Of a DNA stretch of 64,000 nucleotides, positions 1 through 64,000 are shown piece by piece. The position numbers were made by a program, and so were the translations under genes. The notes beneath the pieces were generated by a model. That model was not told the origin of the DNA and ran no database searches. It saw only the letters and a list, made by a program, of their open reading frames with translations. The DNA is from Glaciecola nitratireducens FR1064. GTDB taxonomy: Bacteria; Pseudomonadota; Gammaproteobacteria; Enterobacterales; Alteromonadaceae. Position 1 is the first letter of the stretch. Each line of letters opens with the position of its first letter. The DNA is taken from positions 2,418,001-2,482,000 of the forward strand of contig NC_016041.1 in the NCBI RefSeq assembly GCF_000226565.1. Direction: 5' to 3'.

Positions 1-1807
1 TACCCGTTGCAGAAGTTTCCGCAACGTTTCTTAGTACTTGTTGCAAATCCGTCGCACTGTTTCCCGCACCAATACCAACGTACTGACGGTCTTTATGATC
101 CAGCGCAAATAAGGTCACGTTAGTTCTAAAGTTGTCGTTCCAATCGGCTTTAATACCGGCTTCATATGTATCTACGATTTCAGGATTAACGCCCTCTTCA
201 TTAATTGTCGCTCTTGGGTTAAATGTGCCTGATTTGAAACCTTGCGAGAAGCTAGCAAACAACATCATGTTATCAGCGGCTTGGTACTCTATGCCAAGAC
301 GTGGTGTAAAGCGGGTCCAATTTTCAGTTTTTGGACCATCAAGTACACCGTCACCGTTAGCATCGGCACCTAGTACAGTTGGTACAAGTTGACCGTCAGG
401 TCTAGTATATCCAGGGATCCAATTGGACTGCGGATAAACGTTAGCAAATACGAGTCCGTTGTTAACAATGGCCGTTTTGTCTTCGTCAGTATATCGACCA
501 CCCACGGTCATCGATAAGTCATCGGTCACTTGGAAAGTTGCTTGAGAATAGATAGCCCAGCTTTCAGAATTATTGCAGCCGGTGACTTCTCTCGTTAATC
601 CTGGCGTACCGAACGCTGCACGCCCTAAGAAACCAAGGATCGCGTCAAAGTTACCACAAGACTCACCATCGTATAGATATAGGCCACTGACAACGTTAAA
701 GCGGTCTCCCGTGTAGTTCATTTGCAGCTCGTGTGTGCTGTTGTCATCTGAATACTCAGCGGGCACATCAAATATGTCTAACGCAGTGTTATCAAAATCG
801 ATGTTGGTGGGTGAATAGCTTTCGCGATACGACGCAATATATTTAAGTTCCATTGCATCGCTGTAGTTGTAGCGAAGCATCAAGCTGTACCCTTCCAACT
901 CAACTAAGTTTGATGTGGGTAAGCTAGTATAAGAATCATAAACGCTGTCTGGCACAGGTGCGTTCGTCAATAGGCTTGGAAGAAGGCGATAACCGCCTTT
1001 TGCATTAGACGTATCTCTGGTCTTATCCCAGTTAAATTTAACGAAAAGATCGTCTGACGCTCTAAACTCAACGTCAACGCGCGCTGCCCATAAATCTTTA
1101 TTGTAGTTTTCACGATCTTGGTTAGGCAATGCTGATTGCAAAAACTCACCAAAGCCATCGCGATTCAAATCTGCGAAGCCGAAACCAACATATAGTTTGT
1201 CGTCAATCACAGGTAGTTGACCCGTTAATTTGACATCACGCTGTGCATAGCTACCAACGGTTGCTTCGGCGTTAAATTCTGTACCGCCACTCATTTCTTT
1301 AGTAACGTATTTAATCGCACCACCGATGGTGTTCTTGCCGTATAACGTCCCTTGAGGACCACGTAGTACTTCTATTCTTTCAACGTCGATTAGATCAAGT
1401 ACGGCGCCTTGAGGACGAGCCATGTAGACATCATCAATATAGATACCAACGCCGGGCTCATAGCCCCAAAGAGGATCCTGCTGACCAACACCACGAATGA
1501 ATGCGGTTAGTGTTGAGTTAGTACCACGACTAGTTTGCAATGTTGTATTTGGCGAAAACTGCTGTATTTCAGTGATAACAGAAATACCTTTCTCACTGAG
1601 TTCTTTTGCACCGATAGAGGTAACCGCGATAGGTACTTCCTGCAAGTTCTCTGACTTTTTACGTGCTGTAACTTGGATCCTTTCTAGCTTCCCTTCCCTA
1701 ACTTGCTGCGTTTCTTGTGCTTGAACTTGCGTTCCTATTGTTAAAGCGGCACTCACCGCCAGAGCGCAAAGCGCAAGTTGAGGCGTTTTTTTCATTATAG
1801 TTTTCAT
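1..1807 (-). CDS. TonB-dependent outer-membrane receptor (3' end outside window)
   Basis: The reading frame stays open from an ATG at 1807 to the window edge, giving about 602 residues with the C-terminal barrel strands missing. It starts with a Sec signal peptide (MKTIMKKTPQLALCALAVSA, cleavage near AQA) and a TonB-box-like stretch (ERIQVTARK). A plug domain follows, with IRGVGQQDP, a YIDDVYMARPQGA segment and the hallmark VERIEVLRGPQGTLYGKNT. The rest has barrel-like alternation. Such receptors import large or scarce ligands across the outer membrane using TonB energy. I see no Fur-box-like sequence upstream, so an iron role is not indicated. It is divergent from a putative PHB/3-hydroxybutyrate operon, so a hydroxybutyrate-oligomer ligand is plausible but only inferred. 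The family call is firm; the substrate is not. Confidence 0.93.
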   Translation of the reverse strand, partial: MKTIMKKTPQLALCALAVSAALTIGTQVQAQETQQVREGKLERIQVTARKKSENLQEVPIAVTSIGAKELSEKGISVITEIQQFSPNTTLQTSRGTNSTLTAFIRGVGQQDPLWGYEPGVGIYIDDVYMARPQGAVLDLIDVERIEVLRGPQGTLYGKNTIGGAIKYVTKEMSGGTEFNAEATVGSYAQRDVKLTGQLPVIDDKLYVGFGFADLNRDGFGEFLQSALPNQDRENYNKDLWAARVDVEFRASDDLFVKFNWDKTRDTSNAKGGYRLLPSLLTNAPVPDSVYDSYTSLPTSNLVELEGYSLMLRYNYSDAMELKYIASYRESYSPTNIDFDNTALDIFDVPAEYSDDNSTHELQMNYTGDRFNVVSGLYLYDGESCGNFDAILGFLGRAAFGTPGLTREVTGCNNSESWAIYSQATFQVTDDLSMTVGGRYTDEDKTAIVNNGLVFANVYPQSNWIPGYTRPDGQLVPTVLGADANGDGVLDGPKTENWTRFTPRLGIEYQAADNMMLFASFSQGFKSGTFNPRATINEEGVNPEIVDTYEAGIKADWNDNFRTNVTLFALDHKDRQYVGIGAGNSATDLQQVLRNVAETSATG

Positions 1808-1840
1808 TGTGTCCCCTTAAAGGTATTTCTCTGTGTGTAC

Positions 1841-1865
1841 TTTTAATCTGTAATTTTAATCTGTA
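1841..1865. repeat. Tandem 12-bp repeat upstream of the TonB receptor
   Basis: TTTTAATCTGTA occurs twice (1841-1852 and 1854-1865) with a 13-bp period, 34-58 bp upstream of the receptor start. It could be a repeated operator half-site or chance in AT-rich sequence. Confidence 0.5.
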
Positions 1866-1991
1866 CTTTTACCAGATCATGTTTGTTGAATAGCTTTTTA
1901 CAAACAGCAAAGATGCAATAAGCCTTCTCTAAATATCTTGCTAGCAGTAGCGGTCTATTACTAATCTAGGCCAAAAACCTTCAAAGGTAAC

Positions 1992-2007
1992 TAGTACCAT
2001 CGTACTA
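1992..2007. promoter_or_regulatory. Perfect palindrome in the divergent TonB receptor/GntP intergenic region
   Basis: TAGTAC-CATC-GTACTA is a perfect 6+4+6 inverted repeat, 90 bp upstream of the permease ATG and about 185 bp upstream of the receptor ATG. Its place in a shared divergent promoter region suggests an operator controlling the PHB locus. No regulator gene is adjacent and I cannot name the protein that would bind it. The rest of the gap (1808-2097) holds no gene that I can see. Confidence 0.45.
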
Positions 2008-2097
2008 TGGGCATTAGTTCGCTTATGCAGCACACTTGCGTACTGGTGAAGCAGTCTGCGGTCACAGATTTTTCACTTGGCAATTAGGAAAAAAATA

Positions 2098-3393
2098 ATG
2101 ATAAGTTTAATTGGCTTAGTAGGTGGTTTGGGTCTGCTAATATGGCTAACCATCCGCGGAATGAACCTATTTATAGCGGCTCCTCTATGCGCTTTGATTG
2201 TAGCACTAACCAGCGGATTGCCTGTGTTTGCGGGTGATAGCAACTTTGTCGCAACATACATGTCTGGATTTACTGGCTTTATTGCTTCGTGGTTTTTTAT
2301 GTTCTTACTGGGCGCTTTGTTCGGTAAATTTATGGAAGATACTGGCGCCGCAGACGCGCTGTCAAAATGGATTATTAGTAAAATAGGTTACAAACAAGCT
2401 GTATTTGCCGTGGTAGCTGCCTGCGCGATACTAACCTATGGTGGTGTGAGTGTCTTCGTTGTGGCATTTTCAGTCTACCCAATGGCACTGAGTTTATTTA
2501 AAGATGCCAACCTTCCTCGACGCTTCATACCAGCAACTATGGCTTTTGGCTCGGTTACCTTTACGATGACATCTGCGGGTTCACCAGAAATACAAAACTG
2601 GATCCCGATTAAATATCTTGGAACGAGTCCTTATGCAGCGTGGGAAGTAAGCTTAGTTGTTGCAATATTTATGGCACTGTTCGGCTACTGGTGGCTAAAA
2701 CGCATGGTCGGGAAAGCGGTATTAGCGGGGGAAGTGTTTGAAGCAAAACCAGAAGATCCCGAAATAAAAGAACGCGAGTACCCTCACCCAATTACCGGGT
2801 TCATACCGCTTTTGGTTGTTCTTTTATTATCGTTCTTTTTACACGAATCTCTGGCACAGCTAGCGTTAATAGTTGCTTTAGGAGGCGGTGTACTCACCTT
2901 AATGACCATTAACTTTAAGTATTTTCAAAACTTATCCACAGCAGTAAACTTAGGCACAACGGGCGCACTGCTTGCTATTGGCAACACCGCGGCAGTGGTT
3001 GGCTTTGGTGCCATTGCAAAAACGACGACTGCATTTCAAGACACGGTAGAGGTAATGACCCAAATACCGGGAAATGAATTAATCGGTGCTGCAATTGCCG
3101 TTAGTGTTATCGCAGGCCTTACTGGATCAGCGTCTGGTGGGCAAGCCATCGCTTTGCCGCTAGTAGGACCTCACTACATCGACCAAGGTGTTGATCCAGA
3201 AGAACTTCATCGTATTGTATCTATTTCATCAGGTGCTTTGGATTCTCTGCCGCATAACGGTTATGTTGTCACGACTATTCGTGCAATTTGTCATGAAACG
3301 CATCAACGTGCATATGGACCAATGGCTGCTCTAACGGTTGCTGTGCCGCTGATTGGTTTAATGTTTGCGATTGCACTATTCATCATTTTTTAG
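2098..3393 (+). CDS. GntP-family permease, probable 3-hydroxybutyrate/short-chain hydroxyacid transporter
   Basis: A hydrophobic inner-membrane protein of 431 residues with roughly a dozen membrane segments. Features resembling the GntP/CitM-type transporters include an early GGLGLLIWLTIRG segment, a mid-protein TYGGVSVFVVAFSVYPMA segment and a late GLTGSASGGQAIALPLV segment. I chose ATG 2098 because AGGA at 2087-2090 is well spaced from it; an upstream in-frame TTG at 2077 is less likely. It leads a tightly spaced run with an exported hydrolase, a PHB depolymerase and 3-hydroxybutyrate dehydrogenase. That makes uptake of D-3-hydroxybutyrate or related hydroxyacids the best guess. The substrate is inferred from context only. 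Confidence 0.85.
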   Translation: MISLIGLVGGLGLLIWLTIRGMNLFIAAPLCALIVALTSGLPVFAGDSNFVATYMSGFTGFIASWFFMFLLGALFGKFMEDTGAADALSKWIISKIGYKQAVFAVVAACAILTYGGVSVFVVAFSVYPMALSLFKDANLPRRFIPATMAFGSVTFTMTSAGSPEIQNWIPIKYLGTSPYAAWEVSLVVAIFMALFGYWWLKRMVGKAVLAGEVFEAKPEDPEIKEREYPHPITGFIPLLVVLLLSFFLHESLAQLALIVALGGGVLTLMTINFKYFQNLSTAVNLGTTGALLAIGNTAAVVGFGAIAKTTTAFQDTVEVMTQIPGNELIGAAIAVSVIAGLTGSASGGQAIALPLVGPHYIDQGVDPEELHRIVSISSGALDSLPHNGYVVTTIRAICHETHQRAYGPMAALTVAVPLIGLMFAIALFIIF

Positions 3394-3405
3394 GGATAAC
3401 ACAGA

Positions 3406-4740
3406 ATGCAAAATTCTACATTAATGAGCCAATCAGCTGAAACAGAGGATAAGCGTAAAAGGCTAACTCCGTTGCTTTCAGCGCCGACAGTAATGGCAAT
3501 TTGTCATCGCGTTATGACTAACATAATTAGAAACGCAGCAGTGCTTTGTATGCTGACATTAGCGTTAATATTGCTGTCTATCAGTCATTTCACAATCGCT
3601 GCTCAGAACACGGTGAGTGAATCTCCTTTACTAACGCAAAAACAAGTTCACACTATTGCCGATTTTAAAATGTTCAATGGCCAAAGCGTAAAAGAAGTCA
3701 AATTAGGATGGGAAAGTTACGGTAAGTTAAACGCCGATAAAACAAACGCAATTCTAATCACACACTACTTCACTGGCACCTCTCACGCTGCCGGCAAGTA
3801 TGATCTGAACGATCCTACAAGTGGCTATTGGGATAGTATCATTGGCCCGAATAAAGCGATAGATACCAACAAGTTTTTCGTACTCAGTATGGACAGCTTA
3901 GCGAATTTAAATGTAAAAGATGAGAATGTGATAACCACAGGTCCTGCTAGCATTAATCCTGATACAGGTAAACCATACGGTCTTACCTTTCCTGTTATTA
4001 CTATGCGCGATATGGTCAATACCCAAAAATCACTACTTGATTCACTGGGGATTGAAAAGCTATATGCTGTCGCCGGTCCGTCAATGGGATCAATGCAGGC
4101 AATTGAATGGGCATCGGCCTACCCTGAAAAAGTGGAGCGACTTATATCGGTCATTGGCTCATCATACAGTGATGCGTGGACGACAGCCGCTCTTGAACAG
4201 TGGGCAATCCCGATTAAATTGGATCAACATTGGCAACAAGGCAACTACTATGAAAGCCAGCCACCAACCGAAGGTCTAACAGCTGCACTCATGTTCGTGA
4301 CACAAATTGCACTAACGCCAGAGTATTTCAATCAGGTAGGCGCAGATATAAACCATAACGCTCTTGAGCCTGATCCGCTTCAAGACATTCAGGCGCGTCA
4401 CAGTATTAACGAGTGGTTATATAATAGAGCAAAAGGACGTGCTGAAAAAATGGATGCCAATAGCTTGCTTTATTTGGTCAGAGCTTGCCAACTGTTTATG
4501 GCGGGTCAAAAGCAAGATATAGCAACGGGCCTGCAACAAATTAAAGCTAAAACACTATTTTTACCCGCTACTCAAGACTTATTACTTATGCCATATCATG
4601 CACGCAATACGCACAGCGCTTTAAAAACGCTGAAAAACGACACCCAATACGCAGAAATCCCAGGCCCTCTTGGACATTTAGAAGGCGTATTGGGCGTTCA
4701 AAAGCACAGCTCAACCATCGCTGCATTTTTAGCTAATTAA
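3406..4740 (+). CDS. Exported MetX-fold alpha/beta hydrolase, putative hydroxyalkanoate oligomer esterase
   Basis: The core resembles homoserine O-acetyltransferase (MetX): GWESYGKLNADKTNAILITH, a GYWDSIIGP segment, a nucleophile elbow AGPSMGSMQA (Ser226), Asp391 in PATQDLLLMPYH and His424 in GHLEG. Unlike cytoplasmic MetX it has an N-terminal hydrophobic segment (about residues 42-62, AVLCMLTLALILLSIS) followed by a polar stretch, which points to export or membrane anchoring. The start could be 3406 (AGGGA upstream) or Met37 at 3514, which would give a cleaner signal peptide. It lies 12 bp after the permease and 12 bp before the depolymerase gene. In that context I favour cleavage of 3-hydroxybutyrate oligomers in the periplasm over methionine synthesis. 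The fold is well supported; the reaction is inferred. Confidence 0.8.
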   Translation: MQNSTLMSQSAETEDKRKRLTPLLSAPTVMAICHRVMTNIIRNAAVLCMLTLALILLSISHFTIAAQNTVSESPLLTQKQVHTIADFKMFNGQSVKEVKLGWESYGKLNADKTNAILITHYFTGTSHAAGKYDLNDPTSGYWDSIIGPNKAIDTNKFFVLSMDSLANLNVKDENVITTGPASINPDTGKPYGLTFPVITMRDMVNTQKSLLDSLGIEKLYAVAGPSMGSMQAIEWASAYPEKVERLISVIGSSYSDAWTTAALEQWAIPIKLDQHWQQGNYYESQPPTEGLTAALMFVTQIALTPEYFNQVGADINHNALEPDPLQDIQARHSINEWLYNRAKGRAEKMDANSLLYLVRACQLFMAGQKQDIATGLQQIKAKTLFLPATQDLLLMPYHARNTHSALKTLKNDTQYAEIPGPLGHLEGVLGVQKHSSTIAAFLAN

Positions 4741-4752
4741 CTCGGTGACTAC

Positions 4753-5814
4753 ATGAAAAATTTTACATTGAAACAAGCGTGCTTCATTTCATTAGCTTCT
4801 TTGGTGCTGACCGCATGCGGCAATCCAAGTGCAGCAGATGGCGCAAAAAATAGCGCCCCAGATGGGATAGAAAAACCTCAACAGCCTGTTCTAAGCGTTT
4901 CAGGTCTGTCCTCTGGTGCTTACATGGCAATGCAATTTCACTTAGCTTTCTCCGAAAAAGTCGTCGGGGCAGGACTGATTGCCGGAGGTCCTTATTTTTG
5001 TGCTCAAGGTAGCATTGGCATAGCATTACAAAACTGTGTCGCAAACCCAGACGCGACGATAGATTTAAACGCACTTGCGGCAACCATCGAAGATTATCAG
5101 CAAAGCGGCAAGTTAGCGGAGTCGAAGTATAACCAGAATGACAAAGTTTGGCTGCTGCATGGTACGCTCGACACGCGCATAAATGGAGTGGTTGCAGACC
5201 AGCTAGCGTTGCAAGCTGAGACTTTGTTTGCTCCAGAAAATATAGAATATGTTAACGATCAGGCATTTGCTCATGTGATGCCTACTTTAGAAAGCGGAGG
5301 TTCCTGCGTGGAGTCTGCGTCTCCTTTTATTGGTGATTGCGGTTATGACGCCGCAGGAGAGTTGTTGAAACACATAACACAATTACCAATGCCGAAATCT
5401 ACCAAAAGCATAAAAGCCCTGAGCCAGCAGCTACTTACCTTTAAACAAGGTGATTATGCTGGCGAACATGCTGAAACACTTGGTGAAAGCGCTTACCTTT
5501 TTGTTCCACAGAGCTGCAAAGACAATATAAATTGCGACATTCATATTAGCTTTCATGGCTGTAACCAAAATGCAGAGGCCGTTGGCGATGAGTACGCAAA
5601 AAATGCAGGATTCAACGCATGGGCAGATACCAACAATTTAATTGTGCTTTACCCACAAACTAAGAAGTCCGCTTTCATGCCACTTAATCCTCAAGCATGC
5701 TGGGATTGGTGGGGATATACAGGTGAAAACTACGCAAATAAAGACGGCAAGCAAATACAGGCTGTAATGGCCTTAGTTAATAGCATTCCAACGATTATTT
5801 CGAATACTAAATAG
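4753..5814 (+). CDS. Extracellular poly(3-hydroxybutyrate) depolymerase, lipoprotein
   Basis: A 353-residue protein with a lipoprotein signal peptide (LVLTAC, Cys22). The mature part begins almost at once with the lipase-type elbow VSGLSSGAYMAM (Ser53). Asp140 (LLHGTLDTRI) and His174 (QAFAHVMPT) complete a plausible triad. The HGCNQ oxyanion-type segment lies in the C-terminal half (ISFHGCNQNAEAVGDEYA), and WADTNNLIVLYPQT and CWDWWGYTG follow. This order, with the serine first and HGC late, is that of the circularly permuted single-domain PHB depolymerases typified by the Penicillium funiculosum enzyme. I see no substrate-binding or linker domain. It would cleave PHB to 3-hydroxybutyrate oligomers at the cell surface, feeding the neighbouring oligomer hydrolase, permease and dehydrogenase. 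Confidence 0.85.
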   Translation: MKNFTLKQACFISLASLVLTACGNPSAADGAKNSAPDGIEKPQQPVLSVSGLSSGAYMAMQFHLAFSEKVVGAGLIAGGPYFCAQGSIGIALQNCVANPDATIDLNALAATIEDYQQSGKLAESKYNQNDKVWLLHGTLDTRINGVVADQLALQAETLFAPENIEYVNDQAFAHVMPTLESGGSCVESASPFIGDCGYDAAGELLKHITQLPMPKSTKSIKALSQQLLTFKQGDYAGEHAETLGESAYLFVPQSCKDNINCDIHISFHGCNQNAEAVGDEYAKNAGFNAWADTNNLIVLYPQTKKSAFMPLNPQACWDWWGYTGENYANKDGKQIQAVMALVNSIPTIISNTK

Positions 5815-5843
5815 ACGCTCATTTTGAACAAAAGGAAACAAAC

Positions 5844-6623
5844 ATGTCTGGTACAGCCAAAACTTTAAACGTATTTGTAACAGGTGGTGCAAGTGGCATT
5901 GGCTACGGTATCGGTGAATATCTAGCAAAGCAAGGCCATCACATTGTTATTGCAGACATCAATGAAGAAGCGGCTAAGCAAGCGGCTAAAAAGCTCAATG
6001 ATTTAGGGCTCTCTGCCCAGTCGGTGCAAATTAATGTGTGTGATGCACAGCAAGTGGCTGCATTGCCCGCAGCACTCAGCAACACTCCAATTGATATCCT
6101 TATCAACAATGCGGGCATTCAACATGTCAGCAAGCTCGAAGATTTCCCAGCTGAAAAGTGGCAAATGCTAATTAACGTTATGCTTGTTGGACCCGCATTA
6201 TTAACCCAGGCATTTCTTCCGCACATGCGCGCCCAAAATTTTGGTCGAATTATTAACGTGGGCTCTATCCATTCAGTTATTGCATCACCATTTAAATCCG
6301 CCTATGTAGCGGCAAAGCACGGACTTCTGGGCTTTGCAAAAACCATGGCTTTAGAGACAGGTGATGTGGATGTAACGATTAATACGCTCTGCCCTGCTTA
6401 CGTTAAAACACCTTTGGTTGAGCAACAAATTGCAGCCCAAGCCAAAGAAAATAATATGTCTGAAGAGGACGTAATAAACAAAATAATGCTAGAGCCCATG
6501 CCTAAAAAAGCCTTCATCGAAATAGATGAGTTAGCACAAACAGCAAACTTTTTAATTGGCAGCGCAGCAAAGAACATTACAGGTCAAACGCTAATATTAG
6601 ATGGCGGCTGGACTGCAAGGTAA
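5844..6623 (+). CDS. bdhA: D-3-hydroxybutyrate dehydrogenase (SDR family)
   Basis: A 259-residue classical short-chain dehydrogenase. The NAD site is TGGASGIG (residues 13-20), followed by INNAGIQHV. The catalytic Ser141 lies in NVGSIHSVIASP, and Tyr154/Lys158 form SAYVAAKHG. The NNAGIQHV signature, the ASPFKSAYVAAKHG block and CPAYVKTPLVEQQI match 3-hydroxybutyrate dehydrogenases (EC 1.1.1.30), which oxidise D-3-hydroxybutyrate to acetoacetate in the cytoplasm. A ribosome-binding site (AAAGGAAA) precedes the ATG. It closes the putative PHB operon, 29 bp after the depolymerase gene. The family assignment is strong, and the substrate is strongly supported by the neighbours. Confidence 0.9.
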   Translation: MSGTAKTLNVFVTGGASGIGYGIGEYLAKQGHHIVIADINEEAAKQAAKKLNDLGLSAQSVQINVCDAQQVAALPAALSNTPIDILINNAGIQHVSKLEDFPAEKWQMLINVMLVGPALLTQAFLPHMRAQNFGRIINVGSIHSVIASPFKSAYVAAKHGLLGFAKTMALETGDVDVTINTLCPAYVKTPLVEQQIAAQAKENNMSEEDVINKIMLEPMPKKAFIEIDELAQTANFLIGSAAKNITGQTLILDGGWTAR

Positions 6624-6710
6624 ACAAGTTTGCAAAGTTAAGCTTGCAAGTCGCCGCCAATTGCGTAAAAGTTAGGAAATATAAGAAAAACAATTATCAG
6701 AGAACAATTA

Positions 6711-7586
6711 ATGGGTTATTCAACCGTTGGCTTGATTGGAAAAACAGACCATGAAGGCAGCCGGGTAAGTCTTAATGCACTTGTTACCGAACTAAAGCAA
6801 AGAAGCTGTACAATTCTGGTAGAAGCTCGCATAAAAGAAGAACTCGATGATCGTTCTTTAGAAGTCTGTGACCTAGAAACCATGGGCGAAAGGGCTGAGT
6901 TAGCAATAGTTGTAGGCGGCGACGGATATATGCTGGGCGCAGCGCGTGTACTTGCAAAATATGACACTGATGTTGTGGGTGTCAATCGTGGTAATTTAGG
7001 GTTTTTAACTGATATTAACCCGGAAGATATTAGCCGCCAAATAGGCCATATATTTGACGGGAACGTGCATCGTGAAGCACGATTCTTATTAGAAGCAAAC
7101 GTATTTAGAAACGATGGACATCAAGATACCAACGCAGCGGTAAATGAAATAGTGCTGCATCATGGTAAAGTTGCTCACATGATGGAATTCGAGCTGTATA
7201 TCGACAACCAGTTCGTTTTCAGTCAGCGTTCAGATGGGCTCATTATCGCCACGCCGACGGGTTCCACAGCGTATTCGCTATCCGGTGGTGGACCAATTCT
7301 GATGCCGAATTTGGACGCCCTCACCCTTGTTCCGATGTTTCCACATACGCTCAGCAGTCGACCTATTGTGGTAGATGCAAACAGTGAGATCACCTTAAAA
7401 ATGTCAAATATTAATACTGACAATCTGCAAGTCAGTTGCGACAGCCACATCATGATGTCACTGATGCCCGGTGACGAAGTCAGAATTCGCAAAAATCCAA
7501 ACAAACTCAACTTGGTTCACCCAGCAGACTACAACTATTTTAATGTACTGCGCACTAAGCTCAATTGGGGCAGTAAACTCTACTGA
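6711..7586 (+). CDS. nadK: NAD kinase
   Basis: A 291-residue cytoplasmic ATP-NAD kinase that makes NADP from NAD, close to the usual length of about 292. The GGDG motif is at residues 69-72, followed by MLGAARVLA, INRGNLGFLTD-like sequence (VNRGNLGFLTDINP), the NE motif in AAVNEIVLHHG, and TPTGSTAYSLSGGGPI. One oddity is that the residue after GGDG is Tyr73, where I recall Asn or Thr in most relatives. It overlaps anmK as TGATG, so the two genes are probably translationally coupled. Upstream 6624-6710 has no obvious terminator, so some read-through from the PHB genes is possible. Confidence 0.95.
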   Translation: MGYSTVGLIGKTDHEGSRVSLNALVTELKQRSCTILVEARIKEELDDRSLEVCDLETMGERAELAIVVGGDGYMLGAARVLAKYDTDVVGVNRGNLGFLTDINPEDISRQIGHIFDGNVHREARFLLEANVFRNDGHQDTNAAVNEIVLHHGKVAHMMEFELYIDNQFVFSQRSDGLIIATPTGSTAYSLSGGGPILMPNLDALTLVPMFPHTLSSRPIVVDANSEITLKMSNINTDNLQVSCDSHIMMSLMPGDEVRIRKNPNKLNLVHPADYNYFNVLRTKLNWGSKLY

Positions 7587-8773
7587 TGCTGCAGCATATT
7601 GAAAAATTACACCGGATAGCAAGCGCTAGCGAACGTCTTATTGTTGGCCTGATGAGCGGTACTTCACTCGATGGTCTTGACATAGCCTTGTGCAAGATAT
7701 CGGGCCACGGAACGTCGACGAACTTACGTTGTGAAAAGTTCACTACGGTAGATTATTCCGAGGCCTTGAAAACTGCAGTTCAGCACGTATTCGCACAACA
7801 AGTCGTATCCTTAGACGCGCTATGTTTGTTAAATGCTCAAATAGGTCAACTACATGGTGAAATGATCAACCAGACATTACTGGACTGGGGAGTAGCCAAT
7901 GAAAGTGTCGATCTGATTGCAAGTCACGGACAAACTATCTATCACCGTCCGTCCTCTTTCCATAAAATGAAAAATCAACCCAATAGCACGCTACAAATTG
8001 GTGATGGCGACCATATAGCCGCGATAACGGGCATAACGACAGTCAGTGACTTTCGTCAAAAACACATTGCTCATGGCGGAGAAGGTGCACCGCTTGCAAT
8101 GTACGGTGACTATTTACTTTTGCGCAGCGAAAAAGAACATAGAATACTGTTGAATATCGGCGGGATAGCCAATATTACCTACCTTCCCCGTAGCGCAACG
8201 TTTGATGAGGTGATATGTTCAGATATAGGCCCTGGCAACACTATCATGGACGCACTTGCTCGATTACACTGTGACTACGACTACGATAAAGACGCCAATA
8301 TTGCTAAACAAGGAAGCATTAATAAAGTATTGCTAAAACGAATGCTGAAACAGTCCTTTATCAATTTGCCTTTGCCTAAAACCACTGGCCCTGAAACGTT
8401 CAACTTAGACTGGTTCAATGCGCAATTAAAAGCAATACATTTGGAAAACCTCAGCGTGCCAGATCAAATGGCTACGTTAAATGCCTTTACTGCTCACGCC
8501 ATTGCTAACACACTCGAACAACTGCCAGAAATATCAACTGTATACGTTAGCGGTGGAGGCGCTCATAATCCTCTCTTACTAGACAATATATCTCACTTGC
8601 TTAAGAGACCGGTATTTTCGACCAATAAATTAGATGTAAACTCAGATGCGAAAGAAGCCATTTTGTTCGCTGTCCTCGCAAACGAATGTGTTGCTGGGGA
8701 TGAACGCGCTTTCTTAAGTGACAATGCTAAGCAGCCCAATGTGAGTATGGGAAAACTGTCCTTCCCGTCATAA
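7586..8773 (+). CDS. anmK: Anhydro-N-acetylmuramic acid kinase
   Basis: A 395-residue cytoplasmic sugar kinase of peptidoglycan recycling. It cleaves and phosphorylates 1,6-anhydro-MurNAc to MurNAc-6-phosphate (EC 2.7.1.170). The signature GLMSGTSLDGLDIALC is near residues 23-38. Further conserved blocks are DLIASHGQTIYH, LQIGDGDHIA, VSDFRQKHIAHGGEGAPL, LLNIGGIANITYLP, DIGPGNTIMDAL and the late YVSGGGAHNPLL. It is a little longer than E. coli AnmK (369). The ATG overlaps the nadK stop by one base. Confidence 0.96.
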   Translation: MLQHIEKLHRIASASERLIVGLMSGTSLDGLDIALCKISGHGTSTNLRCEKFTTVDYSEALKTAVQHVFAQQVVSLDALCLLNAQIGQLHGEMINQTLLDWGVANESVDLIASHGQTIYHRPSSFHKMKNQPNSTLQIGDGDHIAAITGITTVSDFRQKHIAHGGEGAPLAMYGDYLLLRSEKEHRILLNIGGIANITYLPRSATFDEVICSDIGPGNTIMDALARLHCDYDYDKDANIAKQGSINKVLLKRMLKQSFINLPLPKTTGPETFNLDWFNAQLKAIHLENLSVPDQMATLNAFTAHAIANTLEQLPEISTVYVSGGGAHNPLLLDNISHLLKRPVFSTNKLDVNSDAKEAILFAVLANECVAGDERAFLSDNAKQPNVSMGKLSFPS

Positions 8774-8894
8774 AAGCTTCAATTTACTCCCCAAATTTCA
8801 ATCATTAATTACACTTTTGTGCAGGCACTACTGTTTCAAATTAATTTGGTTTATAGCAGATGTAATAATCGAGATAAAAATAACCGAGCTCTAT

Positions 8895-8998
8895 TTAATT
8901 GCGCACCGCATCTAACTTCATTATGACAAAGATGCCAACAATAGCGACGAGTGCACCACACACGCCAAGCCAAGTAATACCTGTCGTTGAAATTACCG
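8895..8998 (-). other. Detached 3' coding remnant of the MFS gene
   Basis: Below the G-run, a different frame encodes AVISTTGITWLGVCGALVAI followed by VGIFVIMKLDAVRN and a stop at 8895. That is a convincing final (twelfth) membrane helix for the upstream MFS protein. A total of 8 or 11 G's, rather than 10, would join it in frame and give a protein of about 382 residues. Confidence 0.8.
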
Positions 8999-10042
8999 CC
9001 CCCCCCCCAAAACAGCACCAAAACCTTGACCAAAATAGACCATGGAACCATTTAACGCGAAAGCAATAGTTACCGCGGGACCTGCGGATTCGGCAAGTCG
9101 CGTCTGAATGACTGGCGATGTGGCGAACAAAGCTGCGGAACTTAACGCCATGGTGAGCATTAAAAAGGGTAAGGTTATCCACTTCATATCAAACAGCATA
9201 CTTGCAGTGAACATAATTTGAGTTAGGCCAATAGTGGCGAACAGTATGAGCAACGACAGTTTCAAGCCTTTACGATTAAGTGCAGCCCCTAGCGGCAGCC
9301 CGAATAAGCTCCCCATCCCAATGGCAATTTGTACACCGCCAATACCAGCTCCTTCAAGTCCTGTAGACTGAGTGATGACGGGGCCGATAAACGCAACGGT
9401 TGCAAACGTAGAGAGGAAACCAAGTAAAGTTATGGACATAAGCTTTATGTTCTCACCTTTAAGTGCGGCTCTAAAACTCACTCCTTCGGTGGATGGACTG
9501 ATAATGTTGTTGGGCGCTGCCAATGCGATAACAATAGAAGCAACCATTGCAATGGAACCTGCGAACCAAAAAGCTGAACGCCACCCAAAGAACTCCCCCA
9601 ACATGCTGCCAACAGGCATCCCCACCATAAAAGCTAAAGTGTAACCTCCGAGCACCATAGCAATCGCATATGGACGTTTAATCTCGGGTACCATATTAAC
9701 AGCAATGGATGTTGCTAAGGGTAATGTGAGGCCAGCAAAAAAACCGCAGATAAGCCGAATGATTGCAATCGAGGCGAGATCTACTGCAAGCGCCGAAATC
9801 AGGTTCATCAGCGTTAACAGTAACATAACTAATATGAGCAAGTATTTTCGGTCAAATCGAGAAAGTAGTCTGGCCAAAATAGGCCCACCTAAGCCGCAGG
9901 CTAACGCAAACACGGTTTGTAATTGACCCACTGCAGGAACACTTTCGCCAAGCTCAATGGAAATAGGTTCGATTAAACCTACAAAAACGAATGCACTAGT
10001 ACCAAATGCGAAAGGTGCTAAGATTAAACTGAAAAGACGCAT
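8993..10042 (-). CDS. MFS transporter (drug/sugar exporter type), frameshifted near its C-terminus
   Basis: A major facilitator of 349 residues as read, with eleven or so membrane helices. It starts MRLFSLILAPFAFGTSAFVF and has the loop LARLLSRFDRKYLLIL after helix 2, as in the DHA1/arabinose-efflux group. The frame ends abruptly as VLGGGR at a homopolymer of ten G's (8999-9008). The missing last helix is encoded just beyond in another frame, so this is a frameshift, a phase-variable switch or a sequencing error. It starts 39 bp after mnhG and could be read from the mnh promoter. The substrate is unknown. Confidence 0.82.
   Translation of the reverse strand: MRLFSLILAPFAFGTSAFVFVGLIEPISIELGESVPAVGQLQTVFALACGLGGPILARLLSRFDRKYLLILVMLLLTLMNLISALAVDLASIAIIRLICGFFAGLTLPLATSIAVNMVPEIKRPYAIAMVLGGYTLAFMVGMPVGSMLGEFFGWRSAFWFAGSIAMVASIVIALAAPNNIISPSTEGVSFRAALKGENIKLMSITLLGFLSTFATVAFIGPVITQSTGLEGAGIGGVQIAIGMGSLFGLPLGAALNRKGLKLSLLILFATIGLTQIMFTASMLFDMKWITLPFLMLTMALSSAALFATSPVIQTRLAESAGPAVTIAFALNGSMVYFGQGFGAVLGGGR
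8999..9008. repeat. Homopolymer of ten C (ten G in the MFS coding strand)
   Basis: Ten consecutive C's on the + strand sit inside the MFS coding region, exactly where its reading frame is lost. I saw no other G/C homopolymer this long in the window. Such tracts mutate by slippage and are also common sequencing-error sites. Confidence 0.95.
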
Positions 10043-10081
10043 TGTTTGCTGCTAGCGCGAGGTTTATGCTTCGTTATCTTC

Positions 10082-10498
10082 TTATTTGTTATCAAGACTT
10101 TCAGTATCTGAGTTTTTATTATCATGCTTATTACTTTCATGCTCTGGCGGTAACTGCATCCTCGCAGTCTCAACAAGATGTTGATTTCGGGTACGCTCCA
10201 TGACCTTGACGCGGTGATGCATCGCTACTTTCGCGAGAATATGCGCCGTCACCGGAGCTGTGATCACTAGAAACAGCGTAATTAACAGCTCGTTGATGCT
10301 CAGGCTCCCTCTTGTATGATACATGAATACCATTGAACCGATAAGGAAACAACCAAGCCCTAAGGTTGTCGCTTTCGTAGGAGCGTGTAACCGAACGTAA
10401 AAGTCCTGCAGGCGCAACAGCCCTATCGACCCCACGAGAACAAAGAGGCCGCCTAAAATTAGGAATGCAGATACAATTAGCTCTACTATAAAACTCAT
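10082..10498 (-). CDS. mnhG: Na+/H+ antiporter subunit G
   Basis: A 138-residue inner-membrane subunit of the Mrp/Mnh multisubunit sodium-proton antiporter. It has three membrane helices (ELIVSAFLILGGLFVLVGSI, the GLGCFLIGSMVFM region and ELLITLFLVITAPVTAHILA). The LLRLQDFYVRLHAPTKATTLG segment after helix 1 is the family hallmark. The C-terminal 50 residues are a charged cytoplasmic tail, longer than usual. AGGAGAT lies just upstream of the ATG and next to the mnhF stop. It is the last mnh gene of the operon. Confidence 0.93.
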   Translation of the reverse strand: MSFIVELIVSAFLILGGLFVLVGSIGLLRLQDFYVRLHAPTKATTLGLGCFLIGSMVFMYHTRGSLSINELLITLFLVITAPVTAHILAKVAMHHRVKVMERTRNQHLVETARMQLPPEHESNKHDNKNSDTESLDNK

Positions 10499-10506
10499 AC
10501 TATCTC

Positions 10507-10776
10507 CTACTCAATGATGTCGCCACGCAGCAGATATTTTCCAAACGCAACGCTGCTGACAAATCCCAACATCGCAATTAACAAAGCTGCCTCAAAATAC
10601 AATGGTGTTTGATTGTAAATACCGAACAGTAATATTAGGGCAATACTGTTTATGTACATAGTATCCAGAGCCAAAATACGGTCCACGATATGAGGTCCAA
10701 TGATAAGGCGCCACAAGTTGAGCACGAGCGCAATACTCAGCATAACTGCGACCGCGACTATAGCGATATCTAGCAT
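10507..10776 (-). CDS. mnhF: Na+/H+ antiporter subunit F
   Basis: An 89-residue subunit with three membrane helices and the conserved GPHIVDRILALDTM segment, of the size typical for MrpF/MnhF. Its start overlaps the end of mnhE by 7 bp and its stop lies 8 bp before mnhG, so it is part of a compact operon with coupled translation. Confidence 0.93.
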   Translation of the reverse strand: MLDIAIVAVAVMLSIALVLNLWRLIIGPHIVDRILALDTMYINSIALILLFGIYNQTPLYFEAALLIAMLGFVSSVAFGKYLLRGDIIE

Positions 10777-11270
10777 CCGAAAATCTCCTTAACGCGCGAT
10801 TCGTAGCGCTGTTTAATCAAATCGATGACTTCTTGCTCGTCATCCGGCATGTCTAACACGTGCACATAAAGCCAATGTTGGTCTTTTGATACCTCGGCGC
10901 TCACAGTGCCGGGTGTCATGGTTACAGTGCTAGCGAGCACCGTAATGGGCAAGGCACCACTGAGGTCAAGTGGCACGGCAACTAAACCTGGTTTAATTTT
11001 GTGCATCGGCCCAACAACCAAAAAAGCAACCTCAAAATTGGCCACTACAATGTCTTTAAGAACAATAAATATGTAGGTTAATGCTTTCAAAGGTCGTTTC
11101 ATTTTCGGCTGAGGAACTCGCAATGGCGCGCACAACCAAGGAATAATTATCGCGAGTGCAGTACCAAGAATAAAGTGGCCTAAACTCACCGTTGTATTCA
11201 ACATAAGCCAAACAATTAATAGCATTATGCTGTGCAGGGGCATCGGAAATAAACGTGAAACCAAGCTCAT
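10770..11270 (-). CDS. mnhE: Na+/H+ antiporter subunit E
   Basis: A 166-residue MrpE/MnhE protein. It has N-terminal hydrophobic segments (SIMLLIVWLMLN, GHFILGTALAIIIPWLC) and a helix around LTYIFIVLKDIVVANFEVA. The conserved periplasmic/cytosolic part includes LPITVLASTVTMTPGTVS and LYVHVLDMPD. The ATG overlaps the mnhD stop by 4 bp. In the Mrp complex this subunit is needed for assembly and full activity. Confidence 0.93.
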   Translation of the reverse strand: MSLVSRLFPMPLHSIMLLIVWLMLNTTVSLGHFILGTALAIIIPWLCAPLRVPQPKMKRPLKALTYIFIVLKDIVVANFEVAFLVVGPMHKIKPGLVAVPLDLSGALPITVLASTVTMTPGTVSAEVSKDQHWLYVHVLDMPDDEQEVIDLIKQRYESRVKEIFGC

Positions 11271-12793
11271 TGTGCACCTCCCTCTAAATTCATCACCCTA
11301 ATTAATGACTCAATATCGTGCAGTTGTGCTGCGGCACTGTTGGTATATTCAATAACGCTAGCGCCAAAGAGAGCTAGCAACGGTGAGGCGCCGAGCAATA
11401 AAAACGTTCCAAAAAGCTGCCATTTCGAAACGCCATCTGATTCAGCAACATCATGACTAGGCGTGGAGCGCCAAAACAGTGTTGTGCCAGCTCTTGATAA
11501 CGCAATGATAGTAATTAAACTGGAAAGCAAAATTACTGACCACACCCATACTATTTGGTCTGAGCCCACGGCAGACTGTAAAACAACAAGTTTACCCAAG
11601 AAGCCTGAAAACGGCGGTAAACCGGCTACGGCCATCGCAGCTACGACAAACAATATACCTAATAGTGATTGCTGCTTTATTTTACGTGCGATAACGAAGT
11701 AATCGAGCGCTTTACCGCGCTGCTGACCCAACATATCGGCTATCAAGAACAAAGCGGCCGTCACCAGCGTACTGTGGATTAGGTAATATAAACCTGCAGC
11801 GGTGGCCTCTGGCGTTCTCAACGAGAATGCGATTAATAGTGTACCTACTGATACAATTACGAGATTAGCAGCAAGAGTTCGCAGATTAGGGCTTGCTAGC
11901 GCTCCTACTGTACCCACAACAATGGTAAGTATAGACAGCGGCCAAATCCATGGCTGCACCATATTAGCTAATTCACCTGCCTGCTCGCCAAAAATCACAG
12001 TATAAACACGAAATATGCAATACACACCGACCTTAGTCATTATGGCAAAAAGCGCTGCAACCGGCGCACTGGCGGCCGCATACGTTTTAGGCAGCCAAAA
12101 ATGAAGCGGTAACATAGCAGCCTTCAAACCGAACACAACCAATAACAAAGAACCGCCGGCCTGAACAATAAGCTGATTGCTGGCCGATAACTGTCCGATG
12201 CGCAGAGACATATCTGCTATGTTGAGCGTTCCCGTAATGCCGTAAAGCGTGCCGAGTGCGAACAAAAACAAGCTCGAGCCTATTAAGTTCAAAATCACAT
12301 AGTGTACATTTGCTGCTGTTTTTTGCTTCCCACCACCGTGAATAAGTAGAGTGTAGGATGCGATAAGCAGCACTTCAAAGAAAACAAAGAGATTAAACAA
12401 ATCGTTGGTTACAAATGCGCCATATATACCCAGCAACTGAAACTGAATGAGCGGATGAAAGTATTTACCCTCTCGATCGGTTCCTGCAAAGGAATACAGG
12501 GTAACACCTAGTCCTAAAACAGCAGTCAACGTGACCAGCATTGCGGAAAGTTGATCCACGTATAAAATGATGCCAAAAGGCGGCTTCCAGTCGCCGACCG
12601 CATACATAATCGCGCCGTTTTGAACAACAGTTGCCATCAGAAAAATTGAGCAAACTATTTGTGCCAACATCAAACAAAGTGAGGCGACACGCCTAGATTG
12701 ATATCTCTCAGGGCCGGCAAACGGCGGTAAGAGCATTAAAAGCCCACCAACTAATGGTATCAAAATAGGCAGGATTGCTAAATGAACCGTCAT
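11267..12793 (-). CDS. mnhD: Na+/H+ antiporter subunit D (NuoM/N-like)
   Basis: A 508-residue polytopic membrane protein of the proton-antiporter family related to complex I NuoL/M/N. Key blocks are the YVDQLSAMLVTLTAVLGLGV region, NDLFNLFVFFEVLLIASYTL with the conserved acidic residue in a helix, LKAAMLPLHFWLPKTYAAA with a conserved Lys, and AVAGLPPFSGFLGKLVVL. It overlaps mnhC at its start and mnhE at its end. It is thought to form one of the ion-translocating modules of the complex. Confidence 0.95.
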   Translation of the reverse strand: MTVHLAILPILIPLVGGLLMLLPPFAGPERYQSRRVASLCLMLAQIVCSIFLMATVVQNGAIMYAVGDWKPPFGIILYVDQLSAMLVTLTAVLGLGVTLYSFAGTDREGKYFHPLIQFQLLGIYGAFVTNDLFNLFVFFEVLLIASYTLLIHGGGKQKTAANVHYVILNLIGSSLFLFALGTLYGITGTLNIADMSLRIGQLSASNQLIVQAGGSLLLVVFGLKAAMLPLHFWLPKTYAAASAPVAALFAIMTKVGVYCIFRVYTVIFGEQAGELANMVQPWIWPLSILTIVVGTVGALASPNLRTLAANLVIVSVGTLLIAFSLRTPEATAAGLYYLIHSTLVTAALFLIADMLGQQRGKALDYFVIARKIKQQSLLGILFVVAAMAVAGLPPFSGFLGKLVVLQSAVGSDQIVWVWSVILLSSLITIIALSRAGTTLFWRSTPSHDVAESDGVSKWQLFGTFLLLGASPLLALFGASVIEYTNSAAAQLHDIESLIRVMNLEGGAQ

Positions 12794-13155
12794 ATTTTAT
12801 CCTTCGTCGGTGTTACTAACTTATCAGCATCAGGCGGCTCTCTGCCGTCCACAAAGTCATTCCCTAGGTCAGCGCGAGCGCGCATAGCCAAAATAACGAC
12901 AAATGCAATCATTGCGAAACCAATTACAATGGCCGTCAAGGTCAACGCTTGCGGAAGCGGGTCTGCATAGGAATCAGACATACCCAAAATAGCAGCCCCA
13001 TCGAGATTCAGACGACCGCTTGAAAACAGAAATAGATTCACAGCATATGAAAGCAATGTTAAGCCAATCACGACAGAGAAAGTACGTCCGCGCAAACATA
13101 AAAACACGCCACAAAACGTTAATACACCGACACAAATTACGTATAAAGTTTCCAT
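12790..13155 (-). CDS. mnhC: Na+/H+ antiporter subunit C (NuoK-like)
   Basis: A 121-residue protein with three membrane helices, related to complex I NuoK. It includes GLTLLSYAVNLFLFSSGRL, the DPLPQALTLTAIVIGFAM segment typical of MrpC, and a charged C-terminus. It overlaps mnhA by one base (TAATG type) and mnhD by 4 bp. Confidence 0.95.
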   Translation of the reverse strand: METLYVICVGVLTFCGVFLCLRGRTFSVVIGLTLLSYAVNLFLFSSGRLNLDGAAILGMSDSYADPLPQALTLTAIVIGFAMIAFVVILAMRARADLGNDFVDGREPPDADKLVTPTKDKI

Positions 13156-15944
13156 TATTCCTCCGAAGTCGGGCGATGAACAGAAGTGAGCTTGCCCAAG
13201 TTCGCCAATATGAGTAACGTAGCGCCTACCACAGTTAAGTAAACGCCCAAGTCAAATATCAAAGCGCTTGCAAGCTCAATTTCACCTATGAATGGGATAT
13301 CAAAATAGTCGAACCAAGTTGTCATAAATGGCCGGTCGAAAAACCAACTGCCTATGCCCGTGAGAGTAGCGATGAGTACTCCTAAAGCGATTAGTATTTG
13401 ATAGTCAACTTTTATACGAGGCTTGACCCAATCGACACCGTGCGCGATGTATTGCTGAATTAACGCAACAGAGGTAATTAAGCCAGCAATAAAACCGCCC
13501 CCCGGCATATTATGACCGCGCAGGAAGATATAAAAAGACACTAAGAGCGCAAGAGGCAACAGACTCTGTGAAATCATAGTTAAAATAGGAGGATGACGAT
13601 CTTCCGACCACGGCAAACCATTTTCGTTTGCCGTCGGCATCGCCAAGCGAATACGTGCCAGTAATTTAAAAATACCGAGCGCTGCAATGCCCAAAACAAG
13701 AATTTCACCCAGCGTATCTAGCCCTCGAAAATCTACTAGAATAACGTTTACGGCGTTAGTGCCACCACCTCCTGTTTTACTATTTTCCAAGAAAAACTCG
13801 GAAATAGTATCCAAGGGCTGAGTAATGAAGGCATAGTTTATAGTGGCAACCAGACCGCCTAGAGCTGCCGCGATACTAACGTCTCTCACCACTCGCGAAG
13901 GTGCTGATTCAGAGGGTGTTTTTTGCGGTAAAAAATACAGCGCTAGCATTAGCAAAATCACTGTTACTACCTCTACAGCCAACTGCGTCAACGCTAGATC
14001 CGGTGCAGAAAAGCGAGCAAATGCGATAGACACAATAAGTCCAACTACCGACAGAGTGATAAGTGCAACCATACGTTTACGATGATATATAACAGTAGCT
14101 ATGGCGCTTAAACACAAAATAATGGCCGCAATAATTTCTACGCCACCTACTGCTTGATCAGGAAAATGCGTTTTAGCTGTGTCGAGATTGATCAGCGGAA
14201 GTGCAGTAACCGCAATAGCAAAAAACAGCAGCGCAGCAATATAGCGCTGTAATGAACCATTCCCCAAGCCATCGTGTGCCCTAGTTGCATAGCCTACAAG
14301 AGTTTGGATTACGCCTTCAAAAACGCGTTTTTCATCTGATTCTTTGAATTGCGCTTGAAAACGATATAGGTGACTGCGATATGCATATACCAACAACCCA
14401 CCACCAATAGCAACAGCACTCATTAGTAAAGGTAAGTTAAAGCCATGCCATATCGAAAGACTATAATCGGGAAGCTCACCTATTAAAACGGACGATGCCG
14501 CAGCATCCAATAAGCCACCAATGATGTAGTTAGGAAATATTCCCACCAATAAACACAACGCCACCAATATTTCGATAGGTATTTTCATATACCTTGGCGG
14601 CTCATGAGGCGTTTTCGGTAATCCTTTTGGTTCACCATTAAAAAATACATCGTGTATAAATCGCAAAGAGTAAGCAACAGCAAACACACTTGCTACTGTA
14701 GCTAATACCGGAGTCATCCAAGAAAGAAACCCTAAGGCAGACGAATGGAGTGTTTCAGCTAAGAACATTTCTTTAGATAAAAACCCATTAAACAGAGGTA
14801 CGCCCGCCATTGATGCAGCCGCCACCATTGCAAGCGTCGCTGTGTAGGGCATAAAACGCCATAAACCACCGAGTTTACGCATATCTCGCGTACCTGATTC
14901 ATGGTCAATAATTCCTGCGGCCATGAATAGCGATGCTTTAAATACAGCGTGATTCATAATATGAAATAGAGCTGCTACAGCAGCCAGTTTTGTGTCTAGC
15001 CCTAAAAGCAGGGTAATCAGGCCTAAGTGGCTTATAGTGGAATAAGCAAGCAGTCCTTTAAGATCATGCTTGAATAGGGCCGTGTAGGCACCTAAAAGTA
15101 AGGTTATCAATCCTGTCATACTGACAATCAAAAACCACATTTCAGTGCCCGATAGCACTGGATACATGCGTGCCAGCAAGAAAATCCCGGCTTTAACCAT
15201 CGTGGCAGAATGCAAATAGGCACTAACCGGCGTTGGTGCTGCCATGGCGTGCGGGAGCCAGAAGTGAAATGGAAATTGAGCCGACTTAGTAAAAGCACCC
15301 AGCAATACCAAAATCAAGGCAACGGGATAAAGAGCGTGCTCTCTAATTAAATCGCCACTTGCGAGTATTGTGCTTAACTCATAACTGCCAACCATATCAG
15401 CTATAAGCAATAAGCCAGCGAGCAACGCAAGCCCGCCAGCGCCTGTCACTGTTAGCGCCATTCTCGCACCCTTGCGCGATTCAGACTTTGTAGACCAGAA
15501 ACTAATCAGTAAGAAGGAACTAATGCTGGTAACTTCCCAAGCCATCCACATTTGCAGTACGTTGTTTGACAGCACGATGGATAACATGGCCGTCATGAAC
15601 AAAATTAAGTAAGAGAAAAAACGCCCGACAGCTTCCTTTTCAGAAAGATAATAGCGCGCATACACAATGATCAGAATGCCTATACCGAGGATTAACAAAG
15701 CAAACATCAACGCAAGCCCATCAAGTCTCATCGACAAAGTCAGCCCGATAGAAGGTATCCATTCTAAATATTCGGTGACAATTTCACCTGCCAAGACAGC
15801 CGGAATTAAACTGACTATGTAAGCTAGGGCAATTGCAGGAGCCAGCATGGTGAAAATAGTATTGAGGGTGCGTCCAAATCGTTCGGTAACTAGCGGTATT
15901 ACCACACCAATCAATAAAATTGCTGTTATCCAAAATAAGCTCAT
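13155..15944 (-). CDS. mnhA: Na+/H+ antiporter subunit A/B fusion
   Basis: At 929 residues this is a fusion of MrpA and MrpB, the arrangement of the six-gene (group 2) Mrp operons. The N-terminal half is NuoL-like: [57 protein letters not shown] and [17 protein letters not shown]. The middle carries the MrpA C-terminal part ([20 protein letters not shown]). The last 150 residues are the MrpB domain ([20 protein letters not shown]). AAGGAAAC precedes the ATG. It is first in a six-gene operon exporting Na+ in exchange for H+, giving salt and alkali tolerance. Confidence 0.95.
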
Positions 15945-16438
15945 TGTTTCCTTATGCTCCAGTTTTTATCTACGCTTATTACGCTTTTCGTTAAAGTGCA
16001 TACTGTAATGTGAAAAAGCGAATAAGATCCAGTATTTATTACAATTTTTAGATAGTAAGAGCTTTCATTAACTCACATTTTTTTGATGAAATTTTTCATA
16101 TAACTTAAAAGCTTCCCGACATAATGAACAACAATTATGCAAAGCTTGAGAGTATACTGTAGTTCTGAAAATAAAACGCGGTTGTTTTACTTGCTGCTAC
16201 TGTCAGTGTTTTCCGATGTTATCAGGCAATGACAACGTGTTCGAACCCTTTTTAAGAGCCAAGCTCAGCCAATGTCGCAAAATTCACGGCTAACTAAGCA
16301 AATCAGTGCCCAATGATAAATAATATGATTCACCGACCCAAATAAAATAGCCTTAAAGATATTGTGAAGAAACCACTTCTGAATTTATTGCGTAATAATA
16401 ATTTTACTCGAGTGTTAAGTTATAAGGCCTTTATGTAG
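15945..16438. other. Intergenic region upstream of the mnh operon and a divergent unknown gene
   Basis: A 494-bp AT-rich stretch between the divergent mnhA and the 224-residue unknown gene. It should hold both promoters. I see TATACT at about 16153-16158 on the + strand as a possible -10, but no convincing -35. There is no gene, tRNA, repeat or terminator that I can support. Confidence 0.6.
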
Positions 16439-17113
16439 ATGAAATTAATAAGCGCAATTAAACCTATCATTAATTGGATAAGCCGTAGTGAAAAAAATAC
16501 GCAACTTGCACCTGTTCAAGAGATCACAACTTCTATTTGGCGCGACACTGGGCAAGTGTATTATTTCCTCAATACACTCAAACTTTCATACGAAAGTGAC
16601 TATGGTTCAGTTAGCTTTGAAAATCTAAACTTAGATTCTTTAACTTCCCTTTTGAGTGAATTACGTAATACCCAACAACCTCATCTGAAACAGAAAGTCA
16701 CTGCGGGTCAAACCTTTGCATTTAATATCAGCTTATGCGGAGTAACATGGGAGGAAAACGCTGATAGCATTCGCGTAAAAGCAATAGCAGAAGCGGCAAT
16801 GTTGCGAGCTGTAAACAGCGACTTTACGCGCTCTCAAGCGGTATTTAAGCATGAATCTTTTCTGGAACATAACGATATACTGAACGCACCCTCTATTTCG
16901 AATAACGGCGGAATATATACTTACTCAAATATATCAATTGAACAATTTGTTGAGCAGCTTGAGCATGCCAATTCAACTATCTCAAATAACCTTAAGCGTC
17001 GAATAAATGTGCAGCCTGAAAACTTTAAACAGCTTTTCTCTGAACATGAAAAAACCGCCTTAGATAATCTCCTTGGTCCATCCGAGAATATGAAGGAGAA
17101 ACCCAAAAGCTAA
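16439..17113 (+). CDS. Hypothetical protein, function unknown
   Basis: A 224-residue soluble protein that I do not recognise. It has no signal peptide and no clear membrane helix. The C-terminal part (ISIEQFVEQLEHANSTISNN and beyond) looks helical and charged, and the middle reads as mixed alpha/beta with KAIAEAAMLRAVNSDF. AAGG about 11 bases before the ATG is a weak ribosome-binding site. It is 88 bp upstream of recN and on the same strand, but a LexA box lies between them, so recN probably has its own promoter. Confidence 0.7.
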   Translation: MKLISAIKPIINWISRSEKNTQLAPVQEITTSIWRDTGQVYYFLNTLKLSYESDYGSVSFENLNLDSLTSLLSELRNTQQPHLKQKVTAGQTFAFNISLCGVTWEENADSIRVKAIAEAAMLRAVNSDFTRSQAVFKHESFLEHNDILNAPSISNNGGIYTYSNISIEQFVEQLEHANSTISNNLKRRINVQPENFKQLFSEHEKTALDNLLGPSENMKEKPKS

Positions 17114-17159
17114 ACAATTCGATACTAGTAATAAACTGATCTTTACACTGCACAAAACA

Positions 17160-17175
17160 CTGTATATATTACCAG
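17160..17175 (+). promoter_or_regulatory. LexA (SOS) box of recN
   Basis: CTGTATATATTACCAG fits the gammaproteobacterial LexA consensus CTG-N10-CAG with an AT-rich core. It ends 26 bp before the recN ATG. E. coli recN is one of the strongest LexA targets, so the position and the gene both agree. Confidence 0.85.
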
Positions 17176-17201
17176 TGTCTAAATTTTTCGGTGATCTTAG
17201 A

Positions 17202-18875
17202 ATGCTTGCACATATTTCTGTTAAAAACTTTGCTGTTGTAAAACAAATTGCTGTCGATGTCGCTGAAGGCTTAACCGCCATTACTGGCGAAACAGGCGCG
17301 GGGAAATCAATTGCCATTGATGCATTAAGCTTATGCCTCGGCGACCGTGCCGATGCTGCATCGGTAAGAAAAGGTGCAGAAAAAGCAGAAATTGTAGTGC
17401 ATTTCGATATCAAAAAAGTACCACTCGCAAAAGCCTGGTTGGAAGAGAATGAGCTACTTCAGGAAGACAATCCTAACGAATGTTTTATTCGAAGGCTCGT
17501 TAGCAACGAGGGCCGCTCAAAGGCTTTTATAAACGGCGTCGCTGTATCCCTAAACCAGCTCAAATCACTGGGCCAGTATTTGGTCAGCATTCATGGTCAA
17601 AACGCGCATTATCAACTCTTGAAACCTGATAATCAGCGCAAATTGCTCGATAGTTTCGCAGCACATAAGCCGCTCTTAAATGAAGTCGCTGTTACCTACG
17701 ATGCACTAAAAGAAAAACAGCAGCTATTGAAGCAGCTGCAAGCAGCCCAAAAGCAGAGAACCGATCGTAAGAACTTACTAGAATATCAAGTTCAAGAATT
17801 AGATGACTATAGCATTGGCGAAGACGAATTCTCACAGCTGGAACTTGAGCACAAACGCTTAAGTAATAGCCAAACTTTATTAGAGCAAGCTCAAATTAGC
17901 TTTTATCAACTATATGAAGGTGAAGAATTTAATGCACTGTCCGCCATTCAAAGCAGTGTAGATAACTTATCTGAATTGCAGGAACACGATCCTACGCTAG
18001 GTCCTATAGTAGACATGCTCAATGAAGCTGCGATTCAAATTGAAGAAGCGTCGCAGGAAATTCGCCAATATTGTGATCACTTAGAAATAGATCCAATGAA
18101 ACTTCAGCAAGTTGAGCAACGCTACTCAGAGGCTATGGAGCTTGCTAGAAAGCATCACGTTAAACCAGAAGGTTTGTACGCTATGCACATGCAGTTAGCA
18201 GAAGAATATGCGGGATTACTTAAAGACGAAGGTAATTTGTCCGCATTAACGAAAGAATGCGAAAAAAACAAAGAAGATTACGAAAAAGCCGCTCGTAAGC
18301 TACATGCGTCCAGAACCCAAAGTGCAAAGGGTCTAGCAAGTAAAATTGAATCTCATGTGAAAGACATGAACATGCAGCACGCAAAGATATTCATTGACGT
18401 TGACTACAATGAAGCATCTGCACCTAGTGCTCATGGTAAAGACGAGGTTCTAATTAAAGTGACAACCAACCCTGGTCAGCCCGCAGATGCATTAGATAAA
18501 GTAGTCTCTGGCGGTGAGCTCTCGAGAATTGGTTTAGCAATACAAGTGATCACATCGAGTGGCAACCAGGTTCCTACCATGATATTTGACGAAGTAGATA
18601 CCGGCATTAGTGGACCAACGGCATCCATCGTGGGTCGTTTGTTACGAAAACTGGGCGAAGTATCTCAAGTTGTTTGCGTCACGCACTTGCCTCAAGTAGC
18701 TGCGCATGGTCACAATCAGGTATTCGTGACTAAACTAACTGATGGCGATACCACAGAGACCAAAATGCTAAGGTTGACCGAAAACGAACGCGTAAATGAG
18801 ATTGCACGTCTGCTTGCTGGTGATAAATTAACCGATACTGCTATCGCAAATGCAAAAGACCTTTTAAAACTGTAA
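17202..18875 (+). CDS. recN: DNA repair ATPase RecN
   Basis: A 557-residue SMC-like ATPase for double-strand-break repair. It has Walker A GETGAGKS (residues 29-36), the FINGVAV and SIHGQNAHYQLL segments, a long coiled coil (about 150-370) and the ABC signature VSGGELSRIGLAIQV. Walker B with D-loop follows (PTMIFDEVDTGISGPTA), then THLPQVAAHG. I start at ATG 17202, giving MLAHISVKNFAVV, which matches the E. coli start; an upstream GTG at 17175 would lie inside the LexA box. The next gene, bamE, is the usual neighbour. Confidence 0.97.
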   Translation: MLAHISVKNFAVVKQIAVDVAEGLTAITGETGAGKSIAIDALSLCLGDRADAASVRKGAEKAEIVVHFDIKKVPLAKAWLEENELLQEDNPNECFIRRLVSNEGRSKAFINGVAVSLNQLKSLGQYLVSIHGQNAHYQLLKPDNQRKLLDSFAAHKPLLNEVAVTYDALKEKQQLLKQLQAAQKQRTDRKNLLEYQVQELDDYSIGEDEFSQLELEHKRLSNSQTLLEQAQISFYQLYEGEEFNALSAIQSSVDNLSELQEHDPTLGPIVDMLNEAAIQIEEASQEIRQYCDHLEIDPMKLQQVEQRYSEAMELARKHHVKPEGLYAMHMQLAEEYAGLLKDEGNLSALTKECEKNKEDYEKAARKLHASRTQSAKGLASKIESHVKDMNMQHAKIFIDVDYNEASAPSAHGKDEVLIKVTTNPGQPADALDKVVSGGELSRIGLAIQVITSSGNQVPTMIFDEVDTGISGPTASIVGRLLRKLGEVSQVVCVTHLPQVAAHGHNQVFVTKLTDGDTTETKMLRLTENERVNEIARLLAGDKLTDTAIANAKDLLKL

Positions 18876-18984
18876 ATAAGAACTAATTAAAAGTTGAATG
18901 GTCTCATATTAGTGGGTAGCATCTGTGTCCGTAAATGTTGGCATCTGCCTTACAATATTAAGTACTACTAATTCGGATTATTAA

Positions 18985-19341
18985 ATGAAGTTAACACAAC
19001 TACTGATTGTCATTGCAATGATATTATCTACCTCGGCTTGTAAAAACTGGATATATCGCATCGATGTACCTCAGGGCAATTATCTTGACGATAGAGACGT
19101 CAAAAAGCTCCGGATCAGTATGACCAAAGAACAAGTAATATATGTGCTAGGGCGCCCAGTCGTAGAAGACTCATTTGATGAAGACACTTGGTACTATATT
19201 TATGAAATGAAGCGAGGAATGAGTAAACGCGGAGAAGACTTTAAGAAAGATCTGATCATCAGTTTCGAAGATGGAAAACTGATAACAGTTGAAGGCGACT
19301 TTGAACTATCCGAAGACTTTAATGTTCCGTTAGACGCCTAG
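18985..19341 (+). CDS. bamE: Outer-membrane assembly lipoprotein BamE
   Basis: A 118-residue lipoprotein (lipobox STSAC, Cys19) of the BAM complex that folds outer-membrane beta-barrels. The SmpA/OmlA domain shows YRIDVPQGNYLDD, LRISMTKEQVIYVLGRPVV and DTWYYIYEMKRG, all family hallmarks. It follows recN as in many gammaproteobacteria and ends only 7 bp from the convergent diguanylate cyclase gene. Confidence 0.96.
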   Translation: MKLTQLLIVIAMILSTSACKNWIYRIDVPQGNYLDDRDVKKLRISMTKEQVIYVLGRPVVEDSFDEDTWYYIYEMKRGMSKRGEDFKKDLIISFEDGKLITVEGDFELSEDFNVPLDA

Positions 19342-19348
19342 TCTTTCG

Positions 19349-20461
19349 TTAACCCTCCAAATCAGCGGCTGAAAAAACCATATTTCGGCCGTTTTCTTTC
19401 GCTTTATAAAGCGCCTCATCGGCCTGCTCGAATAGCTTATTTTTAATGACTATAGCAGGCATGCTTTTGTCAATTTTTGAAGTAGCGTTGCCAATGGACA
19501 CTTCAACGTCGTAAAGCTGAATATCGGTTAGAATATCTTGACACACTTTCATGACTTCTTGTTTGCTTGCATCGTACATCACTATAGTAAATTCATCGCC
19601 AGCAAAACGACACGGAAAATCATGCTCACGTCTGCATACTGACCTTAGTGTTTTTCCAAGCTTAGATAAACAATCATCACCATAAGCATGACCGTATTTA
19701 TCATTTATTTCTTTAAAATTATCTATGTCAATAATGACCAGTGACACTTCTTTATTTTCTACTTTGCCCTGCTGTATTAAATGTAATGTTTGCTTAACAA
19801 AGTACCGATTATTTTTTAAACCGGTCAAGCGGTCTGTGATCGAATCACCATAAAATTGTTGGATCATGTTGTAGTTATCTGTCAACAACCGTTGAAAACT
19901 AGCGTGCACAATCAAACAAAGTGTGGCTACACATGTATAAACACTAATCTGAAAAACATGTGCTATAACAAAGCCTTCAACAAGGGAAGTAACGAAAAAC
20001 AAAACAACAATTAAAAATATACTGACCATTGTTGCATGCAATATGGGCAAGGAAATCATTAGACAACCAAATAAAATAATCAGCACAAAACCCAGTTCAG
20101 AGAACTCGCTAACACCACTTCCTCTGGCTAACGCATACACGAATACATTCACTAGGCCGGTTGCTAAATATATCGTTGTATTGAGGCTTATATATGCGCG
20201 AGTCGATGATATTGGTTTGGTCCAATGAACATAAACCGCGATACAAAGTGGAATTAGCACAAATAAAACTCTTGCCGGAATAGTTGTCGAATACAATTCG
20301 GAAGGAAAACGAAAAAAGTCGAGTGCCGTAAAGCCAGAATAGGAGAGTAAGCCTACAAGGAAAGACCACTTTTTAAAACCCAAAGTCGATTTTGCAAGAA
20401 AAATATCTAACTCTGCATCTGGACTTTGATGAATAGCTCGCTTTGATGCTTCAGTAGTCAC
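19349..20461 (-). CDS. Membrane diguanylate cyclase (GGDEF)
   Basis: A 370-residue protein with a hydrophobic N-terminal half (about six helices, residues 33-200) and a C-terminal GGDEF domain (DSITDRLTGLKNNRYFVKQ onward). The active-site loop is AGDEF (287-291), a common functional variant. An RxxD inhibitory site (REHD, 278-281) lies exactly five residues before it, so product feedback by c-di-GMP is expected. The start is GTG, 4 bp after the fimV stop, so it may be co-transcribed with fimV. It should make c-di-GMP at the inner membrane; its input signal is unknown. Confidence 0.93.
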   Translation of the reverse strand: MTTEASKRAIHQSPDAELDIFLAKSTLGFKKWSFLVGLLSYSGFTALDFFRFPSELYSTTIPARVLFVLIPLCIAVYVHWTKPISSTRAYISLNTTIYLATGLVNVFVYALARGSGVSEFSELGFVLIILFGCLMISLPILHATMVSIFLIVVLFFVTSLVEGFVIAHVFQISVYTCVATLCLIVHASFQRLLTDNYNMIQQFYGDSITDRLTGLKNNRYFVKQTLHLIQQGKVENKEVSLVIIDIDNFKEINDKYGHAYGDDCLSKLGKTLRSVCRREHDFPCRFAGDEFTIVMYDASKQEVMKVCQDILTDIQLYDVEVSIGNATSKIDKSMPAIVIKNKLFEQADEALYKAKENGRNMVFSAADLEG

Positions 20462-20465
20462 TCAT

Positions 20466-23400
20466 TCAGCCCCTCAACTGCTTTAATAGCGCTTGCGCTT
20501 CTACTTTTTGCTCAGCAGTGCCTTTTTGCAAAACGTCTTCTAACGCTTCAATTGCAGCCTCATTATCTTCCATATCAATGTATACCTGAGCTAAGTCCAA
20601 ATTGCTCGCTTGATCCGCATCTAAATCAACATCTATTTCGGCTTCGTCATTAAGAAAGTTATCAAGCGACATATCGAAACCTAGTCCCAATTCTTCGTCC
20701 GTAGCAGGTGTTAAATTTTCACTTTCCTGCAGCAAGCTGTCCACATCAATAAAATCTTTTGAGTCTTCTACTTCTGATTCATCAAACAACGCAGTTAAAT
20801 CTAGATCTGGGTTGTCCAACGTTTCAGGAGTAATATCCTCTAAATCTCCTTCGACTTCAAAGTCGTCCAAATCGTCACTCGCCAACTTGTCAATTTCTGC
20901 GGCTGTTTGTTCGTCAGACAAAGCCCCCATTTCCTCTAACAAGGAATCAAAGTCCGCCTCCTCAATTTCACGTAAAACGTCATCTTCTGAATCCGTTTCA
21001 CTATACTCATCTAAGGCTTGCGCAAGCTCACTATCACCCTTAGAGGAACTTAGCTCTGTATCTTCGTCATCATCTAACCAATCGTCTAATCCTGGCAGAT
21101 CTAATAAATCATCGTCTGCGCTAGCATCAGTTTTGCTACTTTCAACATCCGCTTCGTCTTCGCCGATGCTTATATCTTCTTCTGCAGACCCTGCTGGCAC
21201 GCCATTCGACTTGTTTTCACGTTCATCACTGGCAAAGCTAGGAATATCATCCAACGCGAGTTTTGGCTCATCAGCTTCTTGCTCATCTTGCTCTTCATCC
21301 GAAGATGTATCTTCAGAATCCAATCCAGAGAGTTCATTTAAATCCAGAATGTCTGACTCAATGTCGTCAAGCTCAATCTCGTCAAACGCCTCAGTCGAGT
21401 CCAATGCTTTAAGCAAAGCATCATCTAATTCTAGGTTTGCATTTTCATTAGCATCGGCATCGGCAGCAAGAATATCAAGTTCACTATTATCCTCGATGGA
21501 ACTCGCTGATTCTAATTCAGTGTTGTTGCCACTCTCAGCATCAAAATCATCTGCTTCAAGATTGTTTTGCAGCAAATCGTTTAAACTATCATCCAATACC
21601 GAATCAATATCGATGTTATCTAACTCTTCGAGTTCATCGGCAACTTCTTCATGCTGCTCAAAATCAATTGTACCGGTTTGTAGGTCGTTCAAGCTATCTT
21701 CTAATGTTGAGTTGACCCCTTCTTCAACATCCTCTTCTTCAACAGCCTCTTCTTCTAAGGGTTGAGTCAATAGTTCTTCAATATCTGCATCTATATCTTC
21801 GTCAGGCTGTTCAGCACCTAGTTCACTCAACAGCTCATCAGTAAGAGGATCATCAATTTCTTGGTCTTCTAGACCATGAGATGCATCCTCGTCTTCTGCA
21901 TTTGCAATGGCATCTGCAATATCATCCTCAAGGCCTTTCGTCAGCTCATCTAGCGGACGAATAGATTTTTGCTGGTCTGAAGAAGCAATATTGGCTTCAG
22001 GATCTTGCAGAGTAGTGTCATCATCAGCGTTATCGTCATCAACGAAGTTATTGTTTGCTAGCTCTTCCTCAAAAGATTCTGTTAACGATTTAATTTCACT
22101 ATTTTTTTCTGAAATTTCAGATCGAATCTGTTCAATAATATTTTCGTCAATATCTCCAGAACGATTCAGCGAAATGCCCTCAGGCAAATCGCCGTTTGAT
22201 ACATTTTGTTCCAGCAAGTCATCAATATCTATTTCAAGCTGCTCATCATCAGACCCAGACGCAGCCTCCGCTGCAGCAAAACTCTCAGCGAATGAATTAT
22301 CGTCGTCGGCGTCCTCGTCGCTTTCGCGCAGCTGCTTGTTCGCATCAGCTTCAACTTGTCTAATATCAACACCTTGCTCGTCAAGTATGCTGTCAATATC
22401 GACTTCTTCAAGCTCTGCGTCTGCATCATCTAGCCCATCTAAATCAAAGCTATCGTTGTCATCGAGGGCGATATCTTCGCCTTCTAAATCAAGCAAATCG
22501 TCGTCCAGACTTATGTCGTCGCTATCGAGATCTGCCAACGCATCACTAAGGTCATCCTCCGAGTTTTTATCTCTCTGATCGGGCACCAACATTTCGTCGT
22601 CAATATCACCAAAATCATCAGTATCCAACGCAACTTCGTCGATGGACTCTTCAAGTTCATCGGATAAAATATCGTCCAATAAGTCGTCATCGGATACATC
22701 ACCGCTTTCCAAGATCGCCAACAGCTCATCAGCGTCGTGAGAAACAGAATCATCTAATGTGATATCTTCGGCACCTTCAGCACTCGCGTCGCTTTTTTCC
22801 TTATCGTTGATCGGTTTGCGTAAAATCACGAGAGCAACTAACACAAAAATAAGAAAGAAAGCGACTGTGGCAACAATAATAATGAAAAGTGGTTGCCTGA
22901 TAAGATTGCCAAATGAGCTCTCTTCTTTTGCTTCTTCCTTCATTTTTGTTAGCTTTACAAATTCACGTAATTCCTGAATTTGCGCCGCTTGATCGTCCAG
23001 TTTTGCTTGAAAGTCTTCCGATAATTCAGTTTTAAGCGCAACAATTTCTTCGTCTTTCTTCGCTAACTCGTCAAGCACGACTTTATTTTCATCGATAATA
23101 ATTTGAGTTGCTTGTATGGACTGCTCTAGCTGTTGTTTAAAATCGTTGACGATGCCTGCTTGTTGACGTTTTAGGGAGTTTATTTGCTGTTGAAACTGAT
23201 TCTGTGCGGCGTCTAATTCTTCTTTATTTACCAGAGGGACATCCGGTTTTAAATTCTCAATGTCAGGCGATGTGCTGAGCTCTTGATTAGCACTCCCACC
23301 ACGGCGCCCTGTTGACTGAGTGAACGCACGATCATCCTGCTCAGCTTTAGTTCTCGCTCTTGCTGGGTCAATTCTGGCTATGTAACGATCTGAGGGGAGC

Positions 23401-23699
23401 TTTAACATTGAGCCATTGACCATCGTGTTGAAGTTACGATTTGCAAAAGCACGAGGATTGAGTTCGTATATAGCAAGCATCACCTGATATACGGTGAATT
23501 GCTGATTTTTTCTATATTGCCCAGAAATGGCCCATAAGGTATCTGACTGATCAATGGGTCCATAAACAACCCCTGAATATACATCAGCGGCGTCACGAGG
23601 ACCTTGAATTTGCGTGCCTTGTGCAACTGCATTTGAGACTGCTGAAAAACCTAAAATAGCTACAAATATTGCACGAGTGAGTAATAGAGACCACTGCAT
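20466..23699 (-). CDS. fimV: FimV-like polar hub protein
   Basis: A signal peptide (MQWSLLLTRAIFVAILGF...AVA) is followed by a periplasmic region with the LysM-type FimV motif (GPIDQSDTLWAISGQYR, VYQVMLAIYELNPRAF). A coiled coil, one membrane helix (PLFIIIVATVAFFLIFVLVA) and a very long acidic Asp/Glu/Ser cytoplasmic region come next. The FimV C-terminal TPR end is SNLDLAQVYIDMEDNEAAIE. I prefer ATG 23699 because it begins the signal peptide; the frame extends in-frame up to 23762. FimV/HubP proteins organise the cell pole, type IV pili and chemotaxis arrays. It lies downstream of asd, the usual place, but truA does not follow. Confidence 0.92.
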   Translation of the reverse strand: MQWSLLLTRAIFVAILGFSAVSNAVAQGTQIQGPRDAADVYSGVVYGPIDQSDTLWAISGQYRKNQQFTVYQVMLAIYELNPRAFANRNFNTMVNGSMLKLPSDRYIARIDPARARTKAEQDDRAFTQSTGRRGGSANQELSTSPDIENLKPDVPLVNKEELDAAQNQFQQQINSLKRQQAGIVNDFKQQLEQSIQATQIIIDENKVVLDELAKKDEEIVALKTELSEDFQAKLDDQAAQIQELREFVKLTKMKEEAKEESSFGNLIRQPLFIIIVATVAFFLIFVLVALVILRKPINDKEKSDASAEGAEDITLDDSVSHDADELLAILESGDVSDDDLLDDILSDELEESIDEVALDTDDFGDIDDEMLVPDQRDKNSEDDLSDALADLDSDDISLDDDLLDLEGEDIALDDNDSFDLDGLDDADAELEEVDIDSILDEQGVDIRQVEADANKQLRESDEDADDDNSFAESFAAAEAASGSDDEQLEIDIDDLLEQNVSNGDLPEGISLNRSGDIDENIIEQIRSEISEKNSEIKSLTESFEEELANNNFVDDDNADDDTTLQDPEANIASSDQQKSIRPLDELTKGLEDDIADAIANAEDEDASHGLEDQEIDDPLTDELLSELGAEQPDEDIDADIEELLTQPLEEEAVEEEDVEEGVNSTLEDSLNDLQTGTIDFEQHEEVADELEELDNIDIDSVLDDSLNDLLQNNLEADDFDAESGNNTELESASSIEDNSELDILAADADANENANLELDDALLKALDSTEAFDEIELDDIESDILDLNELSGLDSEDTSSDEEQDEQEADEPKLALDDIPSFASDERENKSNGVPAGSAEEDISIGEDEADVESSKTDASADDDLLDLPGLDDWLDDDEDTELSSSKGDSELAQALDEYSETDSEDDVLREIEEADFDSLLEEMGALSDEQTAAEIDKLASDDLDDFEVEGDLEDITPETLDNPDLDLTALFDESEVEDSKDFIDVDSLLQESENLTPATDEELGLGFDMSLDNFLNDEAEIDVDLDADQASNLDLAQVYIDMEDNEAAIEALEDVLQKGTAEQKVEAQALLKQLRG

Positions 23700-23793
23700 A
23701 GTAATTTTTTCGACTCTCCAATTAAGGGTTGGATACACTAATTGCGTCAAGTTAATAAACACTACTCAGTAACTGACAAAGACAATACTGATA

Positions 23794-23838
23794 CCGATAA
23801 CGCTTTTGACTTAAACTACAGCGTCAAAAGCTTATCGG
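23794..23838. other. Strong hairpin between asd and fimV
   Basis: CCGATAACGCTTTTGAC pairs with GTCAAAAGCTTATCGG across a 12-base loop (23811-23822), with one small internal irregularity. No T-run follows on the minus strand, so it is not a standard intrinsic terminator. It could be a processing site, an attenuator or an operator. Confidence 0.6.
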
Positions 23839-23855
23839 CATCTTCTCACTTAAAT

Positions 23856-24872
23856 TTACAGATAATCCTTTATTAAAGTCTCCGCTATCTGCACGCTGTT
23901 TGTCGCAGCCCCCTTTCTAATGTTATCTGAAACAACCCAGAGGTTTATGCCATGCGAATGCGAAATATCATTTCTAACCCGACCTACGTGCACGCTGTCG
24001 TTGCCACTCGCCGATGAGACTTGCGTTGGAAAATCTTCTGACTTTTCATATAAGGTAATACCAGGAGCATTACGCAGCAAATCTTTCACCGCTTCAGCAT
24101 CTATTTGCTGACGAGTCTCAATGTGAATAGCTTCTCCATGCCCGAAGAAAACAGGCACTCTTACTGCAGTCGCGTTGACCAAAATACTTTCGTCACCCAT
24201 GATTTTTTGGGTTTCCCACACCATTTTCATTTCTTCTTTGGTGTAATCATTATCTAAAAACACGTCAATTTGTGGAATAACGTTGAACGCTATTTGACGA
24301 GAAAACTCTTCACCTGTGACCGCCTTTGCATTTAACAGCTCTGCTGTTTGTCTCGCTAAGGCCTCCATTGCGCTTTTCCCTGCACCAGAAACAGACTGAT
24401 ATGTACACACGTTTATTCTCTCTATCCCAACGGCATCATGGATAGGCTTCAACGCTACTAGCATTTGAATAGTAGAGCAATTAGGGTTAGCAATGATATT
24501 ACGGTTTCTAAAATCTGCCAGGGCATGCGCATTTACTTCTGGTACAACAAGTGGAATATCTGCGTCATAACGGAAGTGAGAGGTATTGTCTATGACAACG
24601 CAACCCGCTTCAGCTGCTATTGGGGCATACTTTGCTGACACACTACCACCGGCAGAAAAAAAGCCAAACTGTACTTTAGACCAATCGAACTCGTCGGCAT
24701 TCAAGACCGTTATTTTTTCACCTTTAAACGTTATCTTGCCTCCCGCTGAGCGCTCGCTCGCAAGTGGGTATAATTTGTTAATTGGAAAATCTCGTTCTTC
24801 CAATAGATCCATCATGGTTTGGCCAACTAAGCCAGTAGCGCCTAAAACAGCAACGTCGAAAGATTGCGACAT
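23856..24872 (-). CDS. asd: Aspartate-semialdehyde dehydrogenase
   Basis: A 338-residue cytoplasmic enzyme reducing aspartyl phosphate to aspartate semialdehyde (EC 1.2.1.11), for lysine, methionine, threonine and diaminopimelate synthesis. The nucleotide site is GATGLVG (11-17). Catalytic Cys132 is in NIIANPNCSTIQM, and other blocks are YQSVSGAGKSAMEAL and VFFGHGEAIHIETR. The intact NCST and the conserved late histidine favour a real Asd over the inactive Usg paralogue found at the same position in E. coli. Upstream is pdxB and downstream is fimV, the usual arrangement. Confidence 0.95.
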   Translation of the reverse strand: MSQSFDVAVLGATGLVGQTMMDLLEERDFPINKLYPLASERSAGGKITFKGEKITVLNADEFDWSKVQFGFFSAGGSVSAKYAPIAAEAGCVVIDNTSHFRYDADIPLVVPEVNAHALADFRNRNIIANPNCSTIQMLVALKPIHDAVGIERINVCTYQSVSGAGKSAMEALARQTAELLNAKAVTGEEFSRQIAFNVIPQIDVFLDNDYTKEEMKMVWETQKIMGDESILVNATAVRVPVFFGHGEAIHIETRQQIDAEAVKDLLRNAPGITLYEKSEDFPTQVSSASGNDSVHVGRVRNDISHSHGINLWVVSDNIRKGAATNSVQIAETLIKDYL

Positions 24873-24919
24873 GAATATATCTCCAAAATAAAATTATGAT
24901 AAGGGTGAAACGAGTATCG

Positions 24920-26068
24920 TTAGTTGGCTATTTTAAACCCTATTGACGCAGCTATTTTTGCCACATTCTTTTTATTAGTTTCGTCTGCTTCTTCAGTGCA
25001 AAATGTCACTTCCGCTGCGCTGAATTCTCGCCTTATCGGGTAGTGTTTTCTAATTGCAGCAAACGCCTTTGATTTTGCCATGCGAGCACGAAAAATACCA
25101 TCATCCTTTTTAATGTCGTACATATACTTAACCAATTGAAATAATTGATTAAAAGAGGAATTAGATGAATTTACCATTGGGTTATTTTCAAAACGAGGAA
25201 GGAATTGCTCTAATTTCAGCTGACTTTGCAAATTTAAATGCTTACAAAAGGCATCGTAGACCATCGACGTTCCTCTCGCCTTGCCTTCCAAAGTATGCCC
25301 AGCAATATGCGCCGTTGCTAGGCGAACGTAAGGAATTAGCTGGTGATTAATGAATGGTTCATTTTCCCAAACATCTAACACAACGTTTAGATGCTGACCC
25401 AAGCTGTAGCAGTTGAGTAAAGCATCATTGTCGATAACTTCACCACGGCATGCATTAATGACGTACTGATGCGCAGATAAAGTTAATAATTGCTCCTTAC
25501 CCAGCATGTGTAATGTAGGATGCTTACCTTTCGATGTAAGAGGCGTGTGCAGGCAAATTATGTCAGCTTGCAGAGCATCGGTGAGGTCCACGAATGATCT
25601 TCGGTCACCTGCTTCTTGCAGCGGTGGGTCGCACAAAACATAGTTTAATTGCAAACCATCTAAAATTTGAGAAAGTGCTGTGCCGACATTTCCGGCTCCA
25701 ATTATCGCTACTTTCTTATCGAAAGGATTAAAATTATCTTCATGCGCAAGTTGGAGAATTGCGCCTATAACATATTCAGCAACGGCTACTGCGTTACAAC
25801 CACCCGCCGCGTACCAAGTTATACCGCTACGCTCAAGATAATCGACATCAATGTGATTAAAGCCCGCCGTTGCCGTTGCAACAAACTGTAACTTATTCGC
25901 TTTTTGCAGTAATTCTGCTGTTACTTTAGTTGTCGAACGAACAAACAATGCGTCAACATCAACAAGCGCTTCGCTGTTTAAACTACCTAACTCAAAAGCA
26001 TTTGCATCACCTAAACCAGAAAAGAAGGCGTTGGCGTATGGCATTGCAGTGTCATACAAAATTTTCAA
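24920..26068 (-). CDS. pdxB: Erythronate-4-phosphate dehydrogenase
   Basis: A 382-residue NAD-dependent 2-hydroxyacid dehydrogenase of the pyridoxal phosphate pathway. It shows ATATAGFNHIDVDYLE, the Rossmann motif IIGAGNVGTAL, NACRGEVIDNDALL, LDVWENEP and AHIAGHTLEGKARG. I start at TTG 26068 because the protein then begins (M)KILYDTAMPYA, like E. coli PdxB, and GGGGA lies about nine bases upstream. An in-frame extension to 26107 looks non-native. A PdxB dimerisation domain forms the C-terminus. It precedes asd with a gap of 47 bp. Confidence 0.94.
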   Translation of the reverse strand: MKILYDTAMPYANAFFSGLGDANAFELGSLNSEALVDVDALFVRSTTKVTAELLQKANKLQFVATATAGFNHIDVDYLERSGITWYAAGGCNAVAVAEYVIGAILQLAHEDNFNPFDKKVAIIGAGNVGTALSQILDGLQLNYVLCDPPLQEAGDRRSFVDLTDALQADIICLHTPLTSKGKHPTLHMLGKEQLLTLSAHQYVINACRGEVIDNDALLNCYSLGQHLNVVLDVWENEPFINHQLIPYVRLATAHIAGHTLEGKARGTSMVYDAFCKHLNLQSQLKLEQFLPRFENNPMVNSSNSSFNQLFQLVKYMYDIKKDDGIFRARMAKSKAFAAIRKHYPIRREFSAAEVTFCTEEADETNKKNVAKIAASIGFKIAN

Positions 26069-26145
26069 AGAATAATCCCCATACGTAACTGATAAATAGA
26101 GCCACAAACTTCAGTAAGGGTAAGCTGCCGGTTTGCGTTGAAATA

Positions 26146-26176
26146 AAAAAACCACTCAACATTGAATGGTTTTTCT
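26146..26176 (-). terminator. Intrinsic terminator after fabB
   Basis: On the minus strand AACCATTCAA pairs with TTGAGTGGTT (one mismatch, very short loop) and is followed at once by a T-run. It lies 77 bp beyond the fabB stop and before the pdxB start. Confidence 0.8.
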
Positions 26177-26252
26177 TTATTTTTTCACTTATCTATCAAT
26201 ATGTTAACAACTAACAAAACAACATAGATATGAGAATTTTCTAGATGCAAAT

Positions 26253-27467
26253 CTAAGCGTGATATTTTTTCAACACCAGCGTAGCGTTAGTGCCACCAAA
26301 ACCAAAACTGTTTGACATAACAAGGTCTAGTTTCGCTTCCCTGGTTTCCGTAACAATATCTAAACCTAATGCAGCTTCATCAAGCTTATCAACGTTAATT
26401 GAAGGTGCAATGAAATCATTCTCCATCATCAGGATACTGTAAATCGCTTCGTTCACACCCGCAGCTCCTAGTGCATGACCGGTCATTGATTTTGTCGCAC
26501 TCATAGGCGGACTGTTCTTGCCAAACAGAGTTTGAATTGCTTCCAATTCTTTGACGTCTCCCACGGGAGTTGATGTGCCGTGAGTATTCAAATAATCGAC
26601 TGGCTGGTCAATTCCTTGTAGCGCTTGTTTCATACAACGAACAGCGCCCTCACCCGATGGAGCAACCATGTCATAGCCGTCAGATGTAGCACCGTAGCCT
26701 ACCACTTCCGCGTATATCTTCGCACCGCGAGCTAGCGCATGCTCTAACTCTTCAACAACGACCATGCCGCCGCCGCCAGAACTGACGAACCCATCTCGAT
26801 CCGCGTCGTAGGTGCGTGATGCTTTTGTTGGATCATCGTTATATTTCGTTGATAAGGCGCCCATTGCGTCGAACTGGCTTGATAGAGCCCAATGCAATTC
26901 TTCACCGCCACCGGCGAATACCATATCTTGCTTACCAAGTTGAATCATTTCCAATGCGTTACCGATGCAGTGCGCGCTGGTCGCACAGGCAGAAGAAATG
27001 CTGTAATTTACGCCTTTAATCTTAAACGGTGTTGCCAAACATGCAGAAACAGTGCTGCCCATGCAGCGAGTAACCATATATGGGCCAATGCGTTTAACGC
27101 TCTTTTCACGCAAAGTATCGGCTGATATTACTTGGTTTTCAGAGGAAGCTCCGCCAGAACCTGCAATAATCCCAACTCGTTCGTTCGAATATTGCTCTTC
27201 CGTTAAACCCGCATCTTCTATCGCTTGCTGCATTGCGACAAATGCATAACCTGCAGCATCACCCATAAAGCGCATTGCTTTACGATCAATATGTTCGGAA
27301 AGTTCTATTTTGAGATCTCCCCAAACTTGGCTGCGAAGCCCCATGTCAGCAAACTGTTGTGAAAAGGTAATACCCGAGCGACCCGCTCTTAATGAATCGG
27401 TCACTTCTTCTTTGTTATTGCCTATGCTCGATACGATGCCAAGGCCAGTAATCACTGCTCTTCTCAT
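26253..27467 (-). CDS. fabB: 3-oxoacyl-ACP synthase I
   Basis: A 404-residue condensing enzyme of fatty-acid elongation, needed for unsaturated fatty acids. It begins [16 protein letters not shown]. Catalytic Cys161 is in [15 protein letters not shown], with histidines in [12 protein letters not shown] and [15 protein letters not shown], and [14 protein letters not shown] at the end. Length and order match E. coli FabB (406). It is divergent from mnmC, as in E. coli. A plausible FadR site lies at about -40 of its predicted promoter. Confidence 0.97.
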
Positions 27468-27541
27468 TTTTCACCTAATATATTGTTGCGAATTCATTAT
27501 TATTATTGCTCTGCGCGTTATAGTAACGGTTTTAATGACTA

Positions 27542-27558
27542 AAGTGGTCTGATATTTA
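27542..27558. promoter_or_regulatory. Candidate FadR operator of fabB
   Basis: AAGTGGTCTGATATTTA keeps the left half TGGTCNGA of the FadR consensus AACTGGTCNGACCAGTT, but the right half is poor (about 10 of 16 positions). Its centre is about 40 bp upstream of the transcription start predicted from TATAAC (27522-27517). That is where FadR activates fabA and fabB in E. coli. A fadR gene is present in this window. Confidence 0.4.
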
Positions 27559-27731
27559 CAATTTTTAACAAAAAGTTAAACTAACGCTGCCAAATCACTC
27601 TGTTATCGTGCTCACACCAATTTTTTACAAAACTACCATCATTAAGCTTATCAACTAAGCACACGCGTCTAAGACTAGAGAACCTTGCATTTGTTTAGTC
27701 CCTATATCTGCTGTGTCGGCTGATTTTCACA

Positions 27732-27740
27732 TGATATACT
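27732..27740 (+). promoter_or_regulatory. Candidate extended -10 promoter of mnmC
   Basis: TGATATACT is an extended -10 (TGn followed by TATACT). No good -35 is visible. The predicted start would leave a leader of about 135 bases before the mnmC GTG. Confidence 0.4.
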
Positions 27741-27880
27741 AATGAGCGATGCGTCAGGCGGAATCGCCTAAGCAATGCCGAAAATGGATACACAGTAGTT
27801 TTGCTGGTTAACAACGACGCCATTTCAATACGATGTTAGTGAATGGCATTTTTCCCTTTTATATATTTATCAAGTGAGCA

Positions 27881-29998
27881 GTGTTTTTGAAGATTTCTAA
27901 TGCGAGCATTAACTTTAATGAAAGCGGCACTCCCGTTGCTAGCGCGTTTGACGACGTCTACTTCTCTAATGAAAGCGGCATCCATGAAACTCAGTTTGTC
28001 TTTATTGACAGCAATCATCTGAATGAGCGCTGGTTAAAGACCACGCAATCGAGTTTCCATATCGGTGAAACAGGCTTTGGTACGGGACTCAATTTCCTCG
28101 TCGCAGCACAGCAATTCATGTCCTTTAGAAAAAATAATCCAACATCACCATTGAACCAACTCTATTTTTTCAGTACCGAGAAGTTTCCACTGACCGCGCT
28201 TGATTTACGCAAAGCCTTAACGTTATGGCCTGAGTTGAGCATACTAAGTGATGCGTTAATTAAGCAGTATCCTATGGCTCTGCCAGGTCTGCATCGTATT
28301 CACTTATTTGATAACCAAGTAATTTTAGATTTGTGGTTAGGCGATGCTACAGAAGGATTCAGCCATGCGCACGCCCACAACGAAGGACGAATTGATGCTT
28401 GGTTTTTAGATGGTTTTGCGCCTAGTAAAAATGATTCAATGTGGCAACCTGCTCTGTTTAATCAAATTAAGCGTTTGAGTAAAAATCACGCCACATTTGC
28501 AACATTTACCGCCGCTGGCGCAGTAAAGCGAGGGCTCCGAGATGCTGGTTTTACTGTTGACAAACAAAAGGGCTTTGGAAAGAAGCGAGAGATGTTGATT
28601 GGTAATTTAACGCTAACAGAAGACGAAAAAATTAGCCCAAGACAAGCACCGATAAATCATCGCCACACATCAATAAGCATGCCTCATACATCAACAAAAC
28701 AGCACGTTGCTATTGTCGGCGGTGGCATAGCGGCTGCAATTTGCGCATTAAAACTAATTAGAGCGGGTAAAAAAGTAAGCCTCTATTGTGCAGACGATAA
28801 GCTAGCACAAGGCGCCTCAGGCAATGAACAAGGTGGCTTTTACCCGCAGTTGAATGCCGAAGCAGGCATTGCAAGTCAGATCCATGCGCATAGTTTTTTA
28901 TATGCACGTCAATTTTATGAGCAATTATTAAGTGAAGGGCATTTCTTCGAGCATCAATGGTGTGGAGTACTGCAGTTATGCTTTAACGAAAATGTGACCA
29001 GCAGATATCAAAATATGATGCGCAATCAAACTTGGCCACAGGCTCTAGTTGAGTGGCTTGAACCTGAACAGGCCTCGACTATTGCAAACATCCAAATTCC
29101 TACTCCTGGTCTGCATCTGCCATTAGGAGGATGGTTATCGCCGCCTAGCTTAGTAGAAGCATGCATTAACGCTGCTGGCGGAGATGACCTCAGTATTTAT
29201 GTGAGCCACCGACTCCAAAATATTGTGACTGCTGAAAATAAAACTCAACTCATATTTACTTGTGCAAAAAACAGCGCGATTAATCCAGCATCGGAAAATA
29301 TTAAAACAGAAGCAGATGTTGTGGTACTCGCCTGTGGTGCTGAATCACACCTATTACAGGATCTCGATTTGCCTTTTCGCATGACTCGTGGTCAGGTCGA
29401 GCGTATTCCAAGTAATTCGAGTATTTCACCTCTCAGTACCGTTTTGTGTCACAAGGGATACATGACGCCCGCGCATCAAAATCATCATGCAATGGGCTCA
29501 ACGTATGTTAAGAACGATTTAAATACTGAGTATAGAGAAAGTGAAGCTGAATTAAATTTGAATATGCATCAACAGGCACTAGATGGCGCTTCTTGGTCGC
29601 ATGATCTCGTTCTCAACAAATCGCTTAATGAAAGTAATTCAAATCATGCTGCCGTTGATAATGATCCACGAGGAAGAGCAGCCATTCGCTGCAGTCTGCC
29701 AGATCACTTACCAGTGGTTGGGGCTTTTCCGCTAGTAGAAACGCAAAAGGTTGAATTGAATGAACTCTACAAAGCGAAAGCGGATAATTACTATCCCACC
29801 CCTTCAGTACAGCCCAATGTTTACTTGCTAACGGGTTTAGGTTCTAGGGGCTTAACCACTGCTCCGCTAATGGCTGAAATACTTGTCAGCCAGCTATGTT
29901 CAGCGCCGTTGCCACTGGATAAGCGCTTATTGAATGCGCTCAATACAAACCGCTTTTTGATCCGTGATTTAATCCGACGTCATAATCTTGTTACATAG
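27881..29998 (+). CDS. mnmC: tRNA 5-methylaminomethyl-2-thiouridine biosynthesis bifunctional protein MnmC
   Basis: A 705-residue fusion enzyme for wobble uridine modification. The N-terminal methyltransferase half has FDDVYFSNESGIHETQFVF, GETGFGTGLNFLVAAQ and IDAWFLDGFAPSKNDSMW. The C-terminal FAD oxidoreductase begins VAIVGGGIAAAICALKL and ends with FRMTRGQVERIP, RCSLPDHLPVVGAFP and LLTGLGSRGLTTAPLMAEIL. The start is GTG 27881; a TTG two codons on is also possible. It removes the carboxymethyl group of cmnm5s2U and then methylates it. Gene order fabB-mnmC-yfcL-epmC matches E. coli. Confidence 0.95.
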   Translation: MFLKISNASINFNESGTPVASAFDDVYFSNESGIHETQFVFIDSNHLNERWLKTTQSSFHIGETGFGTGLNFLVAAQQFMSFRKNNPTSPLNQLYFFSTEKFPLTALDLRKALTLWPELSILSDALIKQYPMALPGLHRIHLFDNQVILDLWLGDATEGFSHAHAHNEGRIDAWFLDGFAPSKNDSMWQPALFNQIKRLSKNHATFATFTAAGAVKRGLRDAGFTVDKQKGFGKKREMLIGNLTLTEDEKISPRQAPINHRHTSISMPHTSTKQHVAIVGGGIAAAICALKLIRAGKKVSLYCADDKLAQGASGNEQGGFYPQLNAEAGIASQIHAHSFLYARQFYEQLLSEGHFFEHQWCGVLQLCFNENVTSRYQNMMRNQTWPQALVEWLEPEQASTIANIQIPTPGLHLPLGGWLSPPSLVEACINAAGGDDLSIYVSHRLQNIVTAENKTQLIFTCAKNSAINPASENIKTEADVVVLACGAESHLLQDLDLPFRMTRGQVERIPSNSSISPLSTVLCHKGYMTPAHQNHHAMGSTYVKNDLNTEYRESEAELNLNMHQQALDGASWSHDLVLNKSLNESNSNHAAVDNDPRGRAAIRCSLPDHLPVVGAFPLVETQKVELNELYKAKADNYYPTPSVQPNVYLLTGLGSRGLTTAPLMAEILVSQLCSAPLPLDKRLLNALNTNRFLIRDLIRRHNLVT

Positions 29999-30053
29999 CC
30001 TGGATAACAGGCTTAATTAATAGCAAAAGCAGACTCAACACGCTGGCAAAAAA

Positions 30054-30359
30054 CTACATTTGAAATAAAAAATTAAACAACCCGCTAACTTGCTGAGCAT
30101 CTTGGTCACTGAGCTCATTATTCTCAAATGCGCTTTTCAATTGAACTTGGAGTGTACTGTGTAGCGTTGAGATTGGATTCTCCTCGCCTTTTTCAATCAA
30201 TTTCTCAACGTTCGCAACTGCCACATCAAAATGACCGTGTAAGTAACTTGCGATAAACAGCTCGTGGTCGCTCCCATCTACGATAAATGAATCCAAATGC
30301 GCCTGCATCTTGTCGGTTTGTTCGATAAATCTACAGTCTTGCCTCAAAACTTCCTCCAC
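30054..30359 (-). CDS. yfcL: YfcL family protein
   Basis: A 101-residue, acidic, all-helical small protein. The core DGSDHELFIASYLHGHFDVA and the following helices resemble E. coli YfcL (SDDELFASGYLRGHL in my recollection), and the end LFNFLFQM also fits. Its function is unknown. It sits between convergent mnmC and the NAD-kinase-like gene, as yfcL lies by mnmC and epmC in E. coli. It is 14 bp downstream of the NAD-kinase-like gene, so the two are probably co-transcribed. Confidence 0.85.
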   Translation of the reverse strand: MEEVLRQDCRFIEQTDKMQAHLDSFIVDGSDHELFIASYLHGHFDVAVANVEKLIEKGEENPISTLHSTLQVQLKSAFENNELSDQDAQQVSGLFNFLFQM

Positions 30360-30373
30360 TTTTGGTTTAAACG

Positions 30374-31507
30374 CTAAACTGAGCCGATTGAATATAAAAC
30401 TAAGTCGTGAAACCCCGTGATAACAGGGATAGGCCCAACTAACATGTCATCTAATGCTGCGTCGCCTGAATCTGATACCAAAGGTCGGCCGTGTAAACTT
30501 TGTAATTTCGACTTAGTAGCAACTACTAAGATATTTTGCTTACCCACTAAATTCACTAATTCAGGGGATAATTGTTGATTTCCCCTACCTAAAACATGTC
30601 CTTGTCCACCAATTAAAGTGAGGACTATTTTGGTGGGCTTATTTGCACAATGTTGCAGTAAAGTGGCCGCAGTAAGGTCGCTTGCTACTAACTTCTGATC
30701 ACTGACTAAATCAACGCCAAGCAGCGTGTTTTTAAGCTCCATTTCTTGCATTATGCTATCTACTGTCGAGCCAGAACCCATAACAAATAGTGTGTCTGGT
30801 TCGTCGCTCATTAATTCAATAACGTGCGCTGCGATGTCTGATAAAACCAGTTCGTCAGATTCTTTCCCCCCCATTTTTACCGCTTGAATATAACTTAACT
30901 CTTCGGGCACTAGCATTTCACCATAGTGTTTAGCGAGTACTCGACCTGCCCTGAATTCAGTTTCATCAATATCCTTTACCTCACCCGCCATTAGACTCAC
31001 CAGCTCGCCTTTAACCACTTGTGCGACTACTTTACCCGCAGCTTTGGGCGTTATTGCATAAACACCGCTATGGATTTTGCAGCCTGCCGGGACGCCAACT
31101 ACTGGGCATCGGTTTTCCACAACCTCGCAAATGTTTCTAGCAGTTCCATCGCCGCCGGCAAATAAAATCAAATCCACTTTTTGTGCCATTAACGCCAGCG
31201 CCGCGGCTTGGGTGTCTGCTGATTCAGTTTGCGATGCAGGGTGTTGATAGGCGACATCGTATTTAAAACCCAGCTCCGAGACAACATCCTCGCCCATTTC
31301 GCCCGATGCCGTAAAAATACTAAGTTGATCTTTTAGAGGCAGCAACGCTTGCAGCGCGACCGTCATTTTTTTCCCTGACAACTTTTCAGCGCCACTGGCT
31401 AAAGCCTGCTGGCGTATATCCGCGCCATCACTGCCTTTTAACGCGAGTGCACCACCGATGCCAGAATAAGGATTAATTAGTAGACCTAGCTTAAATCGTC
31501 TTTTCAA
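30374..31507 (-). CDS. ATP-NAD kinase family protein (second NAD-kinase-like gene)
   Basis: A 377-residue protein with an N-terminal NAD-kinase-type fold: LGLLINPYSGIGGALALKGS, then ILFAGGDGTARNICEVV with the GGDG motif, and GVPAGCKIHSGVYAITP. The second half (LFVMGSGSTVDSIMQEM, LTLIGGQGHVLGRGNQQLSP) is characteristic of the longer AcoX-like ATP-NAD kinase family and absent from the nadK at 6711. The start is TTG 31507, overlapping epmC by 17 bp, with GGAG upstream. The substrate is unproven. The canonical nadK in the same window suggests a different nucleotide or phosphate donor. Confidence 0.87.
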   Translation of the reverse strand: MKRRFKLGLLINPYSGIGGALALKGSDGADIRQQALASGAEKLSGKKMTVALQALLPLKDQLSIFTASGEMGEDVVSELGFKYDVAYQHPASQTESADTQAAALALMAQKVDLILFAGGDGTARNICEVVENRCPVVGVPAGCKIHSGVYAITPKAAGKVVAQVVKGELVSLMAGEVKDIDETEFRAGRVLAKHYGEMLVPEELSYIQAVKMGGKESDELVLSDIAAHVIELMSDEPDTLFVMGSGSTVDSIMQEMELKNTLLGVDLVSDQKLVASDLTAATLLQHCANKPTKIVLTLIGGQGHVLGRGNQQLSPELVNLVGKQNILVVATKSKLQSLHGRPLVSDSGDAALDDMLVGPIPVITGFHDLVLYSIGSV

Positions 31508-32090
31508 CCTTGCTCTCCAGAGTCACTGTATGGTTCTTAAGGGGATTGAATGCCTGCAAACGAGCTGTACCGTAAAATTGATGAAGCGCATCTAAAAACT
31601 GTTGCGCCCTTGCGTTGAAGCCCAACTGAATAAAGTGCTTCAGTTGGTTTTCAACGGCATTCTCGAATTGTTTACTGCAAGTTTCGTCACCTTGCAGATT
31701 ATCAATGCTGACTCGGAACTTAACACCTGCAGCGAGGGAAAACGCATATTCTAGAGCTTGTGGTTTCACTTCGGCAGCTTCGAATCTAGCCTGCTGTTCA
31801 GCGTCTCGACCATCCGGGAGATACCAATAACCATAGTCAACAAGCGTTCTGCGCTCTTTTCCAGCAATGCACCAATGTGCTATTTCATGCAGCGCGCTCG
31901 AAAAATAGTCTTGCGTAAATATCACCAGACTACACTGACCGTCTCCACTGGAGGGTTGGTAAATGGGCTCGTCAGCATTACCTACCAATTGGGTATTTTC
32001 AGTGTTCGCAAAACATGCATTAAAAAGCGTAATCAAGTCTTCAGCTTTCTTATTAACGCCATGCTTATTTGAAAAAGGCAAATGATTCAA
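31491..32090 (-). CDS. epmC: Elongation factor P hydroxylase
   Basis: A 199-residue member of the EpmC/YfcM family, which hydroxylates the beta-lysyl modified lysine of EF-P. It shows SLVIFTQDYFSSALHEIAHW with the HEIAHWCIAG metal-binding motif, GYWYLPDGRDAEQQARFEA and VKPQALEYAFSLAAG. The position beside yfcL and mnmC fits E. coli synteny. The partner genes epmA and epmB are not in this window. It overlaps the downstream NAD-kinase-like gene. Confidence 0.93.
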   Translation of the reverse strand: MNHLPFSNKHGVNKKAEDLITLFNACFANTENTQLVGNADEPIYQPSSGDGQCSLVIFTQDYFSSALHEIAHWCIAGKERRTLVDYGYWYLPDGRDAEQQARFEAAEVKPQALEYAFSLAAGVKFRVSIDNLQGDETCSKQFENAVENQLKHFIQLGFNARAQQFLDALHQFYGTARLQAFNPLKNHTVTLESKVEKTI

Positions 32091-32204
32091 AAATACAAAC
32101 TCAATTAATTAACAGCATATTCAAAAATGGATTCATATTATACTGTAAATCAAGGTAGTCTGGGCACTGGTTTGAAACTTTTTATCCAACAACAGGAAGC
32201 AATA

Positions 32205-32726
32205 TTGAACAAACAAACAAAACGAATACTGAATGTTAGTGACGAAGCCCTATCTAAACTAGCGTGGCAACGGGATTTACCGTTCGTAGATATATGGCAT
32301 ATTGAACAAAAACACATCGATCACTATGAACATGTCAATAACGTCGCATACGTCTCACAGCTCGAACATCTAGCTTGGCAGCATTCCAAGTATTTGGGAC
32401 TAAGCATGCAAGAATATAAGAAGCTAGACCGTGGCATGGTAATTCAGCAACATATCTTAAATTATCAACGGGCCGCGCATCTGCACGATAAAATTGCATG
32501 TGCAACTTGGATAGTCGCTTGCGACCAAAAGTTTCGATTGAGCCGAGAATTTCAGTTTATTTCGCTGCGGACTCAAAAGACAGTCTTCACGGCACAAACT
32601 CACTTTGTTTGCGTATCATTGTCCACTGGCTCACCGAAAAGAATGCCAGCTGAATTTGTGGAAGTTTATGGCAGTGCGGCATCAAAAAATATTGAGATAC
32701 ACGATTCAATCACAGCAATAAAATGA
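32205..32726 (+). CDS. Acyl-CoA thioesterase, 4HBT hotdog family
   Basis: A hotdog-fold thioesterase with the 4HBT motif DHYEHVNNVAYVSQLEHLAW (Asp-x3-His-Val-Asn-Asn). The helix QHSKYLGLSMQEY and strands around GMVIQQHILNYQRAAHLHD follow. I start at TTG 32205 because AGGAAG lies five bases upstream, giving 173 residues. The frame also opens from ATG 32127, but that has no ribosome-binding site and is only 36 bp from the divergent epmC start, and a -10-like TATACT (32139-32144) lies between the two. It probably hydrolyses acyl-CoA; chain length is unknown. Confidence 0.85.
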   Translation: MNKQTKRILNVSDEALSKLAWQRDLPFVDIWHIEQKHIDHYEHVNNVAYVSQLEHLAWQHSKYLGLSMQEYKKLDRGMVIQQHILNYQRAAHLHDKIACATWIVACDQKFRLSREFQFISLRTQKTVFTAQTHFVCVSLSTGSPKRMPAEFVEVYGSAASKNIEIHDSITAIK

Positions 32727-32754
32727 ACTCGCATAGGGAACAGGACATTTAATC

Positions 32755-33936
32755 ATGCAAAAACTTCTTGTGAGCATATTACTGCTGTCTTTAGGCTTAA
32801 ATGCTTATTTGTTATTTGACTTAAAAACCAATAAGCCAGAGCTTAAGCCTGCATCAATGAATAGGGTTACGCTAAATGACCAAAATAGCTTCAGTCAATC
32901 GAACGAAGTTAGAACCAATAATACATTCAGTAGTGACAGAAGTGATAAAGCAAACAACAGCGCCGAAGATACCGCGCTTCAGCAGCAGGTAACAGAGGCT
33001 TACCAAGCTCCCCAAGCAATGTCAGCCGATGAAATATTCGAGTTGCTCCAAATACTGCAGGCTAAAAAGAAATATGACGATTTAGAACTACTTTTACGTG
33101 AATACTTGAAGCTATATCCCAGTGATTACAAAGCATGGCTCATAGAAGCTGATCTTATTTTTCATACAGAACCACTAAACACTGCGATTGTCTTCTATTA
33201 TAATTTACTGGAAAAAAACCTACCCGCTGAAGAAGAAAATAAAATTAATAGTATTATTGAAGTCAATACCTCAAAGGTAATTCAACAACTGAGTGCTGAT
33301 AGAGCGTGGGACTTGCTGGCAACTTTCATTGAACCCTTGTTACAAATTGCCCCGCTGAACCGCGACTATATTATGGGCTTAGCAAGAGCTTACGGGGAAC
33401 AACAACAAGTCGTCTTAATGGAGAATGCGCTTGCAGCACTTCCCTATGATGATACAAGAGCGCAGCAATTACGTAAGTCTATTTATTCACCAAGCGCAGC
33501 CGAGACGGATGATGATATTAGAAGTGATATAACTGATACGGCTACTTTATCGAAGCGAACGGTCACCGTTTTGGGCAGTGGTCAACAATTCTTTGTAAGA
33601 ACCAGCATAGGCAGAAATAGCCAACTGCTGCTGCTTGATACTGGCGCTTCTACCACGGCAATTAGTCGAAAAGTGTTTGCTAACGTACCAGAAAGCGATA
33701 CAGAATTTATAGGCCGATTTAGTGTACAAACCGCAGGGGGCGGCATTGAAGCCCCTTTATTTAAATTGAATACGCTAACGCTTGGCGACATTAATATTAA
33801 TAATGTCAGCGTTATCGTGTTACCTGACGAAACGTTCACAGGCTCATTCGAAGGCTTACTGGGTATGAATGTGTTAAGAAACTTCGACTTCAGATTTGAC
33901 CCTGAAAAACAAAAAATGACGCTATTTGAACGCTAA
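32755..33936 (+). CDS. Membrane-anchored retropepsin-like aspartic protease
   Basis: A 393-residue protein with an N-terminal signal anchor (LLVSILLLSLGLNAYLLF), a low-complexity linker and helical TPR-like repeats (about 95-240). The C-terminal clan AA aspartic protease domain has the active site LLLLDTGASTTAISRKVF. LGDININNVSVIVLPDE and FEGLLGMNVLRNFDFRFD are the flap and second conserved glycine/hydrophobic block. Such proteins act as dimers with one Asp each and face the periplasm. The substrate is unknown. It follows the thioesterase gene by 28 bp and ends before a bidirectional terminator. Confidence 0.88.
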   Translation: MQKLLVSILLLSLGLNAYLLFDLKTNKPELKPASMNRVTLNDQNSFSQSNEVRTNNTFSSDRSDKANNSAEDTALQQQVTEAYQAPQAMSADEIFELLQILQAKKKYDDLELLLREYLKLYPSDYKAWLIEADLIFHTEPLNTAIVFYYNLLEKNLPAEEENKINSIIEVNTSKVIQQLSADRAWDLLATFIEPLLQIAPLNRDYIMGLARAYGEQQQVVLMENALAALPYDDTRAQQLRKSIYSPSAAETDDDIRSDITDTATLSKRTVTVLGSGQQFFVRTSIGRNSQLLLLDTGASTTAISRKVFANVPESDTEFIGRFSVQTAGGGIEAPLFKLNTLTLGDININNVSVIVLPDETFTGSFEGLLGMNVLRNFDFRFDPEKQKMTLFER

Positions 33937-33981
33937 ATGATCGCCTACATCGGTACATTCTAAACATACAACAAAAATAGA

Positions 33982-34013
33982 AAAAGGCAGATTATTTAAA
34001 TAATCTGCCTTTT
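33982..34013. terminator. Bidirectional intrinsic terminator
   Basis: A perfect inverted repeat, AAAAGGCAGATTAT-TTAA-ATAATCTGCCTTTT, lies between the convergent protease and fadH genes. A-runs and T-runs flank it on both sides, so it can serve both strands. Confidence 0.9.
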
Positions 34014-34035
34014 GATTGATTTCACTTAAAACTAT

Positions 34036-36084
<2,049 letters not shown>

Positions 36085-36245
36085 CTAGTCGTTGTTTTTA
36101 TGAAGCCAGTAAGCTGTTTTATTTTCTGTAAAAGTTGTGTTTGTAGCTCATAACGCCCTAACTTATCGCAGCCATAATAAGGCTGCCGTTTGATCTTGAG
36201 TTCACTACTAAGTTAGTTGTCACTGAGCAATTGAGGTGAGTACTG

Positions 36246-36956
36246 CTAATCAACAATGTTGTTTGGCAGATCCTTTCTAACCTGTTGCCAAATTTTACCG
36301 CTTTCAATACCGTATTTTCTAACGACGGAAATAACCCGATCAGCCTCGTCTTGGGCTAATACCTCAAGCAACTGTTGGTAGTATTGAGTCGCGACATCTC
36401 GTGCTGGTTGGTGAGAGAAAAAGTAGCCACCAATACGAGCATAAATACTTCTGAAGCCATTCATCATCAGCACGTAAACGGGATTGTTAGAGGCAAACGC
36501 TAGGTCGTGGTGCATCTGGTAGTCGAATTGAGCAAACGACTTTCCGTCCTGCTCAACCTCTGAGTAGCGGGCAATAATTTCCTTGCACTTTTCTGCATTT
36601 TGCTTAAAAGCAGCTCGCATGAAGACAGCACTTAAATTCGTTCGCGCTGACAGCAGGTTATCAACCAACTGCGGACGACCATCTTCATCCAATCGTGCGA
36701 GTGTTTCTAAAATATTCAGTCCACAAGTTTCCCAAAAGTTGTTTACTTTCGTCGGCTTGCCGTGCTGAATCGTCAACCATCCATCTCTCGCTAAACGCTG
36801 CAATACTTCACGCAATGTTGTTCGAGTGACGCCAATCAGTTCAGAAAGCTCTCGCTCCGCAGGTAAAATAGTTCCTGGAGAGAAGCGACCGCTCCATATA
36901 GACTCGACAATATACTCTTCAGCAAAACCGGCTGGACTTTGAGATTTATAGATCAT
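36246..36956 (-). CDS. fadR: Fatty acid metabolism regulator FadR
   Basis: A 236-residue GntR-type regulator, very close to E. coli FadR. The start [20 protein letters not shown] and the winged helix [20 protein letters not shown] are nearly identical, as is [20 protein letters not shown]. The C-terminal FadR ligand domain binds long-chain acyl-CoA ([39 protein letters not shown]). It represses fad genes and activates fabA/fabB. A near-consensus FadR operator sits 32 bp upstream of its start, implying autoregulation. E. coli also has fadR beside nhaB and dsbB; here three genes intervene. Confidence 0.98.
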
Positions 36957-36987
36957 GTTTTCACAAACAACATTTAATTAACAATTT

Positions 36988-37004
36988 AACTGATTGTACC
37001 AGAT
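36988..37004. promoter_or_regulatory. FadR operator between fadR and the divergent DUF885-like gene
   Basis: AACTGATTGTACCAGAT matches the 17-bp FadR consensus AACTGGTCNGACCAGTT at most positions: left arm AACTG(A)T, right arm ACCAG(A)T. The arms are nearly palindromic. It could autoregulate fadR and also control the divergent gene at 37071. Confidence 0.75.
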
Positions 37005-37070
37005 GCTTATAACAAGGGAAGTATTAATCTTCGGTGCTATATTGTGGTTAATTGAACAAGGAATATAAAA

Positions 37071-38711
37071 ATGACCATAAAGTACATCGCAATACTGCTG
37101 CTATTTATTTCTTTTAGTGCAAGATCAACTTCAGATTTTCGTCAGTTAGAAACTCTCTTTACGCAGTGGCGTGCCTTCGAGGTCGCTCCTCTGCATGAAC
37201 TTGCGCCTGACTATCGCAAGCAAACTTTCGAAAACCGTCACAAGCAATGGACAAAGTTTAAAACTCAGTTGTTAGCGTTTAACAAATCTGAATGGACTGT
37301 TGAGCAACAAGTAGATTGGTTTGTAATGTTAGCCGAGCTCAATGGTTATGAATTCAACGAAAAGATATTAAGGCCTTGGCAAAGAGACCCAGCATTTTAC
37401 AAGCAAGTATGGACATACAAAAGTGATGTCCCAGCTCATGAAGGTCCAACACCTCATTATCTCACTGAGTTGTGGAGCTACTCATTTCCTATCAGTGCAA
37501 GCGAGCAGGTTCGGCTAAACAATGATTTATCGCGAATAAAGCCTTTGCAAATGCAAGCTAGAGAAAACTTAACGGGAAATGCAAAAGAACTTTGGGTAGC
37601 CGGCATACGTGACATCCAGACGCAGCACAAAGATTTGTTAGACATCACACCGCAAATTCAAGCAACTAAAAATGCAGCACTTATTGAGACACACCAACAG
37701 GCTATGCGTTCGACGCAGCAGTTTGTTTTGTGGTTACAAAAACAAAGCGCTAAAAAAACGGGCCCTTCAGGGCTGGGCATCGAGCAATATAGTTGGTATC
37801 AAAAAAACGTTCATTTGCTCCCCCTAAGCTGGGAAGATGAAGAAAGGTTACTGCGTCGAGAACTTAACAGGGCTTGGTCTTCATTAAAATTAGAGGAACA
37901 TAGAAATAGCGCATTACCGGAGTTAGTGTCGGTAAAGAACGCAGAAGAATATGATCGCCTTGCCAATCGCTCCGCAGCGTTTTTCCTTCAGTTTTTGGAT
38001 GAAAAAAATATTGTAACTGTTAAAGATTACTTTAAACCCGCGCTTTACGAAAGATTGGGGAATTTTGTACCTGAGGCTACTCGCAACTTCTTTTATATCG
38101 GTACTCATTTCGATCCAACCCCATTATATTCACATTTTTATCACTGGTTCGAACTCGCTATAATGGAAAATGACCCGAATCCAAGAAGCATTCGAAGAAA
38201 CGCACTTCTGTACAATATTTTCGATAGCCGCAACGAAGGCACCGCTACCGCCGTAGAAGAAATTTTTATGCACGCAGGTTTATACGATGATAATCCTCGC
38301 GCTAGAGAGATAGTTTGGATTATGCTAGCCCAGAGAGCAGCTCGTGGTCTTGGCTCACTGTACGCTCACGCCAATCAAATGACGATGGAGCAAGCAGGCG
38401 AAATCCATATGAATTATACCCCCAGAGGTTGGATGAAAACAGAACCTGATTTACTTATCTTTGAACAACATCTTTATCTTCGTCAACCTGGTTACGGAAC
38501 CAGTTATGTTACAGGTAAAGCTTTATTAGATAAGGCGATAGCACAAAAAGCAAAAATAGACGAAGAACAGGGACGAAATTTTGAATTGCGAGCGTTCTTC
38601 GACGAACTAAATAGCATAGGAGGCATACCTATTTCGTTAGGTACGTGGGAAATGACAGGCATTAAACCTCCTTTCCTAAACGAAGTGGAGGCGCTTGCAA
38701 AAGCGCATTAG
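37071..38711 (+). CDS. DUF885-like secreted protein lacking the usual metal-binding motif
   Basis: A 546-residue protein with a signal peptide (IAILLLFISFSARST). Its body resembles DUF885 peptidase-like proteins: YSWYQKNVHLLPLSWEDEER, EGTATAVEEIFMHAGLYDDN (residues 389-408, equivalent to the EGWALYAEELMLEAGLYDD-type block) and PGYGTSYVTGKALLDKAI. The HE-x-x-PGHH-type zinc motif expected just before the EG block is absent; the region reads MENDPNPRSIRR (365-376), without the histidines. It may be a pseudoenzyme or a divergent hydrolase. It shares a promoter region, with a FadR operator, with fadR. Confidence 0.75.
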   Translation: MTIKYIAILLLFISFSARSTSDFRQLETLFTQWRAFEVAPLHELAPDYRKQTFENRHKQWTKFKTQLLAFNKSEWTVEQQVDWFVMLAELNGYEFNEKILRPWQRDPAFYKQVWTYKSDVPAHEGPTPHYLTELWSYSFPISASEQVRLNNDLSRIKPLQMQARENLTGNAKELWVAGIRDIQTQHKDLLDITPQIQATKNAALIETHQQAMRSTQQFVLWLQKQSAKKTGPSGLGIEQYSWYQKNVHLLPLSWEDEERLLRRELNRAWSSLKLEEHRNSALPELVSVKNAEEYDRLANRSAAFFLQFLDEKNIVTVKDYFKPALYERLGNFVPEATRNFFYIGTHFDPTPLYSHFYHWFELAIMENDPNPRSIRRNALLYNIFDSRNEGTATAVEEIFMHAGLYDDNPRAREIVWIMLAQRAARGLGSLYAHANQMTMEQAGEIHMNYTPRGWMKTEPDLLIFEQHLYLRQPGYGTSYVTGKALLDKAIAQKAKIDEEQGRNFELRAFFDELNSIGGIPISLGTWEMTGIKPPFLNEVEALAKAH

Positions 38712-38905
38712 CGACGTAGCCTTAGTGCCATATTTTTGAAAGAAAATGCGACCCGCATCAGTCAAAAATCGCAACTTTTGAAATAGTTACTATGCACTTA
38801 TTATCATTCACTGTATCATTGTGCTCAAGATGTCTGGTTAATTTGATATTTCCCAACAAAATCGATGCTAATACATCGTTGAAATTTTAAGAGTTAAGTA
38901 CGTTA

Positions 38906-39229
38906 ATGAAACCATATGAAAACACTGCTGAACTAATTGAAACATTAGAGTTGGAAATAAAGTCAATTACGGATACAATCAACACATTGAAGCAAGAACC
39001 GAAGAGCTTCAATGAAGAAATTATCTTCAAGTATATTGACACGGCTAGTACTGGTAAAACCAAAGATTTCGTAAGGTCCTTCGACGTGAAATCTGAGCGT
39101 GGCTCACTATTCTCGTCCGGTGACGTAAGTAAGTTAATAAAAGATGGCGCTGATGATATTTCACCTGAATTACTTGCGATTGCGAGAAAAGTGGTAAATA
39201 TCAAAAAGAAAAACAGCAAAAGTCGATAA
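38906..39229 (+). CDS. Small charged hypothetical protein
   Basis: A 107-residue soluble protein with a helical, coiled-coil-like N-terminus (ENTAELIETLELEIKSITDT, INTLKQEPKSF) and a very basic end (KVVNIKKKNSKSR). It has no signal or known motif. The opposite strand carries an overlapping frame, but the plus frame has soluble, charge-balanced composition and a purine-rich leader (AAGAGTTAAG), so I prefer it. It is upstream of a cold-shock gene. Function unknown. Confidence 0.6.
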   Translation: MKPYENTAELIETLELEIKSITDTINTLKQEPKSFNEEIIFKYIDTASTGKTKDFVRSFDVKSERGSLFSSGDVSKLIKDGADDISPELLAIARKVVNIKKKNSKSR

Positions 39230-39282
39230 ATAGTAATATACTCTATTTTTGCCATGCTAAATGGTAGACCAAAATTTAAAGT

Positions 39283-39311
39283 CTGATTTCGTGATGGTGA
39301 TAGCAAATCAG
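39283..39311 (+). promoter_or_regulatory. Leader hairpin of the cold-shock gene
   Basis: CTGATTT pairs with AAATCAG across a 15-base loop, 35-63 bases upstream of the cold-shock ATG. Long structured leaders are typical of cspA-type genes and regulate translation by temperature; here this is inference from position. Confidence 0.45.
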
Positions 39312-39345
39312 AATTATATTTTTCACTTAAGACAAAGAGAGCAAT

Positions 39346-39552
39346 ATGAGTAAAGGTACAGTTAAGTGGTTCAATGCAGATAAAGGTTTCGGTTTTATTA
39401 CTCCAGAAGACGGCAGTAAAGACTTATTCGTTCATCATTCAGAAATTCAATCTGGCGGCGATTACGCTACATTGAACGACGGTCAAGCAGTTGAGTTTGA
39501 AGTTGGACAAGGTCAAAAAGGCCCATGTGCAAATAAAGTTGTTGCTATCTAA
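39346..39552 (+). CDS. CspA-family cold-shock protein
   Basis: A 68-residue single cold-shock domain. RNP1 is KGFGFITPE and RNP2 is LFVHHSEIQ, after the usual opening [11 protein letters not shown]. It binds single-stranded RNA/DNA and melts RNA structure. AGAGAG precedes the ATG and a strong terminator follows, so it is probably a monocistronic unit. I cannot tell which csp paralogue it is. Confidence 0.96.
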
Positions 39553-39569
39553 TCGATAGTTCACAATTG

Positions 39570-39598
39570 GGTAGCCGGAAGTAACACTTCCAGCTACC
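39570..39598 (+). terminator. Intrinsic terminator of the cold-shock gene
   Basis: GGTAGC-C-GGAAGT pairs with ACTTCC-A-GCTACC over a 3-base loop, with one internal mismatch, followed by AAATTTCTTTTCTT. It begins 17 bp after the stop. Confidence 0.85.
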
Positions 39599-39798
39599 AA
39601 ATTTCTTTTCTTATTTATCCCAGTATTTCAAATATCCTTTCAAAATCAATTATTTTCTCGATAATCATCAAGAAATAAGTCTCAAGTTTTATCCTTTTTT
39701 TACCGAAAACCTTATGAGTATTGAGCTTTGTATTCCTTAGCCTCTAAAAACTGGTACACTGCCGCGCAAATTTTGCGATCGCAAATAAAGGTAACTAA

Positions 39799-41388
39799 AT
39801 GAAAACCACCATTATCGAAGCTGTTTATAAAAACTTTCTAGGTCCAGCGCCGGATTGGTATAAAAAAACAATCATCGCTTTTTTGATCGTCAACCCAGCA
39901 ATTTTCATGCTAGACCCCTACATTGCGGGTTGGACTCTCATCGTACAGTTTATTTTCACACTTGCCATGGCACTCAAGTGCTATCCGCTGCAGCCCGGTG
40001 GTTTGTTATTGATACAAGCCTTATTCATAGGCATGACAACCCCTGAGCACATGATGCACGAGATAACGGCGAATATAGAGGTCGTTTTGTTACTCGTGTT
40101 TATGGTTGCGGGTATTTATTTTATGAAAGACCTGCTGATGTTTTTGTTCACTAAACTCGTCATCAAAGTCCAAAATAAAACGACCCTTTCTCTGGCTTTT
40201 ATTACAGCTTCAGCCTTTTTATCAGCGTTCCTTGATGCCCTAACTGTGGTTGCGGTTATCATTAGTGTTGGCTTAGGGTTTTATACTATTTACCATCGTA
40301 TTGCCTCTGGCAAAGACTTTCATCACGACCATGACCATACAGCCGACGATGACGTCGATCAGCCTAGCAAAAATGATTTGGATGACTTTCGTGCATTCCT
40401 GCGCAACCTAATGATGCACTCTGCAGTAGGAACGGCACTCGGTGGTGTAATGACCATGGTCGGCGAACCGCAGAACTTAATCATCGCGGACAAAGCCTCA
40501 TGGGACTTCGGTGAATTCTTTATTCGCATGGCACCCATCACTATTCCTGTATTTTTTATGGGACTGCTGACTACCTATCTTTTGGAGAAGACAAGAACCT
40601 TCAGCTACGGCGCTCAAATGCCGAACGTTGTGCGCGGTATTTTGGTTGATTACGACCAGCACATGGATCAAGAAAGAACCACTCGAGACAAAGCAAGACT
40701 TGCTGTTCAAGCGCTGATCGGCGTTTGGCTTATCGTTGGTCTTGCAGGGCATTTTGCGTCCGTAGGCTTGATCGGTTTGTCGGTAATAATACTAGCGACA
40801 TCGATGAGCGGAGTCATTGAAGAACACGCTTTGGGTAAAGCATTCGAAGAAGCATTACCTTTTACCGCCCTACTTTGTGTCTTCTTTGGCATTGTTGCCG
40901 TGATCATTGACCAAGGTTTGTTCCAACCCGTTATAGAGTGGGTGTTGAGCTATGAGGGAAAAACTCAACTCGTCTTATTTTATCTAGCTAACGGCGTGCT
41001 TTCCATGGTAAGCGATAATGTGTTTGTTGGTTCCGTTTATATTACCGAAGTAGCAGCCGCACTGAAAGAAGGCGCAATTACTCGCGACCAGTTTGACATG
41101 TTAGCGGTTGCCATAAATACAGGCACAAATTTACCAAGTGTTGCTACGCCAAACGGCCAAGCTGCGTTTTTATTCATGTTAACCTCTGCCATTGCGCCTC
41201 TTTTGCGTTTATCATATGGTCGGATGGTTTACATGGCTTTACCGTACACAGTAGTATTAACGATTGTGGGCTTAGCTGCTGTTTATTTTGGACTTTTAGA
41301 AAGCACTGAATGGTTGTATCAACAACACTTAATTGAACACCACAGTGCGGTTGAACTCTTAGATAAAGGCAACAGTGCAACTCACTGA
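39799..41388 (+). CDS. nhaB: Na+/H+ antiporter NhaB
   Basis: A 529-residue polytopic inner-membrane antiporter, the same length class as E. coli NhaB (513). Recognised blocks include [58 protein letters not shown] and [17 protein letters not shown]. Later blocks are [19 protein letters not shown] and [20 protein letters not shown]. The histidine/aspartate-rich loop [11 protein letters not shown] is cytoplasmic. It exports Na+ in exchange for protons. dsbB follows 65 bp downstream, as in E. coli, and fadR is nearby. Confidence 0.96.
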
Positions 41389-41406
41389 TTTAATTAAGCG
41401 ATATAT

Positions 41407-41428
41407 CGCGCGTAAATCGCGCGTAAAT
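41407..41428. repeat. Tandem 11-bp repeat between nhaB and dsbB
   Basis: CGCGCGTAAAT occurs twice in direct succession, 26-47 bp before the dsbB start. It is unusually CG-rich for the region. No function is evident. Confidence 0.6.
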
Positions 41429-41453
41429 TAACATGAAAAAAAGGAAGGTTTCA

Positions 41454-41996
41454 ATGTTGTATGATCTTCAACAATGGTCACACTCTCGTTCTGCTTGGCA
41501 GATACTGTTTTTATCCGCTGCTGTGCTTGTCGGCGCAGCTCTCTATTTTCAGCATGTTCAAGGTCTACAACCCTGCATCATGTGTATTTATCAACGTACT
41601 GCAGTGATCTCCATATTACTTGCAGCATTCGTTCCATTGATGCATAACTCATTTTTTATGCGTTTGATTGCTTTTGCAATTTGGGGCACCGCTGCGGTTA
41701 AGGGCTTCTTACTTTCGACTGAACACAAAGACATTTTATTTGGCGAAAACTCATTTTTAGTGCCTTGTGGGATCGAGCCCAATTTCCCAGGCTTTATGCC
41801 GCTGCACGAGTGGTTTCCTAATTTATTTGGGGCTCCTGGGGATTGTTATGAGAATTCTTGGCAGCTTTTTGGACTAGGCATGGCTGAATGGATGCAGATA
41901 ATATTCGCTATTTATATTGCAGTATTTGTTTTTATGTTCGTGCTTCAGTTTATCTCATTTTCTAATAATAAGACGATTAGACAAAAGAAGCTCTAA
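41454..41996 (+). CDS. dsbB: Disulfide bond formation protein DsbB
   Basis: A 180-residue inner-membrane quinone reductase that reoxidises DsbA. From ATG 41454 the cysteine pairs fall at Cys41/Cys44 (LQPCIMCIYQR) and Cys105/Cys131 (LVPCGIEPN, PGDCYENSW), almost exactly the E. coli positions (41/44, 104/130). AGGAAGG five bases upstream supports this start over the ATG at 41433. Four membrane helices are visible. Its stop overlaps the convergent ycgN stop by 4 bp. The nhaB-dsbB pairing is conserved. Confidence 0.95.
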   Translation: MLYDLQQWSHSRSAWQILFLSAAVLVGAALYFQHVQGLQPCIMCIYQRTAVISILLAAFVPLMHNSFFMRLIAFAIWGTAAVKGFLLSTEHKDILFGENSFLVPCGIEPNFPGFMPLHEWFPNLFGAPGDCYENSWQLFGLGMAEWMQIIFAIYIAVFVFMFVLQFISFSNNKTIRQKKL

Positions 41997-42532
41997 TCAA
42001 GATCTGCCAATGGCCACGTCACGATATGGTCTTCAAAAGACTGCATATCGACATCATTTTCATTGACAGTACGTCCGCGTATCGACACGCCTAGTTCATG
42101 CATCTTGGCTTTCTTTCCTTTATTTAACAAAGGATGCCAAGATGCTAACCCCCTTCCCTCATGCATTCTGCGGTAGCTACAAGATTTAGGCATATAAAAT
42201 ATGTCTTTTAAATTTTCTTTAGTTAGCGTAACGCAATGCGGCACTAACTCGCTTCTTCGCTCGTATTGGGTGCACTCGCAATTTTTTGTGTGCAATAGAT
42301 GACAAACAATGTTTGTAAAAAACACTTCCTCACCATCGCTGCCGAATGCGGTAGGCATCGCTTCTTTTTCAGCAATATCGCCGGCCTCTTCGTCATCCAT
42401 AAACTTGTGCAGGCAACACTTCGCACAACCGTCGCATATGGCTTCCCATTGGGCTTTGTCCATCTCTTCAAGCTGTGTTGTTAACCAAAACTCAGAGTCC
42501 ATAAGCGCTTTCGTATAAGGTGTTTTTCTCAT
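41993..42532 (-). CDS. ycgN: YcgN family cysteine-cluster protein
   Basis: A 179-residue UPF0260 protein. The cysteine cluster is CDGCAKCCLHKFMDDE, then FFTNIVCHLL, NCECTQYERR, PHCVTLTKENL and PKSCSYRRMHEGRGLASWHP. The metal is unknown (zinc or iron is likely). Compared with E. coli YcgN (153) it has an insertion of about 20 acidic residues after MDDE. Its ATG overlaps ycgM by 4 bp, so the two are translationally coupled. Function unknown. Confidence 0.93.
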   Translation of the reverse strand: MRKTPYTKALMDSEFWLTTQLEEMDKAQWEAICDGCAKCCLHKFMDDEEAGDIAEKEAMPTAFGSDGEEVFFTNIVCHLLHTKNCECTQYERRSELVPHCVTLTKENLKDIFYMPKSCSYRRMHEGRGLASWHPLLNKGKKAKMHELGVSIRGRTVNENDVDMQSFEDHIVTWPLADLD

Positions 42533-43251
42533 TGACTGATTACTCTTGTTGTCACGCTTAAATATCCTTCCAAGGCAGCAGTGATCTCATCACCAACATG
42601 CAAAGGACCAACGCCTTTCGGTGTACCCGTTAAAATAACGTCGCCAGGGAGTAGAGTGAAATATTGTGAAATTTCGACAATTAACTGCAACATTGACGTT
42701 AGCATAAGCTTTGTGTCGCCGTTTTGAGTTAAGTTCTGATTAATCTGCAGTTGGAACGTAAAATGATCGCCCTCTGCAAGTGAATCGACCATAACAAAAG
42801 GTGATAACGGGCAGCTAGCATCAAACGACTTTGCTCGCTCCCAGGGCTGCCCTGCCTTCTTTAAACGCTGTTGCTCGTCTCTCAACGTAAGGTCAAGGCC
42901 CAAGCCAATTCCACAGACTGCTTCTGAAGCTTCCGCTATGCTAGCCTTAGTAATTTTCGCGCCTATTAACAGAGCGACTTCGAGTTCATTGTGACACTCG
43001 CCCTGCTTAGTTGGAATTACAATAGCTTCGCGCATGTCAACCATGGCGGTTGACGGCTTCATAAACAGCAGAGGTACCTCGCTTACTTGATTGCTCATTT
43101 CTTCAATGTGATCCATGTAATTTCGCCCTACACAGACCACCTTCCCCACTGGTAAGTTTATGACATCACCTTGTTTTGCGCTCTCAAGCGCAGAGGGCCT
43201 AATCGAGGCGTGTCGATAAGGCCTTACCTGCTGAAATTGATTTGAAGACAT
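42529..43251 (-). CDS. ycgM: Fumarylacetoacetate hydrolase family protein YcgM
   Basis: A 240-residue FAH-fold enzyme. It shows KVVCVGRNYMDHIEEM, PLLFMKPSTAMVD and CHNELEVALLIG with a metal-ligand Glu pair. GIGLGLDLTLRDEQQRLKK and LLPGDVILTGTPKGVGPL follow. Members include acylpyruvate hydrolases and oxaloacetate decarboxylase/tautomerases, so the exact reaction is open. It begins one base after the stop of the transglycosylase gene. Confidence 0.92.
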   Translation of the reverse strand: MSSNQFQQVRPYRHASIRPSALESAKQGDVINLPVGKVVCVGRNYMDHIEEMSNQVSEVPLLFMKPSTAMVDMREAIVIPTKQGECHNELEVALLIGAKITKASIAEASEAVCGIGLGLDLTLRDEQQRLKKAGQPWERAKSFDASCPLSPFVMVDSLAEGDHFTFQLQINQNLTQNGDTKLMLTSMLQLIVEISQYFTLLPGDVILTGTPKGVGPLHVGDEITAALEGYLSVTTRVISQ

Positions 43252-43252
43252 G

Positions 43253-44311
43253 TTAGCTTCCTTTGCGGATCCTATCGGCTAGATAACCTACTGAAACACC
43301 GAAATAGAGAGATCGGTTCCAACGCATAAGTGTGTGAAAGTTGTTGTATGCAAGGTAAATTCGCCCGTCAACATCGTCTGGCAGTATCAACGAAGCCTTA
43401 ACATTAACTGCGGGTAGTTCACTGCCATCAAACTTAGTCACCCCCAAAATTGTCCATGCAGACATTCTGAGCATATTGTCTCTGGCCAGCCCTGAATATT
43501 TATTAAGAGTGCTCGTATCAAAATCGTCGCCTAGTTTAACCTGGCGTCCCCAGGTTTGCGTACTATCCCAACCTTCAATAGACAAGAAGTTCGCAATGGA
43601 GGCAAATACATCCTCCGGTGTTGTCCAAATGTCTTTTTTACCGTCTCCGTTACCATCGACTGCATACGCAAGAAATGAAGTTGGCATAAATTGACTCTGC
43701 CCCATTGCCCCAGCCCAAGAGCCGTTGAAGCCATCAATAGACACATGGCCCTCAGACAATATAGTTAGCGCCGCAAAAAACTGTTTCTTGAATAAAGCCT
43801 CGCGGCGGCCATCAAACGCTAAAGAAGCTAATGATGAGAGGACTGGGTGATTACCTTGAATACGTCCAAAGTTGCTTTCATTCCCCCATAGCGCAACGAT
43901 AAAGCGTTTTTGCACGCCATATTGCTTCTCCACTTTATCGAGCAGATCAGAGTGCTCATGCATTTTCTCAACCGCTTGCTTTACTTTCCAATCTGGTACC
44001 CTGGTGCTTAGGTATTTATCTAACGTGAGCTTGCTTTCTGGTTGATTTTTATCAGCAGTAACTACTTTTTCGCGCATCTTGATAGTTGCAAAAACAGGGT
44101 TGAGGAACTCAGCTGAAAACCCTTTCATTTCGGCTTCAGCCTTTAATTGTGTTAGGTAATCTGAAAACTGACGGTCGACGCCGACTGCTTCCGTATTTTC
44201 ATTATTCTGCGCAAGCAATTCGAATGATAAAAATATGGCTGTAGAAAACATGAGAAGTTTGAACATTTTGTGTGCTGCAACTTTGCAAATAACAAGAATA
44301 TACTGCGACAT
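43253..44311 (-). CDS. Lytic murein transglycosylase, MltB family
   Basis: A 352-residue exported peptidoglycan-cleaving enzyme. A hydrophobic segment (MFKLLMFSTAIFLSFELLAQ) lies about 17 residues in. The SLT_2 catalytic domain has the acid in ALWGNESNFGRIQGNHPVLS and the block SWAGAMGQSQFMPTSFLAYA, followed by AVDGNGDGKKDIW. I see no lipobox, unlike E. coli MltB. ATG 44311 has AAAGG eight bases upstream; a second start at the signal peptide (44266) is possible. It lies between ycgL and ycgM, where E. coli has no such gene. Confidence 0.92.
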   Translation of the reverse strand: MSQYILVICKVAAHKMFKLLMFSTAIFLSFELLAQNNENTEAVGVDRQFSDYLTQLKAEAEMKGFSAEFLNPVFATIKMREKVVTADKNQPESKLTLDKYLSTRVPDWKVKQAVEKMHEHSDLLDKVEKQYGVQKRFIVALWGNESNFGRIQGNHPVLSSLASLAFDGRREALFKKQFFAALTILSEGHVSIDGFNGSWAGAMGQSQFMPTSFLAYAVDGNGDGKKDIWTTPEDVFASIANFLSIEGWDSTQTWGRQVKLGDDFDTSTLNKYSGLARDNMLRMSAWTILGVTKFDGSELPAVNVKASLILPDDVDGRIYLAYNNFHTLMRWNRSLYFGVSVGYLADRIRKGS

Positions 44312-44322
44312 AATCAATACCT

Positions 44323-44619
44323 TTAGAATTTCTTATCGGGTTGCTCACTGAGACCTTTCGAGCGGCGGTGCTGAGAGAGTAGGCTCTCTTCTGTTGGCGG
44401 AAGTTGCAGATAAAAACCTTTCTCTTTGAGGTTTTTATTCAGCTTTTCAATACCGATATTGCCAATATTACGTGGCTTATTTAGAGGAACAAGCATCACA
44501 AACTGCGGGGTTCCAAAGGTCTCGAGAAGCACTTTAGGTACTTCTGAAAAATCATCGCGTTTGTTGATATACAGATAAGTGTCTGCTTTCTTACGAGATT
44601 TATAAACTGCGCAAAGCAT
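44323..44619 (-). CDS. ycgL: YcgL domain protein
   Basis: A 98-residue YcgL family protein starting MLCAVYKSRKKADTYLYINK, followed by LETFGTPQFVMLVPLNK and GFYLQLPP. I start at ATG 44619 because GGTGGAG lies upstream and it gives the canonical MLCAVYKS. The gene begins inside the last 20 bp of rnd, so the two are coupled. Function unknown. Confidence 0.93.
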   Translation of the reverse strand: MLCAVYKSRKKADTYLYINKRDDFSEVPKVLLETFGTPQFVMLVPLNKPRNIGNIGIEKLNKNLKEKGFYLQLPPTEESLLSQHRRSKGLSEQPDKKF

Positions 44620-45766
44620 AAAACTCTCCACCGTCAGCTTTGAATAGACGCGTTAGTTCTTCGGCGAAAATCGCTCTGCGCCAGCCGCTTACAATATCCG
44701 GCTGTAGCTGTATCGAATCTAATTCGTCAATTTCAAACCAGCACCATTTAAGCCATTGATTCAACTGTTTTTTAGAAGCAAGAACCTCAACTCTCGTGTC
44801 ATGCTTTTGTGCTAATTTTTCGCAAACGTCTTTCAGTGAAGCTAAGGCTTTTTTGTAATCATTAAAATCAGTCAGCCGTTGAATTCGCGGCGGACAATCT
44901 TCAGGTTTAGTATTCAATGCTTTTTGCACTAACTCTAATAATATATCAGAGTGAATGCGCGCTTCTTTGGGTGTAATTGTCTGCAGTTGAAATAATTTCG
45001 CCTTATTCTCAGGAAGCTTCATTGCTACTTCAAGCATTCCTTGCTCGCGTAGCACAAAATTAATAGCCATGTCGCGTTTTTGCGCTTGCTGTAAGCGCCA
45101 GCTGGCAATTTCTTTTAGAGCTTGGCGCGATTGAGCCCCAATTTTCCAATTATTTTTTATCGATAAGTAAGTCAAATCAACCGGTATTTCTGCTCGCTTC
45201 TTCAAAGACAAAAACTCTGACTCAGCAAAAACCCATTCTGTTTGCCCTAATTCTTCAACCTGCTCGGCAATTTGTCGATAAACAGGCAATAAGTGAAAGA
45301 CATCTGCAGCCGCATATACGAGTTGTTCAGGTGAAAGCGGGCGAGCTATCCAATCAGTTCTGGACTCACCTTTATCAACGTGAATATCCAATATTTTCTC
45401 AACCAAATTAGCATAGCCGAGCGTTTGCCCCATATCTAACAAGTTGGCGGCAAACTGAGAATCAAAAAGGGGCGACGGTATCACTTTCAAATTAAACCAC
45501 AGTGCATCTAAGTCTTCTGAGCACGAGTGCAACACCTTTATGATTGAAGGGTTAACCAATATATCGCTAAAAGGTGATAAATCATCTAGCGCAACAGGAT
45601 CAATCAAACCCAAATGCTCGCCATCATAAACCTGAATTAAGCCAAGTTGTGGCACCAATGTTCTTGTGCGCACAAACTCAGTATCAATTGCTAAAGCGTC
45701 AGCTGCGGAAATACGCTCACAGAAATCAGACAGGGCCTCGGGCGTATCTATGTATTCAAAGTTCAT
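44600..45766 (-). CDS. rnd: Ribonuclease D
   Basis: A 388-residue 3'-5' exoribonuclease trimming tRNA and other stable RNAs. Exonuclease motifs are LAIDTEFVRTRTLVPQLGLI (Asp28, Glu30), VLHSCSEDLDALW and LVYAAADVFHLLPVY (DEDDy). HRDC-type helices make up the C-terminal half. Its ATG follows the fadD stop directly (TAAATG), showing coupling. fadD-rnd is a conserved pair. Confidence 0.96.
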   Translation of the reverse strand: MNFEYIDTPEALSDFCERISAADALAIDTEFVRTRTLVPQLGLIQVYDGEHLGLIDPVALDDLSPFSDILVNPSIIKVLHSCSEDLDALWFNLKVIPSPLFDSQFAANLLDMGQTLGYANLVEKILDIHVDKGESRTDWIARPLSPEQLVYAAADVFHLLPVYRQIAEQVEELGQTEWVFAESEFLSLKKRAEIPVDLTYLSIKNNWKIGAQSRQALKEIASWRLQQAQKRDMAINFVLREQGMLEVAMKLPENKAKLFQLQTITPKEARIHSDILLELVQKALNTKPEDCPPRIQRLTDFNDYKKALASLKDVCEKLAQKHDTRVEVLASKKQLNQWLKWCWFEIDELDSIQLQPDIVSGWRRAIFAEELTRLFKADGGEFYALRSL

Positions 45767-47419
45767 TTAATCTCGCAGTTCTCTACGTAAAATTTTACCG
45801 ACATTCGATTTTGGTAATTCGTCCCTAAATTCAATTATTTTAGGTACTTTGTAGCCTGTCAGCAACGACTTACAATGGTCAATAATTTGCTGCTCTGTAA
45901 CGTCATCATTTTTCTTAACCACGAACAACTTCACTACTTCGCCCGACACTTCATGCGGAATACCAACTGCGGCAGCCTCTAATACTCCATCGTGCATCGC
46001 AGCGACTTCTTCAATTTCATTTGGGAAAACGTTAAAGCCAGATACCAATATCATGTCTTTCTTTCGATCGACAATATAGAAGAACCCCTCGGCGTCCATC
46101 TTTGCAATGTCGCCGGTTGACAACCAACCATCGTTTAAAATTTCTTCGGTTGCCTCTGGACGATTCAAATAGCCCAACATAACCTGAGGGCCCTTCACAA
46201 GCATCTCACCGGCTTCACCGTCTGCCACTTCATTGCCATCGTCATCAACGAGTTTTATGTCTGTAGATGGCACTGGCAGGCCAATAGAGCCTTTATATGA
46301 TTTGATGTTGGTTGGATTTACAGTAACCACTGGCGAACACTCGGTTAGCCCATATCCTTCTAACAGGACGGTTCCCGTTACCTTTTCCCATTTTTCGGCC
46401 ACGGGCCGCTGCACCGCCATGCCGCCGCCCAGTCCAAATTTAAAATTTGAAAAATCCAGGTCGGCGAAACCAGGTGTATTTAACAAACTATTGAAAAGCG
46501 TGTTTACACCAGTGATAACTGCGAATGAGTATTTATTTAGCTCATTAACAAAGCCTTTCATATCGCGCGGATTTGTTATTAACAAGTTTGGACAGCCATA
46601 CTTCAAAAAAGTCAGGCAATTACTGGTGAGTGCAAAAATATGATACAGCGGCAGTGCTGTAACGACTAAATCTTTACCTATCGCTATAGAAGCTTCAAGC
46701 GTACCCGATACCTGCTCTAAATTAGCTACCATGTTCTGGTGAGTCAGCATCGCGCCCTTGGACACACCAGTCGTACCGCCAGTATATTGCAAAAACGCAA
46801 TATCAGAGGGCAACACTTTAGGCCGTGAATAGGTTTGATTCTCACCAATTGCCATAGCATGAGTAAAGCGCTTGGCTTGTGGTAAGTTAAATTCAGGCAC
46901 CATCTTTTTAATATATTTTACGGCAAAATTAACCAACCATCGCTTTGGTGCTGGCAACATGTCGGCAATACTGGTAATTAATACTTCTTGTACAGAAGTT
47001 TTATCAATCACTGCAGCTAAAGTGTGGGCAAAATTTTCGACAATAACAATGGTTTTGACATTCGCATCAATCAGTTGATGCTGCAATTCGCGTGCGGTGT
47101 ACAGAGGGTTAACGTTTACCACTGTCATACCGGCTCTTAGCACACCAAATAAGGCAATAGGATATTGCAATAAATTGGGCATCATTATCGCTATCGCATC
47201 ACCTTTTTGCAGACCCTGGCTTTGCAAATATGCGGCAAACTGCATCGATAACACATCTAAATCTTCAAAGGTGATCTCATGCCCCATATTGATAAAGGCT
47301 GTTTGATTTGCATATTCAGCCACCGAAGATTCAAAAATTTCTAAGATTGTTGACAAATTATCAACGTTTATCTCAGGCTGCATGGTTTTGTCGTAATGCT
47401 TTAACCAGACTTTTTCCAC
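45767..47419 (-). CDS. fadD: Long-chain fatty acid-CoA ligase
   Basis: A 550-residue acyl-CoA synthetase that activates long-chain fatty acids at the inner membrane during uptake. AMP-binding motifs are [35 protein letters not shown] and [20 protein letters not shown], and the end [14 protein letters not shown] is nearly identical to E. coli FadD. I choose GTG 47419: AAGGA lies seven bases upstream and it matches the E. coli start (MKKVWLNRY). The in-frame extension to 47461 has no support. No convincing FadR site is visible upstream. Confidence 0.96.
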
Positions 47420-47662
47420 GATTTTGTCCTTTAAAATAGTTGTTATATTTGCCACGCTCATGCGCAGTCTTATTTTTTATTTTTATTGAGAAAAATGCCC
47501 CGACTAATCACAAAAGCTCAAATTGAGTAGCGGCCGAGTTCGCATAATCTGCGCAGTGTAACCGTTAATACTAAAGGATGATTGCCAAAAGATAAACTTG
47601 AACAGTCATTCATCTGCTGAATAAAAGCAATTAGTCTAATTAATCGACAGCCACTGCTAATA

Positions 47663-48511
47663 TTAACGACAATGTTCCAGTATGATCTTTGAAATGACGA
47701 CTTCAGCCTCCATGTGGACGTGATGTCCGCCCTCCACCGTTGTCACCTGAGCGTTTTTAAATAACGATTTTCTCTTCTCCATTAGATCTTTCACTTTACT
47801 GAAGCCATTGCTGCCCAATACAAAATGAATAGGACATTGGATTTCTTTTAGCAAATTCTCTACTTGTGGGGCAGTTAATCGAAGTGAAGATACCGTTCGC
47901 AAACGTTTATCTGTAGACCATTGAAGCGTATCTGTTTGCTTGTCGTATATGGTATTTCTCTGCAATATCATCCCTGCATTTTCTGACGTCAAGTCGCTCA
48001 CTTTCTGACGCGCATGAACGATAGAATTTAGATCTTTTGGCTGTTTGATCTGCTTTTCGTTAGCTTCTATTCTACTTTGAATTGCTTTTCTTAATTGCTC
48101 AACACTCGTTGATTCAGGTTCCGTCAATGGCCCTGCAGATTCTATGCAGACGAATTTATCCACTAGCTCAGGAAAAACAGCGCAATACATACTCGATATT
48201 ATTCCCCCAAGAGAATGTCCGACGATGGAAAAATCTTTCCACCCTTGCGCATGCACAAGGCACTGCAAGTCATGCACATAGTCCAATAAATGATAATGGG
48301 CGTCTGGGCTTCGATGCGACGACTTACCGTGGCCGGGTAAATCAATCGCGATAACATGAAAGTCATGAAGTAAAGGGATCAACTTGTTGAAACTTGCGGC
48401 ATTATCAAGCCAACCATGCACCATTAATAACAAGGGTTTTTCTGTTTGTCCGTTTGTTAATGCAGCTATTGTGCGATTTGGGATAGTAAACGTCAGTTCT
48501 GTGCTACTCAT
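47663..48511 (-). CDS. Alpha/beta hydrolase
   Basis: A 282-residue cytoplasmic hydrolase with the oxyanion segment LMVHGWLDNAASFNKL, VIAIDLPGHGKSSH, the elbow SIVGHSLGGIISSMY and a late His in TVEGGHHVHMEAE. It resembles MhpC/BioH-like esterases. The substrate is unknown. It lies on the same strand between slp and fadD, but gaps of 115 and 243 bp separate it from them. Confidence 0.88.
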   Translation of the reverse strand: MSSTELTFTIPNRTIAALTNGQTEKPLLLMVHGWLDNAASFNKLIPLLHDFHVIAIDLPGHGKSSHRSPDAHYHLLDYVHDLQCLVHAQGWKDFSIVGHSLGGIISSMYCAVFPELVDKFVCIESAGPLTEPESTSVEQLRKAIQSRIEANEKQIKQPKDLNSIVHARQKVSDLTSENAGMILQRNTIYDKQTDTLQWSTDKRLRTVSSLRLTAPQVENLLKEIQCPIHFVLGSNGFSKVKDLMEKRKSLFKNAQVTTVEGGHHVHMEAEVVISKIILEHCR

Positions 48512-48557
48512 TTAAAGACTTTTTCCATAGTGATCATCAATAAAATTTACAAATAAA

Positions 48558-48583
48558 ACAAAAGCGGCAATAGCCGCTTTTGT
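48558..48583 (-). terminator. Intrinsic terminator after slp
   Basis: ACAAAAGCGGC and GCCGCTTTTGT form a perfect 11-bp stem with a 4-base loop, followed on the minus strand by TTTATTTG. It ends the slp transcript. Confidence 0.9.
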
Positions 48584-48626
48584 GACGAAGACAATATTTT
48601 TTATGGTGATTAAGACATAAACGGAC

Positions 48627-49286
48627 TTATTTAGACTGCTGAGAAGTTTTGCTTGTGGAACCTCTAACACTTGAAGTCACACCACTTTTCGAACCAGTTA
48701 GCCCCGACTTACTGCTATTTGTTTGGACTCGAATAGTAGCTCGGCTGTGATAAAAACCATACGGTCTCCAGTAGTCTCTCCTGAGTCCGAAGCCCCAATA
48801 TGGCGATAAGTCAGAATAAAACATCCCCGACACTCGATAATCCTCGGTCTCTTTCCACATATAGTAACCGTTAGCAAGTAATACTGGGTAAACATAAGTT
48901 TGCTCACCAATAATACCTTCGGTAGGCTCGCCTAACTCGCCCTTAAATGTGATTAAACGACCAGCCTTAAAGACTAATGGGTCGAGGAAACCGGCAACTC
49001 GAACTTTAAAACGTCCAGCGCTATCGAGGTTACTTCGAGGCTTTCCATAGTGGTTATTGGGATACTGCAGAATTTCCATTTCTGAATACTCTTTCTTATT
49101 TTCAACGTTAACGATCTCACCGCCCCAACGCGCTTTGGTGCCTTGGCCGGTTTCGCTGCCGTTAATAATACTTTCAAAGGAGACCAGATTCTCATTGTCC
49201 GATACCTCAATTTGCTCCGGAACAATAGCGCAACCCCCTACTAATATAGCAAGTGCGACGACAGATGTTTTAAAAAATGATTGCAT
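48627..49286 (-). CDS. slp: Slp family outer-membrane lipoprotein
   Basis: A 219-residue lipoprotein (LVGGCAI, Cys19). The Slp domain shows GTKARWGGEIVNVENKKEYS, EILQYPNNHYGKP and GRFKVRVAGFLDPLVFKAGR, then GIIGEQTYVYPVLLANGYYMW. E. coli has the Slp-like yeaY at the same place between tsaB and fadD. The last 35 residues are an unusual Ser/Thr/Lys/Gly tail with repeated SG(L/V)T-type units. A terminator follows. Confidence 0.92.
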   Translation of the reverse strand: MQSFFKTSVVALAILVGGCAIVPEQIEVSDNENLVSFESIINGSETGQGTKARWGGEIVNVENKKEYSEMEILQYPNNHYGKPRSNLDSAGRFKVRVAGFLDPLVFKAGRLITFKGELGEPTEGIIGEQTYVYPVLLANGYYMWKETEDYRVSGMFYSDLSPYWGFGLRRDYWRPYGFYHSRATIRVQTNSSKSGLTGSKSGVTSSVRGSTSKTSQQSK

Positions 49287-49338
49287 AGCGTTACTCCAAA
49301 ATTATCGTTAACTTACGATTGAGCGGGTACTATCAAGT

Positions 49339-49355
49339 GATATGATATTCATATC
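49339..49355. promoter_or_regulatory. Palindrome upstream of slp
   Basis: GATATGA-TAT-TCATATC is a perfect 7+3+7 inverted repeat 53 bp upstream of the slp ATG, a position suited to an operator. The binding protein is unknown. Confidence 0.35.
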
Positions 49356-49362
49356 GTTGTTA

Positions 49363-49401
49363 ATCAAGGTTTTTATATACGGTATTTGATTATACCTTGA
49401 T
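49363..49401. repeat. Second inverted repeat upstream of slp
   Basis: ATCAAGGT (49363-49370) and ACCTTGAT (49394-49401) are exact inverted copies 23 bp apart. They may be paired sites for a dimeric regulator or chance. Confidence 0.35.
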
Positions 49402-49534
49402 GTTGATTTATACGGCACTGAGAGAAAATGGATTGTTGAATCATACCATCTTTAGTGACTAACGCCTGAGTAACTCACTCATATCGACAATATTTAACTC
49501 ATTTACTTTTCAAACGATCAAGTTTAGGCAAAGA

Positions 49535-49864
49535 CTATGCGTAAATATCAACACCTAATAGCTGTGTGATGCCGTCTCGTTTTTCTTGCGTATCTATGGA
49601 TTTGTAAAGCGCTAATTCTTGACGAGTCCGCAAGTTAGGATTGTCATCAAAGCTGGTTGATTGCTTGAAGGACGCCGCTCTTTGAAATACTTCCTCATTT
49701 CCGGCTAGCAGCTTTTGTTGCTCAAGCTTTTCGCCTACCCGTTGCTCTTCATCTGCTGTTTGTTCCAGCAGAGCGCGCCTAATAGTGGGTGTCTGAATCG
49801 CATTGTCAACAGAGTCTTTGGCAATAAAAATTGCATTACTACTCTTGATATTTGCTGTATCCAT
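49535..49864 (-). CDS. Small hypothetical protein
   Basis: A 109-residue, hydrophilic, mainly helical protein (TIRRALLEQTADEEQRVGEK, LEQQKLLAGNEEVFQRAASF). It has no signal peptide, membrane helix or motif that I recognise. It lies 41 bp downstream of tsaB on the same strand and may be in its operon. Charge pattern and length suggest a structural or secreted-appendage-associated protein no more than anything else. Function unknown. Confidence 0.7.
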   Translation of the reverse strand: MDTANIKSSNAIFIAKDSVDNAIQTPTIRRALLEQTADEEQRVGEKLEQQKLLAGNEEVFQRAASFKQSTSFDDNPNLRTRQELALYKSIDTQEKRDGITQLLGVDIYA

Positions 49865-49905
49865 TGACTCTCCATTAACTCAATAATAGCAGTATAAACG
49901 CCGTT

Positions 49906-50616
49906 TTACTCTCTACCTGGTAGCTTTTTCCAGGTTACTTTATCGCGCAGATAAACAGGTGAAATATCATCAACGCTAATTGTATGTCCATCCTTAAATG
50001 CTTTTCGAGCAATTGGCAACATATACTCAGCGGACGGATACAACACACTAACCGGCTCAGCATTTTGCAACTTAACCAAGCCATCGGCATAAGCATCCCA
50101 ACCTGTCCCAGCTCTACCCACCAATTGTCCATCATCGCTAATTTCTGCGAATTTTGCAACGGCCTCTTCTGGTGATAACACAGCTTCAGTTTGTCGCTCG
50201 ACTACCACCGCATCTACTGCGTTTTGCTGCACTTTAAAATGACCAAAATAAACTTCCTGCATTCTAGCATCAATCAACACTTTGGAGACGAGGTAACCAT
50301 GCTGCATATAGTTCTGTTGAGCCATTGCGGCAAGCGTAGAAACTTCGATAACGGGCAAATTTGCCCCCAACGCTAAACCCTGAACAATGCCTGTTGCAAT
50401 GCGCACCCCCGTAAAACTTCCAGGGCCTCTACCATAAGCCAAGGCGTCTAAATCAACTATTTTTAAAGCATGCTTTGACAACAGCTCGTCAATCATCGGC
50501 AATATTCGTTGGCTGTGCTGCTGCGGGCAAATATCAAAAATGACATCAGTTTCATTACCATTGAGCAATGCTACTGAGCAAGCCTCGGTGGCGGTATCTA
50601 TCGCTAGTATTTTCAT
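49906..50616 (-). CDS. tsaB: tRNA threonylcarbamoyladenosine biosynthesis protein TsaB
   Basis: A 236-residue ASKHA-fold protein that partners TsaD in making t6A37 in tRNA. It begins MKILAIDTATEACSVALLNG and has IDELLSKHALKIVDLDALAY, GRGPGSFTGVRIATGIVQGL and VLIDARMQEVYFG. Its ATG overlaps the yoaA stop by one base. yoaA-tsaB-slp is the E. coli order. Confidence 0.97.
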   Translation of the reverse strand: MKILAIDTATEACSVALLNGNETDVIFDICPQQHSQRILPMIDELLSKHALKIVDLDALAYGRGPGSFTGVRIATGIVQGLALGANLPVIEVSTLAAMAQQNYMQHGYLVSKVLIDARMQEVYFGHFKVQQNAVDAVVVERQTEAVLSPEEAVAKFAEISDDGQLVGRAGTGWDAYADGLVKLQNAEPVSVLYPSAEYMLPIARKAFKDGHTISVDDISPVYLRDKVTWKKLPGRE

Positions 50617-52529
50617 TATTCTATCTTATGTAAAAAAGCGGCAACCGCATCTAAACTGCGGGTTCGTTTCATATTTGGCAAACTTGCAATAAAGGTCTGT
50701 CCGTATTGTTTTGTCACCAATCGGTTATCGCAAATAACTAGAACGCCTTTATCAGTTTCATCGCGTATCAGTCGTCCTGCTCCTTGCTTTAAAGTAATGA
50801 CAGCTTGAGGTATTTGTATTTGTGCAAAGGCGTTTCCGCCCTGCTTCTTACAATCTTCTATGCGAGCCTGAAGCAAAGGATCATCCGGCGATGCAAAAGG
50901 AAGCTTATCAATCATAACACACAGCAAATCATTGCCTTTGACGTCTACTCCTTCCCAAAATGCCCCCGTTCCAAATAACACGGCATCTTGATTTTTAAGA
51001 TACTCATCTAAAAGCGCTTGTTTTGTTGTGCTACCTTGCACCAGTATCGGATTATCGATTTTCTCTTCAACTAGAGCGGCAACTTCTCGCATCATTGCGT
51101 GGCTGGTGAACAATATGAACGCCCTGCCTTTACTTGCATCAATTAAACGACAGGCAATGTCCACTAAATTGTGTTTAATTGCTCTATCTGTGGGTTCTGG
51201 CAAAAATCGAGGAATACATAGCATCGCTTGGTTTTGATAGTCAAAAGGACTGTCCAATGCTAATGTTTTTGCATCATGCAAACCCATGTGATTCCGATAA
51301 TGATCGAAGTTATCGTCCACCATCAAGGTTGCAGATGTAAATATCCAGGCTGCATTTTGAGCCTGCATGATAGCCGAAAACTTGTCAGCAATGCTCAAAG
51401 GCGTAAGGTGAAGAATAATCTGCCGAGGCGTTGTTTCATACCACAAACTCACGCCATTTCGCTGCACGTCTGTTACATGTTCCAAACGCTGACTGAATTC
51501 AAATACTCGCTCAATCATTAAGTCGAGATCTTTATCTCGGCCCTGTTGGACACTCGCTATTTCATAAAGCTGGTCTAGGCTCTGCTTAATAATATCAATT
51601 TGATTACGAATGTCTGTTTGAGCGAGCTTTTCAGCCCAATTGCCGCGGCTTGGATTATGTGGAAACAACAAACGTAAGTCAGCCATGTGCATCTGGCACT
51701 TTTCCGCAATCTTCGCCAACTGATCAGCATCTTTGAGCACTGATCGCGTTATTGCGATGATATCCTTTGTTAAATCTTGAACTTGCCGACTCGATAAATT
51801 TTCACCAAAATATTCACTGGCAATGTCGGGCACTTGATGTGCTTCATCGAAAATAACCACATCAACATCTGGGATGAGCTCACCAAAACCAGTATCTTTG
51901 AGCGCCAAATCAGCAAAAAACAAATGATGATTCACAACGATGACATCCGCTTCCATCGCCTTTCTGCGAGCCTTTACTAGATAACAATCTTCATAGCTTG
52001 GACAGTCTTTGCCCAAACAATTGTCTACGGTAGAAGTAACTATAGGCAACACCTTAGCATCTTCTTTGATGGTCTTTAGTTCGCCAATATCGCCTGTTGA
52101 AGTTGTGCTCGCCCATTTTCTAACGAGACTAAATTCGTTAAGTACTTCCTTCTCAAGAAGCACATTGCCTCCACCATGCTGTGATAGCCGATGTAGACAA
52201 AGGTAGTTAGCGCGCCCCTTTAACAGTGCTGTTTTTTTGGTTTTATCGATCGCTTTCTTAACCATCGGTAAGTCACGATGAAAGAGTTGTTCTTGCAGGT
52301 TTTTCGTACCCGTTGACACAATGAACTTTTTCTTAGAAAGCAGTGCTGGCGCTAAATAAGCAAAGGTTTTACCGGTTCCTGTGCCCGCTTCAACAATTAA
52401 AGAACCCCGTTCTTTGATTGCTGTAGCGACAGCTTTCGCCATGGTTGTTTGCGCATCTCTTGGCGTAAACCCTGCGATAACCTCAGCCAATGGACCAGGA
52501 TTCGAGAAAAAAGACTCAATTTCAGACAT
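50616..52529 (-). CDS. yoaA: DinG-like iron-sulfur DNA helicase YoaA
   Basis: A 637-residue XPD/DinG-family helicase. Walker A is VEAGTGTGKTFAYLAP and the DEAH box is VIFDEAHQVPDIAS. The four cluster cysteines are in NYLCLHRL, NCLGKDCPSYEDC and nearby. Later motifs are FTSATLMVDD, FGTGAFWEGVDVKGN and LKQGAGRLIRDETDKGVL. YoaA works with DNA polymerase III chi subunit in E. coli. A perfect 17-bp palindrome lies 42 bp upstream; it is not a LexA box. Confidence 0.95.
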   Translation of the reverse strand: MSEIESFFSNPGPLAEVIAGFTPRDAQTTMAKAVATAIKERGSLIVEAGTGTGKTFAYLAPALLSKKKFIVSTGTKNLQEQLFHRDLPMVKKAIDKTKKTALLKGRANYLCLHRLSQHGGGNVLLEKEVLNEFSLVRKWASTTSTGDIGELKTIKEDAKVLPIVTSTVDNCLGKDCPSYEDCYLVKARRKAMEADVIVVNHHLFFADLALKDTGFGELIPDVDVVIFDEAHQVPDIASEYFGENLSSRQVQDLTKDIIAITRSVLKDADQLAKIAEKCQMHMADLRLLFPHNPSRGNWAEKLAQTDIRNQIDIIKQSLDQLYEIASVQQGRDKDLDLMIERVFEFSQRLEHVTDVQRNGVSLWYETTPRQIILHLTPLSIADKFSAIMQAQNAAWIFTSATLMVDDNFDHYRNHMGLHDAKTLALDSPFDYQNQAMLCIPRFLPEPTDRAIKHNLVDIACRLIDASKGRAFILFTSHAMMREVAALVEEKIDNPILVQGSTTKQALLDEYLKNQDAVLFGTGAFWEGVDVKGNDLLCVMIDKLPFASPDDPLLQARIEDCKKQGGNAFAQIQIPQAVITLKQGAGRLIRDETDKGVLVICDNRLVTKQYGQTFIASLPNMKRTRSLDAVAAFLHKIE

Positions 52530-52570
52530 TACTTTTTATTTTATCCGGTGTGGAGATGATTTAGGCGTAA

Positions 52571-52587
52571 TTGGCATATTATGCCAA
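52571..52587. promoter_or_regulatory. Perfect 17-bp palindrome upstream of yoaA
   Basis: TTGGCATA-T-TATGCCAA is a perfect inverted repeat with a single central base, 42 bp before the yoaA ATG. It looks like an operator. It does not fit LexA (CTG-N10-CAG) or FadR. The regulator is unknown. Confidence 0.5.
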
Positions 52588-52767
52588 ATAAGCGCTTCAA
52601 GGTTTTAATTATTTTGCAGCAATTTTTGTCTTGCGGAAAAATAAATCAACTCAGTTGAAGCACTCACAAGTAAAGTAGGCTATTTACTGCGCTGTGCATA
52701 CTGAACGCAGATACTGTTTTAATTACATGCTGCGCTAAACACCCTGATTTAAATTCAACCGCTCAAT

Positions 52768-52805
52768 AAAAAGCCTCGCAATGTGGTCCATTGCGAGGCT
52801 TTTTT
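52768..52805 (-). terminator. Intrinsic terminator of the NatAB-type operon
   Basis: AAAAAGCCTCGCAATG and CATTGCGAGGCTTTTT form a near-perfect stem over a short loop with a T-run on the minus strand, 54 bp after the permease stop. It may work in both directions. Confidence 0.92.
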
Positions 52806-52858
52806 AACCAAACAAACGCTTTCGTCTAATCGAAAACAAAACGCTCAAAAAAGTTTGA

Positions 52859-54064
52859 TTATCTAAACAACACTTTCTCTTGTTTGAACCAATAGATACA
52901 AAATGCGAGTAGGCCTCCGGCAATAACCGCAGTCGAACCAAAAATAGCAAACAGCTGCACGTAGTCCATCGTACCTTTAATCAATTCTTTAATAGCGAGT
53001 GCGACATTGGTTAGCGGTACCCAAGCCCAGATCCCTTTTAATTCAACGCCCGGAAGCATCGCAAATATGACGGGAATAATCGTAACGAAAACTAACGGCG
53101 TCATATAGCCTTGAGCTTCTTTGAACGAACGTGCATAAATGGATAATGTCAGTAATACTGCGGCAAAAATAGCCACAACTGGCACGAGCATAAAAAACAC
53201 GAGTAAAAAGTCGATAGCATCAATTGATGACATAAATTTCACTAATACTTCGCCAGCTTCTCCCTTGCTGAGTATCGCTGTCCATAGTGCAATACTCAAG
53301 ACCGTCACGAGCGCTGAAGTCACTCCTGCAAATGCGATAGTAAAGAATTTACCAAGCACAATTTTTGTGCGTTCAATTGGCGTGATAAGTAAGGTTTCGA
53401 GTGTGCCTCGCTCCTTTTCACCTGCACCTAAATCACTTGCCGGCAGCATGGCTCCTTGCAAACAAAGCATAAAAATTAGGTAAGGAATAAAGCCACCGAC
53501 TGACTCTCCCTGCGTTTCACGTGCGTCCGCTACATTAATTTCTTCCACCTCGATAGGTGTAACTACGCTTATTTGTTGTGATTCAGATAAACCCAGCGAG
53601 GAAAAAGCGCTGGTTTGGTACAGCTTCGAAAGTTCGTCAACGATTTTATTTAATTCGTTTTCGACCACTTTTAAGCCCGCTTGATTACGGTAGAGTTTGA
53701 GCACGATTTTCCCTGAGTCTAGTACCTTGGCGCTGTAATTGCTTGGGATCTCGATAATAAAATCAATATTACCTTCTTTTACATAGGCGATTATCTGCTC
53801 TTCTGTTTGCACTTGGGAAGGCAATGGTTGAAGTGAAAATTGCTCAACGTCATTGAGCTTACTCACTAACTCATCACTGAACTCCTCACCAATGATAGCG
53901 TAAGTACGCGTTTTTTCCTGAGCACCTTTGACTACATTTGTGCCAACGTAAAGCGTGCCGCCAATAATCAGTGGAAACAACAGTATTGGCAATGCAATCA
54001 TGAAAAACAGGGTTTTCCTATCGCGCAATAGCTCTTTAATCTCTTTTTGAAAAACCAACCACAT
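52859..54064 (-). CDS. natB: ABC transporter permease, NatB type
   Basis: A 401-residue ABC-2 permease. It opens VFQKEIKELLRDRKTLFFMI with one helix, then a large periplasmic domain (about 45-190). The membrane block includes QGAMLPASDLGAGEKERGTL, ETLLITPIERTKIVLGKFF and four more helices. The GEKERGTLETLL motif is typical of NatB and related Na+ or drug exporters. It follows the ATPase gene by 11 bp. A Na+ substrate is plausible in this marine setting, but only inferred. Confidence 0.87.
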   Translation of the reverse strand: MWLVFQKEIKELLRDRKTLFFMIALPILLFPLIIGGTLYVGTNVVKGAQEKTRTYAIIGEEFSDELVSKLNDVEQFSLQPLPSQVQTEEQIIAYVKEGNIDFIIEIPSNYSAKVLDSGKIVLKLYRNQAGLKVVENELNKIVDELSKLYQTSAFSSLGLSESQQISVVTPIEVEEINVADARETQGESVGGFIPYLIFMLCLQGAMLPASDLGAGEKERGTLETLLITPIERTKIVLGKFFTIAFAGVTSALVTVLSIALWTAILSKGEAGEVLVKFMSSIDAIDFLLVFFMLVPVVAIFAAVLLTLSIYARSFKEAQGYMTPLVFVTIIPVIFAMLPGVELKGIWAWVPLTNVALAIKELIKGTMDYVQLFAIFGSTAVIAGGLLAFCIYWFKQEKVLFR

Positions 54065-54075
54065 AATAATGCTCC

Positions 54076-54873
54076 CTATTGTTCTGTCGTTTGTTGTTTA
54101 GATTTGCCGATAGAGCGCAAAAACGCTTCATGTAATGACTCTTCATCCAATGCTTTAAAAGCATCGAAGGTATCATTGAACATGGTGATCCCTTTATCGA
54201 TTACGGTCACTCTGTCGCAAAGCTCCGATACTTCATCTAAATGGTGAGTCGAAAATATCACGGGAACATTGTCACGTTTTAAGTCGCGGATAAAATTCAA
54301 CACAGTTTGAGTGGCCATGATATCTAAACCGGTGGTCGGTTCGTCCAAAATCACGACTTTAGGCGAATGAATAACTGAACGTGCGATTGATGCTTTCTGC
54401 TTCATTCCCGTGGAATACGTTTCGCTGCGTCTGTCTAAGAACGAATCCATGTCTAACCTTTCAGACAATTCTGCGGTGCGCTTAATAATTGCGTCATTAC
54501 TCATTCCGTTCAAACGTCCAAAGTAGGCAATATTTTCACGTCCGCTTAAGCGGCCATAGAGGCCTGTGCCGCCAGATAAAAAGCCAATTTGCTTTCTGGC
54601 TTCTACCGGATTTTTAAGAATATCCGCACCACCGATGTTGATACTGCCGCCATCCGGCTGCAATGCCGTTGAGAGCATTCTTAATGTTGTCGTTTTACCC
54701 GCACCGTTTGGGCCTAATAAACCCAACACTTCGCCATTTTGACAGGTGAAGCTAACTTCCCTTACTGAGTGAAAAAAGCGTCCTTGTAATCTTGGATCCT
54801 TTTTATCCTGCTCACTTAACTTCTTAGGATTCTCCACTTTAAATTTTTTAGCGAGTTTATGTATCTCAATCAC
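54076..54873 (-). CDS. natA: ABC transporter ATPase, NatA type
   Basis: A 265-residue ATPase with Walker A GLLGPNGAGKTTTLRML, the signature YSTGMKQKASIARSV, Walker B VVILDEPTTGLDIMATQ and the switch His in VIFSTHHLDEVSELCD. The N-terminal insertion KKLSEQDKKDPRLQGRFFH is typical of the NatA group. It pairs with the downstream permease. A fairly long AT-rich gap separates it from the divergent YIP1 gene. Confidence 0.9.
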   Translation of the reverse strand: MIEIHKLAKKFKVENPKKLSEQDKKDPRLQGRFFHSVREVSFTCQNGEVLGLLGPNGAGKTTTLRMLSTALQPDGGSINIGGADILKNPVEARKQIGFLSGGTGLYGRLSGRENIAYFGRLNGMSNDAIIKRTAELSERLDMDSFLDRRSETYSTGMKQKASIARSVIHSPKVVILDEPTTGLDIMATQTVLNFIRDLKRDNVPVIFSTHHLDEVSELCDRVTVIDKGITMFNDTFDAFKALDEESLHEAFLRSIGKSKQQTTEQ

Positions 54874-55085
54874 ATCAATATCCCTATATTTTTCAATTTA
54901 TTTTTGTAATTTTAGAACACTAGGTTAAGACATATCGCACTGAATTACTAAAGCAATTTTTTATCAAAACATATTAAAATGTTTCAAATTAATTCAATAT
55001 CGTAATTGCACTTGTTTTACTTCTCGATAAACTGAATAATTTGCGCAGATATTCAATTCAATCAAACGCCAACACAGGAAGTAAA

Positions 55086-55817
55086 ATGAGCGAAAATAAA
55101 CATGACGTAAGCAATCCGTTGCAAGCCTGCAATGATATATTTATCCGGCCATCTGAAGTTTTCAAAGCACTGTCCTTGAAAGACAATTGGTCTTGGGTTC
55201 CTTTTATTCTCGTCGCTGTCATAAGCGCACTGCCCGGCTATCTTTATTTTGGTGTTGTTGATTACAGTTGGTATGTCGACGGTCAGTTGGCAATGGCCAT
55301 GCCCGATGCGAGCCCTGCAGAATTAGAAAATACGCGCCCAGCTTACGGTTCAGGTGAAAGTGCCGCGTTGTTTGCTCTTTTTGGCGCCCCGTTGTCGCTT
55401 ATCATAATGTCAGCGGTGATGGGCTTGTACTACACCTTAGTAACGAGAAACGATGATAAGAGTATTCATAGTTTCTTTGATTGGTATGGCGCACAGTGGT
55501 GGTTTATGATGCCGACCTTAATAGCATCAGTCATTTCACTAGGACTTATTTTATTGATAGAGCCGGGTTCACAAGTATCGCAGTCAGTTTTATCGCCAAC
55601 ATCTGTAGGCTATATTTTCTCTATTGAGCAAAGCAGTAGTTGGTTTAGCTTCATGTCTTCGCTAAGAATTGACTCTATATGGGTCATTTATCTTGGCGCT
55701 ATTTGTTTGCAGCAGTGGACTAACTTTAGTCGTAAAAAGTCCATCATCATTGCAGCGCTCCCAACAGTCATTATTTTAAGCGTTACACTTTTATGGACCA
55801 TCAGCCAGCTAGATTAA
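55086..55817 (+). CDS. YIP1 family membrane protein
   Basis: A 243-residue inner-membrane protein with about five helices. The opening NPLQACNDIFIRPSEVFKAL followed by WSWVPFILVAVISALPGYLY is the usual start of bacterial YIP1-domain proteins. I chose ATG 55086 because AGGAAG lies just before it; the frame extends in-frame to 55041. Function unknown. It is convergent with the DUF3025 gene, 19 bp away. Confidence 0.83.
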   Translation: MSENKHDVSNPLQACNDIFIRPSEVFKALSLKDNWSWVPFILVAVISALPGYLYFGVVDYSWYVDGQLAMAMPDASPAELENTRPAYGSGESAALFALFGAPLSLIIMSAVMGLYYTLVTRNDDKSIHSFFDWYGAQWWFMMPTLIASVISLGLILLIEPGSQVSQSVLSPTSVGYIFSIEQSSSWFSFMSSLRIDSIWVIYLGAICLQQWTNFSRKKSIIIAALPTVIILSVTLLWTISQLD

Positions 55818-55836
55818 TCAAATTTGATGATAGAGC

Positions 55837-56802
55837 TTAATCTGCGCCAGCTTTATGCTGGCGTTTTGGCATAAAATAACCCGTATTAGCATAAAAATCA
55901 GCATTCTGTTTTTCGAAATGCCAATCGGGCACACCCAACAGTGGCAGTGGATAAAATGGTTTCAAAGCAAAAAAAGTTTGATTTTGTTCAATGTGTTGCA
56001 GAAGTAAAGCGTCTACTACTTGTGGCTCAAATAAAGTGATGTTTGATTGGTTTGCATCATTAGGCTCGCTAGCTTGCTTAATATCGTGTAAAGCTGGCAC
56101 GTCTTCGATTTGAATAAGTAGCACTTTACCGGTTAAACCAATAAACGGATTCAGCATCATTTCTAAGTTTGCATGGCCAAATACGACTGGAAAAATATTG
56201 GTATTCCATTTCTCTCGCAATTCGCAAAAAAGTGTTGTCCAAGCCTGCGCTTCGAACAAACTCTCTAGCTGCGCGAACAATAACTCTCCTTTAATGAACA
56301 ATACCACACCACACTCATCAAAATGGGTAATGTGGTTACGAACCTTCGTTCTTGGATTCAAGCCCTTGGCTTTTATTTCAGCTATGTGCAAACAATTCAG
56401 ATATGTTTTTGTTCGTGGAAACTGCAGCCATATAATACCGTTAAAAAAGTCATGCCAGCTACCTTTGCGAGTTGGAATAATATCTTCTTCAAATATAATC
56501 TGTTCATAGTAGCGCGAGTCTGCTGGCATAGAATCTTGGCAGACAAATGTTTTACGACTAACTGATGATGTTGCATTATTTTCAGTGCTAATCGCTATTT
56601 TTTCGAGTAAATTAGCATCTAGTTCAGCAGCATCTAATCTATTAAAATCTTGCGCTGGAAAAAGTAACGATAATACTGAGAGTGGCGGTCGCTGAAATGG
56701 TAAAATGGTTGGGGCTTTCAATTGAGTTATCTTTATATTTGGAGCTTGTATGCTGAACAATAGCGATATTGTGCCACATATCTGCATTATGTTAAGCGAC
56801 AA
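55837..56802 (-). CDS. DUF3025 family protein
   Basis: A 321-residue soluble protein that I place in DUF3025 on the block GSWHDFFNGIIWLQFPRTKT and the following YLNCLHIAEIKAKG. HITHFDECGVVLFI and FPVVFGHANLEMMLNPFIGL are also typical. The start is uncertain: TTG 56802 or ATG 56787 (MQICGTISLL); neither has a good ribosome-binding site. Function unknown. It is divergent from the M28 peptidase gene. Confidence 0.83.
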   Translation of the reverse strand: MSLNIMQICGTISLLFSIQAPNIKITQLKAPTILPFQRPPLSVLSLLFPAQDFNRLDAAELDANLLEKIAISTENNATSSVSRKTFVCQDSMPADSRYYEQIIFEEDIIPTRKGSWHDFFNGIIWLQFPRTKTYLNCLHIAEIKAKGLNPRTKVRNHITHFDECGVVLFIKGELLFAQLESLFEAQAWTTLFCELREKWNTNIFPVVFGHANLEMMLNPFIGLTGKVLLIQIEDVPALHDIKQASEPNDANQSNITLFEPQVVDALLLQHIEQNQTFFALKPFYPLPLLGVPDWHFEKQNADFYANTGYFMPKRQHKAGAD

Positions 56803-56890
56803 ATCTTGATTATCTTAAGCCACAGTACTATCGTTTGTTTCGCTCAAATTGTAAAAGACACTAAAACACTAATAATAACAAGGAACATAC

Positions 56891-58543
56891 ATGAAACTTC
56901 AGAAACGGGCCGTTACTTTGGCGTTGTCTGCCGGTATTTTCGCACTCGCCGCAACTGGTTGTTCAGAGCCAAAATCCGAAGCGCCAAAAGTTGAAAATAA
57001 CTTTGAGGCGGTATACAACTCAATTAGCTCCGATACGCTTAAACAGCATACTAAAATACTCTCATCCGATGAATTTGAAGGCCGCTTGCCAACCACTGCA
57101 GGTGAGAAAAAGACTTTAGATTATTTGACGGAAGAATTAAGCAAAGTGGGCTTTGAGCCCGGCAATGGAGATAGCTTCTTTCAAGAAGTCAGCTTAATGC
57201 AAATTACCGCTGCGCCGGACATGACGCTCAAAATGGGTGAAAATACATATTCGTACAAAGAGAATATGGTTGCAGGTTCAAAGCGTGAAGTTTCTGAGGT
57301 TAATTTGGCTGATTCAGATATCGTCTTTCTTGGTTATGGTGTAAACGCGCCAGAATACGAGTGGAATGATTATCAGGACATCGATGTCAAAGGCAAAACG
57401 GTTATTGTTTTAGTTAACGACCCAGGTTATGCAAGCCCCGAGGGCGAGCTTTTTCAAGGTTCAACAATGACTTATTATGGTCGCTGGACTTACAAATACG
57501 AAGAAGCGAGCCGTCAAGGTGCTGAAGCTGTGTTTATAGTACACGAAACAGCGCCAGCATCTTATGGTTGGTCAGTGGTTGCAAATAGTTGGAGTGGGCC
57601 ACAATACAGCTTAGTTACGCCTGATGCGGGTGCGAGTCGTGTTGCCGTTGAAGGATGGATTTCGCGCGAAGCCGCAGTCAAAATATTTGCTGACGCAGGA
57701 CTCAATTTTGACGAGCAGAAAAACTATGCTGCTCAAGGTTCATATTCTGTGCCGCTCAATATGAAAGCTTCTGTGACAGTCAAAAACGACATCGAAAAAT
57801 CCACCAGTAACAATGTGTTTGCGACGCTGCTTGGTAGCGAGAGACCTGATGAACACGTTATTTACACCGCTCATTGGGATCATCTAGGTAAAGATGAAAG
57901 CAAAGAAGGCGATCAAATATACAATGGCGCTCATGACAACGCGACAGGGACTGCAGCAATTCTTGCGATGGCTGAAGCGTTTAGCGACTTAAACAACAAA
58001 CCGAAGCGCTCGGTCAGTATGTTAATTGTCACAGCCGAAGAACAAGGCCTTCTCGGTTCAAAATACTATGCTGAGAACCCAATTATTCCTCTTGATAAAA
58101 CGGTAGCAAATATCAACATGGACGCAATGAACATTCTAGGTAAAACCAAAGATGTTGCTGTAGTCGGCATGGGAAAATCGGACCTAGAAAGTAACCTTGC
58201 GAAAGCAGTGAAACGCCAGGGCCGTGTGTTAACCCAAGAGGACTCTCCGGGTGCCGGCATTTACTATCGCTCAGATCACTTTAGTTTTGCAAAATTCGGT
58301 GTTCCAGCCTTATACGCAAAAGGCGGCAGCGACCCCATTGATGAAGCAACGGCAGACTACCGAAAAAGAACAAACCTAGTTGTTCGCGGCTGTTACCATC
58401 AAGTTTGCGATCAATTCCGTGAAAACTGGGATTTTGGTGGCGTTAAAGAGGACACTCAAATGCTATTTGAAGTGGGTTATGACATAGCCAACTCAGACGA
58501 GTGGCCACAGTGGTCTGCATCGAGTGAATTCCAACGCAAGTAA
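56891..58543 (+). CDS. M28 family zinc aminopeptidase, lipoprotein
   Basis: A 550-residue lipoprotein (LAATGC, Cys24) with a PA domain (about 125-260) inserted before and within the M28 peptidase domain. The zinc ligands read in order as TAHWDHLG, GAHDNATGTAA, VTAEEQGLLGSKYY, NINMDAMN and YYRSDHFSFAKFGVPA. It should trim peptides in the periplasm or at the outer membrane. AAGGAA precedes the ATG and a strong terminator follows, so it is monocistronic. Confidence 0.93.
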   Translation: MKLQKRAVTLALSAGIFALAATGCSEPKSEAPKVENNFEAVYNSISSDTLKQHTKILSSDEFEGRLPTTAGEKKTLDYLTEELSKVGFEPGNGDSFFQEVSLMQITAAPDMTLKMGENTYSYKENMVAGSKREVSEVNLADSDIVFLGYGVNAPEYEWNDYQDIDVKGKTVIVLVNDPGYASPEGELFQGSTMTYYGRWTYKYEEASRQGAEAVFIVHETAPASYGWSVVANSWSGPQYSLVTPDAGASRVAVEGWISREAAVKIFADAGLNFDEQKNYAAQGSYSVPLNMKASVTVKNDIEKSTSNNVFATLLGSERPDEHVIYTAHWDHLGKDESKEGDQIYNGAHDNATGTAAILAMAEAFSDLNNKPKRSVSMLIVTAEEQGLLGSKYYAENPIIPLDKTVANINMDAMNILGKTKDVAVVGMGKSDLESNLAKAVKRQGRVLTQEDSPGAGIYYRSDHFSFAKFGVPALYAKGGSDPIDEATADYRKRTNLVVRGCYHQVCDQFRENWDFGGVKEDTQMLFEVGYDIANSDEWPQWSASSEFQRK

Positions 58544-58565
58544 GCTGAATAGTTTGTTTTATTCT

Positions 58566-58593
58566 AAATAGCCTCTTTTGAGGCTATTTTTTT
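58566..58593 (+). terminator. Intrinsic terminator after the M28 peptidase
   Basis: AAATAGCCTC-TTTT-GAGGCTATTT is a perfect 10-bp stem followed by TTTT, 22 bp after the stop. Confidence 0.93.
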
Positions 58594-58816
58594 ACCTTCT
58601 TTTTGACAGCCGCTTCGTTGCTAACAGAGCCTTTATTGCAAATAATTGTCTCTTTAGCCTAGAAAATACTTGCATTTTGCACTCAAAATGGCACATTCAC
58701 CACGGAGGTAATTTAAATAATAATAATCGCGAACTTAAGTTCCACATACCTACCTTTTTATCGGCAGAAAACGATAACCCTATCCAATAACCAAGCAAGA
58801 AAAGGCGAAACAACCT

Positions 58817-60493
58817 ATGTGTGGTATTTTCGGTATCCTTGATATCAAAACTGATGTGTCAGAGTTGCGCACGCAAGCACTCGAATTATCAAAACTATTA
58901 CGTCATCGTGGCCCAGACTGGTCAGGCATTTGGCACAATGATAATACAATTTTATGTCATGAAAGACTGGCAATTGTTGACGTCGACACAGGCGCTCAGC
59001 CATTAATCAGTGGCAATGGTAATCAGGTATTAGCTGTTAATGGCGAAATTTATAATCATAAAGATCTGGAATCAAAACTAGCGACTCCTTACAACTTTGC
59101 AACAAAATCAGATTGCGAAGTCATTCTTCCGCTATATCAACAAGAAGGCGTTAATTTCATAGACAAACTGGAAGGTATGTTTGCCTTTGTTCTTTACGAC
59201 CAAGAAAGCAATACTTATTTAATTGCAAGAGACCACATCGGCATTATTCCGTTATATACCGGCTTTGATGAATTCGGTAACTTCTATGTTGCCTCTGAAA
59301 TGAAAGCACTGGTCCCTGTTTGCAAAACAGTACAAGAATTCCCACCAGGACATTATCTAAGCAGCACTGATGGCAAGCTAGTCAAATACTATCAGCGCGA
59401 TTGGATGTCTTACGAGAACGTAAAAGACAACGAAACCAATTTGGACGACTTGAAAGCTGCATTTGAAAAAGCGGTAAAATCACATCTTATGTCGGATGTT
59501 CCTTACGCCGTGTTGCTCTCTGGCGGTCTGGATTCATCATTAGTATCTGCAGTAGCCGCAAGATACGTTGCTAAGCGCGTGGAAGACGAAGATAAAAGCG
59601 ATGCTTGGTGGCCTCGCTTGCACTCATTCGCCGTTGGACTCGAAGGCGCACCAGACTTAATTGCGGCAAAGAAAGTCGCAGATATGATTGGCACTGTACA
59701 TCATGAAATTCACTTTACCATTCAAGAAGGTTTAGATGCGATCCGTGACGTTATTTACCACTTAGAAACATTCGATACTACGACGATCCGTGCAGCAACC
59801 CCAATGTATTTAATGACCAGAAAAATCAAAGCAATGGGCATTAAAATGGTCTTATCTGGCGAAGGCGCAGATGAAATATTTGGTGGATATTTATATTTCC
59901 ATAAAGCACCAAATGCAAAAGAGCTGCATGAAGAAACGGTGCGTAAGCTCGACCGTCTGCACATGTTTGATTGCGCTCGCGCTAACAAGTCAACGTCTGC
60001 TTGGGGCGTCGAAGCTCGTGTACCTTTCCTCGATAAAAACTTCTTGGATGTTGCTATGCGCTTAAATCCAAAAGACAAGATGTGTATTGATGGACGCATG
60101 GAAAAGTGGATATTAAGAAAAGCATTTGATGACGAAACTTATCTCCCTGCCGAAGTGTTATGGCGTCAAAAAGAACAGTTTGGAGATGGTGTTGGCTATT
60201 CTTGGATTGACTCGATTCGTGAGTTTGTTGCGCAAGAAGTCTCTGATCAACAAATGGCAACTGCAGAGTTCCGCTTTCCAATTAATACACCGGACACCAA
60301 AGAAGGCTACTATTACAGAACCATTTTTGAAGATTACTTCCCTCAAGAGAGTGCTGCTAAGTGTGTTCCAGGTGGTAAGTCAATCGCTTGTAGCACCGTC
60401 GAAGCACTTGAGTGGGATGCCAGCTTCAAAGAGTCTGCAGATCCCTCTGGTCGTTCAATGAAGTCTATCCACAGCGGTGAATTTAAAGCATAA
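58817..60493 (+). CDS. asnB: Asparagine synthetase B (glutamine-hydrolysing)
   Basis: A 558-residue two-domain enzyme (EC 6.3.5.4) making asparagine from aspartate, glutamine and ATP. The N-terminal glutaminase has Cys2 (MCGIFGILD), LLRHRGPDWSGIW and AVNGEIYNHKDL. The synthetase half has VLLSGGLDSSLVSAVAA, LSGEGADEIFGGYLYF and WGVEARVPFLDKNF. Length matches E. coli AsnB (554). AAAAGG lies before the ATG. The upstream gap 58594-58816 shows no gene. Confidence 0.97.
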   Translation: MCGIFGILDIKTDVSELRTQALELSKLLRHRGPDWSGIWHNDNTILCHERLAIVDVDTGAQPLISGNGNQVLAVNGEIYNHKDLESKLATPYNFATKSDCEVILPLYQQEGVNFIDKLEGMFAFVLYDQESNTYLIARDHIGIIPLYTGFDEFGNFYVASEMKALVPVCKTVQEFPPGHYLSSTDGKLVKYYQRDWMSYENVKDNETNLDDLKAAFEKAVKSHLMSDVPYAVLLSGGLDSSLVSAVAARYVAKRVEDEDKSDAWWPRLHSFAVGLEGAPDLIAAKKVADMIGTVHHEIHFTIQEGLDAIRDVIYHLETFDTTTIRAATPMYLMTRKIKAMGIKMVLSGEGADEIFGGYLYFHKAPNAKELHEETVRKLDRLHMFDCARANKSTSAWGVEARVPFLDKNFLDVAMRLNPKDKMCIDGRMEKWILRKAFDDETYLPAEVLWRQKEQFGDGVGYSWIDSIREFVAQEVSDQQMATAEFRFPINTPDTKEGYYYRTIFEDYFPQESAAKCVPGGKSIACSTVEALEWDASFKESADPSGRSMKSIHSGEFKA

Positions 60494-60517
60494 AGACAAT
60501 CCATTGCGGTATCTTTT

Positions 60518-60554
60518 AAAAGCGGCTCAATATATTTATTTAGCCGCTTTTTTT
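60518..60554. terminator. Terminator shared by asnB and the convergent solute-binding protein gene
   Basis: AAAAGCGGCT and AGCCGCTTTT form a 10-bp stem with a 14-base loop and a T-run on the plus strand. The right arm lies inside the last codons of the minus-strand gene (its ...KKAAK end). Confidence 0.85.
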
Positions 60555-61471
60555 AATGCTTCAAATTGTCCAGGCACATACCAATACTTCAATTCATCTA
60601 TTGGCGTTTTCAACGGTAAAAGTGGATTGTCTAAATTGAAGTGGGTAATTTTTTCCAACGCTAGTTTTTTTAGCATCGGGCCGTGATATTGATAGAATAA
60701 TTCATCAAAACTACCGTCTTCAATTGCTCTTTCCAAACCAACTTCTAATAAGCGAGCTAACGTGACGTTGCGCTTATTCACGAAAAAGTACATGGCCGCT
60801 TTGTATTGCAGAGCCAGACCCTCTTTTAATCTTATATCAGGGTCAGCGCCCTCCTGCTGCAATTCCGATAATGCTTCAATGACAGAACGAGGGTAAAAAT
60901 CAGCTTGCTGACGTGACAATAATGTTGCCGCCTCGGAATGATTCTGAGCGCCTATTACGTTAAAACCATTGGCCTGGAGAATTTTTGTGTCAGGCCAATC
61001 AATCCCTTGAACAGGAGAGTAAACCAGTAGATCGGCTAAACTGCTTACATTTTTGGTATAAAAAGGTTTGTTCTTATGCGTTAACATCACTCTCCAACCA
61101 ATCAAGCCTTTAGCAATTGGTATTCGAATAGGCAACAAATCGTCCTCGCGCTGACGATCTGTCATACTCCAAACAACATTGACCTCTATGTTCTCGCGCA
61201 ACTGACGAAGCGCTTTTGATTGGTACTTGATGCGTTTAGAGGGAACCATATTAAAGCGCACGCCTGTCTTCTCTAGCGCGAGCTTTAACACAGCCTCAGG
61301 GTACTCATGTCGTTCGTCTCCGTCATAGAGCGGCCCAGGATAGGTAACTATCCAAGTAGCAGCATGAGTGCCTGTACAAAAAAATGAGAGGCTTACTGCA
61401 AAAATAACCACGGCAAAACGTTTTGCTGTCACCCTTGTTACGCATCGTAGTATTGCTTTTCTATCAGTCAT
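60536..61471 (-). CDS. Periplasmic solute-binding protein, family 3 type
   Basis: A 311-residue exported protein with a long signal peptide (RFAVVIFAVSLSFFCTGTHA, cleavage near residue 37). The mature part resembles family 3 (amino-acid type) binding domains: YPEAVLKLALEKTGVRFNMV, NVVWSMTDRQREDDLLPIRI, QQADFYPRSVIEALSEL and ALQYKAAMYFFVNKRN. No transporter genes adjoin it. Orphan proteins of this kind can act as sensors or in uptake; I cannot say which. Confidence 0.83.
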   Translation of the reverse strand: MTDRKAILRCVTRVTAKRFAVVIFAVSLSFFCTGTHAATWIVTYPGPLYDGDERHEYPEAVLKLALEKTGVRFNMVPSKRIKYQSKALRQLRENIEVNVVWSMTDRQREDDLLPIRIPIAKGLIGWRVMLTHKNKPFYTKNVSSLADLLVYSPVQGIDWPDTKILQANGFNVIGAQNHSEAATLLSRQQADFYPRSVIEALSELQQEGADPDIRLKEGLALQYKAAMYFFVNKRNVTLARLLEVGLERAIEDGSFDELFYQYHGPMLKKLALEKITHFNLDNPLLPLKTPIDELKYWYVPGQFEALKKAAK

Positions 61472-61619
61472 CTAGCACCACCACCATAATTTTTAAAGTT
61501 TTATCAACGTCACAAGCTATTATTGTATTACACATCTCATTCAGAAACAGATATTCACTTGTAGGCTTATCCATTGCCACCCCAGTTGAGTGCAAACTCC
61601 AAACTTGACAATAAAATGG

Positions 61620-62294
61620 CTATTCTAAACCGATATATTTGTGCATTTGTAATGAAAGTCGCCAGTTTCGCTGAATACAAGTTTTGACGGCTAAATCCGT
61701 CGCTCTTTTCTGCTGGCTAATCGGTTGCAAATAAATTAACGGGAGCGCTCTTTGATCCATAGATGCTAATAGTAAATCTAGTTCATCTATGTGTTTTTGC
61801 ATAGCAACAGGGTGCTTTATTTCGTTAGCTCTCGCTAATGCATCATTGCGCATTTTATAGCCGCCCTGCATATTAATTTTTGGCGATACCGTAACCCAAG
61901 TCTCTTCACTCGTCAGAATTTCAAATGTACCACTAGTTTCTATTTGCGTAGAGTAGCCTTTGCTATGCGCCAGTCGGGTAAAATCAGTAAGGTCGTACAT
62001 GCAAGGCTCGCCGCCAGTTAATACAATATGTTTTGCAACGTACCCTTGTGTGTCAAAAAGCGTAAACAACGATTCTGTCGTCGCAGAAAACCACTCAGAC
62101 GATTCGTAGTTCTGCTGCATTACGTTAGCAACCGTTGTTTCTTCTTCTAAGCTGATTTCCCAAGTATGTTTTGTGTCGCACCACGAGCACCCAACCGGGC
62201 AACCTTGCAGTCTGACGAAAATCGATGGCACTCCAGTAAACGAGCCTTCACCTTGCAGAGACTCAAACACTTCGTTTACTTTTAAGTTTTGCAC
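61620..62294 (-). CDS. queE: 7-carboxy-7-deazaguanine synthase
   Basis: A 224-residue radical SAM enzyme of queuosine synthesis. The opening is NEVFESLQGEGSFTGVPSIF. The cluster cysteines are Cys32, Cys36 and Cys39 (GCPVGCSWCDTKH), and VLTGGEPCMYDLTDFTRLAH follows. It converts carboxytetrahydropterin to CDG, the substrate of QueC. It is divergent from queC with 89 bp between. Confidence 0.95.
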   Translation of the reverse strand: MQNLKVNEVFESLQGEGSFTGVPSIFVRLQGCPVGCSWCDTKHTWEISLEEETTVANVMQQNYESSEWFSATTESLFTLFDTQGYVAKHIVLTGGEPCMYDLTDFTRLAHSKGYSTQIETSGTFEILTSEETWVTVSPKINMQGGYKMRNDALARANEIKHPVAMQKHIDELDLLLASMDQRALPLIYLQPISQQKRATDLAVKTCIQRNWRLSLQMHKYIGLE

Positions 62295-62383
62295 AATAAC
62301 AACCTACTTCTTATTCGAATACAGTTGGGATTTTAACAGGGATCGCTTAGAATCAGCACCGTTTTTTTAAAGGAGAATGCCAA

Positions 62384-63043
62384 ATGTCAGCGAAAGTTGT
62401 CGTCATCTATTCAGGCGGTATGGATTCATATACTGTTCTCAACAAAGCCATGCAGCAGGGATATGATGTGCATGCAGTATCTTTCAACTATGGACAAAGA
62501 CATAGCAAAGAGCTACTTTTTGCGAAAAAGGTCTGTGAGCAACATAAAATCGAGCATAAAATTGTAGATATTAGCTCAATAAATCAACTCATCGGCGGCT
62601 CTGCATTAACTGACGATATTGACGTACCTGAGGGACATTACGAAGAAGAGAGCATGAAAACAACCGTAGTGCCGAATCGTAACATGATTATGCTGTCGAT
62701 GGCCGTAGGTTATGCGGTTTCGATCGAAGCCGAAGCCGTGTATTTCGGCGCCCACTCTGGTGATCATGCGATATATCCAGATTGCAGAACCGAATTTGTT
62801 GATGCGATGAATGATGTATGTAAAATCGCGAACTATCAAGCGGTTGAAGTAAGAGCACCCTATTTGGCGGCAAGTAAAATTGATATCCTTAGGGATGGCT
62901 TGGCAATGAACTTAGACTATGCAGACACATGGACCTGCTACAATGGCCAAGAGAGAGCCTGCGGACGCTGCGGTGCATGTCAAGAGAGGCTGGAAGCATT
63001 TGCTGAAAACAACACCGTTGATCCAATTGCATATCAGGACTAA
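62384..63043 (+). CDS. queC: 7-cyano-7-deazaguanine synthase
   Basis: A 219-residue ATP-dependent enzyme converting CDG to preQ0. The P-loop is [10 protein letters not shown] (residues 9-18), with [31 protein letters not shown] and [16 protein letters not shown]. The C-terminal zinc-binding cysteines are in [29 protein letters not shown] precedes the ATG. With queE it gives two steps of the queuosine pathway; other que genes are outside the window. Confidence 0.97.
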
Positions 63044-63051
63044 AACTAAAA

Positions 63052-63084
63052 AACCTCCGTTAGCATTTAGTACTAGCGGAGGTT
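63052..63084 (-). terminator. Intrinsic terminator of the LysR gene
   Basis: AACCTCCG (63052-63059) and CGGAGGTT (63077-63084) form the stem with extra pairs inside. The T-run is on the minus strand (GGAGGTTTTTTAG), so it ends the LysR transcript, and queC may share the hairpin. Confidence 0.85.
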
Positions 63085-63121
63085 AAGCTCATTCTATAGC
63101 TGCCATCTTAAATACTAATAT

Positions 63122-64000
63122 TTACTTCTGGCTTTCAGAAATGAAGTACTCTAATTCTTTGATACAGTGACGCAGCACAGGATTAAGTCTGGTGTTTTTT
63201 CCATTCATTACAAACAGCTCGTGACTGAACGGGAACAATGATCCTTTGCATATTGGCACCAAGCCTGTGGCAGCACCCTGCTCTTTGGCTATATAATCTG
63301 GCAATAGGCCAACGTACTCACCGGTCATAACTGCAGCCATGCAAACATCATATGAATCTGAGAATGTTTGAATCGCGAGTCTTCTCTCACCACTGATATA
63401 GTTTACCGATGACAATCCGGACATACCAATAGCTGGAAAGTCTTCAATCCTAACGTTATCCGGAAGCGCATCAGCTTCTCGATACTTCGCTAATGGATGC
63501 GTTGGAGAGCAGTAAAGGCGACCTTTACAATGCACTCCGGTGGAGTGAAATGTCACTGACTCAGGTTTAACCATGTCGTACGTAGAGAGCACTAAGTGGC
63601 ACTCGCCCGATAACGCAACATGCTCAACTTCGTTATATAAACGCGTTTGGATATTAACGTGAATGTCGTCAAACTTTTTCATTGTGCTCTTAACGGCTTT
63701 ACTCACCGCTAATTGCATCGACGTAGCCAGCCCAGCCATGAGCACCAAGGTGATGTGACCGCTGTAGTCGTCATGTAAGCTTTTTAAATTGAATACAAAG
63801 TTATCGAAGGCGTTGAAGATACGTTTAGTTTCTTGAAAAACGACTTCCCCCTCTTTTGTCATTTGAAAACCACCGCGCCCGCGATGACACAAAACCAGGT
63901 CTAGTCTTTCTTCCAGTTTCTTAATTGCTGCGCTAATATTTGGACGTTGCATTCTTAGCACCGGCTCTGCTGCCGTAAAGCCATTGCAGGAAGCAACAGC
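63122..64000 (-). CDS. LysR-family transcriptional regulator (N-terminus outside window)
   Basis: About 292 residues are visible and the frame is open to the window edge. The helix-turn-helix reads CNGFTAAEPVLRMQRPNISA, then AIKKLEERLDLVLCHRGRGG, as in LysR proteins. An effector-binding domain follows (HITLVLMAGLATSMQLAVSK onward). An internal GTG at 63961 is not the real start, because recognisable LysR sequence continues upstream of it. The target genes and effector are unknown; the divergent gene is outside the window. Confidence 0.93.
   Translation of the reverse strand, partial: AVASCNGFTAAEPVLRMQRPNISAAIKKLEERLDLVLCHRGRGGFQMTKEGEVVFQETKRIFNAFDNFVFNLKSLHDDYSGHITLVLMAGLATSMQLAVSKAVKSTMKKFDDIHVNIQTRLYNEVEHVALSGECHLVLSTYDMVKPESVTFHSTGVHCKGRLYCSPTHPLAKYREADALPDNVRIEDFPAIGMSGLSSVNYISGERRLAIQTFSDSYDVCMAAVMTGEYVGLLPDYIAKEQGAATGLVPICKGSLFPFSHELFVMNGKNTRLNPVLRHCIKELEYFISESQK

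Follow-up and report, generated by a model that had tools for sequence, protein, structure and literature searches.

The window, a stretch of 64,000 nucleotides from Glaciecola nitratireducens FR1064, cuts at its left end the gene for a TonB-dependent receptor, and four plus-strand genes in the ORF listing run divergently from it (Table 1). The preliminary description had placed here a receptor divergent from the genes of a permease, an exported hydrolase, a lipoprotein polyhydroxybutyrate (PHB) depolymerase and a dehydrogenase, with gaps of 12-30 bp. Open reading frames and family profiles confirmed this arrangement, the gaps along the row from permease to esterase, depolymerase and dehydrogenase being 12, 12 and 29 bases. 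ATG 2098 is a likelier start of the permease than the in-frame TTG 2077. Scanning the divergent promoter for sigma-70 sites yielded two candidates against a mean of 1.1 in shuffled sequence, and neither stands out.

Table 1. Features of the receptor-depolymerase locus (positions in the window)
Feature	Position	Strand	Basis or remark
TonB-dependent receptor, N-terminal 602 of 763 aa	1..1807	-	ORF and profile matches; the rest lies left of the window
Palindrome TAGTACCATCGTACTA in the divergent promoter	1992..2007		ACTU-like candidate operator for the adjoining CrbR/ErdR-like response regulator
GntP-like inner-membrane permease	2098..3393	+	ORF and PF02447
Exported E22 family MetX-like esterase	3406..4740	+	NF005262, PDB 5jkf
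Single-domain type-2 short-chain-length PHA depolymerase, here a lipoprotein	4753..5814	+	NF050059, PDB 2d80/2d81
3-hydroxybutyrate dehydrogenase	5844..6623	+	TIGR01963; PDB 3v2h, 1wmb

The depolymerase scores 348.7 bits with the type-2 scl-PHA depolymerase profile NF050059 (cut-off 280), and its residues Ser53, Asp140 and His174 align with the PHB depolymerase of P. funiculosum (PDB 2d80/2d81). This Ser/Asp/His triad is invariant in all 86 aligned sequences. The roles of Asp140 and His174 are assigned after those of the P. funiculosum enzyme. Family membership and the intact catalytic residues suggest that the protein cuts PHB. It is not a canonical multidomain extracellular PHB depolymerase: with a length of 353 aa and a family match over residues 47-344, there is no space for a linker and a C-terminal substrate-binding domain. 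The enzyme thus resembles the single-domain P. funiculosum depolymerase and the NCBIfam type-2 scl-PHA depolymerases in family, triad and lack of a substrate-binding domain, but it is bacterial, its gene shares a row with those of the permease, the E22 esterase and the dehydrogenase, and in the window's close relatives it is a lipoprotein. The proposed lipoprotein character holds for the window's protein, which has a lipobox, but not as a general trait, since the lipobox regular expression matches only 7 of 77 distinct homologues; the anchor was therefore rejected as a defining feature of the system.

The exported hydrolase belongs to the E22 family of MetX-like esterases (NF005262, 590.7 bits, cut-off 450; PDB 5jkf, 508 bits). 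Its triad S226/D391/H424, assigned by motif, is invariant in 100 of 100 sequences. Homoserine O-acetyltransferase MetX was rejected, as the protein reaches 249.9 bits with TIGR01392 (cut-off 500). Our search of the open-access literature, to which most subscription papers are external, found no paper on the E22 esterase. The permease matches the broad Pfam family GntP_permease (PF02447, 36.3 bits, cut-off 22.5) only, and a gluconate:H+ symporter was rejected at 37.6 bits with TIGR00791 (cut-off 292.75). The dehydrogenase scores 334.3 bits with TIGR01963 (cut-off 307.05). The sole scoA-type CoA-transferase match in the genome lies about 260 kb from the locus, so acetoacetate activation is not encoded here; in some other genomes CoA-transferase genes are found within 12 kb of the receptor.

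The complete receptor has 763 aa (contig coordinates 2417516-2419807), with a plug domain PF07715 at residues 55-164 (64.1 bits) and a barrel PF00593 (134.9 bits); the part inside the window alone gives 63.5 and 92.7 bits, respectively. The profile search gave no match to the N-terminal STN signalling domain up to E 1, and the plug begins at residue 55. A TonB-dependent transducer of the FpvA type, acting in surface signalling, was rejected on these grounds. Small oligomers might cross porins without TonB, and it is generally known that depolymerases yield mainly short products. One possibility, which we regard as very unlikely, is thus that oligomers of a few units enter via porins and that the receptor, instead of importing them, binds or docks polymer or enzyme at the surface; without a substrate-binding domain in the depolymerase, another factor might hold the polymer. 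However, the plug is intact, with many columns that are invariant across seven diverse receptors, a TonB-box-like segment IEVTA is present, and the receptor is kept in loci that have no depolymerase.

The association between receptor and depolymerase was analysed in a family sample of 246 mutually related genomes with a neighbour distance limit of 12 kb. For the survey, a simple caller supplied the longest ORFs and the best phmmer match gave each its name, so that labels depend on score thresholds; comparison with NCBIfam covered representatives. The receptor lies within the limit of a strong type-2 depolymerase in 66 of 91 type-2 genomes, in 65 of these 66 on the opposite strand; gene-by-gene maps cover 21 of the near pairs, that of the window among them, and the others were placed by coordinates only. 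Of the 25 type-2 genomes in which no receptor is near (20 of them mapped), 23 carry a family receptor elsewhere. The receptor is also near 41 of the 43 strongest type-1 depolymerase rows (at least 195 bits, a set that leaves out G108 at 182 bits); the type-1 rows of 150-191 bits, G108 excepted, are for the most part longer open frames that lie apart from the receptor. Hence one receptor pairs with two depolymerase families, and the conserved neighbourhood that the preliminary description had asked for was observed with both.

That the genes are chance neighbours, or hitch-hike with a housekeeping dnaK-dnaJ-nadK region, is extremely improbable. For a genome size of about 4.4 Mb, a span of 24 kb predicts some 0.5 co-locations in 91 genomes, compared with the 66 observed, and on this count and on the recurring partners in mapped loci chance was rejected. 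A grpE label does occur within 12 kb in 11, and a nadK label in 12, of the 21 mapped type-2 loci, but the association persists in other contexts and with exchanged enzymes. At the level of whole genomes, 135 of the 142 in which a depolymerase was recognised have the receptor, compared with 34 of the other 104; since the genomes are related, the Fisher value for this co-presence is not independent evidence. In genome G005 the receptor and the depolymerase are 664 kb apart, and the receptor adjoins a 3-hydroxybutyrate dehydrogenase operon carrying the palindrome; the relocated receptor has no palindrome of its own. Outside the family, the receptor was found in none of 13 type-2 stretches, with one weak match to the receptor profile. 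Two distant receptors outside the family (47-48%) adjoin an acyl-CoA ligase and dehydrogenase-like matches that are only weak; labels for a depolymerase, a permease or E22 are absent beside them.

The 60 mapped receptor loci without a type-2 depolymerase comprise 42 with a type-1 depolymerase and 18 with the permease (17 also with E22); none is without a partner. In 14 of these 18, E22 is found in 13, the dehydrogenase in 11 and scoAB in seven, and the other four combine permease, acyl-CoA ligase and E22. All 57 receptor genomes without a type-2 match except G200 were fetched. Among the named-species loci (best 80 of 583 relatives) there are 39 of type 2, 17 of type 1, 22 with permease/E22, one with ligase and one further locus, next to a contig edge, in which a dehydrogenase, an MFS transporter and an esterase are labelled. 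Type-2 strains occur in Alteromonas and Paraglaciecola and type-1 loci in Colwellia, and a Pseudoalteromonas lipolytica locus is without a depolymerase. These loci partly repeat genomes of the family sample (e.g. NZ_PEAY01000001.1), and thus the two sets are not independent. Labels of the enzyme set change 15 times along the receptor tree (FastTree only). The enzyme set is exchanged repeatedly around the receptor.

We consider it unlikely that the PHB locus is real but the receptor serves another ligand, such as a metal chelate, vitamin or cofactor, and is merely co-regulated. TonB receptors often transport iron, and among the solved structures matched by the receptor sequence, receptors for siderophores, haem, B12 and bacteriocins predominate. 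However, these matches are weak (best 72 bits), the receptor has no STN domain, and among the labelled ORFs no iron transport recurs in the neighbourhood. Two enzyme sets with common PHB-breakdown chemistry recur beside the same receptor.

Likewise unlikely, and if anything a little more so, is a wider locus for hydroxyacid esters or oligomers, with PHB as one source and another ester as the true ligand. The 18 loci with no depolymerase nearby agree with it, as do loci in which an acyl-CoA ligase is present and a dehydrogenase label is absent (the four above and eight of 14 other receptor loci, mostly 47-52% identical); in the ligase variant the ligand may differ. On the other hand, a depolymerase lies no more than 12 kb from 108 of 126 receptors of at least 57% identity (66 by coordinates and 42 of the 60 mapped; the count leaves out five far receptors and one unfetched), and dehydrogenase and scoAB recur, fitting 3-hydroxybutyrate and acetoacetate. 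A further 37 receptors, below 57% identity or without a listed row, were taken from the genome-level match table (E at most 1e-150). In total, no depolymerase was recognised in 34 of the 169 genomes with a receptor, which also favours the wider range of substrates.

A two-component pair, a hybrid kinase and a CrbR/ErdR-like regulator, is encoded outside the window; neither this pair nor the candidate operator figures in the preliminary description. The regulator gene comes immediately after the receptor gene in 80 of the 81 family loci and in 75 of the 80 named loci (best 80 of 583 relatives). With the ErdR/CrbR profile NF041830 the regulator reaches 214 bits, below the cut-off of 390, and is the best of 23 matches in the genome. 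The kinase contains PAS_7, HisKA, HATPase and receiver domains, and its residues 44-440 match the sodium:solute symporter family PF00474 with 20.9 bits, just below the cut-off of 22.8.

The palindrome pattern TAGTAC-N4-GTACTA was fixed from the window promoter and PMC5715377 before other loci were scored. At least 10 of 12 positions agree in 139 of 154 receptor promoters and in 88 of 1788 control promoters; at least 11 agree in 88 of 154 and 19 of 1788, respectively. Those 19 controls come down to 12 places, all of them ahead of labelled genes in type-1 loci: kinase/MFS (five, from few genera), dehydrogenase (three), ligase-dehydrogenase (two), depolymerase (one) and HSL esterase (one). The exact sequence TASTACNNNNGTASTA occurs once in the 4.13 Mb genome, in the divergent promoter, with 11 more places at one mismatch. 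The resulting 12 compare with 70 for a backwards control, that is, the palindrome is no commoner, and single weak sites mean little.

According to PMC5715377, the ACTU motif of CrbR is an inverted repeat needed for CrbR activation. The window site has the 9-mer TACCATCGT in common with the acs site of P. fluorescens (Table 4 of the same source), but the right arm is GTACTA here and GTCGAAT in the acetate motif. As in the CrbS/R (MxtR/ErdR) acetate system described there, a hybrid kinase with a symporter-like N-terminus is combined with a LuxR-type regulator and a palindrome; here, however, the regulator gene adjoins a PHB locus, and the NF041830 and PF00474 scores are under the cut-offs. For this recurring group of CrbR-like regulators, the locus suggests a function beyond acetate use.

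Taken together, this compact PHB-type gene set with its own receptor, found in many marine bacteria of the Alteromonas group, looks, judging by sequence, built for breakdown and uptake. We think it fairly probable that it is a regulated utilisation locus for the polyester PHB and its oligomers, in which the receptor imports 3-hydroxybutyrate oligomers, as the preliminary description had proposed; transport of oligomers is suggested by the gene context. As the lipoprotein anchor is not general and some receptor genomes lack a recognised depolymerase, oligomers or related hydroxyacid esters, not the polymer, are the probable ligand. The depolymerase, at the cell surface or secreted, would cut PHB, and the receptor would move the oligomers across the outer membrane, energised by TonB. 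The E22 esterase, given its exported N-terminus and family, may complete hydrolysis to the monomer in the periplasm, and the GntP-like permease may carry the monomer over the inner membrane. The dehydrogenase is predicted from its family to convert it to acetoacetate, which a CoA-transferase encoded elsewhere in the genome would activate. In the type-1 variant, the partners of the same receptor would be a type-1 depolymerase that is secreted, an MFS transporter and an esterase lacking a signal peptide, a combination that fits import of oligomers to the cytoplasm before final hydrolysis. Conservation of TAGTAC-N4-GTACTA suggests that the kinase and the CrbR/ErdR-like regulator control both divergent promoters through it. 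With a slight inclination in favour, we extend this to a locus family with a symporter-kinase/CrbR-like regulon of its own, in which a dedicated receptor takes up oligo(3-hydroxybutyrate), type-2/periplasmic and type-1/cytoplasmic finishing sets are exchanged, and variants without a depolymerase use oligomers released by other cells.

The locus has the same components as the TonB-containing carbohydrate utilisation (CUT) loci and the PULs of Bacteroidota, namely a receptor, an exported depolymerase, an oligomer hydrolase, an inner-membrane permease, a catabolic enzyme and a regulator, but the substrate is a polyester and the regulator is CrbR/ErdR-like with a symporter-like hybrid kinase. No further ORF of the locus could be the SusD of a SusC/SusD pair. 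To our knowledge, the passage of PHB breakdown products through the outer membrane has so far been left to porins. DdvT is reportedly a TonB receptor for a lignin dimer. Import of oligoisoprene by TonB receptors has been discussed for a rubber degrader in PMC5979037. The receptor described here would share with both the uptake of non-sugar polymer breakdown products, although the polymer and the locus are different; the likeness drawn here is one of role. Titles and abstract openings of the open literature, a search external to most subscription papers, yielded no report of TonB-dependent uptake of PHB oligomers.

PHB is both a natural storage polymer and a commercial bioplastic. The uptake reading can be tested in culturable species of Alteromonas, Paraglaciecola, Colwellia and Pseudoalteromonas. 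If it is true, metagenomes and plastic biofilms could be screened for PHB use with the receptor gene and the operator as markers. With a dedicated, energy-driven receptor, PHB would be used by substrate capture, as polysaccharides are, and this would bear on who gains from extracellular depolymerases at sea.

The receptor gene of the window is transcribed divergently from a four-gene operon with gaps of 12, 12 and 29 bases. Family and PDB matches bear out the content that the preliminary description had assigned to it: receptor, permease, hydrolase, depolymerase and dehydrogenase. The window (G000:C1:2418001-2482000) belongs to a single-contig genome of 4.13 Mb. The depolymerase is the sole match in this genome to the type-2 family, one of two families of short-chain-length PHA depolymerases considered here; outside the locus, the genome has two matches to PHA synthases and one of the scoA type.

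Features of the window, of its left flank (L002) and of stretches from other genomes (other L and G numbers)
Feature	Position	Strand	Remarks
TonB-dependent receptor	across left edge of window	-	763 aa with the flank added
LuxR-type response regulator	L002:10654-11295, left of window	- (receptor's strand)	best family ErdR/CrbR (acetate system), 214 bits, below cut-off of 390
Enoyl-CoA hydratase	left of window	receptor's strand	
Hybrid kinase	L002:4572-7982, further left	+	1136 aa; PAS_7, kinase and receiver domains
Palindrome (candidate operator)	window 1992-2007		in divergent receptor/permease promoter; sole exact pattern match in the genome
GntP-like permease	first of four	+	
Exported MetX-like esterase, E22	second of four	+	NF005262, 590.7 bits; PDB 5jkf, 508 bits
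Type-2 depolymerase	third of four	+	NF050059, 348.7 bits; best solved relative 2d80 (P. funiculosum enzyme)
3-hydroxybutyrate dehydrogenase	fourth of four	+	TIGR01963, 334.3 bits
NAD kinase and anhydro-N-acetylmuramic acid kinase-like gene	window 6711-8773		after the operon; latter named by eye; nadK label within 12 kb in 12 of 21 mapped type-2 loci
Membrane-protein ORF block	window 10082-15944	-	resembles Mrp-type Na+/H+ antiporter operon (by eye)
Small exported ORFs with Y(S/T)YHLKPPL	L042:416-1156, L046:7076-7585, L081:6791-7549		near kinase/regulator genes; resemble solute-binding proteins (by eye)
Type-2 depolymerase of G241	L085:9552-11958		immediately before distant GntP-like permease (217 bits), without receptor; ligase-type receptor locus (L141) ~90 kb away
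Second, diverged same-family receptor of G168	L117:1929-4265		877 bits, long branch; far side of kinase gene
Type-1 domain in longer frame, example	G244:C16:368124-368918		further examples ~3-10 kb from receptor in G033, G003 and G222

The co-occurrence of receptor and PHB depolymerase, proposed from the window, recurs across the Alteromonadaceae in the wide sense (246 genomes, with Alteromonas, Thalassotalea, Pseudoalteromonas and Rheinheimera included). Type-2 matches were strong in 91 genomes and weak in four more. In 66 of the 91, a receptor of at least 57% identity lies within 12 kb, in 65 cases on the opposite strand; by our own arithmetic, a 24-kb span in ~4.4 Mb would give approximately 0.5 of 91 by chance. 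The receptor is distant or on a different contig in five genomes, and 20 have none of at least 57% identity among the matches listed. A family receptor is nevertheless present elsewhere in 23 of these 25: the five, plus 18 of the 20, where E is below 1e-170 and the four among the matches listed have 49-51% identity. Of the two genomes without any, one (G118) has a contig that starts at the permease. Three stretches with solitary type-2 depolymerases (L086, L087, L091) contain ORFs of 877-885 aa, matched weakly by the receptor profile (14-15 bits), which are perhaps another kind of TonB receptor.

Other partners were observed where type-2 was missing or weak (57 receptor genomes without a match and the four weak ones; 60 of 61 loci mapped). 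A depolymerase of the other family, type-1, occurs within 12 kb in 42 of the 60, mostly directly before the receptor and co-directional with it. These 42 loci contain an MFS transporter in 31, a signal-less HSL-type esterase in 31, a dehydrogenase of their own kind in 21, and scoA in six. The permease is kept in 14 of the 60; 13 of these also have E22, 11 have the dehydrogenase and seven have the two subunits of the CoA-transferase. Four of the 60 combine permease, acyl-CoA ligase and E22 without the dehydrogenase. None of the 60 mapped receptor loci lacked a partner. In a family-wide type-1 scan, 41 of the 43 strongest rows (at least 195 bits) adjoin the receptor. Type-1 domains also occur in longer open frames (~580-830 aa) in many genomes, mostly distant from the receptor, and thus attack on the polymer may proceed without the locus.

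The type-1 model aligns to the C-terminus of the type-2 protein, and the start of the type-2 model to the middle of type-1 proteins; the catalytic serine is residue 53 in type-2 and 143 in type-1. By these alignments the two families are distant relatives with their parts in different order. On a FastTree tree of 101 receptors, the architecture labels require at least 15 changes, and the starred branches force five changes of the type-1 label and six of the type-2 label. The enzymes are swapped while receptor and regulator remain. As PHB breakdown chemistry is common to both enzyme sets, the receptor ligand is likely a PHB product. Against this reading stands the absence of a recognised depolymerase from 34 of 169 receptor genomes. 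These genomes may use oligomers that others release; alternatively, the ligand may be a broader group of hydroxyacid esters, especially in the ligase variant.

With a PHB product as ligand, the polymer would be cut outside the cell and the oligomers taken up by TonB-driven transport. The last hydrolysis would occur in the periplasm in E22 sets and in the cytoplasm in HSL sets. The monomer would enter through the GntP-like permease, and its oxidation would give acetoacetate. Pseudomonads have 3-hydroxybutyrate permeases of the GntP type. The catalytic residues are invariant in type-2 (86/86) and E22 (100/100), as is the catalytic serine in type-1 (51/51) and HSL (38/38). A hydrophobic N-terminus is present in 75 of 77 type-2, 51 of 51 type-1 and 95 of 100 E22 proteins, but in only three of 38 HSL esterases.

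In 80 of 81 family loci and 75 of 80 named loci (best 80 of 583), the gene immediately downstream of the receptor, on its strand, encodes the regulator; the kinase lies within the stretch in 61 and 62, respectively. The N-terminus of the window's kinase matches the sodium:solute symporter family at 20.9 bits, just below the cut-off of 22.8. This symporter-like kinase and CrbR/ErdR-like regulator, recurring with the receptor, may form a subgroup of such systems outside acetate control.

The palindrome TASTAC-N4-GTASTA, with at least 10 of 12 positions, precedes the receptor in 139 of 154 distinct promoters. Among 1788 promoters of other genes from these stretches, counted without the permease promoters that contain the same site, it occurs in 88. 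At 11 or more positions the counts are 88 of 154 and 19 of 1788, and the 19 represent 12 places, each before a labelled type-1-locus gene. In an initial count the pattern was present in 55 of 62, where mononucleotide shuffles would give 2.8. All architectures have the palindrome at the lower threshold: 54 of 58 type-2, 44 of 50 type-1, 30 of 33 permease/E22 and 11 of 13 ligase promoters. With one mismatch, the window's genome has 11 further places and the backwards control has 70; such weak sites are hence not meaningful. The 9-mer TACCATCGT is common to the window's site and the CrbR-dependent acs site of P. fluorescens, TACTACCATCGTCGAAT (PMC5715377); thus the adjacent regulator probably acts at this candidate operator.

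Genome G005 has the regulator opposite the depolymerase, E22 and permease genes, with an intervening palindrome and no receptor at this site. Its receptor lies at a distance of 664 kb, next to an operon that encodes an acyl-CoA ligase and a 3-hydroxybutyrate dehydrogenase (324 bits, cut-off 307). A palindrome precedes this operon, but none precedes the relocated receptor itself, which counts mildly against strict co-control.

Named genomes were scanned with an alignment of seven receptors, and the best 80 of 583 relatives were kept. They come from Alteromonas, Paraglaciecola, Glaciecola, Salinimonas, Bowmanella, Aliiglaciecola, Thalassotalea, Colwellia, Pseudoalteromonas, Psychrosphaera, Pseudidiomarina, Rheinheimera, Arsukibacterium, Alkalimonas, Shewanella, Pleionea and others. 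Their loci are type-2 in 39 cases, type-1 in 17, permease/E22 in 22 and ligase in one; one more, at a contig end, has dehydrogenase, MFS and esterase labels only. A class-wide sample of 369 genomes gave the receptor (E 1e-150) in four, of which two lie outside the family. In these two, its neighbours are an acyl-CoA ligase and weakly matching dehydrogenase-like genes (75 and 56 bits), with no depolymerase, permease or E22 label. The type-2 depolymerase occurs in 14 of the 369, 12 outside the family, and none of the 13 stretches from these 12 contains the receptor, apart from one weak profile match (23 bits) at a stretch end; in three stretches the ORF caller missed the depolymerase itself. Since the receptor profile is narrow, other kinds of TonB receptors may exist near these genes. 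Judged by these samples, this is a system of the Alteromonas group.

Polymer-use loci with TonB receptors are a known kind. In the open-access literature we found no polyester locus with its own regulon and two depolymerase families swapped around one receptor.
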